This document shows, in pieces, positions 1-64,000 of a stretch of 64,000 bases of DNA. Origin of the DNA: Pseudophaeomoniella oleicola (lineage: Eukaryota; Ascomycota; Eurotiomycetes; Phaeomoniellales; Phaeomoniellaceae). Within the stretch, counting starts at the first letter, position 1. Each line of letters opens with the position of its first letter. The notes below the pieces were generated by a model that was not told where the DNA came from, did no database searches, and was given only the letters and a program-made list of their open reading frames with translations. The position numbers and the translations under genes were made by a program. The DNA lies in contig QWDQ01000027.1 of assembly GCA_003868215.1 (NCBI GenBank), positions 248,001-312,000 on the forward strand. The letters run 5' to 3'.

Positions 1-1130
1 TATTCTCGCTGATCGAGAGCTTTTCAAGGTATGGTGCTTTCGACACAATTAGGTAGAGATGGTGTGGTTGTACACCGGTCTGAGAAAGATTCAATTCCGT
101 AAGTGCTTCACGATTTTGTGGCTGGGCAAGATACGTTGCAAGACCCGCAGCATGGACGCCGGGAGTAGATGAGAACGTCAGACGCTGAATAGGAGGGAAA
201 TTCGGCAGGCCGTTATCGGGTCGGAAGACGCTGTCCTCAAGCCAGGGCATATCAACAAGTTTAAGCTCTTGAAGCACAGGAAATGATCCAAGCACATAAA
301 GAAGATCTGCAGGTTCAGCATGTATGCCAGCGAGTTCCATGATCTCCATGTTCTGCCAGACCCGGTTCTGAGAAAGGTTGACAAAGCTCCTCTCGGAGCC
401 GGGACCATATCGCATCCGTCTAATTTCAGGACATGACGCCTGCAATTCTTGTTTCAGAACATTGCAAGAAGGGTCGTCGTTGAAGAACCCTTCAGGTAGA
501 TCCACGTAGCGGAGATTGTGAAGGACAGAGACTGTTCTTGCCAACTCTGCTTTACAAGCTTCTCTTGTCATATATGGGAGTCGGAGTGACTCTACCAGTG
601 TTGCCAGACGCTCATTTTCACGGACGGTCCTCGAAAAGAGTTGCAGGCGTACTTTTGGAGGATCAAAGGGTTCAGCATTGCGATTTAACTTCTTGCGCTT
701 TCGTTTCTCGGCCAGCTCGAGCTCTAATTCGCAATCTGAAAGACAGATTAGCAAGGACATATTTGTAGGAGATTTGGACAGCGCCGTGGCCGGTGAAGAT
801 AGACAACATACAATGAACAGCGTCTATCGTGATATGCTTGTATAACATGTCTTGCGCAACATCCTGCCACCGTCGGCTGACCCCTGCACAAGCAGCTAGA
901 TCTCGAACATCGCATAGCAAGCAGCCGTCATATAAGGACTCCTCTAGAGATGATAACGATTCATCTGTGGTCTCTGGACAGACTCGTTGGAATATCTGTT
1001 TCAAGACATTCAATGGTAATGAGGAAATGCGATCGGGACCATAGTGAGCTGTGGGAATGTAGAGATCTTGAGGGAGCTCGTCCTTGATCTTCGACCGCGA
1101 CCTGATATGCTTCAGAAAGCGCATTCTCAC
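1..1130 (-). CDS. F-box/leucine-rich-repeat protein, partial at the left edge
   Basis: Two exons on the minus strand, 1130-812 and 735 to beyond base 1, joined across a 76-base intron (811-736, donor GTATGT, acceptor TTCAG). The first exon carries an F-box-like segment (SSLPLNVLKQIFQRVCPET, then SRRWQDVAQDMLYKHI). The second exon opens with a charged helix (ELELELAEKRKRKKLNR) and runs into leucine-rich repeat-like text (LHNLRYVDLPEGFF, LQELKLVDMPWLE, LTELNLSQTGVQP). Proteins of this design are substrate adaptors of SCF ubiquitin ligases, the F-box binding Skp1 and the repeats choosing the target. The target cannot be read from sequence. The C-terminus lies outside the window. The start at 1130 is the first in-frame ATG; a second Met follows two codons later. 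Confidence 0.8.
736..811 (-). other. intron of the F-box gene
   Basis: Canonical GTATGT donor and TTCAG acceptor, 76 bases. Removing it restores the frame from the F-box exon (IDAVHY) into the charged helix beginning CELELELAEKRKRKK. Confidence 0.75.
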
Positions 1131-2516
1131 GTAAATGCAATGCCTTCGGCACGCTGACGGGGAACATGCGTTTTGTCAATCAACGAATCGTTACTTCACC
1201 AGCAGAAGCAGGTATGATGGGTGTCTGAAACACTGCCGACGCCAGGCCGCCGCAGCTTTCTTGTGGAACGAGGGTCAGGAATCCAGGCGGAATGCGGGGG
1301 GGACGCTCGTTAGTTTCGGAGCGGCTTTCTGGTTCCCCCGGGGTCCTTTCCGCGGCTATCTAATATCAAGTAAGTAAGGCTGAAAGTCTGCTGAGAGTAC
1401 GGAGTAGATGGGGGACAGAGTGAATTGCACTGGGTTGGCGAATTGACATTGTCCGCAGAAGTGAGAGCCTTATGAAAGCCATTGTTATCGTGTTGTCGCT
1501 TTCAGGGGTTGGTGATTAGACAAAGAGCACCAAAGTGCCGACCCCAAATTTCACCATATCGCGCTTAATTCATGTTGGTTGCAGTTGTATGGAAGAGTCT
1601 CAGCCGTAGCGACCCCATGATTGGTGGTCTTAGAAGGCGCTTCTCGATAACTGCATCACGCTGTGGGCTACGCAAAGGTAGCTTAGTTCTTAGTATGGGA
1701 TGGACAACACAAGGACTGACAACGCCTAACGAGAAAAATAAGGATCAAAAACTCGAACTCGTTGACTGGAAACAATCTGGAACTGACAGCTATACTCTTG
1801 ACTCGGGTGATTTGGTATTAAAAGTACATTCCGTCGAGCAGCCAAGGATGGTAATATTTTGGTCTCCCAACCACGATCGATAATATGTAATGGAGTCATG
1901 AGAATTGTCTGTTTCAGAAATGAACAAGCTGCCCCGATCCGCCACGCCGCATGCATAATTCCCAGCCAGATTCAGCAACAAGATCTTCCGAACCTCCTCC
2001 ACAGTGAAAACACAGTCTACTAGTAACTATGTCCAACAAAAGCCCATGCCACGGACTTCCAGAGCAAATCATGTCCTTATTCTTCGGTATAGCCAGATCA
2101 TGGCCACGCTTGGTGGATAGCGACGGAAGTGAGATTGAACACGCACGACACAAAATGGAAACAGAGATGGGAACACAAATCGAGACCGTGGCTTCATGAG
2201 ATAGTCATGGACCGACCTCGTCAAAGCCCCTCGTATACAGAAACTTCAAAATGAATGCGAAAATGACTCTTCCTGCTTTTTGCCGTCCAGCCAACACCCC
2301 GGATATTGCAATTTGTCCTGCAGTACAATCAATCCCATCCGTCCGCTATGCAAGTTCCGAACAATTGCCCTATGTATGTCCTTTACCGGCCCGATCTATG
2401 TTCGAAAGTGCAAGTGCCCGTGCCATGGGCCCCGTTGCCCAATACCACCTATCCGTTAGCACCGCCCGCTTGTACCAACAGCAAATTAACGCTGCAAATC
2501 AATCAGAATTGGTGGT
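1131..2516. other. intergenic, no supported gene
   Basis: This lies between the start of the F-box gene and the 3' end of the Nrp1-like gene. Only short reading frames without recognisable motifs are present, the longest being 103 codons at 1572-1883. A TACGGAGTA word sits at 1398. Confidence 0.6.
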
Positions 2517-4538
2517 CTATGCAGGTGATTTGGCGCTGTTCGCATTGCCGTTACGTCGGTTTTGCGGATCATCATTAACGCTCAAACCACCGAGACCAGA
2601 AGAGAGAAACGCGAAAGGATCATTACCGCCCTCGTGGCCATACAATCCATTAGAGATGTCATGAGAGCCCGGAGTTGGGGCCGGACCGTTGAAAGCTGCC
2701 TGCGTTGCTGGGTGACCAAAAGAGGCCGCAGAATGAGACATGTTGTTTGAACCGTAGCTTGGAGTCATTGAAGACATAGGAGTAAATGGTGGACCGGCCA
2801 TTGCCGGAGGCGGCATGCCGTAGTTTGGACCTGGACCACCAAATTGTTGACCAAAGCCAGCACCAGAGCCGAAGCCGCCTGGTGCAGCGAATGGACCAGG
2901 GCCTGGAGTTGATGCCATTGAGCCTGGGCCCATAGAGCCTGGGCCCATACCGAATCCAGAGGGAGGATCCATTGGGGACGGAAACGCTGAATCAACGGCA
3001 GCTCCAGAACGTGGAGCACCACACCGCAAACAATTGACATTCTTCGCGAAGTTGTGGTAGTTGCAAGTTTCCTGTCCACATTTCCAGTCACCAGCACGGA
3101 AAGGTACGACACTGCCACGACCGTGACCATGTCCATGACCATGACCGTGGCTCATGCTGTGATGTCCCATGTGGTGCGGAGGGGGCATCATGGGTGGATA
3201 GCCATATCCAAATGCCATTGGGTCAGGGTTCGAACCAGCAGCAGGGAAGGAGCAACGGAAGCAGGCAGTACGGCGTTGGAAGTTGGAAAACCCACAGGAT
3301 GGGCAGGTCCAGTCCCCTGGCCTCGGGCGATTCTTGCTGGGTGGGAAGGGTGTCAAAATCTCCTGTGCACGGTCAAGTACACGGCTTGAAGATGGAGAGA
3401 CTTCGATCGCCTTCTCGTTCAAGGCGCGTCCATTCATGCAAAGACTCTCGGCTGCCTAACGACAATGTTAACACTTGTTTGAATGGAGTCGGGGACGGTG
3501 GACGCTTACCTCTTCGTGGGAAGAGAATACCGCAAATCCAGAGCCAGTTGGCTTATGTTGATCTGGAGTCTTGAGGGTCCAAAACGCAATTGGTCGGCCG
3601 CCGAATTGGGTGAACCAGCTCTCTAGCTCGGACTGCGTGGTATCATGTGGTAAACCACTCATGTGCAAGACCTTGCTTCGCTCGGCCAGGAAAGCCCTTA
3701 CATCGGCTCTAGCATCCATGGGTCTTGTCAAGATTTCTGGATGTTCATGCTGAGGTTGGGATTTTCGGATTAGCCCACGCAACACTCTTGCTAAGGTGAT
3801 GGCTTCCTCAATAGCACGACGAGGCGACGCCGGTGCCAGGGCCTGGAGGTGGAAGGGGAGATTATGTTTGATTGGGGCAGACGATTGCACTGGCTCGACT
3901 TCAAGAGCAGCACAGATGTTGGATAAAGAGCTGGGGCCGAAGGGGAGAGACTCCGGGTGGTGTGACTGCCATTTTGCATATTCGGTGCGCAGATCGAAGG
4001 TCTTGGAGTGTTGCAGATATGGGGGTAAGACCACGGCCTTGTCACGAGCTTCTCTCGGCAGTTGTACTCGCAGGTCCCATGCATCCAGGGTGACGAAGGA
4101 GAATTCGAGTTGCTTGGAAATGAGGTGTTCTTGGGCAAAGGCATCGAAGCGATTCACGGCGTCCCTGAACGAGCCGGCATTCTTGACATGGTCCCATGTC
4201 AAGGTCGTCAAGCTTGCTACCATAATGTTAGTCTCCCAATAGCCTCACGTGGGAATGACTGGGCGACTTACTGCACAGCGGAGTGATAGGGGTGTTCACC
4301 GGCTTGACCAGAATACTTTCCCGGTGCAGCTAGGCTTCCATCAGTATTTTCGTTCCTGCGGGTCTTGTGTATAGTTTACCTCCTCCAAAGACTGTGTGTC
4401 AAGTAGGATCCAGCCCAATTCAATGACTTCTGCCGAGTCCTTGGTCACGTAGACACCATGCTCATCGCAGGTAGTTGCGACATGTATGACTATGTAGCGG
4501 TCGAGCTTGGGGTTGGCTGTAGGCGCAGAGACTGCCAT
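2517..4538 (-). CDS. NRP1: Nrp1-like RNA-binding protein: exonuclease-like fold, RRM, two RanBP2 zinc fingers
   Basis: Four exons on the minus strand (4538-4380, 4329-4272, 4216-3510, 3455-2517) joined by introns of 50, 55 and 54 bases give about 620 residues. The N-terminal 200 or so residues resemble the DEDDh exonuclease fold of the ERI-1 family (YIVIHVATTCDEHG, FVTLDAWDLR). The first acidic pair of that family is replaced by H and A, so nuclease activity is unlikely. An RRM follows at about residues 253-330 (KVLHMSGLPH, GSGFAVFSS). Two RanBP2-type fingers follow at about 355-382 (GDWTCPSC...CFRC) and 430-458 (GDWKCGQETC...CLRC), separated by a His-Gly run, then a Gly/Pro/Met-rich tail. 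Yeast Nrp1 has this order and is found in stress granules. The RNA target is unknown. Confidence 0.85.
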
Positions 4539-5240
4539 TGTTGCTTGCGAAGTATGATATGTCTACGAATGTTGCGGTGCTCGGAGATGAGAGAAAGTTG
4601 AATCGGTCGGTCCAGGTAAGATCGGAGGGAGGTAGACTCGGAAAGCTATCCTGGTCGGTAGGCGGGAGGAAGGCAGGTGAATGGTGACGAACAGGAACAA
4701 CTCGGTAACCTAAGCGAAAGGAGGGGAGTGGCAAGCAACGAGCAGCACGGATACCCAAGAAAAAAAGGACAGACTAGAGATCAATACACAGCAGAAATAC
4801 AACAGTTGAACAAGGGTGAATTCCTGCTTGATGCTGTGCTTCTCTTTGAAGCAGCTATAATGTGCGTATGGGCAGGAGAAAGAATGAAGCTGTGACTTTT
4901 TGGAAAAGATGGACTTGGGGAAGACCGAGAAATAAGCGTGAATAGAGGAGGACTAGGAATCAATTGAAGTAAAGTCAGGATCCATTATCTGGTCTGTAGT
5001 TCGAAAAGTCCCGTACCCTAGTCCTAGTCGTGGTCCTAGTCGCAGGAGTTGAGGAGCTGTTCTTAGGCGACTTTAGAGCAGAAAAAAGCCGTTCAGTTAA
5101 TCAAAAAAAGGTAATGAGGAGGAAGTGGGCAATTCCATGTTTAAAACTCTAGTACGGAGGTACTTGTCCGATACATGTCATGTATCTCTTGAGTACCATA
5201 CAAGATTACGCACCTTCACTTTTCACCTTTAAGGTACCTA

Positions 5241-6075
5241 TACCTAGGTAAAGATTAGCATTGCAACGGGAGTTACCTTAAGTGCCTGGGTTTAGGTATC
5301 TTCCAAGTACCTTATCTAGGTAGGTAAAAGCTTCATCTCAATATGCACCTTGTTATGCCTACCTTGTGTCTAACACCAGTTGATGTTGGGTTCTCTCAAA
5401 GGGCACGGAATTAATTACTGTTAAGCTGCTATCTTCATAGAGGTAGAGCTACCTACCTTACCCAGGTACCTTCATTCCTCCATCCTTGGCAATTCGAGAG
5501 CCTATCCGAGTCTCTCCCATCGATACCTTACTGTCAAGGAAAATACCTAGGTACATACCTAGGTATGTAGACGAGTTGTTGAATATAACGCCACCACCTG
5601 GACATCGTCTCGCTTGCTGATCTTCTACGATTGTACGTAAATGAAAGATTTACTGTATGTTGCGTTCTCAAGTCCAGCATATCCTGGAATAGGACAAGAG
5701 GCAAGATACGGTCTGTTTTTTTGTCCAATTGGAACTTCTCCCCCCAATTTTTGAGGCTTTTTTGGTATGAATGGAGGGGGGATAAAAGGGGATCCGCCTC
5801 GCCGCTGGGAAAAGAGGCGCACCGTTGAAAAGCCTCTTGGCATGTTGGTTTCCATGCTTCCTGAACGTCTGGCCTGCCTGCCTTTCCCTTCCCTCCCAAA
5901 TCTCACCATGTCCAACCGCACATGCAGCATAATATACATGTGCATGCTACCTACATAGATCGTGCCCAATGTGTCCGTTCATTCGCATACCAGCACTCAG
6001 AGCAAGCGGGCTATCGAGGGATTGGCCAAAATGCATGCCCACCCGAGGTGTCTACTACTACGACGTACCTAGGTA
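5241..6075. repeat. cluster of TACCTAGGTA palindromes
   Basis: Exact copies at 5241, 5544, 5556 and 6066, with many partial TAGGTA/GGTACCT strings between them. Two more exact copies in the window are at 15690 and 32060. Confidence 0.7.
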
Positions 6076-6353
6076 GTCTTCTACCCCATGTCCAAGGGGT
6101 CCTTGGCGACTCATCATACCTCATCGTATCAGCAAGGTACCGTTTCCGTATTGAACAGTGCATTTAATTACATACTCCGTACATTAATATTAATTACCAT
6201 CGTGATTTGGGAATTACCGTCGTTCCGAATTGCTTAACCTGATTGAAACGCGCTTCTCATCTCCTTTAGCCTGTTGGACTGGATATTAATAATACCTCAA
6301 CTCTCACTCATCAACATTGTTTGCCTCTTGCTTCACCCTATGCCTCTGTTCTT

Positions 6354-6365
6354 TACTACGTAGTA
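6354..6365. repeat. TACTACGTAGTA palindrome, copy 1
   Basis: Perfect 12-base palindrome in non-coding DNA. Further exact copies are at 24231, 37852 and 55987. Confidence 0.7.
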
Positions 6366-8329
6366 GGCCTTCTTGAAATGATGGACATGCTGATCATGCT
6401 TTTTGCGTGCGTGTTTGATGGCTGCAATCGCCATGCCCGTTTCACATCTAGATCCACTTGAAAGCGCCTCCTCGAACCGCCCTGGTCTGAAGTTGATAGG
6501 CCTTTCCTACGCCCATCTGCAACCTGCAAATACCTTCTTCGCAGTATTTTAAATTACTTTCACAGGATGATTCGGTCTGGGCCAAGAGCCGCAAATCTTG
6601 CTGGAGACTGATGCATGCATATCCGTTTTCGCAGGACCGTTGTGATGTCTCTCGCCTCTGCACGTGAAAGAAGCGGTCAGAGCTGTACGACATGGGGGAC
6701 CCGGCTTACCAAGAGGCCCCAGCGAATGGTCACCTCGCTGTCCAGTGCTGCAAAGACAACGTATGAATCTGGAATCAATACGTCGTCTCCCAGTACTCCA
6801 AGAAACAGAATTTCTCTCCCAAGAGAGCTGGGATGAATACATCGCGACAGAAATCGAGGGGCTTGGATCAATGTTTGACGATGCAGTGTTTCGTCACTCT
6901 ACACATTTTCCAGGTGTCCCACGTTTCTGACATTTCACGCAGGCCACGCGAGACGCGTGAAGAAAAAAAAGAAAGAGGCCTAATTGTCTTGGAAGATGGC
7001 CGTAATGCCGGCAACTGAATTCGACAATCTATCCGCTGTCAATGCCCAAGAAGAAATGCGTTGTTCTCATATTCCCTTCTTGGAAGTAAGATGGTATAAA
7101 GCAGTGGTATTACGAGTGTTGCTACCCAGATCGCAAGGTGAGACAGAAAATGGTTCATTTCATCTGCTCACCGCAGAAAAGCCATTTTCTTTGCTTGAAT
7201 TCCCAATACGTTCACCGGGAGATGAGGAGGCGTTGTATTTTGTCAGCTTCCTGGGTGACTGTTTTGCCTTCGTCCATTCCAATACTCGTTTCGCCCTCTC
7301 ATTGGTTGTCTTTATCTGTTTCTCGTATTTTACCTACCTTCGTCGCATGCGTAATCATTCGTTTGACGCCTGAAGCAGCCATAGAATTTCTGCGGGTTGG
7401 CTGACCTGACAGATGTCCAAGAGGACATGGCTCCTTCAGCCACTGTCGGGAAGACTTCTATCTTCGTTACCCGTAATATCGAAAATGTAAGGTCCCGCGA
7501 CGATCCGACACTCTACAAGCGAGCCATTCTTAGATGAAGAGCGTCCTAAAGAGTCAGACAACTCTCAGAACTCTCATCTGTACGACATCCAGTGAGTCCG
7601 GTAAGGGCTAGATTGTCCTTTTTTACCGACGGGTCCAATCCCATTCCGAGGGCCGGGTTCATGGGTCTAGAGGCAGTTACGTACACAGTTAAGCTACTCG
7701 TGTATCCTGCGCCCGCCGCAAAAAGAACACAAGATACAGCAGGCTGGCCGTGTAACACATCGCAATACTTATCGTTTACGAGTCTCTGTTGTACTCACCC
7801 TTGTAATTTGTCGCTTTTGAGACGCTGGCTTGAAGAGCGGGTCAAAGAGGGAGTCATCAACCCAGAGCTGAAAAGAACTTAGAGACTGAGCCTTCTGTAG
7901 GCGAAACTACAGACAGGCGGATATCTATCTTCGAGAACACCGTGGAGTAGTTGCAGGGTCCGATATGCTGTGGCCGTCTCATCTCATTTCATCCCCTTGT
8001 CTTCAAGATCTGCATCTTTGCCTTCTACCCCTCCGTTGCCGATCTCCCCTCTCGTTTCATGGCCCCTCTTTGTCCGTCGTGTCCTTCTCGTCCTCTCTTC
8101 AACGCAATGAAATAAACCAGTAACGGACAAACCCCCGGTATTCGGACAAGCCTCAGTCAATCTCGGATCGAAACGAAGCTTGATCTCGACCTTAAAGCCA
8201 AACCATATCAATTGGCCGGGATACCACGAAAGATCTCATGTGCTAAGGCAATGAGTCGTTACAGCATAATACTCATGCTGATCCAGTATGATACAGCCAG
8301 TTCAAGCATATACGCGGTATCTACATGAC

Positions 8330-8670
8330 CTAAATCCTGCATCTCCATCTTCCTCTCCTCTGCTCTGCTCCTCCGCACCATCACCATCAACATCCCACTG
8401 CCCACCAACACCCCAAAATCTAGTCCTCACTTCCCTACCTACCTACCTGTTTACCTACCAACGCACCACCTACCCTCACTCACCCTCATCTGATTTCCTC
8501 CCCAATCGCAACAAGCCACCACAAGATCATACTCCTTCCTCCCTCCATAAAGAACCCCCATCTTTACCGCTGTCGTCCGCTTCGATCCCATCCGATCTCC
8601 CCCTCTTCCCAAGGATCCCAAATCCCAAATCCCTCACCAAAAGAAGAAACCAAAGAAAGATTCTCTCACC
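8330..8670 (+). repeat. polypyrimidine-rich low-complexity block
   Basis: Long C/T-rich runs on the plus strand, including repeated CTAC units near 8434-8460. They are followed at about 8790-8830 by an ACACAC tract and an A-rich leader-like stretch. The composition is like a fungal core promoter followed by a 5' leader, but no coding frame follows on the plus strand. Confidence 0.5.
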
Positions 8671-9095
8671 TTTGGTTTCTCGTTCATGCCATTTCTTTTT
8701 TCCATTCGTCAGTCTTGTATTTTTCGATCTTACGTACTTCTATCTCGATTCAATTCAACTCAGTTCATTCGTTTATGTCCGTCTACGTATACATATATAC
8801 ACACACACAATCAACGAGCAAAGAAAATCGAAGTATAAGATCATAGATACCAACAGTCCCTAGATCTAAGAACCTATCCAGCCAGACCTATGACCTAGGA
8901 AATTAGCTAAGATAGGTCATACAAGTCCATTCGTCTTGTCTGAGTCCCATTAACCCAAACAAACCACCGAATCCTCCAAAGAAACGAGTCACAGAAAAGG
9001 ACATGAATCAATGCCACCATGATACTTCCAATTACCTCCCCTTACCTAGTAACGATAAACAAAGCCAATCATTCATTCATTCATCTTCGACAAAT

Positions 9096-12000
9096 TCATA
9101 ATTCCTCCTCCCCGTCAATGTCCATGCTATTGTCTTCTTCTTGACGTTGCTGCTGCTGCTCCTGCGGCTGTTGTGTAGTACCATCTTCATCTCCGTCTCC
9201 ATCTGCATCTGCATCATCATCGCCGCCTACACTAGTCCTCTCGACGACATTACCATCTCCTTCTCCTCCTTCATCGTCATCACTCCTTTTGGCAGTCCTC
9301 GTCGTCGTCGTCGTTCTCACGGGAATACTGGTGGTAGCACCGCCTCGCCTTCTCCCCACGTCGCCAGCCCCCGATATCGACGCGGAAGAAACGGGTTTAA
9401 CCAACTTCAAGGCCGAATTCTTGACCTTGACCAACGTATTTCTCCCCGTAGCGTCCTTAGCGATGTCTTCGGAAATCGCTTCGTCGAGCAACGCTTTCAA
9501 CGTCGTCGCGAGGGTGAATTGAGTTTCCCGAAGCATCTGGTCCTTTAGCTTCTGTTCTTCAGTGGTGACGCCAAATGTGGAGCTGAACGGAGCGGCACCG
9601 TAAGGGTCGGAGGAAGAGGATGAGGTTGTAGACGTTGGAGGTGGAGAAGATGGAATTACGAGTTTGGCTAAGAAGTTGAGCAGGAATTTCCGTTCCAGAG
9701 TGTGACAGCCATTAGAGAGGGCGCGTTCGAGAATATCGATTGCGACGATCAGGTGAACGTTATCTCCTTGGATACTGTTGGTCTGCTTTTCAGCATCGAA
9801 ACTTTCCGTGTTGATTGAAACGACTTTACGTCCATCAGTCCATTCGCTGAGCATACCGACGACAGTGGCCATGAGAGCCTTGACGTGCTTCTCAGCCTTG
9901 GTTTCGTCGACATCGCCGTCACTATCTTCCTCGGCTTCGAGGGTGTAGTATTCGTCTGCGGCGTTCATAACTGTATGTACCACTCCGACAGCTACACGGG
10001 CCATACGCTCACAGTTCTCGAGGCGAGAATGAGAGTAGACAGGAAGGAAGTAGGCGAGAGCTTGCCGATGAGCAGGATTGTCTGTAGTAGCAGGATTGAA
10101 GAAGGACGAGACGAGAGCGCGAAGAACGTCGTCAAGAGATGAAGATGGAATCATGAGGCGTGAGGTTAGGAGGAGTTTGGAGAGCGAAGTAGCCGCTGCT
10201 GCTTGAACAGCTGGTGCTGAGTTTGCAGGTTTTAAAGCACGCGTGAAAGCCTTGAGAAGTGGCTTTTGATGAAGTGGAATCGGGGTTGTAGTACTCTCTT
10301 CCCCATCATTGGGTTCCACTGGTGAGAGGAGTGATGGATGGGTGACCAAAATGTCACAAAGTATCTGGAGACTGGTCACTTGAAGGGCCTCATGGCCCTT
10401 GCTGAAGCAATGAATGAACAGCGTGATGTTCTCTTCAGCAAGGGTGCGGTCCAGCAAACAGCAAAGTCCTAAGCAGACTAGACCTCGTTCCCGGATTGGA
10501 GCCTCGTGACTGCGGACAGCAGGAACCACGAGGTTATTCAGCATAGTAACGAGAGAAATGTTCTGTTGTAGGTTACCGTCAACATTCTGAAGCATGCATT
10601 GAGCGATGTGTAGACACTTCATGTTGATCATAATCTCACGGATGGCTTTGTCCTCTTGTTCGGAGCCTTCCTCTGTTGACCGCGCGCTGCTCTTTTTCGA
10701 ACGGCCAGCGCTTGAATTATCGCTGACTTCGCTTCTTGCAGAGACAAAGCTCTCGTCATCTTCTCCCTGCGCGGGCTCCGGGACGATGTTATCATGGACT
10801 TCTGCAATAGCTTCTAGAACGATACCGCAAAACTCCTTCTCACCTGCTGCATCCTGCCCGCAAACAAGCCGCAGAACCTCGATTGCCAGTCTGGTAACTT
10901 CATCAGGCAAGTCAGCCATAGCGAGAGCTTCTCTCAGGAGAGAGAACATCTTTCTTCGACCGATTTCATCCGTATAGTCCAAGGTTAAAGCCATATGTAG
11001 AAGTTGCTCGACTATGAATTCTTGCTCCACTGTATCTTCTTCGGTACCCTCCTCTGCCGCTTTTTTGAGTGTGTCTAGCAGAGAATTGAGGTACTTCTGC
11101 AGATAAAAGCCAAGTCGAGTGACCTCTGGCATCTTTTCTTCAACTAGTGACTGGTAACTGTCGTTTTGTTGACAAAATTCGTTGAAACTCCTCGCTACAA
11201 ATGCAGCTTCTGGGGTCAAATGACTCCAGAATTCGTCGTCAAAGTTCACAGCATCCAGATAATCAGGTCTTCCATCCCAGAACTCCTTCATAGCTTCCAG
11301 AGCGATACCGTCTTCCACGCCAGAATTAACAATGTCAATTCTTTCAAGGAGCTCGAGCAACGCTGGGATACTTGGGGGTGCAACTTCTTGCTGGGGTGCT
11401 GGCTGACCGTCCACCGGCTCAACACGTGTGCCCGCGCAGTCTTCAATCCAGCGCTCGCGGAATAGGCGGCCAGCTGCTTTCCTGACATTCTCATCGCGGT
11501 CACGCAAACCCCACCTCAGCAGCTTTTCGCGCATAGACAGTGACAAGTGACGGAAGTCTCCCAAGGTCGGAAGAAGTCTTGCATACAAAGCTCTCCTCGT
11601 TGCGCCATCAAGATCTCTGGCGCGCTCCAGGAGATATGGTAGCGTTGCAGGAGTCAATGGCAGGTTCAACAATAAAGATCGCCGCACTTCCGCACTTGTA
11701 TCATTTTGTAGTGCGTCAAGCAGCTTTCCGAGTAGACCTGAGCTATCGACATCTTCATCGTCCTCATCATCATTATCCTCTTCAGCCTCGTTTCCAGCTA
11801 AACGGCCTAATCCCATCACAGCCTGTATCCTTATGGTCGGTTCTTTGTCTCTGATTCGCTTGATGAGACCTTGGCGAATTAGAAGGTATAGTTCATCGTC
11901 AATTGTTTCCAGCGTATTGATGACATGTGAAATGATCTGCGTTGCTCGGAATCTAACTGCCTTCTCTTTTGCAGATAATAATGGAATGAGCATTGAAAGA

Positions 12001-12551
12001 ATGCTGAAGGTGAGTCTTGAGCTTGGCGTTTCCGGAACAGCCTGTGTTTCTTCGTTGGCATTCTCATCTGTCGCAAAGAGTGCAGCATCACGTTCTGAAC
12101 TCGTCTTCAGGAATAACCCCAGGAATCGAACCATTCGATCACCTGCGGCCTCCGTCTTTTTGACACCAAGGATCCTTGTGACACATCGTTTGATTTCTGC
12201 AACGAATTCTTCTTCCCCAAATTGCGCCAGAACGCGCTCCTCTCCTTGCTTTTTGTTTTTCTTCCCGGCGTCGGCGAAATCATAGCAGCACTGTTCCATA
12301 CATTTCCTCAGTCTTACAACCAGCTTCCGATGGCCAGTGGTTGATTTGTAGGAGTCGGCAAAAATAGCGCAAATGTAATCGCGCAACTGATTGGCTGGCC
12401 CTTCATCATCAACGTCGACGTTGAAAGATGCGGTTGATGGGCGAGCTGAAGACATAGTCGATGCGGAATTCAGAGTTGGCACCGACGATTTGCGAGACAT
12501 GCGTTGCGCCGATGAAGACACCGACGCTCTGGAAGCCACTCGACCAGGCAT
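9096..12551 (-). CDS. YCG1: condensin complex subunit 3 (Ycg1/Cnd3/CAP-G)
   Basis: A single uninterrupted frame of 1151 residues on the minus strand. It encodes the HEAT-repeat (kleisin-binding) subunit of condensin, which with the other HEAT subunit binds Brn1 and DNA for mitotic chromosome compaction. Visible features are a Ser-rich N-terminus, HEAT-type helices through the middle (KAVRFRATQIISHVINTLE, EPTIRIQAVMGLGRLAG, TSAEVRRSLLLNLPL), and the family's C-terminal block around IMINMKCLHIAQCMLQNVDG. An acidic Gln-rich tail ends DIDGEEEL. The length fits the filamentous fungal orthologues. The acidic insert after GRLAGNEAEEDN and the tail are low-complexity. The start at 12551 is the first Met of the frame. 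Confidence 0.93.
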   Translation of the reverse strand: MPGRVASRASVSSSAQRMSRKSSVPTLNSASTMSSARPSTASFNVDVDDEGPANQLRDYICAIFADSYKSTTGHRKLVVRLRKCMEQCCYDFADAGKKNKKQGEERVLAQFGEEEFVAEIKRCVTRILGVKKTEAAGDRMVRFLGLFLKTSSERDAALFATDENANEETQAVPETPSSRLTFSILSMLIPLLSAKEKAVRFRATQIISHVINTLETIDDELYLLIRQGLIKRIRDKEPTIRIQAVMGLGRLAGNEAEEDNDDEDDEDVDSSGLLGKLLDALQNDTSAEVRRSLLLNLPLTPATLPYLLERARDLDGATRRALYARLLPTLGDFRHLSLSMREKLLRWGLRDRDENVRKAAGRLFRERWIEDCAGTRVEPVDGQPAPQQEVAPPSIPALLELLERIDIVNSGVEDGIALEAMKEFWDGRPDYLDAVNFDDEFWSHLTPEAAFVARSFNEFCQQNDSYQSLVEEKMPEVTRLGFYLQKYLNSLLDTLKKAAEEGTEEDTVEQEFIVEQLLHMALTLDYTDEIGRRKMFSLLREALAMADLPDEVTRLAIEVLRLVCGQDAAGEKEFCGIVLEAIAEVHDNIVPEPAQGEDDESFVSARSEVSDNSSAGRSKKSSARSTEEGSEQEDKAIREIMINMKCLHIAQCMLQNVDGNLQQNISLVTMLNNLVVPAVRSHEAPIRERGLVCLGLCCLLDRTLAEENITLFIHCFSKGHEALQVTSLQILCDILVTHPSLLSPVEPNDGEESTTTPIPLHQKPLLKAFTRALKPANSAPAVQAAAATSLSKLLLTSRLMIPSSSLDDVLRALVSSFFNPATTDNPAHRQALAYFLPVYSHSRLENCERMARVAVGVVHTVMNAADEYYTLEAEEDSDGDVDETKAEKHVKALMATVVGMLSEWTDGRKVVSINTESFDAEKQTNSIQGDNVHLIVAIDILERALSNGCHTLERKFLLNFLAKLVIPSSPPPTSTTSSSSSDPYGAAPFSSTFGVTTEEQKLKDQMLRETQFTLATTLKALLDEAISEDIAKDATGRNTLVKVKNSALKLVKPVSSASISGAGDVGRRRGGATTSIPVRTTTTTRTAKRSDDDEGGEGDGNVVERTSVGGDDDADADGDGDEDGTTQQPQEQQQQRQEEDNSMDIDGEEEL

Positions 12552-15500
12552 TGCGTCTTTGATAGAAAAACACAGCTACGAATTAGTGGTCTTTATTCTC
12601 AACATTTTAAGCAAAGCAGTTAATGCTGTTGTGTTGGTGGTTGGTGATGAAGGGCATTGTTGACAAGTATCGGAAAAGGGTATAGCGCAAAAAAGACCCT
12701 CATTTCCTTGGCGTTCACGAATACGTCGTACATGATCCCGATTGCTCGTTGCTCGTAGCTCAGATCACAAGCGATGATCAGGGGAAAGTACGTAGAATCA
12801 ATCAACAACTTGGGATTTAGGTTGAATGCCTAGATATGCTGAATCTTCAAGATCCAGTTTCTATGAGCAGTCACCGACCAGCTCGTCCTGGTGAAGGAAC
12901 GATAGCAGCCATTGTTGTATAGTCTAATCTCGCGGACGGACTGGACGACGTGCCAAATATGAGTCTATCTTCGCGGAAAGTCTGAAAGTAGCAAGCGCTC
13001 CAAACCGAATTCTTGACTTATTGCATCTAATGACGGCAGAAGATCTGTTGGCTTGTAGGAATGCCTGCGTACAAGGGGGAAAGACAGCATATGCAGGCTT
13101 TGGGAGACATATTACGCATCTAATAAGCAGGAGAGGTGAAGAAGCGAAGTTTACCTCCCACTGGAACGTTGATGATGTAACCTGCAGAAATACGTAGAGG
13201 CAAATTCACATGTCTAGAGCAAGAACTTCCCCCAGATGGATAGAGGTAGACATAGGTTTGATGTGTAGTATTTCATGAGAATGCGACCTGTCCACGAAAT
13301 ATATTGGAACGCTTTCGTCAGGATGACGCTGAACAAGTTGACTAGCAACATGCATTGCAACCTGTGTTATAGATAGGTGTTACTTAGGTAGGTGAAGAGT
13401 CAGGATTGAGAATTGACATCAGTGCGCGATGGACAAGATGGCACTGATTTCACAAGAACAGGCACAGCCCGTCGTGACGTACGGCAGAGTGTTACAACGC
13501 GGTTGCCGCTGCTCCTTTCATCAGCAAGGAGGATGTTGAGTGGCAATCAGGACCTTAGGCATCTTCAGCTGAATGTGAGCATCATATGAAAGCTGTCTGG
13601 GCAAACAGATGACTCTCACTGGGGGTAGGATGACTTCTCACTTGAAATCCGCGGAAGAGGCCGCCCCCAGCAGAATCGTCGGGGGATTATCGGGAGAAGG
13701 TGACTGCCTGTTCCAGATCACCATAGTGTTCCGGGCCGTACCAGACGATAGCCACATCGCCGCCGTGTGCATGGACCACCTGATGGCTCATGTTGACATC
13801 GCCGTTGACGCAATGTCTACTTTGTGGATTTGCAGTGCAGCAGTGTACTACATAGTACGTACTATGTATGTGGCGATCGTTGCCACTCGAACCTGAAGAC
13901 ATCAGATAAGCTATTCAGCACCAAGGCTTACTTCTGGGCCTTTTGGTCAGAGACCAATATCGTGTCTGGGTCATAATTCATGTGTCACATGTAGCAGACC
14001 TCGGAGTAGACATGGGCAGATGACTGGCATTTCACGGAGACGAAGGCTACCATCGCCTCCATGTAGAGGTATCACAAGATGAAAACAACTCTGAGACAGC
14101 AGAGGAGAGCATAGGTACGAGCGAGCAATTGATATCGGGAGCCTGATCCGATCCGGCGTGTGTTTTGTAATCTGAGTAAGATAAAATGGAGGCGACATTT
14201 TGGTTTCGGTAGACATCTTGTAGCATGATGTGGTGCATGAACCAGCATAGTGAGTGCGCCTCAGGGACCCAGACACGTTTTCAGTCCTTGATCCTTCTTC
14301 ATTTGCACAGCTTTTCTTGTCAGTGTCAACGTTGTCAAGTACAGCCTCTTGCGTAACAGGGACAGCATCGCGACCACCGGTCCGCACCGCAACCCTCGCC
14401 TGCATCTGAGACATTTGGCGCATCCTTAAGACTTGAGTCAGGGTCGCTGAGGTATTCTGCTTGCCCACACCATGAGATTGGATGGCAACAACCCAAACAC
14501 TCTGTGCTCATCTTGAACTGAGTCGCGGCACATGATAATTACCTTTCGACGTTGCCCAGGTCGTCAAAGATATGATTGAAGATTGTGGTGGGATCTTCTT
14601 TTGCTATCACATTCCAAGGGACCTTTGGTCGCTGGAGAGAATATGTGTTGTGTTGTTGATCTTGGACTGCTGGCACACATTCCAACCACCACTATGACCT
14701 CCACCGTCACAACACACTGTCTCAGTTGAAGTAATGAAGGTAAGGTTGCCTTGAGTAGTAAGCACTGGGCTTGGCATTGTGCTCGATTGACCTGGTACGG
14801 AAGTACCTTGGGTAGTGGATTGGAGAGGAAAACAGGGGGAGATTTCTCTCTCTCCCTTTCATCCTTCACCTGCATATGATGAATTGCATTGTGAAATGCA
14901 AAAAGGTTAATGATACATACTTGAAGTCTTCGGATCGAGTTCCCGAGCCTCTTCAGCGTAAAGTTGCTTTGCCTGCTGTCCCTCCCCTCGACCATGGTCA
15001 AGTTCCAATGATGGCCAAGCATGAAAAAGGTCGATATACAACAGGCGGCTAGACCCTTAATGTGTGAACCGAAGCATATATACTGCAGTCGCTTCGTTGG
15101 GGTCGAGATTGGAGGTGACAGGGAATAAAGCAAATAATCGCCGAGGAGCAGAATTGAGGCAAAGACGGCCATCTCATTGGATCACATTTGTTCGTTTCAT
15201 CTCCATCCCGCGTGTCTCGATATTGCGCTGCAGGTGATTTATCCTTGCAAAGTTGCTTTGGTGCGCCTCTTCTTGCCTCGCCGAATAATAAGCGTCCCAG
15301 GTAACAGGGATCAGCCGAGTCAGACCTACAATTAGGCCTCACAGGTGAACCCAGGCCAAGGGCCAAATCATAAACGAAACAAACGGCTCCCCGTGGGCTG
15401 GTCGCTTTCGTGCAGTTGGCTCCTGCGATCGCCCCTGTCATTCAACAGCGAGACAGATCCTTGCAGCTATTTCATTTCAAAAAAAAGCCACCAGGATTCA

Positions 15501-16155
15501 TTTTTCATCTTTTCATTTTTCCCTCGGTCGGCTCGAGCGTATGACTTCACAAAGGAAAATGGGTCTCGGCCCCATGCAATCATCATCATATCCAGTCAAC
15601 GTGAAGTTTGTTTTCGGTAGAAGGAGGGAGAGGGAGGCGAGTCTAGGTTTTGTAAACATGGTCCTCAAGCATTCCATGAAATAGGTAGGTACCTAGGTAG
15701 GTAGGTAGGGATCGAGGATAACTCGAAATGACTTATCAAATGGACCAGAAAACATAGGTCAATTGAAGGCCCATGCACTTTCAACCCCATGAGCGCCTTT
15801 TCTATCCCCCTGTCGGTGCATGTACCAACTGTTAGCGAAAGTTTTCCCGAGTGGGTGTGGTACATTGTCATGGGCCTTGCCACTGTTCATACAGTTTCAT
15901 GGTGAAATGAAGGATGGATTGGTAGATTGATTGCAAATTGCCTACCTGGGAAACTCCCTACAAACACTGACGACCTCTTTTCTTTCTGTCTCTCTCCCTC
16001 ACCACTCTCGATGATGTAAACACATTCACCCATTCACTCATTCACTCGTTCATTCATTCACGTTCATTCATTTATATCTCGGGCTTGCTCCCAGATAACT
16101 TCATGGACTGACCATAGACATTGACTACTGACTCCCTGAGGAGCATGTAAACAAG
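12552..16155. other. 3.6 kb intergenic region, no supported gene
   Basis: Reading frames at 13971-14468 (165 codons) and 14564-15172 (202 codons), both minus strand, have no recognisable domain and biased, low-information composition. The region holds a 20-base perfect palindrome at 13849, a TACCTAGGTA word at 15690, and a run of CATTCA/CACT units at about 16025-16075 just before the GH49 start. Confidence 0.5.
13849..13868. repeat. 20-base perfect palindrome
   Basis: TACATAGTACGTACTATGTA reads identically on both strands. It lies in non-coding DNA and its core contains TACGTA, related to the TACTACGTAGTA word found elsewhere in the window. Confidence 0.7.
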
Positions 16156-18051
16156 ATGCACGGCGTGCGCTCATTCATTTCTTACACTCTTTCATCTCTC
16201 TTCTTCCTTTCAGCCTTGTCAAATGCTGCCTCGATCGGCAAGCATCGACATCGCCATTCCCACCGTGGCACAGTTCCTTCCAGCTCTAACAATACTATCA
16301 ACAACAGCTACCTTCACACCTGGTGGCACAACACTGGCGAAATCAATACCAATACTTCCGTTCAACCTGGCAATGTTCGACAATCTCATCTGTATTCGGT
16401 GCAAGTCGCCACTCTTGCTTCATCTACCAGTATCACAAGCCTTTCCTACTATGATTCTTTTGTTTACGAGTCCATTCCTCGCAATGGGAACGGAAACATC
16501 CTGAACCCCAATGATCCAACATCGACGACAACCAATGATGACGGGATTACCATCGAGCAAGATATCGGCATGTCCATGGCATGGTCCCAGTTCCTCCATG
16601 CCCAAGATGTGGTGGTCAAGATACAGAGACTCGACGGCTACAAAGCGAATGCAAGTGAAATAACCATACGACCGACGACATTGGGATATGGTGTGACTGC
16701 ATCTGGAGGTGCCATCTACATCACGGTGCCGTACAGTGCCTCTGGAACGAGGTTTTCCGTTGAGTTCAATGACGACTTGTACACATTCCGCGATGGGTCG
16801 ACCAATCCTTCAGCGGGCTTCGTGCAGAATAAAGTCAAGACGGGTGACAGCTATGTCGACACACTAAGTGAGACTGAGAATCCCATCCTCGGCGTTGAAC
16901 CTCTCAATTCCTTGCTCATCTTCGCAAGCCCAATGGAGGCAGCTGATATGGTCCCTGATGCGAGCGACCCTACCTCTTACATCGTTCCTCAAGGCCAAGT
17001 GAGCGGATTGGACAGGATCACTTCCACCACTGTCATATTCAATCCTGGAGTGTATTACCTAGGAGCGACGGCCCATGCTCTCCTGAGCTCGACAGTCAAT
17101 TGGGTATACTTCGCTCCTGGTGCTTATGTCAAGGGCGCTGTCGAATATCAGGGTGTCAATGCACCTGTCATTAAGGCCACCGGTCACGGTGTTCTATCTG
17201 GCGAGCAATACGTTTACCAAGCAAACACGGCTGACGGCTATCAAAATGCAAAATCCCAAGACTATTCCTTGCGCATGTGGCGCGGCGTGAGTACTGCCAA
17301 CTTGAACCAAACCTGGTTCATCGACGGTCCAACTATCAATGCCCCACCCTTCAACACGATGGACTGGACAGGCGACATGAACACGCTGAGTGTTGTTGCA
17401 AATGACTACAAACAAGTCGGTTCCTTCTTCGGTCAGACAGATGGTATGGAAATGTACCCTTTTTCCACCTTCACGAATATCTTCTACCACTCCAATGACG
17501 ACACCATCAAGACCTACTACTCCAACGTTAGTGCTTCAGATATTGTGGTCTGGAAGGGCACAACGGCGCCAGTGGTACAATTTGGCTGGGCATCCCGCCA
17601 TCTTACTAATATCACTGTCAGCCATGTCGATATCATCCACTCTCGGTGGAACAGCAATTCGTCAAACCCAGGTCTTATTGGCGCAACCGATATCGGTGGC
17701 TCGACCTCGACAAGCACTGCAGACACAAGCAACACAATATCGCACATGCACTTCAGCGGCTTCCGTTCTGAGGGTATTTCCGGCCCGATATTCCGTATCA
17801 ACCCGCTGCAAAACTTCGAAGATATCACGCTAGACATGTTCTGGATCGCAGAATTTGGACCTGAGGTGATGGGGATACCTACTTCTCACATGCCTTTCTT
17901 CACCGACAGCGACGGAACCGGAGTCAGTGTCTCTAATTTCACCATCAGCAATCACATGGTTGGAGACACGATGGTCACATCGGACAATGCAGAGAGCCTT
18001 GGCTTGCTGACCTATGCGGATGAGTACTCGGAAGGGATCATTGTTGTCTGA
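16156..18051 (+). CDS. secreted GH49 glycosidase, isopullulanase-like
   Basis: A single exon of 631 residues. A signal peptide covers about residues 1-24 (hydrophobic SSLFFLSALSNA), followed by a His-rich stretch. The rest matches GH49, the family of fungal dextranase and isopullulanase: LHTWWHNTGEINT, PGNVRQSHLYSVQV, WVYFAPGAYVKGAVEY, GHGVLSGEQYVYQAN, INAPPFNTMDWTG. The catalytic acids align with those reported for Aspergillus niger isopullulanase (Asp353, Glu356, Asp372, Asp373). They appear as D429 and E432 in QTDGMEMYP and D448/D449 in NDDTIK, with identical spacing. The text is closer to isopullulanase than to dextranase, so pullulan (or a similar alpha-glucan) is the likelier substrate. 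That assignment is inferred. Many N-glycosylation sequons are present, as expected for a secreted enzyme. Confidence 0.88.
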   Translation: MHGVRSFISYTLSSLFFLSALSNAASIGKHRHRHSHRGTVPSSSNNTINNSYLHTWWHNTGEINTNTSVQPGNVRQSHLYSVQVATLASSTSITSLSYYDSFVYESIPRNGNGNILNPNDPTSTTTNDDGITIEQDIGMSMAWSQFLHAQDVVVKIQRLDGYKANASEITIRPTTLGYGVTASGGAIYITVPYSASGTRFSVEFNDDLYTFRDGSTNPSAGFVQNKVKTGDSYVDTLSETENPILGVEPLNSLLIFASPMEAADMVPDASDPTSYIVPQGQVSGLDRITSTTVIFNPGVYYLGATAHALLSSTVNWVYFAPGAYVKGAVEYQGVNAPVIKATGHGVLSGEQYVYQANTADGYQNAKSQDYSLRMWRGVSTANLNQTWFIDGPTINAPPFNTMDWTGDMNTLSVVANDYKQVGSFFGQTDGMEMYPFSTFTNIFYHSNDDTIKTYYSNVSASDIVVWKGTTAPVVQFGWASRHLTNITVSHVDIIHSRWNSNSSNPGLIGATDIGGSTSTSTADTSNTISHMHFSGFRSEGISGPIFRINPLQNFEDITLDMFWIAEFGPEVMGIPTSHMPFFTDSDGTGVSVSNFTISNHMVGDTMVTSDNAESLGLLTYADEYSEGIIVV

Positions 18052-18785
18052 GGCCAAAATGGTCTGATGTCCATTGTTTCGACTGCGAGCTTTCACGCAC
18101 CTTTTCACATTCATTTGGCTTCAATTCTTCTCACAGACCGGTGCTGTTATTCTTTGATTCGATTCTTACACTCGCTTATGACTTCTTACCCCGATAAATA
18201 GCTGTTACGATACGACTCTCCTTCAGTGTGGATACCAAAAAACCAGGGGATGATGGATGATGGCATCCTGGAGGACAAGGCGTATGCGGATCTTTCTATG
18301 CAATGAGAGCTTTCCTCGAGGTAGAAATGAAATAAGCAATGTTGATATTCCAAAGTACAGCTATAAGCACTGTAGATTAGTAGAGTCAATAAACAGTCCT
18401 CAATCAGTGTCAACGGCGTGTGCAGATGTTGGAAGACCGGGTTGGAGCCCAGGAATGCATTGTGGCATATGCGAGATGTCGTTGAGGACTTGACTTTGTG
18501 ATACGTACAATGTAGGAAACAGTTGAAGATGATCATCTGCTGGGACCCCTGACGGCTGACGGGTACCGTAGTACTACGTAGTTTTGGGGGGGGTGGGGGG
18601 CCTTATCGGGCAGGCGCACGCCTAGTTGTACGTAGTAATTATTGTATGACGAAGGGTTGATTGCCGGAAACCCACATCTTTTTGTAAATGCGAGAGCGCA
18701 TCGCATGCACTGCTCCAGACGGCCCAAACCAGCCTCGAAGTGATACGCTCTGGAAATGAACACAGTTCTATAATCAACCTCGACT
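18052..18785. other. intergenic between GH49 and PDAT genes
   Basis: 3' flank of the GH49 gene and promoter of the PDAT gene. It contains an ACTACGTAGT palindrome at 18573 beside a G-rich run (about 18586-18600). No gene seen. Confidence 0.6.
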
Positions 18786-18809
18786 TTGACCCTAGACTAC
18801 GACAGCGCC

Positions 18810-20805
18810 ATGTCGGGCCTACGGCGGCGCCTGGTCAATGTCTTTCGAGAGTCTCCATTGCCGTCGCCGTCGACTTCGCGCGAAACAACGCCTGCGCCAG
18901 GTGAAGATGTGCGCCTAGTCACAGTCGAAAAACTTAAACGAATGAAGTCGAAGGGCACCAAACGACGAAATTGGTTCATCTTTGGCCTTGGAGGCCTCTT
19001 CGGTGTACTCATCGCGGTGTTTTTCGCGAATCAGCAAGAGGTCATCAAACTTGAAGGTTTAATGGATGTCAATCTCGACAGTCTGATGGATGTACTACCC
19101 GCTGGCCTGGTCAAAGATGCTAGGGACCTAACGGTATGTCCGTTTTACATGGGCTCAGTCATGTTTGCTTACGATCAAACCACAGAAAGCAGAACGAGAA
19201 GCCGTCAATTACGATTCATTTTCGGTTGGGCTGCAGCTGCAGTCGCAAGGTGTTTCGGCAAACCATCCGGTTATCATGGTCCCAGGGGTGATATCGACAG
19301 GATTGGAATCATGGGGAACTGATGAAGCTTCGAGACCATACTTTCGCAAGCGACTGTGGGGATCGTGGTCGATGATGCGTGCGCTGGTCTTGGACAAGGC
19401 CTCGTGGAAGAGACATATCATGCTGGACAAGGATACTGGGTTGGACCCCCCTGGGATCAAATTACGTGCAGCTCAGGGATTTGACGCGGCTGACTTCTTC
19501 ATCACTGGGTATTGGATATGGAACAAAATCCTGGAGAACCTTGCAACCATTGGCTATGACCCAACGAATGCATTCACCGCAGCGTACGATTGGCGGCTGA
19601 GCTACATGAATCTGGAAGTTCGTGATCAGTACTTTACTCGTCTAAAATCCTATATTGAAGTTGCCGTTCAAACATCAGGCAAGAAGATCGTACTCGTCTC
19701 TCACAGCATGGGCAGTCAAGTTGTCCTGTACTTCTTCAAATGGGTTGAAAATCCTTCATATGGAAATGGTGGTTCTAATTGGGTCGACAAGTATATTGAC
19801 TCATGGATCAACATTTCAGGGTGCATGCTTGGAGCCCTGAAAGGAGTACCAGCGGTCTTATCTGGGGAAATGAAAGATACTGCCCAACTCAATGCTTTCG
19901 CCGTCTATGGAACTGACAAATTTTTGAGCAAGGAGGAACGAGCAGAAATCTTCCGTGCTATGCCTGGTATATCATCTATGCTGCCCAAAGGAGGAGAAGC
20001 GGTATGGGGTAATCACACATGGGCCCCGGATGACGACGTGCCACCAAAGCAGAACAGTTCGTTTGGTCCGTTCCTGAACTTCCAAGCCGACAAAGTCTCT
20101 CTAGACGCACACATCAAAGGTGATGAATCCGTGTCGGATTCTGGACTCCACATTCCGGCCAAAAATCTGACTGTTCCTGAAGCTCTGGAATACTTATTCA
20201 AGCATTCTGAGCCGTGGTACCGACGCCAGATCCTGGATTCCTATTCACACGGCGTTGCGCATACCAAAGCGGAGGTGATCAGGAACGACAACCGTCCCAC
20301 GACTTGGCTAAACCCACTGGAAGCTCGACTACCTTATGCACCGTCAATGAAGATTTATTGCTTCTACGGTATTGGAAAGCCAACAGAGAGAGGCTACTTT
20401 TATAAAAAGGCAGAAAATCCACTCTCGCCGAAGCTCAATGTCACAATCGACACGTCATTCTCGACCGGGAACGGTCATGTGGACCACGGCGTTATATTCG
20501 GCGAAGGAGATGGCACAGTCAATCTACTCAGTACGGGATACATGTGCGCGAAGGGATGGCGTGGTATAAAACGATACAATCCAGCAGGCATCAAGATCAC
20601 CACTTATGAGATGCCACACGAACCCGACCGCTTCAGCCCCAGAGGTGGACCCAACACAGGCGACCACGTGGATATACTGGGACGCAGCAGCCTCAACGAC
20701 CTCATTTTACGAATCGCTGGTGGTAAGGGAGATTTCCTTGAAGACAACTTCGTCAGCAGAATTCGAGAGTATGCTGAGAGAGTCAAGATATACGACGACG
20801 AATGA
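18810..20805 (+). CDS. LRO1: phospholipid:diacylglycerol acyltransferase (PDAT)
   Basis: Two exons, 18810-19133 and 19186-20805, with a 52-base intron (GTATGT...CACAG), give 647 residues; an in-frame Met at 18786 would add eight. The enzyme transfers an acyl chain from a phospholipid to diacylglycerol to make triacylglycerol at the ER. The short N-terminus is cytosolic with basic residues (KRMKSKGTKRRN), followed by one membrane anchor (WFIFGLGGLFGVLIAVFF). The lumenal LCAT-like domain shows VIMVPGVISTGLESWG, the nucleophile serine at about residue 282 in VSHSMGSQVVLYFFKW, the aspartate in GEGDGTVNLLSTGY and the histidine in TGDHVDILG. The nucleophile elbow reads SHSMG where yeast has GHSMG. 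The order and length match yeast Lro1. Confidence 0.95.
19134..19185 (+). other. intron of the PDAT gene
   Basis: GTATGT donor, CACAG acceptor, 52 bases, phase 0. Removing it joins KDARDLT to KAEREAVNYDSF. Confidence 0.85.
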
Positions 20806-21499
20806 AAAGTGTAATCGGTCGGGTTTCGCGCATTTACGAAGGATCATATAGAGGAAGAGCATGGCATGGCAATGGAACGTTTCCCCAAAAACCCACGCAC
20901 ATATACAGCGACGGAGAGAAAGATAGATTCCCTTTTTCTTTTCCTTCCAGCGATACCCATGATAGTAATAAATTTGAATTGCCCCCCATCTATCGTGATT
21001 CTCTCTGACTCTATCATTGTAGGTATTACCTACAGTTGCGCCGAAAAAAGCTGTAGCCTTGCGGCGACTGAAATGAAATTGTCCAAGGTTAAGGTAAGGA
21101 GGTCCTGCCAAGTTTTATTATTTCCAACCATGATGACGGACGGACGATGAACAGTCAAGGGCGGTTTGATCTGTACTACTGACTTATGAGGTATATTCCT
21201 TTTTTTTTTTTTTGCTTTTTATCCTTCGCTTCTTCTTATATTCTTATTTCCGGGGTTGTATTTTGTATTTGGCATCCACGGGAGTGGTTATGACAGTAAT
21301 CATCATTTCATTTCATAGCTGAACTAGGTACATAATTCATTGTTTGGGAATTGCCTATTGCAGTATCTCAATATATGTACTTCACCTCCTACAAACATAA
21401 TTATCTGAAGTGCATATCCAGAATCTAAAAACCGATCACAATCTTTACTCTTCCTTCCCTCCCTCCCTCCCTCCCTCCTTCATCATCTTCACCACCATC
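20806..21499. other. intergenic between PDAT and the WQ-repeat gene
   Basis: 3' flank of the PDAT gene, then a promoter-like stretch with a long T run near 21201-21213 and a CCCT-repeat leader at about 21455-21478 directly before the next start. No other gene seen. Confidence 0.55.
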
Positions 21500-21772
21500 A
21501 TGTCTACCCCGTCGGCCGCACCACCACAAGATTCATCCTCCTGGCCGGCCTGGAAATCGCACGCATGGCAAACGGCGCCTTGGCAACAATATGAGTGGCA
21601 GGAGTTCCCCTGGCAGAAATGGGCCTGGCAGCGGTATCCGTGGCAGACTTGGGAGGGTCAGAAGTATCCGGGTCAGAAGGCGCCGGTCAGTGTGAGTGCG
21701 AATGGGGATGGGGTTGGGGTTGGGGATGGAAAGGAGAAGGGGAAGGGGAAGAAGGTGAGGAGATGGTATTGA
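21500..21772 (+). CDS. small tryptophan-glutamine pentad-repeat protein
   Basis: A 90-residue frame I cannot assign to any family. The N-terminus (MSTPSAAPPQDSSSWP) leads into nine consecutive five-residue units from residue 18 to 62. Each unit starts W, or G in the last two, and is followed by Q in all but the first. Position four is usually aromatic, and position five is Pro, Ala or Glu (WQEFP, WQKWA, WQRYP, WQTWE). A Gly-Asp-Gly stretch and a basic tail (GKEKGKGKKVRRWY) follow. There is no signal peptide or membrane segment. The start was chosen because it follows a pyrimidine-rich, CCCT-repeat leader typical of fungal genes, in the context CACCATCATG. The longer frame from 21410 would make that leader coding. 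The unit repeat at the DNA level is 15 bases but third positions differ, which suggests an old, selected repeat. Confidence 0.55.
   Translation: MSTPSAAPPQDSSSWPAWKSHAWQTAPWQQYEWQEFPWQKWAWQRYPWQTWEGQKYPGQKAPVSVSANGDGVGVGDGKEKGKGKKVRRWY
21551..21685 (+). repeat. nine 15-base units encoding WQ-type pentads
   Basis: 135 bases divide into nine in-frame 15-base units. Six begin TGGCA[A/G] and the last two begin GGTCAG. Synonymous differences between units show they are not a fresh slippage product. Confidence 0.7.
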
Positions 21773-22357
21773 AGGTTGATCAGGGTGATGGTGATCGAGT
21801 TGGGAGCACAACCACTCGCTGGATGTTGTACCTATCAGAACAAGCTCATCATATGGAAGTCATACACGGAACGCCCATGGTCTTCCTTTTGGTCATCGGC
21901 TTCATCACGGAGACTGATCCAGATAGCATCGTGCGACCAAGCAACGCATCAAACAACAAAATGCTAGTATCGCAGCCACTGGTGACTCAGGCAATGAAAC
22001 TAGGGAGCGACAATGACGGAATTGGATCACCTTAGGGGGTTGTCGCTGAGAGTAAAAGAACAAGAGCAGCCGGTACAGCACTTTATTCGATGCACGAGGC
22101 GGCAGCTCCCCGAATCAGGCAAACCAGAAAATCAGGCCAGAGGAGAGCCAGAGCGATTCAGGTTTGATAATACTAGGAATGAGATAATAAGATGAGAGAA
22201 GATATGTATCTAAATTCAAAGTGACGAGTACCTTTTTGTCTGTTTAGATCTATCAAAGTATTCCCAACGAATGATGCAAGGTTACGGAGATATCTGTGCG
22301 CCAATAATGTGGATATATATTTTTAATTATCTCATTTCCCTCCAACAATTCAGGAAG
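21773..22357. other. intergenic, no supported gene
   Basis: Between the WQ-repeat gene and the first tRNA gene. It includes an AT-rich tract at about 22310-22330 just upstream of the tRNA. No gene seen. Confidence 0.55.
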
Positions 22358-22394
22358 TCCTCGATGGTCTAGTGGTGATGATTTCCGCTTGTCA

Positions 22395-22412
22395 AGATTC
22401 CCATCTAACGAG
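22395..22412 (+). other. canonical tRNA intron, copy 1
   Basis: 18 bases between A37 and C38 of the anticodon loop, the conserved eukaryotic tRNA intron position. Confidence 0.85.
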
Positions 22413-22435
22413 CGCGGGAGACCAGGGTTCGATTC

Positions 22436-22490
22436 GTAAGCATTTACACTTTAAATTCATTTTCTGAATAAATAACTAACATCAATACAG
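22436..22490 (+). other. spliceosomal-type insert in the T stem, copy 1
   Basis: 55 bases starting GTAAGC and ending ATACAG, with ACTAAC placed 10 bases before the end. These are the donor, acceptor and branch-site signatures of a fungal spliceosomal intron. Removing it rebuilds CCCTG from C plus CCTG. Confidence 0.75.
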
Positions 22491-22514
22491 CCTGTCGGGG
22501 AGACATTTCAATTC

Positions 22515-22521
22515 TTTTTTT
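22515..22521 (+). terminator. polymerase III terminator, tRNA-Asp copy 1
   Basis: A run of seven T residues 12 bases downstream of the discriminator base. Confidence 0.75.
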
Positions 22522-23985
22522 GTTATTTTTTGTACTGTCTTGAAACTTCCCTTTCTGTCGCTTATGGCGGGAGAGATAGATGAAGCGGTCAAACTACGTA
22601 TCTAGCATTTATGGAAAGTGCAATGTATGTTCTTTTTTTGTCCTTTTCTGTCATCGATAGACTGTCCGGGACGGCGGGTGTAGTATGGGGGAGGGGAATA
22701 TCATTCTCTATCTGTGGTATGGTCTACCACTAGTAAGTACCTATACACATAGTATTGATAATCCGGTCATTCTTCAATGTGTTACTAGTGAGTCGTCACT
22801 ATTATTGATTAAGTGACAATGTGTGCATGAAATACTTTATGAGGTGCTGGTGGTGGCATTTTGGACGGTGCAGCGCTGTACTACTATTACACCCTACCTA
22901 CCTACATTAGGGTGATAATGAGTGTTGCCTGCTTAGGCATATTCTAAAATAATTGCCATTTTCGTCCGATATTTTGTTCAAATAAGACCAAGATACATTA
23001 ACTTTGTAGTGAAATGTATTCAGTGTTCCTAGGATTGCGATATCCGAAGGATAAGATTTGTTCCGCAGTGCATACCAGACAGCAGAAAAGGAGGCCTACA
23101 TATTGTTCCAAAGAAATGCCAGAGTACCGGGAAGCTTTCAGGGTCAAAAGAGACTTTCTAGATAAATAGATATACGAGACAAGAGAGTGAGCAGTGCTAG
23201 CTAATTGGAAAAGTGGTGAGAGGGGCTCTTGATGGCAGGGCTGAGGGAGAAGACTAACACGGCCGGCACTCTAAATAGGGTCAGTGATAGAGTGTCATAT
23301 ACCTTACAAGCAAGCGGTAGGGATGCCTATCTGTTGTTTCAATGAGAGCGCTCAGAGGTAACTCTTGATTCAACTTCTTGTTTGCATCTCAAACGACAGG
23401 GTTGCAGCCGATGGCCTCGGTGTAAAAGAGGAGCACAGCAATGAACCGGAGGCGCTTCGGGCTTGACATCTCAGTATCCAAATCCCCAGACACAGCTATG
23501 GAACCTGCCTGCTTGCATACAACGTGGTAGCGCATGCCGCAACACAATAATATTAGCAGTGACATGATCCCGTCTATTCATTCGACTCAGCATTTCAACG
23601 TCTTCAGCCTGGACTCCAGCTTGAACATGATCAACCAAGGTCCACGTGAAATACGCTGCGGCAGGAACCTTGTTGATTCAAAGGTGTACATACACAGTTG
23701 ACGGCAGTTCGACTGCAAGATCAATGTTGACATGAGGTAGAAAGACAAATGCCCTCGGGGATGAAAATGCTCGAAACCTGTCAACCGGTCCTTTCTCTCC
23801 CACTGCTCTCTCTGATCAAACCTCACATAGAGAACACCAGCTCTCGTGTTATATGTAGAGGATCAATGAGTAGATCTATGTTGAGGATTGGACAAACCCG
23901 AGTATCTGTGGGGCTACGCCGCTGACGCCAAGACGGAACAAAACTGGATTTTGTATATTCTAATTCCCCAATTTCACACAATAAG
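22522..23985. other. intergenic between the two tRNA-Asp copies
   Basis: About 1.46 kb with no recognisable gene on either strand. The only longer frame, 79 codons at 23587-23826 minus, has no motif. Confidence 0.55.
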
Positions 23986-24022
23986 TCCTCGATGGTCTAG
24001 TGGTGATGATTTCCGCTTGTCA

Positions 24023-24040
24023 AGGTTAAATCTTTCCAAG
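24023..24040 (+). other. canonical tRNA intron, copy 2
   Basis: 18 bases, same length and position as in copy 1 but different internal sequence. Confidence 0.85.
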
Positions 24041-24063
24041 CGCGGGAGACCAGGGTTCGATTC

Positions 24064-24115
24064 GTGAGCATTTCCGATAACTTTGTCTTTGGATTCAATT
24101 TAACATATAATTCAG
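24064..24115 (+). other. spliceosomal-type insert in the T stem, copy 2
   Basis: 52 bases, GTGAGC donor, TTCAG acceptor, TTTAAC 12 bases before the end. It is inserted after the same T-stem base as in copy 1. It contains no run of four T residues that could stop polymerase III. Confidence 0.7.
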
Positions 24116-24137
24116 CCTGTCGGGGAGATTCAATATC

Positions 24138-24144
24138 TTTTTTT
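24138..24144 (+). terminator. polymerase III terminator, tRNA-Asp copy 2
   Basis: A run of seven T residues 10 bases downstream of the discriminator base. Confidence 0.75.
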
Positions 24145-24958
24145 GAATTTTCATTGTTGGTCTCCTTTTTTCCACCACCCCCACCCCCACCCCCACCCTT
24201 GGAATGAGTTTGCGACAGTGCAGCAGGAAATACTACGTAGTAAGAGAAACTAAGGTCTGGGCTCAAGGTTTGCTCAGGCGGCGTCACCCTAGTCCTGAAG
24301 GAGGGAGTGCCTAAGATAGATTTGTTTCTTCTTGGTGGAGGCGTTTTAACCCTCTCCATGTTTCAATCAATTTGAATCGGTTTGAATCATTTCGAAACAT
24401 CCTTCTACCGTTCAACTATCCACCAAATCATAAAAGAGAATTTTTGCATTACCAAGTACGAGCTGTGCTAATATATCTCTGGAAGATCTCAGCGGTGGAG
24501 AATGATGCATAGCACTATGGTACATGTTGTAATCTCGCCAGACGTGCTGGTGGTTTCGCCTGAGGCCCGTTCCTGATCTGTCTCTTTTCTATTGGCTCGA
24601 ATGTCGTGATTGGGGATATTTCCCCTTCGACACCAGCTATGCACACTGGAGACGGTGCACTATATCTGAATTCGGGAATATCTCACTTACGCCTTTGGCT
24701 CTACTGTCGGGCATATTGAGGTTAGTAGTCAATGTACCGAGACTTCTACTTCAAGATGGCTGCTGTATATATGACCATCATAGCTCCCATCTTGTTGCTG
24801 CATTTTCCTTCTTCTTTCCCATCCTTGAGACAGCTTTCTCTCAGGCCTTGCATTTCGTTTCTCTTCATTCTTTTCTTCTTTGCCTTCTTACAAGCCCAGG
24901 GGGCTCCATTCATTCGTTTCTCTCACCGACCAGTGCTCTCTTTCACCACATCTACAGA
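24145..24958. other. intergenic, promoter of the dehydrogenase gene
   Basis: This holds a CCACCC/CCCCA tandem tract at about 24173-24198, a TACTACGTAGTA palindrome at 24231 and a C/T-rich stretch before the next start. No separate gene seen. Confidence 0.55.
24231..24242. repeat. TACTACGTAGTA palindrome, copy 2
   Basis: Exact copy, about 100 bases downstream of tRNA-Asp copy 2. Confidence 0.7.
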
Positions 24959-27589
24959 ATGCCTGCGTTCCTTCCCTTAGTGGCCATGGCGCTGAGCGCT
25001 ATGGCTTCAACCGTCGCCGGCTATACTGACAGCAAGACCGGCATCAATTTTGCAGGATACACCGACACAGAAACCGGGTTTATGTTTGGTCTGGCCTTGC
25101 CTGAAACTATTGGCACCGATCTTATTGGACAAGTGGTTGCCCCTCTGGCCAATGGCTCAGGGTGGGCTGGTATCGACTTTGGTGCTGCTATGGCGGGCCA
25201 CTTGTTGGCTGTGGCTTGGCCGGACGGTGATAATATCGTCTCGTCCTTTCGACTTGCTTCCGGGTACACCAATCCGCCTGTCTACACTGACAGCAGTATG
25301 TCACTATCTTCAATCGAGGCTGGCACATTTGTAAATTCCACCCATCTGTCTTGGACGTTCTTATGTGGTGGTTGTGTCACGAACAATTCATTCACCTTTG
25401 CCAACACAGACACTCAATACGTTTTCGGTTGGGCATTTTCAAATTCTGCGATGAGCGATACATCAGACCCTTCAGCAGTGCTCACCTACCACAGCGCTGG
25501 ATTTGGCGAATTTGGCATGACATTTGCCGAGGCACAATCAGCAAATTATCCTACATGGGCAGCAATGGCCACCACAACGCCAGCGAACACCACGATCCCA
25601 TCAGGCTCGTCTTCGAATTCAACTGTACCCGCCTCGGTCATTCCAGCAAATATCACGACCACCGTATCCAACACCACGTATGACTACATCATCGCGGGTG
25701 CGGGCCCAGCTGGGCTCATAGTCGCGGAGCGTTTGGCTGAGACAGGGGCTTCGGTCCTTCTCATTGAACGCGGCGGAGCATCTACTTATTCCACCGGCGG
25801 CAAATCCATGGTTTCTTGGAATGACACAGTCACTCAGTACGATGTCCCGGCTATGGCAAATTATTTGAGCAGCGCAAGTGATGCCAGTGAATATTGCACA
25901 GATACAGCTTCCCAAGCAGGCTGCATACTCGGCGGTACCTCCATGATCAATGCCTTGATGTATGTAAAGCCCCAGGATGTCGATTTTGACGACAAGTGGC
26001 CCACAGGCTGGAAGTCTGCCGATGTCAGTGATGCTGCAGAGAGATTATATTCCCGCAACCCGGGAACAAACCTCCCTTCTGCAGACGGCAAGCGCTACGA
26101 CCAAGGCACCTATGATGTTCTATCTTCCTTCTTCGACGCCAATGGTTTCTCCTCCGTGGATGCCCTGGAAGATCCCAATAGCAAGGTTGACGTCTACTCT
26201 TACCCACCGTGGAACATCCACGAGCACGAACGTGGTGGACCGGTCAAGACATATCTGCCACTGGTACAATCTTTGCCTAATTTCTCTCTCAAGCTGAACA
26301 CGAAGGTCGTCCGGGCAGTTCGCAACGCGACCTGGGTTTCTGGTGTCGAAGTTGAGACCTCGTCAACTACCCGGCAAATCATCAATGTCACTCCCTCGAC
26401 GGGCAAAGTGATCCTTGCGGGCGGAGCCTTGTCGACACCGAGGACTTTGATCTACTCGGGTATTGGTCCTACTGCTCAGATCCAAACAGTCCAATCGGCA
26501 TTGAACGGCTCAGTGACTCTTCCACCTTCAAGTGCATGGATCAATCTTCCTGTTGGCGTTGGTGCTCAGGATCATCCCATCCTGACCCTCTCCCTATCCA
26601 CAAAGTCGAACATGACTGCTCTCTCTCAAACGGCCTTTACCTCTCCAGACAACACCTCCGTATCTCTCTGGGGAGAGGGCTCGGGCGTGCTGACGCAAGC
26701 GGGCCAACGCCTCAACTTCTGGACCTCGGTGATCTCTCCATCTGATGGTCGCACCCGCTACATCCAAGGCACTGCCAACAGCCCTTCAGCCAATACCATC
26801 AGGCTCAAGCTGTACGCGACTCATGGGGTTACCTCTACGACGACCCTGGGGCTCGATTCAACCGGCGTTAATACCGAATTTGAGTCGACGCCGTATCTTA
26901 CCACTCAAGGGGACCAGGAAGCCTATCAGGTCTTTTTCGACCGTCTTCTCAACATGACCCGTTCAGCCAATTCTACACTGGCAGTGAAACTCTCTGACGG
27001 CTCCCTTGCAACATCAAACATGACCGGTAGCTCCCTTTTCGCGAGTATGAAGAGCAGCGTCACAGCCGGTGACCACTTTGTTGGTACCGCAAAGATGGGT
27101 CTCGATGACGGCCGTCTTAGCAACGGTACATCTGTCGTCGACACGAACACCAAAGTCTATGGAACCGACAACCTGTTCGTTGTCGATGCGTCTATCCACC
27201 CCGACCTCCCTACCGGTAACGCGCAAGCCATCGTCATGGTAGCCGCTGAGCAGGCAGCAGAGAAGATCCTCGCTCTCGACGGCCTCAGCATCGGCGGAAA
27301 CAACAGCACCAGGGTTGTCGCCCCTTCCTTAACGGTCAGTGGTAGCAACTCTACTACCTCGATTACTGGCCCATCTGCCAGCACTACCGCCAAATCCGGT
27401 CACCACGGCCACCAGGGACATGGTACTAAACACCATGGACACCAGGGACACCATGCTCACGAACGTTTGGCCAGGGCTCTTGGTAAGCGAGTTCCGGTAC
27501 ATGAACGCCGTGCAGCCTTTGGCCGCGGATTGTACACCAAGGGTCTTGATAAGCGCAATGCTGAGATGGACAAATTCCTGACTGTCTGA
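24959..27589 (+). CDS. cellobiose dehydrogenase-like flavocytochrome (AA8 cytochrome + AA3 GMC oxidoreductase)
   Basis: A single exon of 876 residues, secreted (signal peptide about 1-20, LPLVAMALSAMASTVAG). Residues 21-205 are a CDH-type cytochrome b domain. M78 (GAAMAGHLLAVAW) and H178 (LTYHSAGFGEFGMTF) align with the known Met/His haem ligands at nearly the same spacing. A Ser/Thr-rich linker follows. A GMC dehydrogenase domain then starts at the FAD motif GAGPAG (247-252), with the likely catalytic pair H706 (GDHFVGTAKMG) and N754 (HPDLPTGNAQ). Such enzymes oxidise cello-oligosaccharides or related sugars and pass electrons to copper LPMOs. The substrate here is not proven. There is no cellulose-binding module; the C-terminus is instead His/Gly-rich with Lys-Arg pairs. 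The start at 24959 was preferred to the upstream Met at 24695 because it opens a clear signal peptide. Confidence 0.88.
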   Translation: MPAFLPLVAMALSAMASTVAGYTDSKTGINFAGYTDTETGFMFGLALPETIGTDLIGQVVAPLANGSGWAGIDFGAAMAGHLLAVAWPDGDNIVSSFRLASGYTNPPVYTDSSMSLSSIEAGTFVNSTHLSWTFLCGGCVTNNSFTFANTDTQYVFGWAFSNSAMSDTSDPSAVLTYHSAGFGEFGMTFAEAQSANYPTWAAMATTTPANTTIPSGSSSNSTVPASVIPANITTTVSNTTYDYIIAGAGPAGLIVAERLAETGASVLLIERGGASTYSTGGKSMVSWNDTVTQYDVPAMANYLSSASDASEYCTDTASQAGCILGGTSMINALMYVKPQDVDFDDKWPTGWKSADVSDAAERLYSRNPGTNLPSADGKRYDQGTYDVLSSFFDANGFSSVDALEDPNSKVDVYSYPPWNIHEHERGGPVKTYLPLVQSLPNFSLKLNTKVVRAVRNATWVSGVEVETSSTTRQIINVTPSTGKVILAGGALSTPRTLIYSGIGPTAQIQTVQSALNGSVTLPPSSAWINLPVGVGAQDHPILTLSLSTKSNMTALSQTAFTSPDNTSVSLWGEGSGVLTQAGQRLNFWTSVISPSDGRTRYIQGTANSPSANTIRLKLYATHGVTSTTTLGLDSTGVNTEFESTPYLTTQGDQEAYQVFFDRLLNMTRSANSTLAVKLSDGSLATSNMTGSSLFASMKSSVTAGDHFVGTAKMGLDDGRLSNGTSVVDTNTKVYGTDNLFVVDASIHPDLPTGNAQAIVMVAAEQAAEKILALDGLSIGGNNSTRVVAPSLTVSGSNSTTSITGPSASTTAKSGHHGHQGHGTKHHGHQGHHAHERLARALGKRVPVHERRAAFGRGLYTKGLDKRNAEMDKFLTV

Positions 27590-28346
27590 TGAGCAATGGA
27601 TGATTCTTGCATTGAATAGATGTCTCTTTTTTGACCTCAACACGCAAGGCTTTGCTGTAGATATTATTTAAATTTTCTCATATAGAACTTATTCGTTATA
27701 AATATATGTATATATATATATTTTCTCTATCAAGACTAGGACCTTGTAATCTTTGACTACTCATAATACTGCAGTGGTAGAAAGATACATCGATTTGCTT
27801 TGGTACATTATCTTTGCCATGTTTGGTCTCCTTTTCTCTCTCGGACCAATTAAGTCACTGCCGACAGAGAAATGATCAAGTCAGCAAACATTCGCTCGGG
27901 ATTTAGGTAATGCCGAGGTATTATCTCATCAAGTTTTGTGTTTCTTCTGTTTGTCATGTTTGATTTTGGGTTCACCCCGCCAAGGAGGTTCCACCACCGC
28001 TTTGGTCCGTTATATTCTTCCAACTGTTTCTTGCCGGTCTCCTATGGACATGGGTACAACCGTCTAAGAAAGATAACAGATATTTCACCAACTGGATATG
28101 ACCAATCTGGATGTTGTGTCGGGTTGATACAATAGCCGGAGACGCGAAGCTTGGTAACTGGGACAGACCTTCACGACTATAAAGCATCTCATAGCAGGAC
28201 AGACACAGGCCATTGACATGATCGACTACTGATAAACACTGCATTCCACTTCAGTGCTCCCATAGAATACTCCTCCAATCGTCTACCAATCGGCTCCTGA
28301 CATACGAACCTTCCCCTGGGCTCTCAAACACCTGAAATCGTCAACC
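27590..28346. other. intergenic, no supported gene
   Basis: AT-rich 3' flank of the dehydrogenase gene (TATATA tract near 27705-27722), then the promoter of the esterase gene. No gene seen. Confidence 0.55.
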
Positions 28347-29390
28347 ATGGCTGCAGACGGTCTTGGGATGGAACATAATGAAAAGAGCAATACCGCTCTT
28401 CTCGAGTCGCTGGCCAAGTTCACCCATCTCACAACATCGTACAAGAAGGCGCAAGGCCATGAGATCGAAGCTCATATCCTCGTACCTAAAGAAGTCTCCA
28501 CCTCGACTTCTGTCCCGGTCATCGGCCGCTTTCACGGTGGCGGCCTTGTGTGCGGTTCGGCCTTGTTCCTGGACTGGTTGTCTCCGTGGTACCTGAACTG
28601 GGCTCTTGCTCACTCGGCTATCGTAGTCAACCCCCACTATCGCCTTCTTCCCGAATCAAATGGTGCCGACATTCTTTCCGACCTGCACGATTTCTGGCAG
28701 TGGGTTGCCCATGATCTAGAGACCTACATCAACCAGACCCGTGCGGACCAAGCCATCACACTTGATCTCCATCGCACCATCGCCCTTGGCGAAAGCGCCG
28801 GTGGCTACATGGCCGTCCAATCCGGCTTCCTCGAGCATGCCTTCGAACCCAAACTCACCATCCGCGCCGTGATCGGGGCCTACCCCATGATCGACCTCGA
28901 AGACCCTTGGTTCACCAAGCCCGGCGACCCGCCGAGCGAAAAGGTCCTCGGCTTCCCCGACATGCCCGTCTCTACCATCACTTCGCACCTCTCCTCGATG
29001 CGCAACCCCGACGGCTCCGTCACCCCCGTCTCCGGCAGCATGGATTTCTCCCGTCTCACCCTCATGGTCGCCGCCGGTCGCTACGGCTACTACACCCAAT
29101 TCCTCCAAGGCGACAGCCCTTCCATCCCCACGGAATGCTACCCCTTCCGCCGCCTCGAATCCGCCACCAGGTACCCTCCCCTCCTCATCCTGCACGGCCT
29201 GCAAGACACCGCCGTCCCCTGCGAGATGTCGACGCGCTTCAAAGAGGCCCTCGAGAGGAACGTGGATGGCGCGCAGGTGCGTGTCGAGTTGAAGGAGGGC
29301 GGTCATGGGTTCGATGGGGACGTGAAGTTGGAGGAACCGTGGTTGGCGGACGCGGTGAAGTGGGTTGAGGAGAGGGCGGGATGGAGGTGA
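28347..29390 (+). CDS. alpha/beta-hydrolase, hormone-sensitive-lipase-type esterase
   Basis: A single exon of 347 residues, apparently cytosolic (no signal peptide). It has the HSL/family IV layout: oxyanion-hole HGGG at 63-66, nucleophile S150 in GESAGG, acid D287 in HGLQDTAVP and base H320 in EGGHGFDG. The family hydrolyses short- to medium-chain acyl or lactone esters. The natural substrate cannot be predicted. The 3' half has strong GC bias at third positions compared with the 5' half, which also creates long antisense frames. It is convergent with the carboxypeptidase gene, 229 bases apart. Confidence 0.87.
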   Translation: MAADGLGMEHNEKSNTALLESLAKFTHLTTSYKKAQGHEIEAHILVPKEVSTSTSVPVIGRFHGGGLVCGSALFLDWLSPWYLNWALAHSAIVVNPHYRLLPESNGADILSDLHDFWQWVAHDLETYINQTRADQAITLDLHRTIALGESAGGYMAVQSGFLEHAFEPKLTIRAVIGAYPMIDLEDPWFTKPGDPPSEKVLGFPDMPVSTITSHLSSMRNPDGSVTPVSGSMDFSRLTLMVAAGRYGYYTQFLQGDSPSIPTECYPFRRLESATRYPPLLILHGLQDTAVPCEMSTRFKEALERNVDGAQVRVELKEGGHGFDGDVKLEEPWLADAVKWVEERAGWR

Positions 29391-29619
29391 TGCCGCGCTT
29401 TGTAGATAGGGGTGAAATTCAGAGAGAGGAAGAGTGATAAAGCTTCCGTGCATATATATATATTTTTCAGAGCTAGAACTTGATATAAACCATATAAGAC
29501 CCATCACTCTATCCATCCATATCTCCCAAAAAGGTAAATCTCGAAATCCTATCCATCAAATTTCCCCATCTCCCCCCATTTCTCACTTCCCCCTCCCCTT
29601 CCCTTTCACCTTCCCTCCT

Positions 29620-31980
29620 TTACCCCGGCCCACCCATCAAAACCTTCTGTCCCCCCTGTTCCCCTTCCCCTCTCCACCCCTCTTTCTCTTCGTCAGCAGC
29701 ACCACCATCACCCTCAACAACGCCCCTGAAAATCCACTCCCGCACGACCGCAGTCCCGTTCGCGATCGCATCTCTCTCGTCGTCTGTACACGCGCTCGGC
29801 GCGAGCACGTAGCATTCATGCGGCGGGAGGGGCAGGAGTTCGGAACGGCGCCAGAAGGTGTCGGGGGGACCTTTTGTTGCGTAGTAGGATCCTCCTTGGG
29901 TACTTTTTCCTTCTTCTTCTTCTTCTTCTTCGCCTTCTTGTTCATTGGGGTATGTTGATAGTGTATCGACAGTGCCGGTCGCAATGTCGAGATTGAAAAG
30001 GGAGCGGCGGAATATTTCGTAAGAAGCGGCGGGCTGGTAGCTGGGGACCATGTGGCCGGCTTGGTAGACGCGCGTGAAGGAGAGGTTGGCGTGTTGGCGG
30101 ACGAGGCCGTAGGGGATGAAGGGGGGGGAGGTGGACGGGGAGAGGACAAGGGGAGTGTAGCCGGCGAGGGAGAAGGAGGGGGAGTGAAAGTGGGGGATGG
30201 AGAGGGAGGTTAGTTCGCCGTTGATCTGCGGCGGATCTAATGGTTAGTGATTTTGAAGAGGGTTCGAGGGATTGTGGTTGGTTGCTTGGGGGAAGGAAGA
30301 AAGGTGGACGCACCCAATTACAAGCGTAGTCTCGATCACCGTAGACGAGAGCAACTTTGACGCCGTTGTCTAGAAGATACGCAAGATCTTCCAAAAGGCC
30401 ACCTCTTGTCATATCCCCCGTGTTGTCAAACGCCGATGCGACGACTTCAGCGCTCCAGCTGTGATTCACCGGAGCCCCCAACGCCTTCTGCACCCAGTGT
30501 TGATTCAGGTATCCCACTTCGTACATGGCCGGAAACGGGTCCTGCTTCGGATGCGTGATGTCGAACCAGCCATGCTTACCTTCGGACATGTACGCGCCGA
30601 CGAAGAGTTCATCCACCGCATGGGAAGCGTTCAAGCAGAGTTGGTTCACGTACTCGTTGTCGCCGTGCTCGTCGGGGTCGTATTGGCGAGCTGCTTCTTG
30701 GCAGTCTTTGACCTGGTCGAGCAGTCCACCCGGTCGTTCGAGTTCGTACATTTGTTTGTGGTGGAAGGTTTCATTGACTGCCTTGATGCCATATGTGTTG
30801 TTGTAGAGCATCGAAGCATATCCGATAGCACAGTGGGCTTGTTCGACGCAGCCGTTGATTATGCCCAGAGTATCTGTGCTAGAGGTCAACAGACGTCATC
30901 CGGGAGTACAGCGGACAACAATACCCAGGTGCAGATAGTGGACTCCAGGTCCAGAGATGGTGCCGTTGTCGATCTTCTCGTTCTGACGAGCAAAAAATGA
31001 CATGAACGCCGGCCCATACTTTCCACCATATGACTCCGTCCATAGACTGATCTTCTCGTCATGAGGCTTGTACACAGGGAACCTAGAACATAATCCTATT
31101 AGGTAAGATTCGGTCGGGGGAATAAAAGTCGCTCACTCTTCGAACCATGTCTGGGCGAAATTCCATAAAGCAATAGCTGCATGCTCTGTGCTATTTGCTG
31201 TGTACGTCAAGTTCTGGCTAGGGAATGTACCGACCAGGAATGTGTTGTTCTGTTCGGGAATATCGCCGTCTAAAAAGTCTTTCAAAGTGATGCTCGAGGC
31301 TTGCGCATCCATTTCATTCGAACGAGCGAGACTCTTGGTACCATTATGGAGCGTGTCATACGAGTAACCTACCTGCACCGGCTGATCGATGAAAAGCATG
31401 TTGACATCATTGTTCCTAGGATTATTGGTTGGTGCTCCTGCGTAGACCAGACATGGAGAACTTGACCTACCATGACCAAGGGTTGAGCCTTGTGCTGTTT
31501 GAATCTTCATTGACGAAGCATGGACCATTCTCCGCCAGCAATCCAAGAAGCGATGAGCCACCGGGACCTCCATTCAACCAGATACTGAGCGGGGCGTTGT
31601 GCGGATCCTTCCGAGACTCGAAGAACCAGAAGAAGCTGCGAGCATATCAGAGGGACGGTCAACCCTATGTCCAAGGCAAAGGCTGCTCACGTATTGATAG
31701 GGTAGTCCTGTGCTTCTCCGGTTTCACTGAGAGAACCAGGTGGAAGATGAACATAGCCACTATATGACTTCACCCCCGGTGTCGTCTCGCAGATGCCGGG
31801 CTGCGGCAGAAACCGTCAATACTCCTTCTTGGCGAAGGACAGGGTTCTCACCTCTTTGTATGAAATGGAGATCCCTTCATGGTGTACAGATTTGACCGTC
31901 TTTACGCCTTCTCTTGGCGGAGGAAATTGGGCTGTGACAGTCCCGAAAGCAACAGCAGCCCAGATCAAAGAGGAATACAT
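29620..31980 (-). CDS. secreted serine carboxypeptidase, S10 family; one base out of frame
   Basis: Seven exons on the minus strand (31980-31852, 31800-31691, 31636-31471, 31415-31137, 31082-30925, 30873-30314, 30225-29620) with canonical introns of 51-88 bases. The product would be about 668 residues. It has a signal peptide ([18 protein letters not shown]), the S10 substrate-binding text [10 protein letters not shown], the nucleophile in [11 protein letters not shown], the aspartate in [10 protein letters not shown] and the histidine in [13 protein letters not shown]. It would remove C-terminal residues from peptides outside the cell or in the vacuole. In exon 3 the conserved words FFWFF and ESRKDP lie in different frames, with one extra C near 31620. 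This is either a sequencing error or a young frameshift. The long C-terminal tail carries a glutamate run and is not typical of the family. Confidence 0.82.
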
Positions 31981-32791
31981 TTTAGCCTTCGACCGGGGAC
32001 GAAAGCAATGTACAATATGATCTGGCCCACGTTCGACGATAGTCACAACTTCACATGCCTACCTAGGTACCTACTGGATATAATCCAATTCAGCCCTGTA
32101 TCCGGGGTTGTTTATAATCAATCGTGTATTGCTACCGATTCACTCTCATCTGTCTAATTCGATGCTGTGAAGTCGCGGCCGGCAGTGTGATTGGTCACTC
32201 AAGCTTTGTAGTACGTGTTGTAGTACGTGTTACTACTTACGTACTGCGTATCTACGTCGTAGATATCTATCGACGCCATGGACCAGGATCAAGCTACGAG
32301 GCGACCTGTGAGCTGCAAGAGATTATACCGAGTCAGGCAGGCCGTGACCAAGTGGGCGACGAAAAGACCGATGGTTTTAGCCATGGACGACTTTAGCCGA
32401 AGTTACTCCCATTCAAGTATCTGATTGGCGGTTCGGCGTGATCGGTCTCTCCGAAGCGACGTTTACTCCGACAATTCTATGTCCGCATTGTTGGTCTCCT
32501 TTGTTGGCCTACATACTACATCGTACTAAGCAGCCAGATGCCAACGACACCAAACCACAGTCGGTATCATGGGTTCGTTGATGCTCTAGACAAGACCCTA
32601 GCCCCCGCTCATTGACTGATAGCAAAGAGGAGCTTAGAGTATCGCTTGCTTATCAGCAGTCGCTCAATCAAACTTAGAGAGAATCATGACCTTCTGCCAG
32701 ATTTCCAATTCCAATTCCAATTCCAATTCCCCTCTTTCTCATCTTTTATTTCACGGGTAGCGGCCTTCTTTTTTTGGTGTGTCAGGTCAAG
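31981..32791. other. divergent promoter between carboxypeptidase and Zn2Cys6 gene
   Basis: This holds a TACCTAGGTA word at 32060, several GTAGTACGTG/TACGTAC strings at 32209-32260, and four CCAATT units at 32705-32728. No gene seen. Confidence 0.6.
32705..32728 (+). promoter_or_regulatory. four tandem CCAATT units (CCAAT boxes)
   Basis: Four head-to-tail CCAATT hexamers end about 63 bases before the start codon of the Zn2Cys6 gene. CCAAT is the recognition core of the fungal Hap/CBC complex. Binding is inferred, not shown. Confidence 0.45.
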
Positions 32792-35319
32792 ATGTCGTTA
32801 GACACCGAGACTCCCGTCGTTGTAGGGGAATCCACGAAGAAACGCCATAGGATAGCCTCATGCGAACCATGCAGGAGTTCTAAACTGGCATGCGACCACA
32901 TCCAACCTGTCTGTTCAAGATGCGCAAAGAGGGGAAACCCTTCGGATTGCGTGTATCGCGAGAATCCTTTCAAAAGGATCCGAACAAATACTGCTTCACG
33001 GTCGGCAGACAGATCCAGGTCGGTGGCATAATACGTCGGGGGCTTGTCGATGGGTCGCTAACCTTGCAGTAGCGACATATCGTCGACTCCAGTTGTATCT
33101 CCTCCGCAGAGTCTCTCGTCGAGCATCCCATTGACTCCATCAGCATATTCCGGTCGCATATATCCAAATCCCGGGTTCTTGGGGTCCTCATCCTTAACGG
33201 CAGTGTTTAACGAATTGGGGAATCATGCTGAAATAGGCATGGGCGTGGGTATTGAGCATCCTGATAGTAGTACGGAAACTCGAGGGGCAATCCTTGCCAT
33301 GAACGACGCCGTCAAAGTGGAAGAAGGGGCAAACATTCTTGGCTTACTGGTCGATTCAATCAAATTCGATGCCTTCAAGTCAATCTTCCTGGAACATTAT
33401 GGACGTGGCATTGAACTAAATCTTGGCGCGCCGTACCTCATACCATTTGTCGAAGCTCTTGCTTCAGAAGTATCGATGATTCGGCAAAGCGGTGCGCAGC
33501 GAGAGAGCTTACTGAGTCTCTCTCGCCGCCTTTTTGACAACGGCAACAAACCTTTAGCGATATCAAAGTCTATGACGTTGACGGACTTTTGCGACCAGTA
33601 TACCGGTGATAATTTACGATGGGAGACGGTCGGTGTGATTTTAACGTTCATAGGGTACGTCAAGCATTGGTCTTCTTGACACAATGCGCATATGTATTAC
33701 ACCAGGAGGCTAATTGAGCATAGGATGGCCGCCATCGAGGCGAAAATTCCTACTTCGATAGTCACGAGCGACGAAGAGCGACAACGCCTCAGGATGCAGA
33801 TGGTGGTAGCAGGTGATGCTTGTATCAGCTTTTGCGAATCATTCGACAATTTGAACGACGTACAAATTGTTCTGCTATTCATCAACTGCCTCCTCCACTC
33901 TCTCTTCAACGGAGACCAGAGTTTCAAGACCTGGCGTCGCTTAAGCGATGTGACGAGCTCTCTCTTCGCCTTCGGCCTTCACGAAGAGATCGATGAAAAC
34001 CAAGGACTTCCATTCTTTCTTGTGCAACTCCGGAAGCGGATTTTCGCCCGTGTGTATGCCTCGGATATTGCATTTGCCGCGTTCCTGGGCCGTCCACCAC
34101 GGGTGAGCAAGCGATTTTGTTGTGCCCATATGCCATTAGATATGGAGGAAGAGGCATATTACCTTCAAGGTGAGGAATTGGCCGAGTCACTCAAGGACCT
34201 CGACGAGAATGGGTGGAATACAAAGGGTCAAATTCGGAAAAGTGCGGTCGTTAGATGGTCTATGATTACTTCTCAAATTCGGGAAGACCTTCTTGAGCTA
34301 CTACTCGGCCGCAACTCGACAAACGTACCAGAACGTATAGCGTAAGTTCCTCGGATTCTTTTTCGTCCAGGTTGCAACAGTCGAGAATCGAAACCTTAGT
34401 GCACTGATATCAGGCGGCTAACGTTTCCCACCGGATTTTATAGTCAGATCCGTCTAGAAGCTTCCGAGGCTTGGTCCAAACTTCCGTCTTTCCTGAAATG
34501 CAGCCGTGAAGAACTTTGGAATAGCGATCGGCCTCCCCGCGAACTCGACACTCTGCACGTCATCCGTGTCCTGCACCTCCACAATCTGTTCCTGATCGAA
34601 CGGGCCGTCACGCGGCACTCCCGCGAACGCTCCGACGCCTGCGTCTCGATATCCAGCGAACTTTTGATGTGGATCAATGACGTGATCGTGCGGCGCGAAC
34701 GACTCTCGAAGGTGAGCCTGAACGGATTGTCGTGGAAGGTTATTGCGTATGCTCTTCCGGCTGCCGGAGTGCTGGCACTGGAATTGCTGCAGCAATCTCG
34801 AAGGAAATGGGCCAACCACCTGGAAATTGTCCCGAGAACGCAGGTGATACAGGACCTGTCGGTGTTGGTTGTGCATATGGACGTTTTAATCAGTCCAGGG
34901 GATGGAAACTATCAGGTATGTTGCCTTGAAGCTCTTTCGTGTTCCAGTCCCAAAGCTCTGTTGTCAAACTCCTACCCCTGCCTTTTCTCACCCTTGCGTC
35001 TTATCTATATCGTTTTCATGATCCGATGTGACTAACATACTGCGTCCATCATTAGCTCTTTCATCAAGCCAAACGTGCCCTTCAATCCATCTTGGACATC
35101 ATCCTTGCCCCTCCTGAGCCTCAACAGCTCGAGACTCCATCTGCCGCGTCTTCAACAGGCGGCTTCCCGCTTAACGATTGGGTCCTGTATGATCAATTGG
35201 GATTTGATGGGGACTTTTGGTCGAGTCTCGCAGATCATCCATTACTGGCGGACGCGGATATAAACCACCAATTGCACAGTATGGCGAACCTGAATACGAT
35301 GGGTGACACGTATGCTTGA
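32792..35319 (+). CDS. Zn2Cys6 fungal-type transcription factor
   Basis: Five exons (32792-33018, 33070-33654, 33706-34341, 34444-34915, 35056-35319) give about 727 residues. The N-terminal Zn2Cys6 cluster is complete: CEPCRSSKLACD, then CSRCAKRGNPSDC, six cysteines with the family spacing, and a basic linker (NPFKRIR). After a Ser/Pro-rich linker, the middle has the helical text of the fungal transcription-factor regulatory domain (SLFAFGLHEEI, LRKRIFARVYASDIAFAAFLGRPPRVS). It is a nuclear regulator. The first donor (GTCGGT) is weak, and the acceptor of intron 2 could be 33705 or 33723, both in phase. An in-frame Met at 32774 lies six codons upstream. Its position beside the ATP-grasp and reductase genes makes them plausible targets, but that is inference. 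Confidence 0.85.
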
Positions 35320-35433
35320 AATTGGAATGAAGATGGGACCGATCTTTCCAGTCATACCGAAGTGGCGTGCATCTAGTAGACGTCTGTTTATCAGACTAAC
35401 TCCCACTTGGATCCACGAAAGGTTTGATCCGCT

Positions 35434-36975
35434 TCAAAAATGCGTCTCTTCGCTAAAACATCGGACCTTTTCGACCTCCTCATCAAGCCTCTTGGCATCT
35501 TCAGCGCCAACGACCAGACTCGCATAACTAATCCCGCCGTCCCCATCAGCGCTTTCATCACGATACCACGCAGCGATGATGATTCTCCCATCTTCGAATT
35601 CTTTGGGCAGAGCCTGGATGAACTGCTCTCTCGTTTTGCGAGACTTGATCATCAGCGAACAGGCTTCGTGCATATTTCTGGACTTGTCGTAGTGCTTTTT
35701 GAGGAGTCCCAACATCAAGGAAGCTGGTATTCGAACATTGAGGTCTACGACCTCAAGCACAGACTCTGAGCCCTGATATGGCTTACTTTCAAGAACATCA
35801 GCGCCGACGGGACCATAGTACCCGTACCTGTGTAAATATTTGGCTATTTGTTGCATGATGGGAGTTAGTTTATTCTCCAATTGCTGTTGTTGCGGATATG
35901 AGATCCTCGAGCCGGTCCACTGATGCCCATTGGCGAGGGTCTGCGTCGTGGCACCAATGAAGATGGGTCTCCCCTTCTTGGTGACGAAGAATGCGAATCC
36001 AATATTTGCATTCGGAGATTGAACCAGGTGACTTATAACCAGTGTGGCCGGCAGGAGATGTTGGTTCGCAGACGTCACAGAGATGAGCAGCTTAGGAAGG
36101 AGATGCGTTGACAGATTCTTCAGCAGCTCCTCCTTGTCCGATTCCGAGTGCACGAGAAAAGTCCCTCCGCCACCAAAAGATTGTTGAGTCTTCAGAGCGA
36201 ACGGCGGTTGATGTTGTTTCTGGATAATGTTGGTAATGCGGTCGACCTCTTTCCGAATCCATTTTCTGCGATCGCCTTCACATTTTTCAGCGATGAACAA
36301 TTCGTCCTTGTTCGCTTGGCAAATCGTGCAGCATGATAAAGGCTCGGTGGCGAGACCCTCAATCTGGATCAAGGTGGAAGCCGGTGTCGGTATCCCTGAT
36401 TCTGCCAGCGCTGCTTTTGTGTTCAGAAAATAGAAAATCTCCATCGGCATCGTCAAGGGCTTCGTCTCCAAAGCATCAGCAGCCACCTTCATGACCAGCA
36501 TGTCAATCCCATTCGCCTCCAGGTTCAGCACCTCTGGCCCTTCACATGCCACTAGCCGAGCCCTCTGCTCATCCGCCAGGACCGCAATCGTGATCTCCGC
36601 ATCCTCCATCGCCCTCCCCGTCGCCGACTTCTCATAACTATCCCCAAATATCACGACCCCCATCCCTGGCCCCGCGATGAACCCATCCCGCTGTGCGACC
36701 AGACTCACCAATCTACAAGTCGCGACTTGCCGCGTCTCTCGCAGCTCGGCCTCCGTCGTGCTGCACGTATTCGTCATGAATAGATCGTCTTGACATACGT
36801 ATTTGCGGGTACGTGGAAACGTTGAACTGATGGCCACGTCGGACGATGCAGCGCAAGGAACTATGGCCAAACGTGGAGAAGGGTGAGGACCGTCATCGGA
36901 GTCCAGCGCGAATAAATCGGCAAGTGTCTGATCAAGCGTCACCAGTGGCAAGGTTGTCAGAGTTGGATTCGACAT
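35434..36975 (-). CDS. ATP-grasp domain enzyme, fungal solid-state-culture type
   Basis: A single exon of 513 residues from the Met at 36975 (MSNPTLTTL). The frame stays open to 37140, but the upstream part looks like leader sequence. The C-terminal half has ATP-grasp features: a glycine-rich loop (SFGGGGTFLVHSE), the beta-hairpin region TLVISHLVQSPNANIGFAFFV, and the metal-binding strand VLEVVDLNVRIP. ATP-grasp enzymes join a carboxylate to an amine, thiol or other nucleophile through an acyl phosphate. Similar proteins in Aspergillus annotation are called solid-state-culture-specific ATP-grasp proteins. The substrate is unknown. It is divergent from the Lys2-like reductase gene across a 1 kb shared promoter and convergent with the Zn2Cys6 gene, 114 bases apart. 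Confidence 0.72.
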   Translation of the reverse strand: MSNPTLTTLPLVTLDQTLADLFALDSDDGPHPSPRLAIVPCAASSDVAISSTFPRTRKYVCQDDLFMTNTCSTTEAELRETRQVATCRLVSLVAQRDGFIAGPGMGVVIFGDSYEKSATGRAMEDAEITIAVLADEQRARLVACEGPEVLNLEANGIDMLVMKVAADALETKPLTMPMEIFYFLNTKAALAESGIPTPASTLIQIEGLATEPLSCCTICQANKDELFIAEKCEGDRRKWIRKEVDRITNIIQKQHQPPFALKTQQSFGGGGTFLVHSESDKEELLKNLSTHLLPKLLISVTSANQHLLPATLVISHLVQSPNANIGFAFFVTKKGRPIFIGATTQTLANGHQWTGSRISYPQQQQLENKLTPIMQQIAKYLHRYGYYGPVGADVLESKPYQGSESVLEVVDLNVRIPASLMLGLLKKHYDKSRNMHEACSLMIKSRKTREQFIQALPKEFEDGRIIIAAWYRDESADGDGGISYASLVVGAEDAKRLDEEVEKVRCFSEETHF

Positions 36976-37982
36976 TTTTGGTTGGCTTGAGTTTCTTCGC
37001 ATAGACAAGACTTCTATAAGTATTAGCGAACAGTTTGTCGTACGGTAGCCCAGAGATAGACCGTCGTCGTGTATGATAAAATTGCAAAAGGCCAACAGAA
37101 ACCGACTCTTGGTAGTAGTTGTTGTTCCTTTCTTATTCATTCAGTCATAAGTTCATTCTAAAAGTAATAGATTCAAGATTTCTCCTACCATAGCCAGCCA
37201 GATAGGTTTACATACTTCTTCGCTGACTCGTACCAATGTCTTATTTCCATTTCCCCCTTTTGGTTTTTTCTTTTCGCTTTTTCCGTTTCTCAGCTAACCC
37301 CCCCACAATGCAAGAGTGCTTTCGACTAGTGCTTCGTGCGGTATATGACATCCGATTGTTATGTCATGTCCTACCTTACCTTGAGCTATGTGGTACGGAG
37401 TACTAATTCCTGTACTATCTTACTTCCCCACGAGACGAGGGGTGGTTATAGTGGCATCATTTTCTGCCCTGTGCTGCCCTGTGTTATGCTGCCCTGCCGT
37501 GCCCCTCTTTATTAGATGCTCCCTGACCGCCCGCTTCTTTGGAGGGCCAATGTCCTATTATCTATGCTTATCACCCTAAAACGAAAGGTTATCCGAGCTA
37601 TCATACAGAGAGCGGAATTGGTCTTCAAGGAAATGGCTCAAGGTTTGTATCATTCATTGCGAGTCGATCACAGCGAGATATTATGATTATCATGGTGTAA
37701 ATCAATAGCCTCGAGAAGATGATCACATTGATATAGGTCTTATAAGATAACAACGTTGTGTTGAAGCTGCATGATTGATGCGTCAGAAATAGAAAAAAAT
37801 AATCCAATTCTGAAAATTTTCGAGAAAGTGGCGCAACCAATGCCTACTACGTACTACGTAGTATTTAGCTCGGGCATGACTCCCCGAATTCTAACTTCGT
37901 GCTTCTCATGCCAGTCACAGATTCTGATGCGAAATAATTTATCGAGCAACTCGTTACACCCCAGGCAGTTCGAGTTCTCAGC
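36976..37982. other. shared promoter of the ATP-grasp and Lys2-like genes
   Basis: About 1 kb between two divergently transcribed starts. It contains TACGGAGTA at 37394 and TACTACGTAGTA at 37852, the latter 131 bases before the Lys2-like start. No separate gene seen. Confidence 0.6.
37852..37863. repeat. TACTACGTAGTA palindrome, copy 3
   Basis: Exact copy in the shared promoter of the ATP-grasp and Lys2-like genes, preceded by another CTACTACGTAC string. Confidence 0.7.
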
Positions 37983-40900
37983 ATGGCGCAGCTGCCAGAT
38001 CCCACCTCTGACCTTGACTGGTCCGGTTTTGCCGGTTCCATTCAGTGGCATTTCGGAGAGGTCGCGAGGCAACATCCCGACCGAACATGCGTGGTAGAGA
38101 CGAAGTCCTCTGAAGGTCCTGAGAGAAGATTCACCTACAAGCAGATCTATGAAGCATCCAATGCTCTGGCGCACTACCTCCACGATGCGGGAGTTGGTAG
38201 AGGGGACGTGGTTATGATATGGGCACATCGCTCGGTGGACTTGGTCGTCAGTATGATGGGCACACTGGTACGGGCTTCCTCCACAATCCACCGCTCCATG
38301 TAGCGACGAGTTCATGTGCTGACTTTCTCCCTTCGTTTTCTATCAGGCATCTTCAGCAACACTGAGTATCCTCGATCCAGCCTACCCCCCAGCGAGACAG
38401 CAGATCTACCTTGAGGTCGCTCGACCCCGCGCACTGATCAATCTTGCAAGGGCAACGAAAGAGGCAGGACCTTTGGCTCCAACTGTGCGCAAGTATATTG
38501 ATGACGAACTCGACCTGAAGGCTGAAATTCCGTCGCTGCGCATTGGTGACGACGGTATCCTCTCGGGAGGTGAAGTTGACGGCAAAGATATCTTTGCCCA
38601 GGTCAGAACAAAGGCGGCCTCTCCACCCGATACACAGGTTGGCCCTGATAGCGTGCCCACGCTTTCATTTACTTCTGGAAGCGAAGGAAGGCCCAAAGGA
38701 GTGCTCGGTCGCCATTTCAGTCTTACCAAGTATACTAGCTGGATGGCAGAGAGATTTAATCTCAGTCCGGAGAGTCGATTCACACTCTTATCCGGTATTG
38801 CGCATGATCCTGTTCAAAGAGATATCTTCACCCCCCTTTACCTTGGAGCGCAATTGCTAGTTCCTTCGAAGGAGGACATCCAGCATGAGAGACTTGCAGA
38901 ATGGATGCGTGAGCATAAGCCAACCGTCACGCATTTGACGCCTGCTATGGGACAAATTCTCGTCGGTGGAGCTACAGCGAAGTTTCCATCTTTGGATAGG
39001 GCTTTCTTTGTCGGCGATGTTCTTACGACGAGAGATTGCAGAACCCTACGGGAGCTCGCAGCCAACGCTAAAATAGTGAACATGTACGGTACCACCGAAA
39101 CGCAGAGATCAGTGAGCTATTATGAAATACCGAGCCGAACGGATGATCCCGATTACTTAGACAAGCTGAAGAACACAGTACCGGCTGGGAAGGGTATGAA
39201 AAATGTACAGCTTCTCGTTGTGGACCGGGAAGACCGGACCAAGCTCTGTAAGGTCGGAGAATTGGGCGAGATCTACGTCCGCGCTGCCGGTCTTGCCGAA
39301 GGTTACCTGGGGAATCAGTCGTTGAACGATCAGAAGTTCCTCATGAATTGGTTTGTAGACAACGAGGCCTGGGTGGCAGCCGATAAGAAGAATAACCAAA
39401 ACGAGCCATGGAGAAAGTACTACAAAGGACCACGCGATAGGTTATATCGGACGGGTGACTTAGGCAGATACCTCGAGTCTGGCGATGTGGAGTGTACGGG
39501 GCGTGTAGACGACCAAGTCAAGATTCGTGGTTTCCGCATTGAGCTCGATGAGATCGACAGCAATCTACGCCAGAACTCCTTGATCAGGGACTGCAAGACG
39601 CTTGTCCAGAGAGACAGAAATGAAGAACCGAAGCTCGTCAGCTACATCGTGCCAGAGGTGAAGGGATGGCCCCAATGGCTTGAAGCTCAGGGATTGGAGG
39701 ATGTTGAAGATGAAGGAACTGTTATTGGTCCCACAAAGGTCTATTCCAAGAGGTTTAGGCGGCTGCAGACGGAAATGCGGGAGCACTTGAAGCGTCGTTT
39801 ACCCAGCTATGCCGTGCCTACTGTTTATATTTTCCTCAACAAGCTGCCGCTGAATCCCAATGGAAAGATCGACAAACCAAACCTTCCCTTCCCCGATATC
39901 GCGGAACAGACAGAAGATGCCTCAGACGAGGATCTGCAGAGATGGGAGTCACTGACGGAGACTGAGCGGCTCGTCGCAACCAAATGGGCTGATCTCATTC
40001 CTGGTCTTAACCCAAAGACAATCACTCCTCAGAATGATTTCTTCGATCTTGGCGGACACAGTATCTTGGCCCAGCAAATGCTCTTGGCCATACGCAGAGA
40101 GACCGGAGCAAATATCAATATAACGACGCTCTACGAATATCCTACACTAACTGGCTTCAGCGCGCAGGTTGATGAGAAGCTGAGGCCAACAAATGAAGTT
40201 GACAACGACGCTGCGGGAGCAAAGAAGGAAGACAATGCTTACTCTCAGTCCTTGAACGAGCTTCTCACGCAGTTGCCAACCAAGTATCAAACAGCGGATC
40301 CAGCGACAATCCGTGCATCAGCCAAGCTGACCGTCTTCCTCACCGGAGCAACTGGCTTCTTGGGTGCTTACATCATCAAGGATGTCCTGGAGCGTACTAG
40401 CCGCAGCGTCAAATTAATCGCTCACGTGCGAGGCGTCAAAGATTCGCAGGCCGCGCTTGATCGACTACGGAGTTCTCTACAAGGCTACGGTCTATGGCGC
40501 GACGAGTGGTCAGCACGGTTGAGCTGTGTTGTTGGTGATCTATCCAAACCACAGCTTGGCATCCAGCAGGACACGTGGCAGACGTTATCTCAGGAAGTAG
40601 ACGTGGTGATTCACAACGGTGCCGCAGTCCACTGGGTCAGGAGATACCAGGACATGATGGCGTCAAACGTCATCTCCACTATAGACGCCATGAAGCTCTG
40701 CAACGAAGGAAAGCCCAAGCTTTTCACGTTTGTGAGTTCTACCAGTGTACTCGATACCGATTACTACGTCAAGCTCTCAGAGCAACAAATCAGCACTGGC
40801 CAAAGCGCAATCTCCGAGGACGATGATTTGCAAGGCAGTCGGACTGGTCTCGGCACTGGCTATGGTCAAACGAAGTGGGTGTCCGAGCAGCTTGTCAGGG

Positions 40901-41598
40901 CCGCTGGAAAGAGAGGTCTTTCGGGCTCTGTAATTCGAGCTGGATACATTCTAGGAGATACGGAGACTGGTGTCTGCAACACGGATGATTTCATTATTCG
41001 TATGTTGAAGGGCTGTATTCAGCTGTCGGCCCGGCCACGCATCATCAATACTGTCAACTCTGTACCCGTCAACCATGTCGCTCGCGTGGTCGTGAGTGCT
41101 GCTCTCAACACTCTGCCAGGTGGTGTCCACGTCGTCCATGTTAACGGCCACCCGCGCTTACGCATGCACGAATATCTGTCGTTCCTCGAGTACTATGGTT
41201 ATAATGTCCCTGAGGTCAGTTATGACGACTGGAAGGACCAACTAGAGAATTACATCTCAGCAGGTGGCCAAGAGAAGGATCAAGAACAACACGCGCTGAT
41301 GCCGCTCTATCACTTCTGCGCCAGCGATCTGCCAGCCACGACACGAGCTCCCGAGCTTGACGACACAAACGCTGTCAAGATCCTGAAAGCAGACGCCGAG
41401 AACTGGACCGGAATCGACGAAAGCGCGGGCTACGGCATTGGCAGGGAAGACGTCGGCCGATATTTACGGTATCTCGCCGAGATCAAGTTCGTGACCTGGC
41501 CCTCAGGTAGGGGACGGCCGTTGCCCGAGGTCAAGCTGAGTACGGTGCAGATGCAGGCGCTTGGAGGTGTGGGTGGTCGTGGTGGTGTATCGAAGTGA
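37983..41598 (+). CDS. Lys2-like NRPS-type reductase (adenylation-thiolation-reductase)
   Basis: Two exons, 37983-38267 and 38347-41598 (79-base intron), give 1178 residues. The adenylation domain shows TSGSEGRPKGV, NMYGTTETQRSV and YRTGDLGRY. The thiolation domain has the phosphopantetheine serine S667 in FFDLGGHSILAQQM. The reductase domain starts at the NADPH motif GATGFLG (762-768) and has Y934/K938 in YGQTK. This is the architecture and close text of alpha-aminoadipate reductase Lys2, which reduces aminoadipate to its semialdehyde in lysine synthesis. Canonical fungal Lys2 is about 1400 residues with a condensation-like N-terminal domain. That part is absent here, and I could not find it upstream. 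The gene may therefore be a shorter Lys2 paralogue working with the divergent ATP-grasp gene. If the genome has no other copy, it is Lys2 itself. Confidence 0.85.
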
Positions 41599-42247
41599 GG
41601 TCCAGATCCTCAGATCCCTTGGATTGTAATGATGATTCCAGACGATTCCAAAGCATCTCTGCTGGCTGCACTAGCTTGTCTCTTTATACCACAACCTCTT
41701 TGTGTTCGTTCATATAGGTTAGTTAAAGTAACGCCGAAATTTTATCGTGTTTTACTACCATGTCTCTCTCTCTCTCTCTCTGTCTCTCGCAACTCGAATG
41801 ATAAAAGGCCCTTGATGTGGACGACTTCGGAATATTGCCCGATACCGACACCTTCCAGATCGTGCTTTGTGAGAGTGGAAGAACGCATGGAATGGGAGAT
41901 CGCACATAGAGTCGGAAGGGTTGGGATGGGGGAGGGGGAGGGGAGGGAATCGTAAAAGTCGTGGTTAACGTTAGTGGGGTTTTGAATGATGAGTGGTAGG
42001 AACTTCCCCCTAATAATTAATAGATGGAAATTTCGAAAATTAGGACGGGGGAAGTAATCAAGTCATGAGTGCCGGATAGGTATGTGAAGACGAGAATTTT
42101 AAAAGATTAATACGGTTGGTTGATACGGATGGCCGACCGGCCAAATCAAATCAAATCAAATCAAATCACATATATATACGATTAAGATGCGAGTGACAAG
42201 AGGCACAGAAGCACGCCAACCATCTTCTCAAGAGAGGTGCACCCAAA
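41599..42247. other. intergenic between convergent genes
   Basis: 3' flanks of the Lys2-like and STAND genes. It has a TCTCTC tract at about 41764-41784 and five AAATC units at about 42143-42167. No gene seen. Confidence 0.6.
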
Positions 42248-45200
42248 TCATACCATGACAGCCATCTTCCGCTCCCACTTCACCCTGATCTCGTCCAACC
42301 AGTCCTTGAACGGCTTGTTCTTCGACCCGATGCGTATGACACCATCCTTGACCCCTCGCCAAGCTTCCATCGGCTGTCTGATGATATCGTGCTCGGCCCA
42401 GCACACCTTCAACCAGAACCCGTCACCAGTCTCTTTGAAGAACTTGTCCTGGATGGAGTAACATTCGGAGCAGAGGTCGACGTCGGCGCAGTCGAGACAG
42501 CGGTACCAGTGGGTGTCTTTGGGCCAACGACTAAGAGGGTCAGACGAACATGGACCATTGCATTTGACGGACCAATTGCCTTCACGGATGACTTCTTCGT
42601 CGTTCTCTTCGATAGTTGGTATCGGCGCTTTTTCCACTTGCTGCTGGGCGTTGATCGTTGTTGATGATACGGGTTCCACCACATTGTTAGAGGAGGGAGG
42701 TACACCGTCAGTGGTTTCTTTATCATTCATCTCGCCCTTCACTGCGTCGACTCCCAACGAGCCCGTATCTGTGCCGTTGACTTGTACCTCAGTAGATTTA
42801 GCAGCCTTAGTGTTCGTCTGAATGCCCTCTTCCGAAGCTACATTTTCTGACAATGCCTTTTCTTCGACATCAGTGTTCTCTACTGTTTTTGATCCGTGCC
42901 CCCTCAAAACTTCTCCGTTCGTTCCATTTGGTATCGGGAGAGAGGCTTCGGCAGTCAGATTTTCGGCTTTATCTGCCACTGGAGGGTTTTCTTGGTCGCC
43001 GTTTTCCTTAACAAGCTTTTCGCTTGTCTCAGACACGACGGAGGGTTCATAGTACACCGAATATCTATCGTCATACGTCTTGTCAACGTCTGAGAATGTG
43101 AGAGACTGAGCAATGTGGGCGTCGGCTTTCAGGCCTATGAAGAAAAGAACCTTGGATAAGACCCCAAATGCAAATGCATCATTATATCCGATGGAATCTT
43201 GGAGGTCATTGAGACACCTCTTGAAGGCCCCGTTCGCTTCAAGTTTAGCCTTCTCGATGTTTCCGAAGTCCTTCAACATCTTGGCCAAGGTGATCATTGA
43301 TGAGGCAAGACTTATTTCTGTCACAATTCCTGTCTGCTCTAGATCCCGTATGAGGTTGCTAAGTTTTGTTAGCGAAAGCTTCTTCTTGTCTTTCGAGTAA
43401 GCCAATGTATATTCCTCGAAAAGGACGTCTGTCATCTCCGGAAAAATGCGCCGGAGCATACTGCCGGAGTCTGTGCTAGGCAATTTTTCTTTGACACTGA
43501 TGATGATGTCGTCGAGTACGATCTCTGACATCCTGGTCGCGCGTACATCGCGCTTATAGATGACAGCCAGGTCGCACTTGAGTTGTTGTGCGGATGACCA
43601 GTCACGCGTCTGCCAGTGTTCGATAGCTTCTTCGTATACATGGACGAGGAAGTCGACGCGATTTGTCAGAACCGCAGCTTTCCGAACTTGATCCGCCTTA
43701 TCTGTGCTCCTTTGTGCACGGTCTTTCAACCATGCAACTCTCAGTAAATGCGGACAGTGCTGGATTTCGCTAACGATATTGGACCATTGCTGTCTTTTCG
43801 AGTATATGCTGACAATTTTGTCAATGAATTCGTGCAGACTGTGCGAGTAATCGAGCTCATCCGGCTCTAGTGCCCAATGGCAGACTTTAAGAGCCTCGTC
43901 ATCCTGGCCGAGCTGTTGTAGAGCTTCAGCCCTCAGCGAAAAAGCTTCTATGCAAGATTCAGAGTTGAGATCAGAGCCCAGTGCACCCTTTTCGAGTTCA
44001 CGCTCTTCGAGTGCTTTCTGAGAATAGTCGGAAATTTTCTCCCAAGCTCCGTCGAACCCTTCACACTTACGGAGAAGTCTGGCGCTGTAGTAGGCGGCTA
44101 GGCCCAGATATGAATAGAACCTTTCCGGACCCGAGATCTCCGCGCTCTTCTCCAGGTTCTTTTGGTACAGCTCGGCAGCGTAGCTGACATCTTCTGGGAT
44201 ACCAATGCCATTCAAGAGCACCGCTGCAGCAATTCTAGCTCGTGCAGGCTTCACGGTCCGCTTTTCGAGCGCAAAGTCCATCATAATCTTGACAGTATCC
44301 TTGGTGGCAATGTCAATATATAGTTGGGCCCAGTTCTTCTCTATACGGTCGGTCTAGTGCATTCGTCAGCGTCCATTCCATTTCGCCACAGCAAGAATAG
44401 AACTCACTTCGGCCAGAGAACGGTAAGCCAGGTTGTAGGAGTACTTGGCTTCAGCGAAAGTTACCTTTCTGAGCCAGCTTTCAGTGTGACCTCGGGCTAG
44501 TGGTTCTAGAATTCTTTCCGGCTGCTTGATAGCTGCTCGTACCCAGTCCCTTGCTACGTCAAATAGTTCAAACTCCTCGTACGACATCTTCCTCGCCCAG
44601 CTTAGAAATATTCTGACAAGACCATCTTCTGCTCGATATAGCTGCCCACCATCGTACGCCAGCCAATCGTCAAGTCCAAACCCATCATACAAGGTGAAGC
44701 TGGTGAACCACTCTTGCCTCTGTTCCAGTATGTTTTCAAACACGGTGCAAACGTCATTTTCATTCGTCAGAACTCTAGCTAGAGCTTCCACAACGTCTCT
44801 GCCCTGTTCTGCAGTCGTATTCTTGACCGGTATATCGAGTAGGTGATCAACAAAATAGAACATTGCGTACTCCTGAAGCGCTCTTCTCGGCTCCACTTCC
44901 GCAGGGTTCCGATCGCAGAGAACCTCGCACAACGTGACGAAGATTCTGATCTTGGCGGTAAGAGGATTTATGATCATTGAGTTCGGCTCGTTTTCGAGGT
45001 GCTCTTTGAGAGACGCTTGCCTGAATGCAATGAAATCTGCTTTTGCATCGGTCCCAGATTTCAGGGTCCCCGGACTACCCTCGTGCGCAGGTGAATTGAT
45101 AACGGCTGGAGCATCTTCATCGTCATCTGTAAGGCGTCTGGCGGTGTACAAAACACTTTTGGATTTCCCCTGTATCTCAGATTGCACATCGAAGTCACCA

Positions 45201-47270
45201 AGGGACGAATCGAGGCTCCAGATTTGTTGCATTTCATGTACACTCAGGGGTCGCTTAGAGTATGTGCACCATTCAAAAAGTGTTTGCACGCTGTTTCGTT
45301 CGGCTTCACTCCGAGGATTGAGAACCAGCTCAATCATGGATGCATATAAGCCCTCGGGACGACCGAATGTGCTCTTCATCTTCTTGATGGCGCTCGCTTC
45401 ATCCCCGGTCTGTTCCATCAAGCTCAAAGTAAGATCGACGAGGAACAAAATACCCTTGTTGATCGATGTCAGATGTTGGATGATCACGGTTTGACCCTCG
45501 TTACTGAATTCCCTCAGGCTCTCAGATCTTGAGATGCGTGCTCGTATGATTTTCTCCACGTCCCCTTCTTTACTGGTCTTCTCAACGAGTGATATCTCTC
45601 CGCATTTGAGCTGCATTTCACTTATGCTAGTGGCACTGCCTGTCATCATAACCTGGATACCGTCTTTGTCACTATTCAGCTCTCGGAGGACCTTCAGGAG
45701 AATTTGTCCATCTTCGTCTTCCAATTGCTCGACTCCATCAAGGAGAAGGTAAGCAACCCTCGAAGATTCGGATACCTTTTCGAATTTCGATCTAATCAGC
45801 CTCTTCCACATGTCCTCCGCATCGAAATGTGAACTAGTCGCGGACTTTCCTGCCTTGTCATCCTCCAGTTCCTTCGCCAACATGTCGCAGTACTTGGAGT
45901 CTTGCCCTGCGAGCTGCATGATGATGCTCTCTAGGGCACTTTTCAGTGACTGGGTCTCCGACTTCCCGGGATCAAAGAAGAAACAAGCAACCGACACGTT
46001 TTGACGCGACTTGTTTAGATCTCTCGTAAGTTGGTAGCATTGGTACGTGAAGTATGTCTTGCCTGTACCTTGAGCACCCGTCACACATAGGAAAGGGGTG
46101 TTCTGGCCTTTCAGCCAGGTTTTGTAGTTTGCGTCATTGGCGAGCCAAGCGAACGTCTCTGCAACATACCGCGATCCAATTAACTCCATCTGAGTGTCAA
46201 TACGTGCTTTGCCGCCCGTGCTTGATGGAAACTTCCTTCTGATCTTCTCTATAGCGACGCTCTTCGGTGTAAGTAGCTGGAGGTCGGAAGGCTTGAGCCT
46301 CATTCCTTGTAGTGCTTTGATGAAGCTATCAGGGAAGTTGTCGAGCTTCTCATCCAAGCGTTCCGCGATGCTGAGTATCTTAATAGGAACAGTGGCACGG
46401 AAAAGCAGAATGACCTTGTTGACACCATCACATTTGGCTTTGATCTTGTCATTACGTCCCTTTAAGAGCGCTCGTAAATATAGACCTGTGGTAGCCTTTA
46501 GTAATGCAAAGCCATTTGTCGCTTAGACTTTAACTCCTATAATGCGCAAGGAGAGGGCAGACTTACGTTTCCGACTGTATTCTTTGAACATCTTCAAACC
46601 AAAAGAGCAGAAGTCGAATAGAGAGACGAAGATGTCCATCAATCGGTTCGCGAAGTGGTCTCCGGCAATGTGGCGGTTCTCAAGTAGTCCGATGTCTTTC
46701 ATGGCGTTGTTAATGCTCTCAAACGTTTCATCGATGAGATTGAAGTCTGCGCTCAGATCATTTGCCGCCTGTTTGGTCGTAAGTTTCGCTTCTATTCCAG
46801 CAGGCTTCGAGATCGCGTACCTGTACCATCTTGGAAATAGCTCCAGCAAGCACTTTCGCAGGTGTCGCATACTATCAGAGAGAGGAGTTCACGTCAGGCC
46901 CTGTCCTGTTGAGCGGAGACCCAGTACGTTCACTCACTGTACCCTCAATGTGGTTTGAAACAAAGCCGACAGTGGTATCAATCCAATCGAGACAACCACC
47001 AACCGCAGCAATGAATTCACCTTTCCCGTTTTCAGGATGCCGCGATTTTGCGAACAGCTGGGATGCCTTCTCCACGCCAGAGTCGGCACCCTCAAATTCG
47101 CCAGATTGCTGAAGTTCTGTGACATTGATACCATTTTCGCGCTCATAACGTTCGACGGCCTTTTTCCAAAAGGTGCTGATGTCATTACGAGCCTTGTCGT
47201 CCTCTACTTTCACAGCAGCTTCTTTAGCAGCAGGGACTGGCTTGGGTTTCGGCGGAATATCCTTAGCCAT
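42248..47270 (-). CDS. STAND (NLR-like) protein: Goodbye - NACHT - TPR-like repeats - ZZ finger
   Basis: Five exons on the minus strand (47270-46938, 46871-46821, 46768-46567, 46485-44408, 44353-42248) give 1589 residues, all junctions in phase. Residues 20-190 match the fungal Goodbye domain (FWKKAVERYERENGINVTEL, ANDLSADFNLIDETFESINN). A NACHT-type NTPase follows with Walker A GAQGTGKT at 332-339 and a Walker B-like LLLDGVEQ at about 442-449. The C-terminal 700 residues are helical with TPR-like stretches (FSLRAEALQQLGQDDEALKV). The protein ends in a ZZ-type zinc finger (CNGPC...YRCLDC...DLCSECY) and a basic tail. Fungal STAND proteins of this type are signal-activated switches in non-self recognition and regulated cell death. 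The N-terminal Goodbye domain would be the effector or linker and the repeats the sensor. The ligand is unknown. Confidence 0.85.
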
Positions 47271-48498
47271 GGTGAAACGCTAGGGGGATTTACTGTGGCC
47301 AGAGAACGCCACTGGAGGTGACATGACGGCGAATTCACTACCATTGGCTTACACATGATGGGAGAGATGCGAGCCTATATAGCATAATAACAGCTGGACC
47401 CAACCTCGATGGTTGGGTAACGGTCCCCTGGCAGAGTGGGCGTGACTGTGCTTTCGCGTATTTAGCAAATTGGGGGCCAACTGAAAGCCATGTAGTTAGC
47501 TAGGTTCCTGTAAGCAAAATGCCCGATCGAGGTAAGGATCATTTGCAACGCCACGTCTTATTCGACGTCCCGGACCGTAGAGCGAGATCCGCTACTTCAG
47601 CTTACTCTGCCGCCGAGGCTTGTAGTGGAGCAGAAGGTACCTAGTGTTCATGGCTATGTTTGGATCGAAATTAGTATTGAAAACCAACACTGTTTGATCA
47701 CAGCTTGAAGATCATATGCCAGGAACAGACTGGACATGGTTGATTTCTAGCGAGTTTATTCTGATCCTTTCAATGGTGGAAGGATGTCACGGGCGACTGT
47801 TGCTGCTGAGTAAACAATTGCGGCATCCTCTCGGCAGGAGATAGTGATGTTGGGTGAAGCTTCAACTACATCCCTTCGCCATGAGTATCGCGACACTTGC
47901 GTATATCGCGACACAATATAACGCGACAGCTTCACCACATCCTCAACTACTTAAGTTGAGGATCTGCCACATAGAGATTTCCTATTCCTTAGACATTAGC
48001 ACCATACCTACTGTACCTTCATACAAGTGAACCCTGTAACTGGTCGAATCAATGATGCCTGCCATGACAGACTCTCTCTCTTGGTCGATCAGGTACGGTA
48101 GGAATATGTTCTCAAGAGAACGGAAAACTGTGAATCGACAGATAACTTATATTTCTTTGAATCATGAGTTACCTCTGGTACTCCGTATAGTATCACTTTG
48201 TTTGTAACCACCAGCCAAGCCAAAACCAAACCAAAATCTGATGGGCCTATTGCATCATCGACGAACACCCCCGATGCTTCGGAAATGTTTGAAACAGCAT
48301 ACGTCGATCACCACATCCCGGCTCTAACCGTTCAACAACATTGTCGTCGTCCGTCTCCTTTTACCTGCAGCCATCTCGTTTCCATCGGAATTCCCTTCGC
48401 TAGAATTCCTGGTGTTGACATTACCTCGCCCTCAATTGTTCTCTTCCATCGCTCTATCGTTTGAGCCTCATCCGAACGTTTTTTTCGGCTTAGGTATA
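47271..48498. other. divergent promoter between the STAND gene and the small cysteine-rich gene
   Basis: This holds two TATCGCGACAC direct repeats (47886 and 47904) with a third ACGCGACAG nearby, and TACTCCGTA at 48179. No separate gene was established. An upstream exon for the small gene cannot be excluded. Confidence 0.55.
47886..47928. repeat. direct repeats of TATCGCGACAC
   Basis: Two exact 11-base copies 18 bases apart (47886 and 47904), then a partial copy (ACGCGACAG, 47921-47929). Each full copy has a TCGCGA palindrome core. They lie about 620 bases upstream of the STAND start. Confidence 0.6.
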
Positions 48499-49032
48499 AT
48501 GGCAGGAATTCCATTACCTTTTCCTATCTGTTTCCAATGTGGATCCGACCAGAATCCATGCCATTGCAAAGTTGTTGGTCCTACCCTCGGTGAGTGATTG
48601 CTGTCCTCCCATATTGATTTACAAGGCGTTATGTGAAAATCAAGGCTGATTGCTGTATACAGGTTTCGCCACAGCGATTGTCATGGCCGTTATCTGCTAT
48701 CCAGCATGTACGTGACGAGGACGAGCGAAGGCTTCCCAGTTCAAAGAGGCCATAGAGGGCTCAGCTAACCAAAAAAACCGTCTCTTTACAGCGATATTCT
48801 GCGGATGTACAGCTACCGAGACGGGAAAGAAGTATGCTCCTCTATACCTTTTTCTCCATTTTCGTTTCTCTCTGTTATGTGCCTTACTCTGTTTGATTAC
48901 CGCTTCGATAGTCTTTTGCAATACGTCTATGAATCCCCCGCGGAATACTAACCATCTCCTCTCCACCCATTCAGACTCCTCGCTGCCCCTGCAGATTCAA
49001 GCGGAGCCGTCAGCAACGCCATACCATTCTGA
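48499..49032 (+). CDS. small cysteine-rich membrane protein, 77 residues, four exons
   Basis: The exons 48499-48589, 48663-48707, 48792-48831 and 48975-49032 join through three introns with canonical GT-AG ends, every phase fitting. The product starts MAGIPLPFPICFQCGSDQN, where a CxxC plus CHC cluster suggests a small zinc site. A hydrophobic segment follows (LGFATAIVMAVICYPASIF), then CGCTATETGKKLLA and a short tail. I recognise the pattern of a conserved hypothetical fungal protein in which a Cys-rich N-terminus precedes a membrane segment and an ATETGKKLL motif. No function is known to me. It may be a tail-inserted or palmitoylated membrane protein. The coding exons are too short for routine frame scans. 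An upstream exon is possible because the start sits just after a TTAG acceptor-like string. Confidence 0.7.
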
Positions 49033-49669
49033 CACACCCTCCTGAATGACTACCTCGGGCCGTTTTACTTCCGGACTCTCAGTAAACGATTCAAGAACCT
49101 ATGTATAATACCTTGCATCGACTCTACCGTCCGGGAACCACGGGAAGAGGTCTTGATCTACAGGGAAGGGTTCTCGTAAACGGCGTTCACTAGAACATCA
49201 TGCAAAGGAACCCGGTGTTATTTGCTTATAAAGACTAATGCGGCTCGCTTTTTTTCGTGCGGTGTTTATTTGTACTTGATTTCTTCATGAATAATACTCA
49301 GCTTCTAAGCAGTACATAACCAGCTTATCGTTTATGTTGTTTGCTTACTTATCAATGGACGGACCCCGCTCTGGTGCCTAGAACCTTCCCATCAACTTTA
49401 CAGACAGTGTTGGGAACAGGAGTCATTCATCTCTGGGGACGGTGAACATTTGCGCCTTGTTGTTATAGATGACTAGAGCGGTTTGGTCGTGCAGGCAGGG
49501 ATATGCTCGGTACTGCGCTCGACGAGATGGGGCTCGACAAGTGTGAGAGCAAACGAAGCGTCTCCTGGGTGCAGGAGTCTGGAGAGCTGTGCATGCGTCA
49601 TCTCGGACCAGATGACCTCTTCATTTCGGTGCTAGTTGCTGTTGAAAACAGTCTTTGATACCGCTTGTC
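49033..49669. other. intergenic between convergent genes
   Basis: 3' flanks of the small membrane-protein gene and DNA ligase I. No gene seen. Confidence 0.55.
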
Positions 49670-52288
49670 TCATCCGTCTCCATACATGTCGTCTTCGTCC
49701 GCTTCTTCTGTGCCAACTCCAATATTTTCCCCTGTTTGCCGCCCTTCGACTTTCGCCCTCGCCTCCTGCTTTTTGTATAAACCAGCCAGAAAGTCACTGG
49801 TACTTGCTTCATCGATGCTTTTGTCCTCCCTAACCTTGAGGAATCGAGGAAATCGGAGACTTAACCCCCTTTCCTCACTGACCAGTCCAATCGCAGCCGT
49901 ATAGGTGGGACTCAATGTGATATCCGCGAAAGCCATTTCCCAGACTTCTTGAGGCTCAAACCATATATCGGGAGACCCTATATACTCGACATATCCTGGC
50001 TTCCGAGCAAGCACGTTGTCACTTCCTTCGGCATACTTTTCTTTGTTCGCTTGATAGAACTTGTCAGTGAAACCAGAAATGCATTTCGTGACTACTTCCA
50101 AGGACCCAGTCTCCGGATTACGACAAGCAAGAAGTACAGGTGACCACCATTTCGCCTTGCGGCCTTGACCATGCCATCCAGCAACGGGAATCAGATCGAT
50201 TGTATCAGCAGCGACCGCATAGTCCTTTTTGACCTTCAGCCACGAGTCTAGACGCTTGTCGGGTTCATAGGTGGAAAGGAGAGCTTTGCGCCGGGCGCCG
50301 GTAGCTTTGTCTTCTTCCTTGCCCGCTTTCGTCTTTTTGGTGGACGTTTTCTTGGACTTGGAGGGAGTGTTTGGCGCTGACTCGATGGCAGGTGTCGGTG
50401 TCTCTCTCTCAAGGTCCATACCAGCTTGAGCCTGCAATTCAGGGTTTGGGAGATTGTCCAGCACCTTGACCATAATACCTTCACATTTGATATCTGTAGC
50501 CCCTTTGAAGAAATCAAGGACGGTCTCGGAGTCTGCGGATGTCGCGTCTATGCTCTTCACCCAAGTGAAATGGTGCTCCTTTTCGATGAACATTGATCTC
50601 AGAAGAGCACGTCGTTCACGGAACGGTCTGTCGAGAAGTGGCTCCCCATTGAGATACATGAGGTCGAAAGCAAACAGGCAGACATCGATCTTGATACTTC
50701 CGATGTCGACATCCTTCCTTGCTCGGTTCGTGAGGGACTGGAAGGGTTTCAAATCCCCCGTTTCTCGATCGACGGCGACAACTTCACCCTCTAGAATGAA
50801 ACTCGAAACGCCATCTCCACGTATCTCCGGTACAAGCGCTACCAGGTCTGGATATTTATCCGTCATAACCTCCAGATGACGGGAAAATATTGACACCTTC
50901 CCTTTATCGTCACAATGAACCTGCGCTCTTTGACCATCGTATTTATACTCGCAGCTAAAGTCCCTTCCTTGAAGCTTTGTGAGCATTTCACTCAAATCAC
51001 GGGTTATGCTGCCCAGCATAGGTCGTAATGGAATATGGAGGGAAAGTCCACACCGGATCAGAAGCTCTTCGCACGGCCCAACTTCTAGAAGACACGGGAC
51101 AAGATCATTGTAGTTTGGCCGTCTCGCAAAGGACGCTTTCACAAGCTCTTCGGCTTTTACATAGATCTCTGCCAGTTCTTCCTTCTTCAGCTTCCTGAGC
51201 TGTTCAACATTTTGAGTCTCAAATTCCGCCTCCGGAGGCTTGTTGTACAGGAAAGCCCTTGCCAAAGCAATAAGCATCGTGGTTTTGACAGCACCAATTC
51301 TGAGATGTTGTACAAGGGTCCTAACGATATATCTGCTTTCTTCCGCCCCTCGTGCATCTTGCACTAACCGCTCCACGATCCTTTGCTTGTTTTCCACACT
51401 CCCCGTCCCTTTGCTGTTGGCGATCTTGACCAATGACTGGTATACAGCCTTTATCGACAAAGGTTTTGGTTTCTTCAACGTGAAGCTTTGCTTCTTCTTA
51501 GCTTCGAACGCGACATCACCGGCATCTCCGTGTCTATCATACAGCGATTTCAATCCCGCGTTGTCGAGTCCACAAACCTTTTTCAAAGCTTTTGATATTG
51601 CCGAACCACCAAGACCTAGCTCAAGCGAGATATAAGGTGGCGAGATGGAATTAGTTGCAAGCCAGACCGCCGGCAAGAGGCTGCTAGGATCTCCTACTAT
51701 GATCGTTCTGAGGCAATTGACCAATGTATCTACAATTTTAATCCGACTCTGAGTACTGTTGACTAGCACAAAGCATCTTGTAAGAAGAGCGTATGAAGCG
51801 TCCCCTCCCTCTCGAGCCCAGTGGACTTGTAATTCCGGAATGTAGTCGTAGGGATCGAACGTAAGCGGAGACTCATCAAATGGCACATTGAGCGTGATCG
51901 CGTCTTCCGCGGATGCCGTTGATTGTAACGACAGCACAGTATTCACTTCCCTGCTAAAGCTTATCTTGCCCTCTGTCGGTTCATGCTTGGGTGCTTGCGC
52001 AATCTCCTGCGGTTCCTGAGGTAGAGGACTTCGTGTGTTGGCCGGCGTTGATTCACCGTTTCTTTGGTAATGTTCTTGGTCCCATTCAGCTTGTAGCTTC
52101 CTCGCAAGCTCCTCATCAGTCAAGTCTACACTTTTGGGTGTCACGTCTTGGTCGTGATTGGAAGCGACCGTAGTGTCTGTCTTGCTCTTCTTCGCAGCCT
52201 GTCTCCCAAAGAAGTAATCCAGACTTTTGGTTGGAATTGGCTCGGCTCTCGTATCATTCTTTTTGCGCCTTTTAGCCGGGCTCTCCAT
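49670..52288 (-). CDS. CDC9: DNA ligase I, ATP-dependent
   Basis: A single exon of 872 residues on the minus strand. The nuclear enzyme seals Okazaki fragments and repair nicks. The N-terminus is basic (AKRRKKN) and then shows a PCNA-binding box variant, KSLDYFFGRQ. A disordered linker follows. The alpha-helical DNA-binding domain comes next (about 160-400), then the adenylation domain with active-site K449 in CEYKYDGQRAQVH and the GEVVAVDRETG motif, and the OB fold (RKAKWWSPVLLACRNPETG, GFTDKFY, SLRFPRFLKVREDK). A Lys/Thr-rich insert (SKSKKTSTKKTKAGKEE) lies between adenylation motifs and looks like a clade-specific low-complexity loop. It is divergent from the RINT-1 family gene across about 300 bases. 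Confidence 0.95.
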   Translation of the reverse strand: MESPAKRRKKNDTRAEPIPTKSLDYFFGRQAAKKSKTDTTVASNHDQDVTPKSVDLTDEELARKLQAEWDQEHYQRNGESTPANTRSPLPQEPQEIAQAPKHEPTEGKISFSREVNTVLSLQSTASAEDAITLNVPFDESPLTFDPYDYIPELQVHWAREGGDASYALLTRCFVLVNSTQSRIKIVDTLVNCLRTIIVGDPSSLLPAVWLATNSISPPYISLELGLGGSAISKALKKVCGLDNAGLKSLYDRHGDAGDVAFEAKKKQSFTLKKPKPLSIKAVYQSLVKIANSKGTGSVENKQRIVERLVQDARGAEESRYIVRTLVQHLRIGAVKTTMLIALARAFLYNKPPEAEFETQNVEQLRKLKKEELAEIYVKAEELVKASFARRPNYNDLVPCLLEVGPCEELLIRCGLSLHIPLRPMLGSITRDLSEMLTKLQGRDFSCEYKYDGQRAQVHCDDKGKVSIFSRHLEVMTDKYPDLVALVPEIRGDGVSSFILEGEVVAVDRETGDLKPFQSLTNRARKDVDIGSIKIDVCLFAFDLMYLNGEPLLDRPFRERRALLRSMFIEKEHHFTWVKSIDATSADSETVLDFFKGATDIKCEGIMVKVLDNLPNPELQAQAGMDLERETPTPAIESAPNTPSKSKKTSTKKTKAGKEEDKATGARRKALLSTYEPDKRLDSWLKVKKDYAVAADTIDLIPVAGWHGQGRKAKWWSPVLLACRNPETGSLEVVTKCISGFTDKFYQANKEKYAEGSDNVLARKPGYVEYIGSPDIWFEPQEVWEMAFADITLSPTYTAAIGLVSEERGLSLRFPRFLKVREDKSIDEASTSDFLAGLYKKQEARAKVEGRQTGENIGVGTEEADEDDMYGDG

Positions 52289-52589
52289 ATTGGCTAGAGG
52301 CTTCTGTGGCAGGACGCACAGTGCTCCCTATCCCTCAGTCATCGTTCAAGGTCGCTGGCAACTGCGCGTTCGATAGTTATCAAAGCGTGAGTCTGAGTCT
52401 ATGTCTAAACACCCTAATCGTCATCGATCTTCAGGGTCCACCTCAGGTCAGGTAGCGCTACCCGCTGGGGAAATTGTTAGGACCTTCTCCAAGTTTAAAC
52501 ATTACCTGCCTTGTTCCCTCAGTTCACCGCGCAAATAGCTGGGCTTCAGAGCTGGGTCGTGACCCTCAAAGTACTCTCTGACCCTTAAT
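52289..52589. promoter_or_regulatory. shared promoter of DNA ligase I and the RINT-1-type gene
   Basis: 301 bases between two divergent start codons. No other gene seen. It includes ACGCGTTC-like and CGCGC strings on either strand, but no clear MluI cell-cycle box (ACGCGT). Confidence 0.4.
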
Positions 52590-55321
52590 ATGGACACCAG
52601 GGTCGAGGATTATCTCAATGACAAGTTCCAGACGGAAGCAGACCTTGAAAGCTTGGATGCGCTGCTTGAGACAGCTAAGCATCAGCAAGCACTTCTGAAG
52701 CGGCAGGCAAGTCTACTCCTACATCTCTAGTATAGGAATCTGACTGTAACAGCTCGATGAAGCTAACGCTGCCCTCGGAGAGGCCAGCGATCTCTCAGCG
52801 CAACGGCAATCGAACTTACAACATGAGCTTTCCAGCTTTCAGAACCAGCAAGCCAGTATCGATATACGGTTGCAAGAGGTAACAGGGGCAGACGACATCG
52901 ATGAAGCAGTGTCAAGTTTCGCAGAACTGCGAACCAGTTTGCAAAATCTTGATGTGGCATCAGCATATCTTGAACTATTGGAAGAAGTAGACAGGCTTGC
53001 GTAAGTCAGCTCTTGCGCATTTTCACACCAGACCCTCACATCTCGATGTAGGACCACCGCCCGGCAAAACCTACGAAAGGATCCTCGTTCGGCTATATCG
53101 AACTACGCACGTCTGAAATCAATCGTCGTTGAGTTGGGGTTCGCCCAAAATGCAGCTGAAGGAGCGGCGCCGCATCTGATCGATGACGTGGAACAAAAGA
53201 CCAAAAGTCTGTGGGAGCAGATGCGTAAAGTCTTTGGTGATGATCTACAGAAAACTTTGGACGACATGTCATGGCCCAACAAAGACCTCAAATTAGAAAA
53301 AGGTCTACTGGAACGCTGGGAAGAACAGGTTGGATTGCTTCTAGATCTCCAGGTACCGTAAGTGCCGCATATTGCCTCCTCCTAGTCAACTTGACGCTGA
53401 CAGAAGAAGGGACCTCCGCCCACGAGATACCGAAGAGCCTCACCAAGCTCAACACCGGGGACCAGCTGTTCTTTTGCCTCTAGAGGTCATGGTCCACCCG
53501 TTGGACTTACGATTTCGCTATCACTTCAATGGTGATAAGCCGACCAATCGTCTAGACAAACCGGAATATTTCCTGTCTCATATTGTTGACCTACTTGAAG
53601 CTCATAACGACTTCCTACTTGATTACTTTCAGCCGATCCTAGACAGACAGGTCAGCCAGACTGACATTGAGGTCAACCTGGCTTATTCGGATGCCACAAC
53701 TGCCTTCATCACGGCACTCCTGCCAATCGTGCGTCAAAAATGCCTCAACATGTTGCCACAGGTGGTGGATAGTGCCCAGCTTTTGTCACACTTTGTCCAC
53801 GAACTTATGGAGTTCGATACTACCATTAGGGATACATGGGACTATAGTCCCACTGCTTCACCTCGTGAAACTTGGAAGGGACTAACATGGGAGATGCTGG
53901 TCACTCATAATTACTTTAACCCGTGGTTCGAAGCCGAAAAGTCCTTTGCTATAAGTCGTTATCATGGGATCATCTCTGCGCCAGATAGCGGTGAGATTGA
54001 TTACGACAGTCCACTTCCGGGCACAACGAAACCGACGAAAGGCGCCATTAGAGTAAATGATCTCCTCGAGACGATTACTGATCGCTATCGACCGTTATAT
54101 TCCTTCAGTCATAAATTACGTTTTGTGATTGACATCCAACTTGAGATATTCGACCAGTACCATCGCCGGCTGCATGGATCGCTAGAAGCCTATCTTACAA
54201 TGACATCAACCGTCGGTCGAGTAATGACCGGATCGACGAGCAAGGATCCGTCCACTGATCTTTCTGGAACAAAGGGTCTTGATCGCCTCTGTCGGGTATT
54301 TGGCTCCGCTGAGTACCTGGAGAGAAAGATGCTTGACTGGAGCGATGATGTATTCTTTGTCGAACTCTGGGATGAATTGGAAGAGAGAGCAAGGCAAAAT
54401 GCTGGGACCAGCAGGTCCGTTGCGAGGGATATGTCTGTCTCTCATATTGCTTCTCGCACATCGGCAGCTGTCATTAATGGCGGCGGATCAAATGTTGCGG
54501 AGGGCGAGAAGGACGGCGGTGCCTTGTTCGATGAGACAGCATCCGCTTACCATCGTCTACGAACACGGAGTGAAAGTCTCATTCTGGAGGCTGTCGAGAA
54601 CTCCGTTCGTAGTTCCTTCCAAAGCTACTCTAAAATATCCACATGGTCGTCTTTGGCGACTTCGACGACAGCAAATGCAAGTTCTGGTGGCACTGCACCC
54701 TCGATCTCTTCAGAGGTTACTGAAACTCTTCAAACAATTGACGCACAACTCGAGTTCCTTGCAGCCGTGCTTGCTAAGGCCCCGTTGCGGCGGGTGACGC
54801 GGCAGCTCTGCCTTAGTCTGCAAAGCTATATATGGGACTTTGTGCTCATGAGGAATTCTTTCAGCGCCGGCGGTGCTGCGACTTTATATGGGGACGTCGA
54901 AGCGATTTGGAATGTTATTGACCGGCATACTGGCAGCAATATCGCCGAAAGTGTCATGAAGAAACTTCGCGATGCCTTAGGACTTCTTTGCCTACCTGCA
55001 GGTTCTCAACCAACAAATGGCGAAGAATCCAATGGTGCTGCCGAAGGGGACGATGCTTGGGGCTTCGACGAGGATGAATCGTCTCTTGACACTGGAAGAC
55101 CAAGTGTCAACGACATGCACGCTCAGCAAGATTCATCCGAAGCTGCCCAGTCACTCTATGACGCATCGCAAGCGCAGACTTGGAACCTGTGGGACGTGGA
55201 AAAGCGAGTGTTTCGAAGTAATGACTCTGCACGTGAGGCCCTCCGCCTTCTGGGTCTAGACACTCTGAGTGAAAGCGAGGGCCGCAATGTGCTCGGACGA
55301 CGGATTGAGCTACAGAAATAA
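52590..55321 (+). CDS. RINT-1/Tip20 family vesicle-tethering protein
   Basis: Four exons (52590-52706, 52753-53000, 53052-53357, 53404-55321) give 862 residues. The first intron begins GC rather than GT (CAG|GCAAGT), and only that choice keeps the frame open. The N-terminal 110 residues form coiled coil (LESLDALLETAKHQQALLKR, LDEANAALGEASDL). The rest matches RINT-1/Tip20: HPLDLRFRYHFNGDKPTNRLDKPEYFLSH split by family-conserved positions, LTWEMLVTHNYFNPWFEAEK, FVIDIQLEIFDQYHRRLHG. In yeast this subunit of the Dsl1 complex tethers Golgi-derived COPI vesicles at the ER. An acidic stretch (DDAWGFDEDESS) near the C-terminus may be a disordered insertion. Confidence 0.9.
52707..52752 (+). other. 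GC-AG intron of the RINT-1-type gene
   Basis: Donor GCAAGT after CAG, acceptor GTAACAG, 46 bases, phase 0. The nearby GT at 52711 would bring in a stop codon at once. Confidence 0.75.
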
Positions 55322-56356
55322 GTGAACGGGTTGAATCACACTGTACGGTCATCTCAATAATATATCCCATCCATTGTCGTGTAAACTGGCTGGAATCGAA
55401 ACGGAGATAGACAAATATCTACAAGTCAGCCAGATCTTCCATGGTCTATCTATAAAAGCGCCAATGCCAGCAGAGGAATTGTCTTCGCATGGTGACTTTT
55501 CCAGAGCTGAGCCAAGCCGTCTTTGGTATGCCAGCATTGTGGCTATCTCATCCACTCTCTTGACAGCATGGAGAGGAGTGATTAATTAGAGACCATTTCA
55601 TAAATGTATCAAGACAGCGAGACTGAGACTGAGACTGGGAGTTCCGCGGCGGACATGAGCGCGCCTCGTTCGCCTTCCATAAATGGTCAAGATCCTGTCC
55701 CTGATCCCCTCGCGCTTCTCTCCCAGACAAAAGTGAGGAAATTATCTTACAAATGATGGGAAATGAGGGGGAGGAATGGAATGGAATGGATGGGGCCTAT
55801 CATCACTGTCATTGTCATTGTCATTGTCATTGTCACTATCAAGTAGACTTACCCGCAACGTCGCTCTCTATTCGGAGCCTGTCCGACCAACCTTCCTTAC
55901 TGTGGTTTACCCTCACTTTGAATGAATCTGCTGGTCGTCTGTACCTATTATGCCCCTCTGAATGGTGGGGTTCAATTGAGACCGTGTACTACGTAGTACA
56001 CCACATCCTTCGGTCGACCGAATCACCTTCCAAGCGTGGGATGGGATGGTTTTCAAGACGACATCGGACATGAATTGCTGATAAGTGTCTCGCTCTTTTT
56101 TCTATGCCGTGAATGAATCTCCTGCTGTCTTCCATTTTACATAGTTTGGGTGGTGTGTATATCCATCAGTATTCCTAAATCACATTTCCTCAAGTGATCG
56201 ACATCTTGCATTGGTGAACGGCAGACGACTGCGCATTCGAACCGGTCTCGGCGCAGTTTTGCTTCCCCTCGAGCGTCCACAGGTTTGTCATTAGATCTGT
56301 ATTGTCGCCACAGCTCGAGGTAAAACCATAGACAAATCAGAGGTACTTGCGCCAAC
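55322..56356. other. intergenic, no supported gene
   Basis: A CATTGT tandem tract at about 55807-55835 and a 16-base TGTACTACGTAGTACA palindrome at 55985. No gene seen. Confidence 0.55.
55985..56000. repeat. TACTACGTAGTA palindrome, copy 4, extended to 16 bases
   Basis: TGTACTACGTAGTACA, upstream of the gamma-glutamyltransferase-like gene. Confidence 0.7.
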
Positions 56357-58434
56357 ATGCCTCTCAACGCCAACGCCATTTTCCCCGCCTCGGGCCCCAG
56401 CTTCGTTCAGTTTCCCAGTCGCAGAAGTGTTGTTCACAGTACCAATGGCATTGTCGCCAGTACCCAGCCCTTGGCCTGTGAGGCGGGCCAACGAATATTG
56501 AAGCAGGGAGGGAATGCTGCGGTAAGTGTTACCCTTCGCCGAGTCGCATGGACCCGGTGCGCATTGCAAGTCAACAGCGGCTGACATTTGCCCACAGGAT
56601 GCAGCGGTTGCTGTTGGTATGCTAACCTCTCCGATCATTGCTTGACGACAACCGCAGCTTCAGGAAAACTGACACTCGGACTAGCTGCGGCGCTTAACAT
56701 GACCGAACCCTCGATGACGGGCATTGGAGGAGACTGCTTCTGTCTTTTCTACAAAGCATCCGACAAGAAGGTGTATGCTCTCAATGGATCGGGAAGAGCA
56801 GGTGCGAAAGTTACCCTTGACCGTGTGAGGAGCGACCTTGGTGTGAAAGAAGGTCAAGCTGGGTCGATACCGATGAGTGGGCCCGGTTCTGTGCACGCTG
56901 TTACTGTTCCTGGAGCAGCTGCAGGATGGGTAGATACCATAGAGAGGTTCGGAACCGGCAAGCTATCGATGGAGCAGATCCTAGAACCTGCCATCCAGTT
57001 GGGAGAGGAGGGATACCCGGTGTCCGAACTGAGTGCATACTACGTAAGCTTACCCTGCATAAGATACGTCTTTACGAACCACACCAAAAACTCGTCCTCA
57101 TCTTACGATGGAACTATACTGATGTTTCTTAGTGGCAAGTTTCTGAGGGAAAGATTCGCGATGCGTCTCCCAACTTTCGCGAGATGCTGAAGTCAGTACC
57201 TTCCGAGAAAGATGGTGTTCGTGCACCCAAAGCAGGTGAAATATTCCGCAATCCAAATCTAGCAAAGACTTTCCGTACTCTTGCAACTGAGGGAAAGGAG
57301 GCATTCTATACGGGGCGTATCGGCCAAGAGCTTGTCAAAGTTGTTCAGGACCTGGGCGGTCATCTCGAACTAGCGGATCTCGAAAACCATGCCAAGTTGG
57401 GTTCCGGTTCTCCTGATCCTATATGCTTGCATTATAGAGGCCAAAAGACAGGAGATGCTCCCTCCAGTCATGTCGCCGGGGATGCACCTTATGACGGGGT
57501 CAAGCTTTGGGAACATCCGCCAAACGGTCAGGGAATCGTCGCTCTGATGGCCCTTGGGATAATACAGGAGCTCGAAAAGGCCGGCAAGATCCCTCACTTC
57601 GCATCCCTCTCAGACCACAACTCCACGACCTATATTCACGCTGTCATTGAAGCACTCCGTATCGCCTTTAGCGACGCCGCATGGTACGTCACGGACCCGG
57701 ACGTCGTCAAAGTGCCATCCCAAGAAATGATCAGCGAATCATATCTCGCTGAACGAGCGAAGCTCTTCTCTCCTGACCACGCCCTACCCGCCACCCACCA
57801 CGGCGAACCATCACCCGCCCATCGCAGTTCTGACACTGTCTATTTCTCTGTGACCGACCGCTTCGGCAACGGCTGCTCCTTCATTAACAGCAACTACGGT
57901 GGCTTCGGTACCTGCATCATCCCCGCCGGATGCGGCTTCACATTGCAAAACCGCGGAGCCAACTTCAGCCTCCGGCCCGACCACCCCAACGCCCTCGCGC
58001 CGAACAAAAGACCCTACCACACCATCATCCCCGCCCTCATCACCAACGCCCACGACGACTCCCTGCACAGCGTCTACGGCGTCATGGGCGGCTTCATGCA
58101 ACCCCAAGGCCACGTGCAAGTCCTCCTGAACATGCTCGCCTTCCACATGACCCCGCAATCCGCCCTCGACGCCCCCCGCATCTGCCTCGCCATCTCCAGC
58201 TCCGACGACGAATCCAAGTCCGAAACGACCGTCTACCTCGAAGAAGGCATCTCGGACGCCACAGCCGCCGAGCTCGCCGCGCTCGGCCACAAGGTCAAGA
58301 TCCTGACGGGTATGGACCGCAGCATGTTTGGAAGGGGACAGGTCATCCGCGCGCATGTTGACGAGGAGTCCGGACGGTTCGTGTATAGTGCTGGGAGCGA
58401 TATGAGGGGTGATGGGATGGCTATGCCTGTGTAA
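56357..58434 (+). CDS. gamma-glutamyltransferase-like Ntn hydrolase
   Basis: Four exons (56357-56521, a 19-base exon 56598-56616, 56658-57043, 57133-58434) give 623 residues. The family cleaves or transfers the gamma-glutamyl group of glutathione and related compounds and matures by self-cleavage before a threonine. Seen here are GGNAADAAVAV across the tiny exon, [46 protein letters not shown], the predicted nucleophile T425 in [25 protein letters not shown] and the conserved [15 protein letters not shown]. There is no signal peptide or membrane anchor. That separates it from yeast Ecm38-type surface enzymes and suggests a cytosolic member, perhaps acting on other acylated substrates. The 3' part is strongly GC3-biased. 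Confidence 0.87.
56598..56616 (+). other. 19-base microexon of the gamma-glutamyltransferase-like gene
   Basis: It codes DAAVAV and one base of the next codon, between introns of 76 and 41 bases. It completes the family-conserved GGNAADAAVA text. Confidence 0.8.
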
Positions 58435-58650
58435 GGTCTTCGGAGAGGTCAATACCCTCAGGGTAATTCACGATATTTACATCCTAGTTCTAAATAGATA
58501 GCTAGATGATAATACCTAGTCAAGTAAGCGCCAATATATCAACAATGCATTGTCTTTACTCTCTGGTGTTAGGGTATGATGAATGATGAGACATGAATAC
58601 AGTATCTACCTAACAAAAGCTGTTAATTACTACTACTACTACTACTACTA
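58435..58650. repeat. intergenic with (CTA)n microsatellite
   Basis: About ten CTA units at 58628-58656, running up to the stop of the OTU gene on the minus strand. Confidence 0.6.
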
Positions 58651-59077
58651 CTACTCCTTCCTCTTCCTCTCCAACGCATTATAATGTTCCCCCAACCCAA
58701 AACTCTTCCTATAATACGCCAACCAAATCTCCCCTTCCCTTTCCTTTTCTCCTCCCTTACTTTCTTCACTACTACTACTACTCAAATCAATACATCTGAC
58801 CCCACCACCACCAGCCTGAACGACATTGACGCGACGACCGGACCAGCGTGATATGGCGGACAGTTCGAGTTCGCCGCCCCATTCGGCGGTGTGGGCGATT
58901 TTGGTGGTGTAGGATTCGAGGGAGTCGTCGTTGTCTTCGGAGAGGAGGAAGGGGACGTAGAGGGATGGGTGGGTGAGGATGTGGGTGGCGGTTAGGTGGC
59001 GGATTGTGTGGTAGGTGTATTGTTGTTGGTCGTGGTTGTTGTTGGTTTTCAGGTCTTTTGATGATGACGGAGGTGAC

Positions 59078-59110
<33 letters not shown>

Positions 59111-59751
59111 AAAGCATGAGCGACGGCAGAGTACATGCAGTGACCGTCGCTGCGGATTTCTTTCTCGACCAGGCCGAGGTCGGCGATCAGTTTGGCCATT
59201 TGCGCGCGTTCGATCGCTCGGTGGTCGGTTTGCGACGAGGCTTCGTGGGAGGCTTGTTCCGCGGCCTGGGCGGCTTCGGCTGCTCGACGGGCGAGACGGG
59301 CTTTTTGACGATTCGGTTTTTTGGGCTGTGAGGAGGGAGTTAGTGTTAATGTTGTTGGAGATGAAGATGGAGATGGAGATGTAACAGCGGTGGATTGAGG
59401 GTGTGTGGTTGGTGACTCTAGTGACTGCGTGGTGGTGGCAGTAGTAATAGTATGAGAGATGCCATCTTGTGAATCTGACCGATCTTTGTCGTCCTTAATT
59501 TTCAATCTATCCAAATCCAGCTCACCGTCCACTCCTTTCACCTCTCCCCCATCCTGTCCCTCTTCCCCTTCATCACCACCCTCAAGTTCCCGTACCTCCA
59601 CCTGATGCCTCTCTTTCAATTCCCGCTCCAACCGCTCACACTCATCGTTGACACCACGCCGCGTCTTCTTCGTCGCCGACTTCTTCTTCTGTGTGATCTT
59701 CGACTGTAGATCTCGGATCTCTTTCCTGTGCTTGGCTAGTAATTCCTCCAT
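58651..59751 (-). CDS. OTU-domain deubiquitinase, OTUD6/Otu2 type
   Basis: A single exon of 366 residues from the Met at 59751 (MEELLAKHRKEIRDLQSKIT); a Met at 59808 would add 19. The N-terminal half is a charged coiled coil (KKTRRGVNDECERLEREL, KPNRQKARLARRAAEAAQA) typical of the OTUD6 group. The C-terminal half is the OTU cysteine protease with aspartate and cysteine in RSDGHCMYSAVAHALS, the strand LESYTTKIAHTAEWGGELELSAI and histidine in GEHYNALE. Members remove ubiquitin, and yeast Otu2 acts on ribosomal protein ubiquitin. A run of 13 serines interrupts the OTU domain after AHAL, encoded by a (GAT)n repeat on the plus strand, so its length may vary between strains. Confidence 0.88.
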
Positions 59752-59892
59752 GGTGACGCTTGCTTTTTTACTTGTTGTGGTGGTACCTAACCCTGTACAG
59801 AGAGACATTCAGTATGTCTCTCTCTCTCTCTCTCTCTCTCTGGACCAGAGCGGACAGATATCTCTAATGGAGAGGGTTCCTGAAGATCTGAT
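59752..59892. promoter_or_regulatory. short divergent promoter with (TC)n tract
   Basis: 141 bases between the OTU start and a possible small gene on the plus strand. A (TC) run of about 24 bases is centred on 59830. Confidence 0.4.
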
Positions 59893-60180
59893 TTGAAAAT
59901 CCGAGCCAGACCACAAACACCCGTATCTTCAATCCTACTCAATCTTCCTCAAGCTTATGAGTCTCTCTCTCGTCTTTTAGACCGTAATTCCAAAACACGA
60001 ACCCAGAAATCCGAATCGTCCAGTATAGCCAATGCCAGAGAAAAAACCCAGGGCTCTACCTCAGGTATCGAAGCGTTGGCAAAACCCTTGATAATAGACG
60101 TACATACACTCTCGAGCGGACTCGAAGAAGCAAGATCTCTATCGGTCAAAGACTGGGGTTCAGTGATTGATGATTTTTGA
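59893..60180 (+). CDS. possible small helical protein, 95 residues
   Basis: One uninterrupted frame I do not recognise. It begins MKIRARPQTPVSSILLNLPQ. A polar Ser/Lys-rich middle and a helical end follow (ALAKPLIIDVHTLSSGLEEA, then RSLSVKDWGSVIDDF). The pattern of helix, disordered linker and heptad-like helix would suit a small subunit of a larger complex. It is divergent from the OTU gene and convergent with trehalase, which leaves room for one gene. A competing minus frame overlaps it, so the call rests only on position and amino-acid character. Confidence 0.35.
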   Translation: MKIRARPQTPVSSILLNLPQAYESLSRLLDRNSKTRTQKSESSSIANAREKTQGSTSGIEALAKPLIIDVHTLSSGLEEARSLSVKDWGSVIDDF

Positions 60181-60619
60181 TGTTTGACATTAGATTGCTG
60201 ATTGAGGCTTAGAACGTTTGAACATGTAGGAGCTGGTAGATATGTGAAGTGATAGTATTGCAATATTGACGTTCGCGGGAAAAATTATTCGCTTTATGCC
60301 CACACATTCCTGGATATATACTCGAGGTATGTCCTCAAACACATCTTACATGTTGACAGCGACTCAACTACAGTCCATGATAATTACGAGCACAAGGATT
60401 GATGATAAGTCATATTGGAGCTTCAATTCTACGAAATCATGCTATCCCCCTGGTATCTTTAACGATGGCGAAGCAATTCTAGCTCAATCAGGATCCTACT
60501 GCTAAACCATCCACCGAGAGCACCTTCTATGTCCCCAGCCCGTCTTTCTCGTAACTCCGAAATCTAATGCTCTGGTTCCTGCGACCTGCGCCAGGCAGTG
60601 TATGTCTGTAGTACTTGTT
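60181..60619. other. intergenic, no supported gene
   Basis: 3' flanks of the possible small gene and of trehalase. No gene seen. Confidence 0.5.
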
Positions 60620-63092
60620 CTATTCGTCTTCAATGACGTACTCCTCGTCGCTCGCCATGTCTTCTAATGCATCAGAGTAACCGTCCGAGTCTACGGAAGT
60701 CACCTTTTTGAATGTTTCGTACGGTGTCAAAGCACCGATAGCTCGCTTTGCATGATCTTTCAGTATAGAAAGACCGTAAACATAACTGGAATTGACCCAT
60801 CCGAATCTATTCAACGTCAGTATAGGAAACCCACACAAAAAATGACAAAGACGTACCCTTCTCGTGGAACGCCCACAAAGTCAGCTCCTTGGTTGCCGTA
60901 CTCAGCATCAACCTTGTGGGGATCAAGTTCCCTGGTGACATTGTATTTCTCAACAACGACGCCGTTGAAGTCGACAAAAGCCTTTGTGGCCATATATACC
61001 CATTTGTAGGCCAGTGCTTCCGCGACATCCTGGTAACCATACCTGATCAGGCCGCCCCATGCAAGGATCTGTTGAGGCGCCCATCCATAGGGATAATCCC
61101 ATTGACGGTTGGGACGCGCCAGCGAAACCTTACCACGGGACTTCTCCGTTCCTGAGAGAAGACCACCATAAGCCTCAAACTTTGGCAAGGCGTGAAGAAC
61201 CAGATTAGCTGCCTGAATTGGACTTGCAACACCTGCCCACATCGGCCAGAAGGTGGTCGCACACTCGTAGGTTGTGCGCTTTCTTTTCACAGTATCGTAA
61301 TCAAAGTACATGTTTTTTGCCGAGTTCCATAGGTATTTGTCCATAGCTTGCCTGCGCTTCTTAGCACGACGATCCCATACAGCCGATGTCTCCACCGCAT
61401 CGACACGGTTCTCCGCTGTTTGAAACTCGGGGGGGATTGACAAACGCTCGTGGAAGTACCTCCGGATGCAGTTAGCAATATCGGTCTCGTACTTGTAGAG
61501 ACATGAGTTGAGATCAACCGTGGCCAGATTGGCAGCAACACCTTCAAGACGGTACGAGGTATCATGTCCGGACTCACGGACGGCACGATCGTGCAAAAAG
61601 TACTCGTCCAGCTCAGGTTCCTTGATACTACCATCATTGTAGCCCTTAACATAGTCTTCAAAGGTGATGCCGAGCTTCTCGGCGTACGGTGTGATGATAT
61701 GTACGAAATGAGAAGCTTCCGTCTCTGGCGGAACTCCTAAGCCACCAGGGCGATAGCGTGAAAGACCTGTTGCCGGATCATAACGCGGTTCGGACATCCA
61801 CACCGAGTAATATTCCTTGATCGCGGCCAAAATACCCAGCCGAAGGAAATCCAGCGTGGCCGGATCATCCTTATTTTTCCTCTCGAACACATTGAGAACG
61901 AAGTCGGTGAGAAATGGTGGCTGAGATCGCATGAGGTAATACGACCTGTTCGCGTTCAAGATCTTGCCATAATGTTTGATGCAGAAGCAAAAGTTCCGGA
62001 CCATTCCTTCACACAAATCCACCCTGTCGTTGCATAACAAGCCAATGGACTCCATATAGCTATCCCAGCCATACAGCTCGTTGAAGCGCCCTCCGGGAAC
62101 CACAAACGGCAAGCCTCTCATCTTTGTCTGGCCCGTCGTCTCGTCCGTATACTTCTCCATCTCCAGCGCAAGCATACCCGGTTTAGCGTTAAGATCTCTG
62201 ACAAATTCTGGAGTGATATCTTGATCTGGCAGCCATTGCACGTCGAGTCGGATCTCGGGACGGTCTTTTGCGACTTGAGTATAGTATTCGTATTGTTCAG
62301 GGGCACCGCGTGGTACGTAGATGCGCGGTCTGGGATCGTCAGTCCAGTCTTTCGGATCTCTGCCGGCCTTCTCGATATTAGAAGCGTCAATACGCCTAGT
62401 GAGGTTGTTCCAGAAGGTGTCCCGGATAAACCTGGATAACTTGTGCATGGGATTCTCGAACAGTCGCCTCTGGTCAAGAATGATCGTCTTTTGACCGTGA
62501 TCTTGCGCCAATGTAAGTTCCATCAGCAGACTAGAAAGAGCGTATGTGCCATTGATAGAGAAACTTTTATAACCGCCGGAGCCAATCGTGCCCAATGATA
62601 TTGTCTGCAGTCTTGGTCAGCCACTGCATTCGCCCCGCATCATTTGAGTAACTGACCTTGGGGCCATCGTCGTCGATTGTGATCTGAAAGTTGCCGTCGG
62701 TATCTTCTCTTTCAAGTAGGCGCTGACGAGTTTCGTCAACCATCACAACAAAGCGTCGAGGAAGGCTTGACGACTCATCTATAGGTCCGACATCAGTACA
62801 AGATTGGGAACAGGTTGCGGCATTGAGATACATACCGACACTGTGATTCCTCTGCCGAAACCCTGTCTTCACAAATTCTGAGACATTATGGTCTTTGATG
62901 AACTGCGCCAGTCAGCATTGATACGTTCTATGATATTGATGGACATGGGAGATTTCCTACCGAAGAAACAGCCCGGCCTCTGAAAGCCAAAGCCCGCTTT
63001 TCCGCTTGTTCATCGCTATAATAGACGTCTGCACTTGTAAATGGATCTGTGAGGGAGCTGCTACGGCGGTGTCGACCATATTGCAAGCTCAT
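60620..63092 (-). CDS. NTH1: neutral trehalase, GH37
   Basis: Five exons on the minus strand (63092-62961, 62902-62836, 62778-62657, 62604-60857, 60806-60620) with introns of 58, 57, 52 and 50 bases give 751 residues. The cytosolic enzyme splits trehalose to two glucoses when stress ends or spores germinate. Both trehalase signatures are present: [15 protein letters not shown] and [12 protein letters not shown]. The N-terminus has RRSSS (residues 9-13), a consensus for protein kinase A as in yeast Nth1, where phosphorylation and 14-3-3 binding activate the enzyme. The calcium-binding-like loop [17 protein letters not shown] is also present. There is no signal peptide, which separates it from acid trehalase. 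Three AGGGG stress elements lie within 160 bases upstream of the start. Confidence 0.95.
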
Positions 63093-64000
63093 GATATGTC
63101 AATTCCTGTCAGGGATCCTGGCGTCTTGTGGTGCAGCAGCAATTGAGCGCTTCTCGAAAAAAAAATCGTTGCAAGGGGCCCCGCGAATGGGAAGGCGAGT
63201 CGATGACGAATGATGAATGATAAGAATTTGGGAAGCAGGGGAAATGAGGGGGTGATGCAAAGCGTCCTTTCGTTTCAGGGTCTAGGCTTTGTGCGGCTGC
63301 AAATAGGATCAGTGAGGCAATTATAACTTGACTCTTGCGTTTCCTGCCGCTTTCGAGCTGTTTGAGCTGTGCAAGGTTTCTGTGCTGTTCTATCTGCTGT
63401 GGGTTGCTTGTTCGAGGAATGAGGAAATGTTGTCTGACTGTCTTAAGTCGATGACAACGGACCGATAATGCTAAGGATGACGATAAGCAGAAACTAGGTA
63501 CTCGATCGCTTTCTCCTCTGGGTCCTTTTGGTTCTTTCAGCGAGGAAGACGAATCGACAAATAGTCATAGACTCACACGCTCCACTTGCTCAGTAATCAC
63601 TCCGAATTCGTAGGATTGATGGCTGATGGTTAACGTAGTAAATCGGTCAATGGATGGATCCCAGTAATGATAGGACAATGGAAGAAAATGGAAGAAAGGA
63701 ACCAAAAGAAGAGAGAAAGGCTTAGATAGTAAAGCAGAGGGCAGTTCCCACGATCAGTTCGGTTTCGACAGGGTTACACCGCTCATTTCTTCCTTCTCTC
63801 TCAAGTGATTCGTGCTTTCCTGATCGAGAATTACCTGGGCACATGTCCGTGCTAGGGAGATCACGATAATCATCGTAACTTAAGTCGAAGGCACCTCGAT
63901 CCTTGGACCGGAGCAATCAAGATGCGTCCATCAAGCCACTCATGTCGCCTTGAGGACATTCGGACGGTCAACTGCATAGATACTCTGCGTACGCATTCCA
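63093..64000. other. promoter and leader of neutral trehalase
   Basis: Contains the STRE cluster and otherwise no supported gene up to the right edge of the window. Confidence 0.55.
63174..63251. promoter_or_regulatory. three stress-response elements (AGGGG) upstream of trehalase
   Basis: AGGGG at 63174, 63237 and 63247 on the plus strand, so CCCCT in the direction of the minus-strand gene, within 160 bases of its start codon. This is the core of the Msn2/4-type STRE, which works in either orientation. Function is inferred. Confidence 0.4.

Follow-up and report, generated by a model that had tools for sequence, protein, structure and literature searches.

The window, that is, the whole 64-kb stretch of DNA analysed here, contains two tRNA-Asp(GTC) genes on the forward strand, each of which is interrupted twice. 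Copy 1 (22358–22502) consists of three exons of 37, 23 and 12 nt, which are separated first by an 18-nt intron and then by a 55-nt insert. Exon 1 (22358–22394) covers tRNA positions 1–37 with the A box, TGGTCTAGTGG, inside it, and is followed by an ordinary 18-nt intron at 37/38 (22395–22412) of the type handled by the tRNA-splicing endonuclease, as placed by ARAGORN on the joined sequence. Exon 2 (22413–22435) extends from the 3' strand of the anticodon stem to the first base of the 3' strand of the T stem and includes the B box. Exon 3 (22491–22502), identified with ARAGORN, contains the remainder of the T stem, the 3' strand of the acceptor stem and the discriminator G. The 55-nt insert in the T stem (22436–22490) is of the spliceosomal type: it starts with GTAAGC, carries ACTAAC from −16 onward, with ten more bases behind this motif, and ends with ATACAG, and its only match in the genome is itself. 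A T7 run located 12 nt past the gene end (22515–22521) is likely to be the polymerase III terminator. The preliminary description of this gene had claimed an 18-base intron after position 37, a 55-base insert between the first and second bases of the 3' T-stem strand, and these same intron-like signals, all of which we could confirm.

Copy 2 (23986–24127) has the same layout, with exons at 23986–24022, 24041–24063 and 24116–24127 and an ordinary 18-nt intron at 37/38 (24023–24040). At the same T-stem site as in copy 1 it carries a 52-nt spliceosomal-type intron (24064–24115), which starts with GTGAGC, has TTTAAC at −17 and ends with ATTCAG. Its likely polymerase III terminator is a T7 run 10 nt past the gene end (24138–24144).

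Standard annotation of the raw 64-kb window overlooked both genes. ARAGORN reported no tRNA, also when introns were allowed, and Rfam reported no family at gathering score anywhere in the window, and hence no tRNA. After deletion of the copy 1 insert, ARAGORN recognized a tRNA-Asp(gtc) that retains the 18-nt intron, and removal of the T-stem insert from either copy yields the same canonical tRNA-Asp. The three exon segments of the two copies are identical at 72 of 72 bases. The 18-nt introns show 11 aligned identities (shuffle mean 9.6, reached by 69 of 300 shuffles), a likeness no greater than that of shuffled sequences, while the T-stem inserts show 37 (shuffle mean 32.1, reached by 2 of 300 shuffles). 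Kept between the two inserts are GTRAGCATTT, YTAACAT and the final CAG. In the flanks of the two copies, 63 and 59 of every 100 aligned bases are identical, a figure that comes without a shuffle control. Counts of the motif string GTRNGY..CTAAC..YAG were 5 in the window versus 14 in the reversed sequence that served as a control, and those of the looser form with CTRAY were 27 versus 35. Thus, neither form is enriched over the reversed sequence, and the string by itself does not count as evidence of an intron. What is beyond chance is that the string coincides with a tRNA gene and recurs in nine tRNA species.

No uninterrupted tRNA-Asp gene was found in the 26.1-Mb assembly (112 contigs) at up to three mismatches, whereas the preliminary description had named several such tRNA-Asp(GTC) genes elsewhere in the genome as what would speak against it. 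At this threshold, a 29-place pattern for the 5' half of the Asp gene matched the two loci only, and a 34-place pattern for the uninterrupted 3' half gave zero matches; a gene with more than three mismatches in both halves would evade the patterns, and the 112-contig draft may be incomplete. Contig C110 contains a tRNA gene cluster that was taken as mitochondrial, and the tRNA-Asp on this contig was not counted.

The survey of nuclear tRNA genes combined Rfam RF00005, for which 63 of 781 candidates were scored, with generic anticodon/T-arm patterns and a hand reading of chosen candidates. The 51 matches of RF00005 divide into 36 nuclear ones and 15 on C110. The patterns gave at least 112 places, and hand-reading covered 29 of 30 loci, 20 further regions and another 6 regions. 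GT-AG inserts were identified in 11 of 47 recognized nuclear tRNA genes, representing nine tRNA species on nine contigs. The remaining genes are 31 insert-free ones from RF00005 and five insert-free ones from the patterns (Val-CAC, Pro-AGG, Tyr, Pro-CGG and Ala-CGC). The total of 47 is a lower bound and the proportion of 11/47 may change; RF00005 missed ordinary genes such as Val-CAC. Nine of the 11 insert genes, all but the Asp genes, came from searches in which neither GT nor AG was a criterion.

The inserts are located at several places in the cloverleaf, from which all position numbers were read by hand. The T stem is interrupted in the two Asp-GTC genes (61/62) and in Lys-CTT copy 2 (L050; 64/65), and the D arm at 24/25 in two Pro-TGG genes (L104 and L110). 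The D loop is interrupted in Thr-AGT copy 2 (L090), Phe-GAA (L048), Ile-AAT copy 2 (L052), Lys-TTT (L049) and Val-AAC copy 2 (L051). The insert of Arg-ACG (L097; G000:C29, tRNA at 109–231) lies in the anticodon loop at 32/33 and contains TACTAAC. None of the insert sites (D arm, 32/33, 61/62, 64/65) is the canonical 37/38, where the separate 18-nt introns do lie, and an intron of the 37/38 type is also present in seven of the 11 genes (both Asp genes, Lys-CTT, Thr, Val and both Pro genes). A pattern for T-stem inserts at the exact Asp position matched six places, among which the only tRNAs were the two Asp genes.

Genes for Trp, elongator Met, Ala-AGC, Gln-CTG, Leu-CAG and Gly-CCC, and separate genes for Thr-TGT or Thr-CGT, were not found in the survey. 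The assembly may lack these genes, or they may have diverged too far for the patterns, or be likewise interrupted. A tRNA-Ala(AGC) pattern gave one place with three mismatches versus three for the backward-read control, and a DNA query made of eleven fungal tRNAs recovered one locus only, a known tRNA-Leu. We also observed unusually long anticodon-loop introns of 56 and 58 nt in Ala(TGC) (L031) and Val(TAC) (L043), respectively, which do not start with GT.

All 11 inserts start with GT and end with AG, and their lengths range from 51 to 81 nt. The 5' site follows GTRNGY in ten of them and is GTCAGT in the eleventh, Val-AAC. A branch-like motif, YTNAY, is located 16–18 nt before the 3' end in ten inserts and 24 nt before it in Thr. 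The stricter NYTRAY was found by regular expression in nine, at −16 to −24, and the two Pro genes have ACTTAC at −16 as seen by eye. The motif thus varies, as exemplified by TTTAAC in Asp copy 2 and ACTTAC in Pro. The paralogous inserts in Asp and in Pro-TGG have kept these signals and differ in other bases, and the two Pro-TGG copies are identical outside the introns by visual inspection. Group I and group II introns have a catalytic core and are usually longer than 200 nt; this class was rejected on the insert lengths of 51–81 nt and the lack of any Rfam match in the window at gathering score.

With the insert deleted, ARAGORN recovered a cloverleaf for all 11 genes and the expected anticodon for nine. 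For Thr copy 2 and Val copy 2 without the insert, the program shifts the 37/38 intron and names another anticodon. A single placement of the insert yields the spliced product in seven genes; one to three other placements do so in the other four, none of them GT-AG. From the unspliced sequences, ARAGORN called the right tRNA in one case only, Arg-ACG. Since the insert of this gene lies between positions 32 and 33, both ARAGORN and Rfam accept it as a tRNA with an intron in the anticodon arm, and standard annotation would therefore misassign the insert to the endonuclease class.

For comparison with the mRNA introns of the host, four were mapped in the window with the aid of homologous proteins. 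Phaeomoniella chlamydospora, a grapevine wood fungus, was the named best match in two of three protein searches, those with trehalase (60817–62616; 89% identity) and a carboxypeptidase (71%), and the best matches of a gamma-glutamyltranspeptidase carried no name. Two trehalase introns, of 50 nt (60807–60856) and 52 nt (62605–62656, 5' site GTCAGT), were mapped with GT-AG as the sole motif criterion. Two more, of 89 nt (57044–57132) and 88 nt (30226–30313, for which 30237 is another candidate 3' end), came from mapping with a filter that required GTNNG plus a branch-like motif, and the motifs of these two therefore do not count as independent evidence. The four introns have the 5' sites GTACGT, GTCAGT, GTAAGC and GTGCGT and the branch-like motifs ACTGAC, GCTGAC, ACTGAT and ACTAAC. 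Their lengths of 50–89 nt (n = 4, two under the motif filter) compare with 51–81 nt for the tRNA inserts, and the odd 5' site of the Val-AAC insert is that of the 52-nt trehalase intron. Judged by lengths and splice signals, the tRNA inserts and the host mRNA introns are of the same kind. The gamma-glutamyltranspeptidase gene has two further intron candidates (56522–56597 and 56617–56684), whose combined length of 144 nt is the same as the excess length of the tblastn match.

Paralogues that lack the insert are available for two of the genes. Thr-AGT copy 2 without both its introns equals the uninterrupted copy 1 (L006) at 72 of 72 nt. Lys-CTT copy 2 without the T-stem insert equals copy 1 (L027) at 87 of 87 nt, including the 37/38 intron, and the two Lys-CTT copies are located approximately 72 kb apart on the same contig (G000:C91). 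Uninterrupted relatives exist also for Ile-AAT and Val-AAC, although these are more diverged. The identity between paralogues fixes the junctions without recourse to the branch motif, up to a few equivalent placements. Comparison within the Thr-AGT and Lys-CTT pairs shows that the insert was gained or lost after duplication. The Lys-CTT pair is best read as a recent intron gain or loss, in which the copy free of the spliceosomal-type intron retains its 37/38 intron. This would fit loss via a precursor from which the spliceosomal intron was already removed, or simple gain in one copy. When the 11 introns were concatenated (640 nt) and searched against the genome at E up to 10, the matches were their own 11 loci only, and among the introns themselves likeness over long stretches was seen in the Pro pair only. 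An introner-like family of mobile introns, with many near-identical copies, was rejected on the grounds that no copies occur beyond the introns' own loci.

Signals for polymerase III are largely intact in the interrupted genes. An A-box regular expression matched nine of the 11 unspliced genes, with no match in Phe and Val; the match in Thr-AGT persists because the G of the intron GT stands in for the displaced exon G. A B-box expression matched eight, with no match in Thr, Phe and Ile, whose first bases differ from the pattern used. In the Asp genes the B box ends at the intron, as GGTTCGATTC, then G. None of the 11 precursors contains a run of more than four T residues, and T5 or longer occurs within 64 nt downstream in every case. 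On its own, the fact that the inserts lack T5 does not reach significance (probability 0.245 under shuffling).

Other polymerase III genes were examined as well. The U6 snRNA model gave six matches, one of them over the cut-off, and this U6 gene (L116; G000:C32:203080-203235, minus strand) spans 156 bases compared to 105 positions in the model. Its insert of about 56 nt, comparable to those of the tRNA genes, is located after GATTAG and before CATGGCCCC and ends with GCTAATATTTGCGTCTAG; the 5' site, GTTTGG, is unusual, and GCTAAT is present upstream of CTAG. The 14 genes for 5S rRNA that were found (47 of 1,233 candidates scored) are 120 bases each and contain no insert, which indicates that the introns are not a feature of all polymerase III genes, nor a habit of the assembly.

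Thus, nuclear tRNA genes across this genome do contain introns of the spliceosomal type; as far as we searched, the host gene is new and the intron type is known. We put at roughly 0.9 the probability that the inserts represent spliceosomal introns of the U2 type, established in nuclear tRNA genes that polymerase III transcribes in this fungus. The spliceosomal reading given in the preliminary description for one gene gains support from GT-AG inserts away from 37/38 in ten more nuclear tRNA genes, and from the two insert genes whose uninterrupted paralogues are identical to the predicted spliced product. We infer polymerase III transcription, spliceosomal removal and the following order of steps from the sequences. 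Binding of TFIIIC to the A and B boxes would direct synthesis of the pre-tRNA by polymerase III, after which the nuclear spliceosome would excise the GT-AG intron by lariat chemistry, as for intron-bearing fungal U6. Excision would restore the D or T arm, so that the RNA can fold, be processed at its ends and leave the nucleus. Spliceosomal removal is placed before end-processing and export because a D or T arm that still holds its intron cannot adopt the normal fold. The 37/38 intron, where present, would be removed by the tRNA endonuclease and ligase, probably later. We further consider it probable, with somewhat less confidence than in the nature of the introns, that the mRNA spliceosome serves as a general tRNA-processing enzyme in this lineage, acting on at least nine tRNA species and, for seven genes, jointly with the endonuclease and ligase. 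It would be obligatory for all cytosolic tRNA-Asp, and translation of Asp codons would depend on it, given that no uninterrupted Asp gene was found.

The strongest competing explanation accepts spliceosomal introns, but proposes that RNA polymerase II makes the precursors, or that much of the precursor RNA is left unspliced; the introns would then be a brake or switch and not a neutral burden. In favor of this proposal, the spliceosome normally works in coupling with polymerase II. However, the promoter boxes inside the genes and the T runs behind them are for the most part retained, and the coupling is evidently not required, since fungal U6 and U3 RNAs bear spliceosomal introns and U3 is transcribed by polymerase III according to PMC5832005. 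We regard this alternative as improbable.

To our knowledge, the tRNA endonuclease makes the cuts in every known case of a nuclear tRNA intron. The inserts could be ectopic tRNA introns, cut at a bulge-helix-bulge motif by a relaxed tRNA-splicing endonuclease as in Cyanidioschyzon merolae. Such introns are documented in algal tRNA genes in sections of PMC3978253, and the enzyme must process the very same RNAs in seven of 11 cases, which have introns of the 37/38 type. As described there, the ectopic introns of C. merolae and of the cryptomonad nucleomorph resemble the present inserts in their unusual tRNA positions and in occurring several per gene in some genes. Those of C. merolae differ in being removed at the bulge-helix-bulge, and the sections concerned describe neither GT-AG nor a branch site; many nucleomorph tRNA introns are said in the same sections to form no defined motif. 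Ordinary eukaryotic 37/38 introns, present in the same genes as the inserts (e.g., 22395–22412), differ from them in position, boundaries and presumed machinery. Bulge-helix-bulge introns need neither GT-AG ends, present in all 11 inserts, nor a branch-like motif at a near-constant distance. The bulge-helix-bulge scores of the inserts resemble those of shuffled sequences (Asp copy 1, 4 of 10 versus a shuffle mean of 5.7; Asp copy 2, 6 versus 5.9), but the score has no power here, since 16 ordinary 37/38 introns used as controls did no better (mean 6.8 versus 6.6). On balance, we judge removal by the endonuclease very unlikely.

It is just as unlikely that the interrupted genes are dead or dying, with uninterrupted genes supplying the tRNAs and the inserts never being removed. 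Uninterrupted copies do exist for Thr-AGT and Lys-CTT, and diverged ones for Ile-AAT and Val-AAC. For Asp, however, no intact gene was seen at up to three mismatches, and a pseudogene reading was rejected, as all 72 exon bases are shared while the 18-nt introns and the T-stem inserts have diverged. The Pro-TGG copies, identical outside their introns by eye, argue in the same direction, and decay would neither keep the splice signals nor yield GT-AG ends in 11 of 11 inserts. Finally, the assembly is a draft of 112 contigs, but an assembly or annotation artefact has a negligible probability given 11 loci on nine contigs and at several tRNA positions, introns that each match their own locus only, uninterrupted 5S genes, and paralogue pairs that agree.

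Spliceosomal introns that have settled outside polymerase II genes have precedents. They occur in fungal nuclear rRNA genes, and a 1993 paper is said, going by its title, to describe an mRNA intron in 18S rDNA. The rRNA introns are likewise of the mRNA type, but their host is a polymerase I transcript and not a tRNA. The introns of fungal U6 snRNA, one of which is present here, are closer in that an mRNA-type intron interrupts a structured RNA transcribed by polymerase III. U6 is, however, itself a component of the spliceosome, whereas the hosts here are nine tRNA species, and tRNA has a dedicated splicing system. Fungal U3 snoRNA, according to PMC5832005, is a structured non-coding RNA from which the mRNA machinery removes introns of the normal GT-AG kind; the host in that case is a snoRNA with no second splicing system. 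That paper also names U3 and U6 as the only small structured RNAs so far known to be often interrupted by introns. In the openly licensed literature, phrase searches retrieved no paper on spliceosomal introns of nuclear tRNA genes, and among the papers listed by broader searches none reports them, judging from title and opening of the abstract. A report elsewhere is possible. A term search for "spliceosom" gave no hit in a review of tRNA introns (PMC4090602).

If true, a class of spliceosomal tRNA introns would link two RNA-processing systems that are usually taught apart. It would become testable whether splicing needs coupling to polymerase II, and, where an RNA is a substrate of two splicing systems, in what order they work. 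Intron gain could be studied in the Lys-CTT and Thr-AGT copies with and without the intron. It could also be assessed how many tRNA genes are overlooked by annotation programs, considering that neither ARAGORN nor Rfam reported any in the window.

Two families of similar elements were also observed, one comprising L073, L080, L100 and L101 and the other L099 and L102, with a repeated B-box-like sequence, GGTTCGATCC. Both families are possibly tRNA-derived SINEs, and L102 has a tRNA-Leu-like A-box region upstream.
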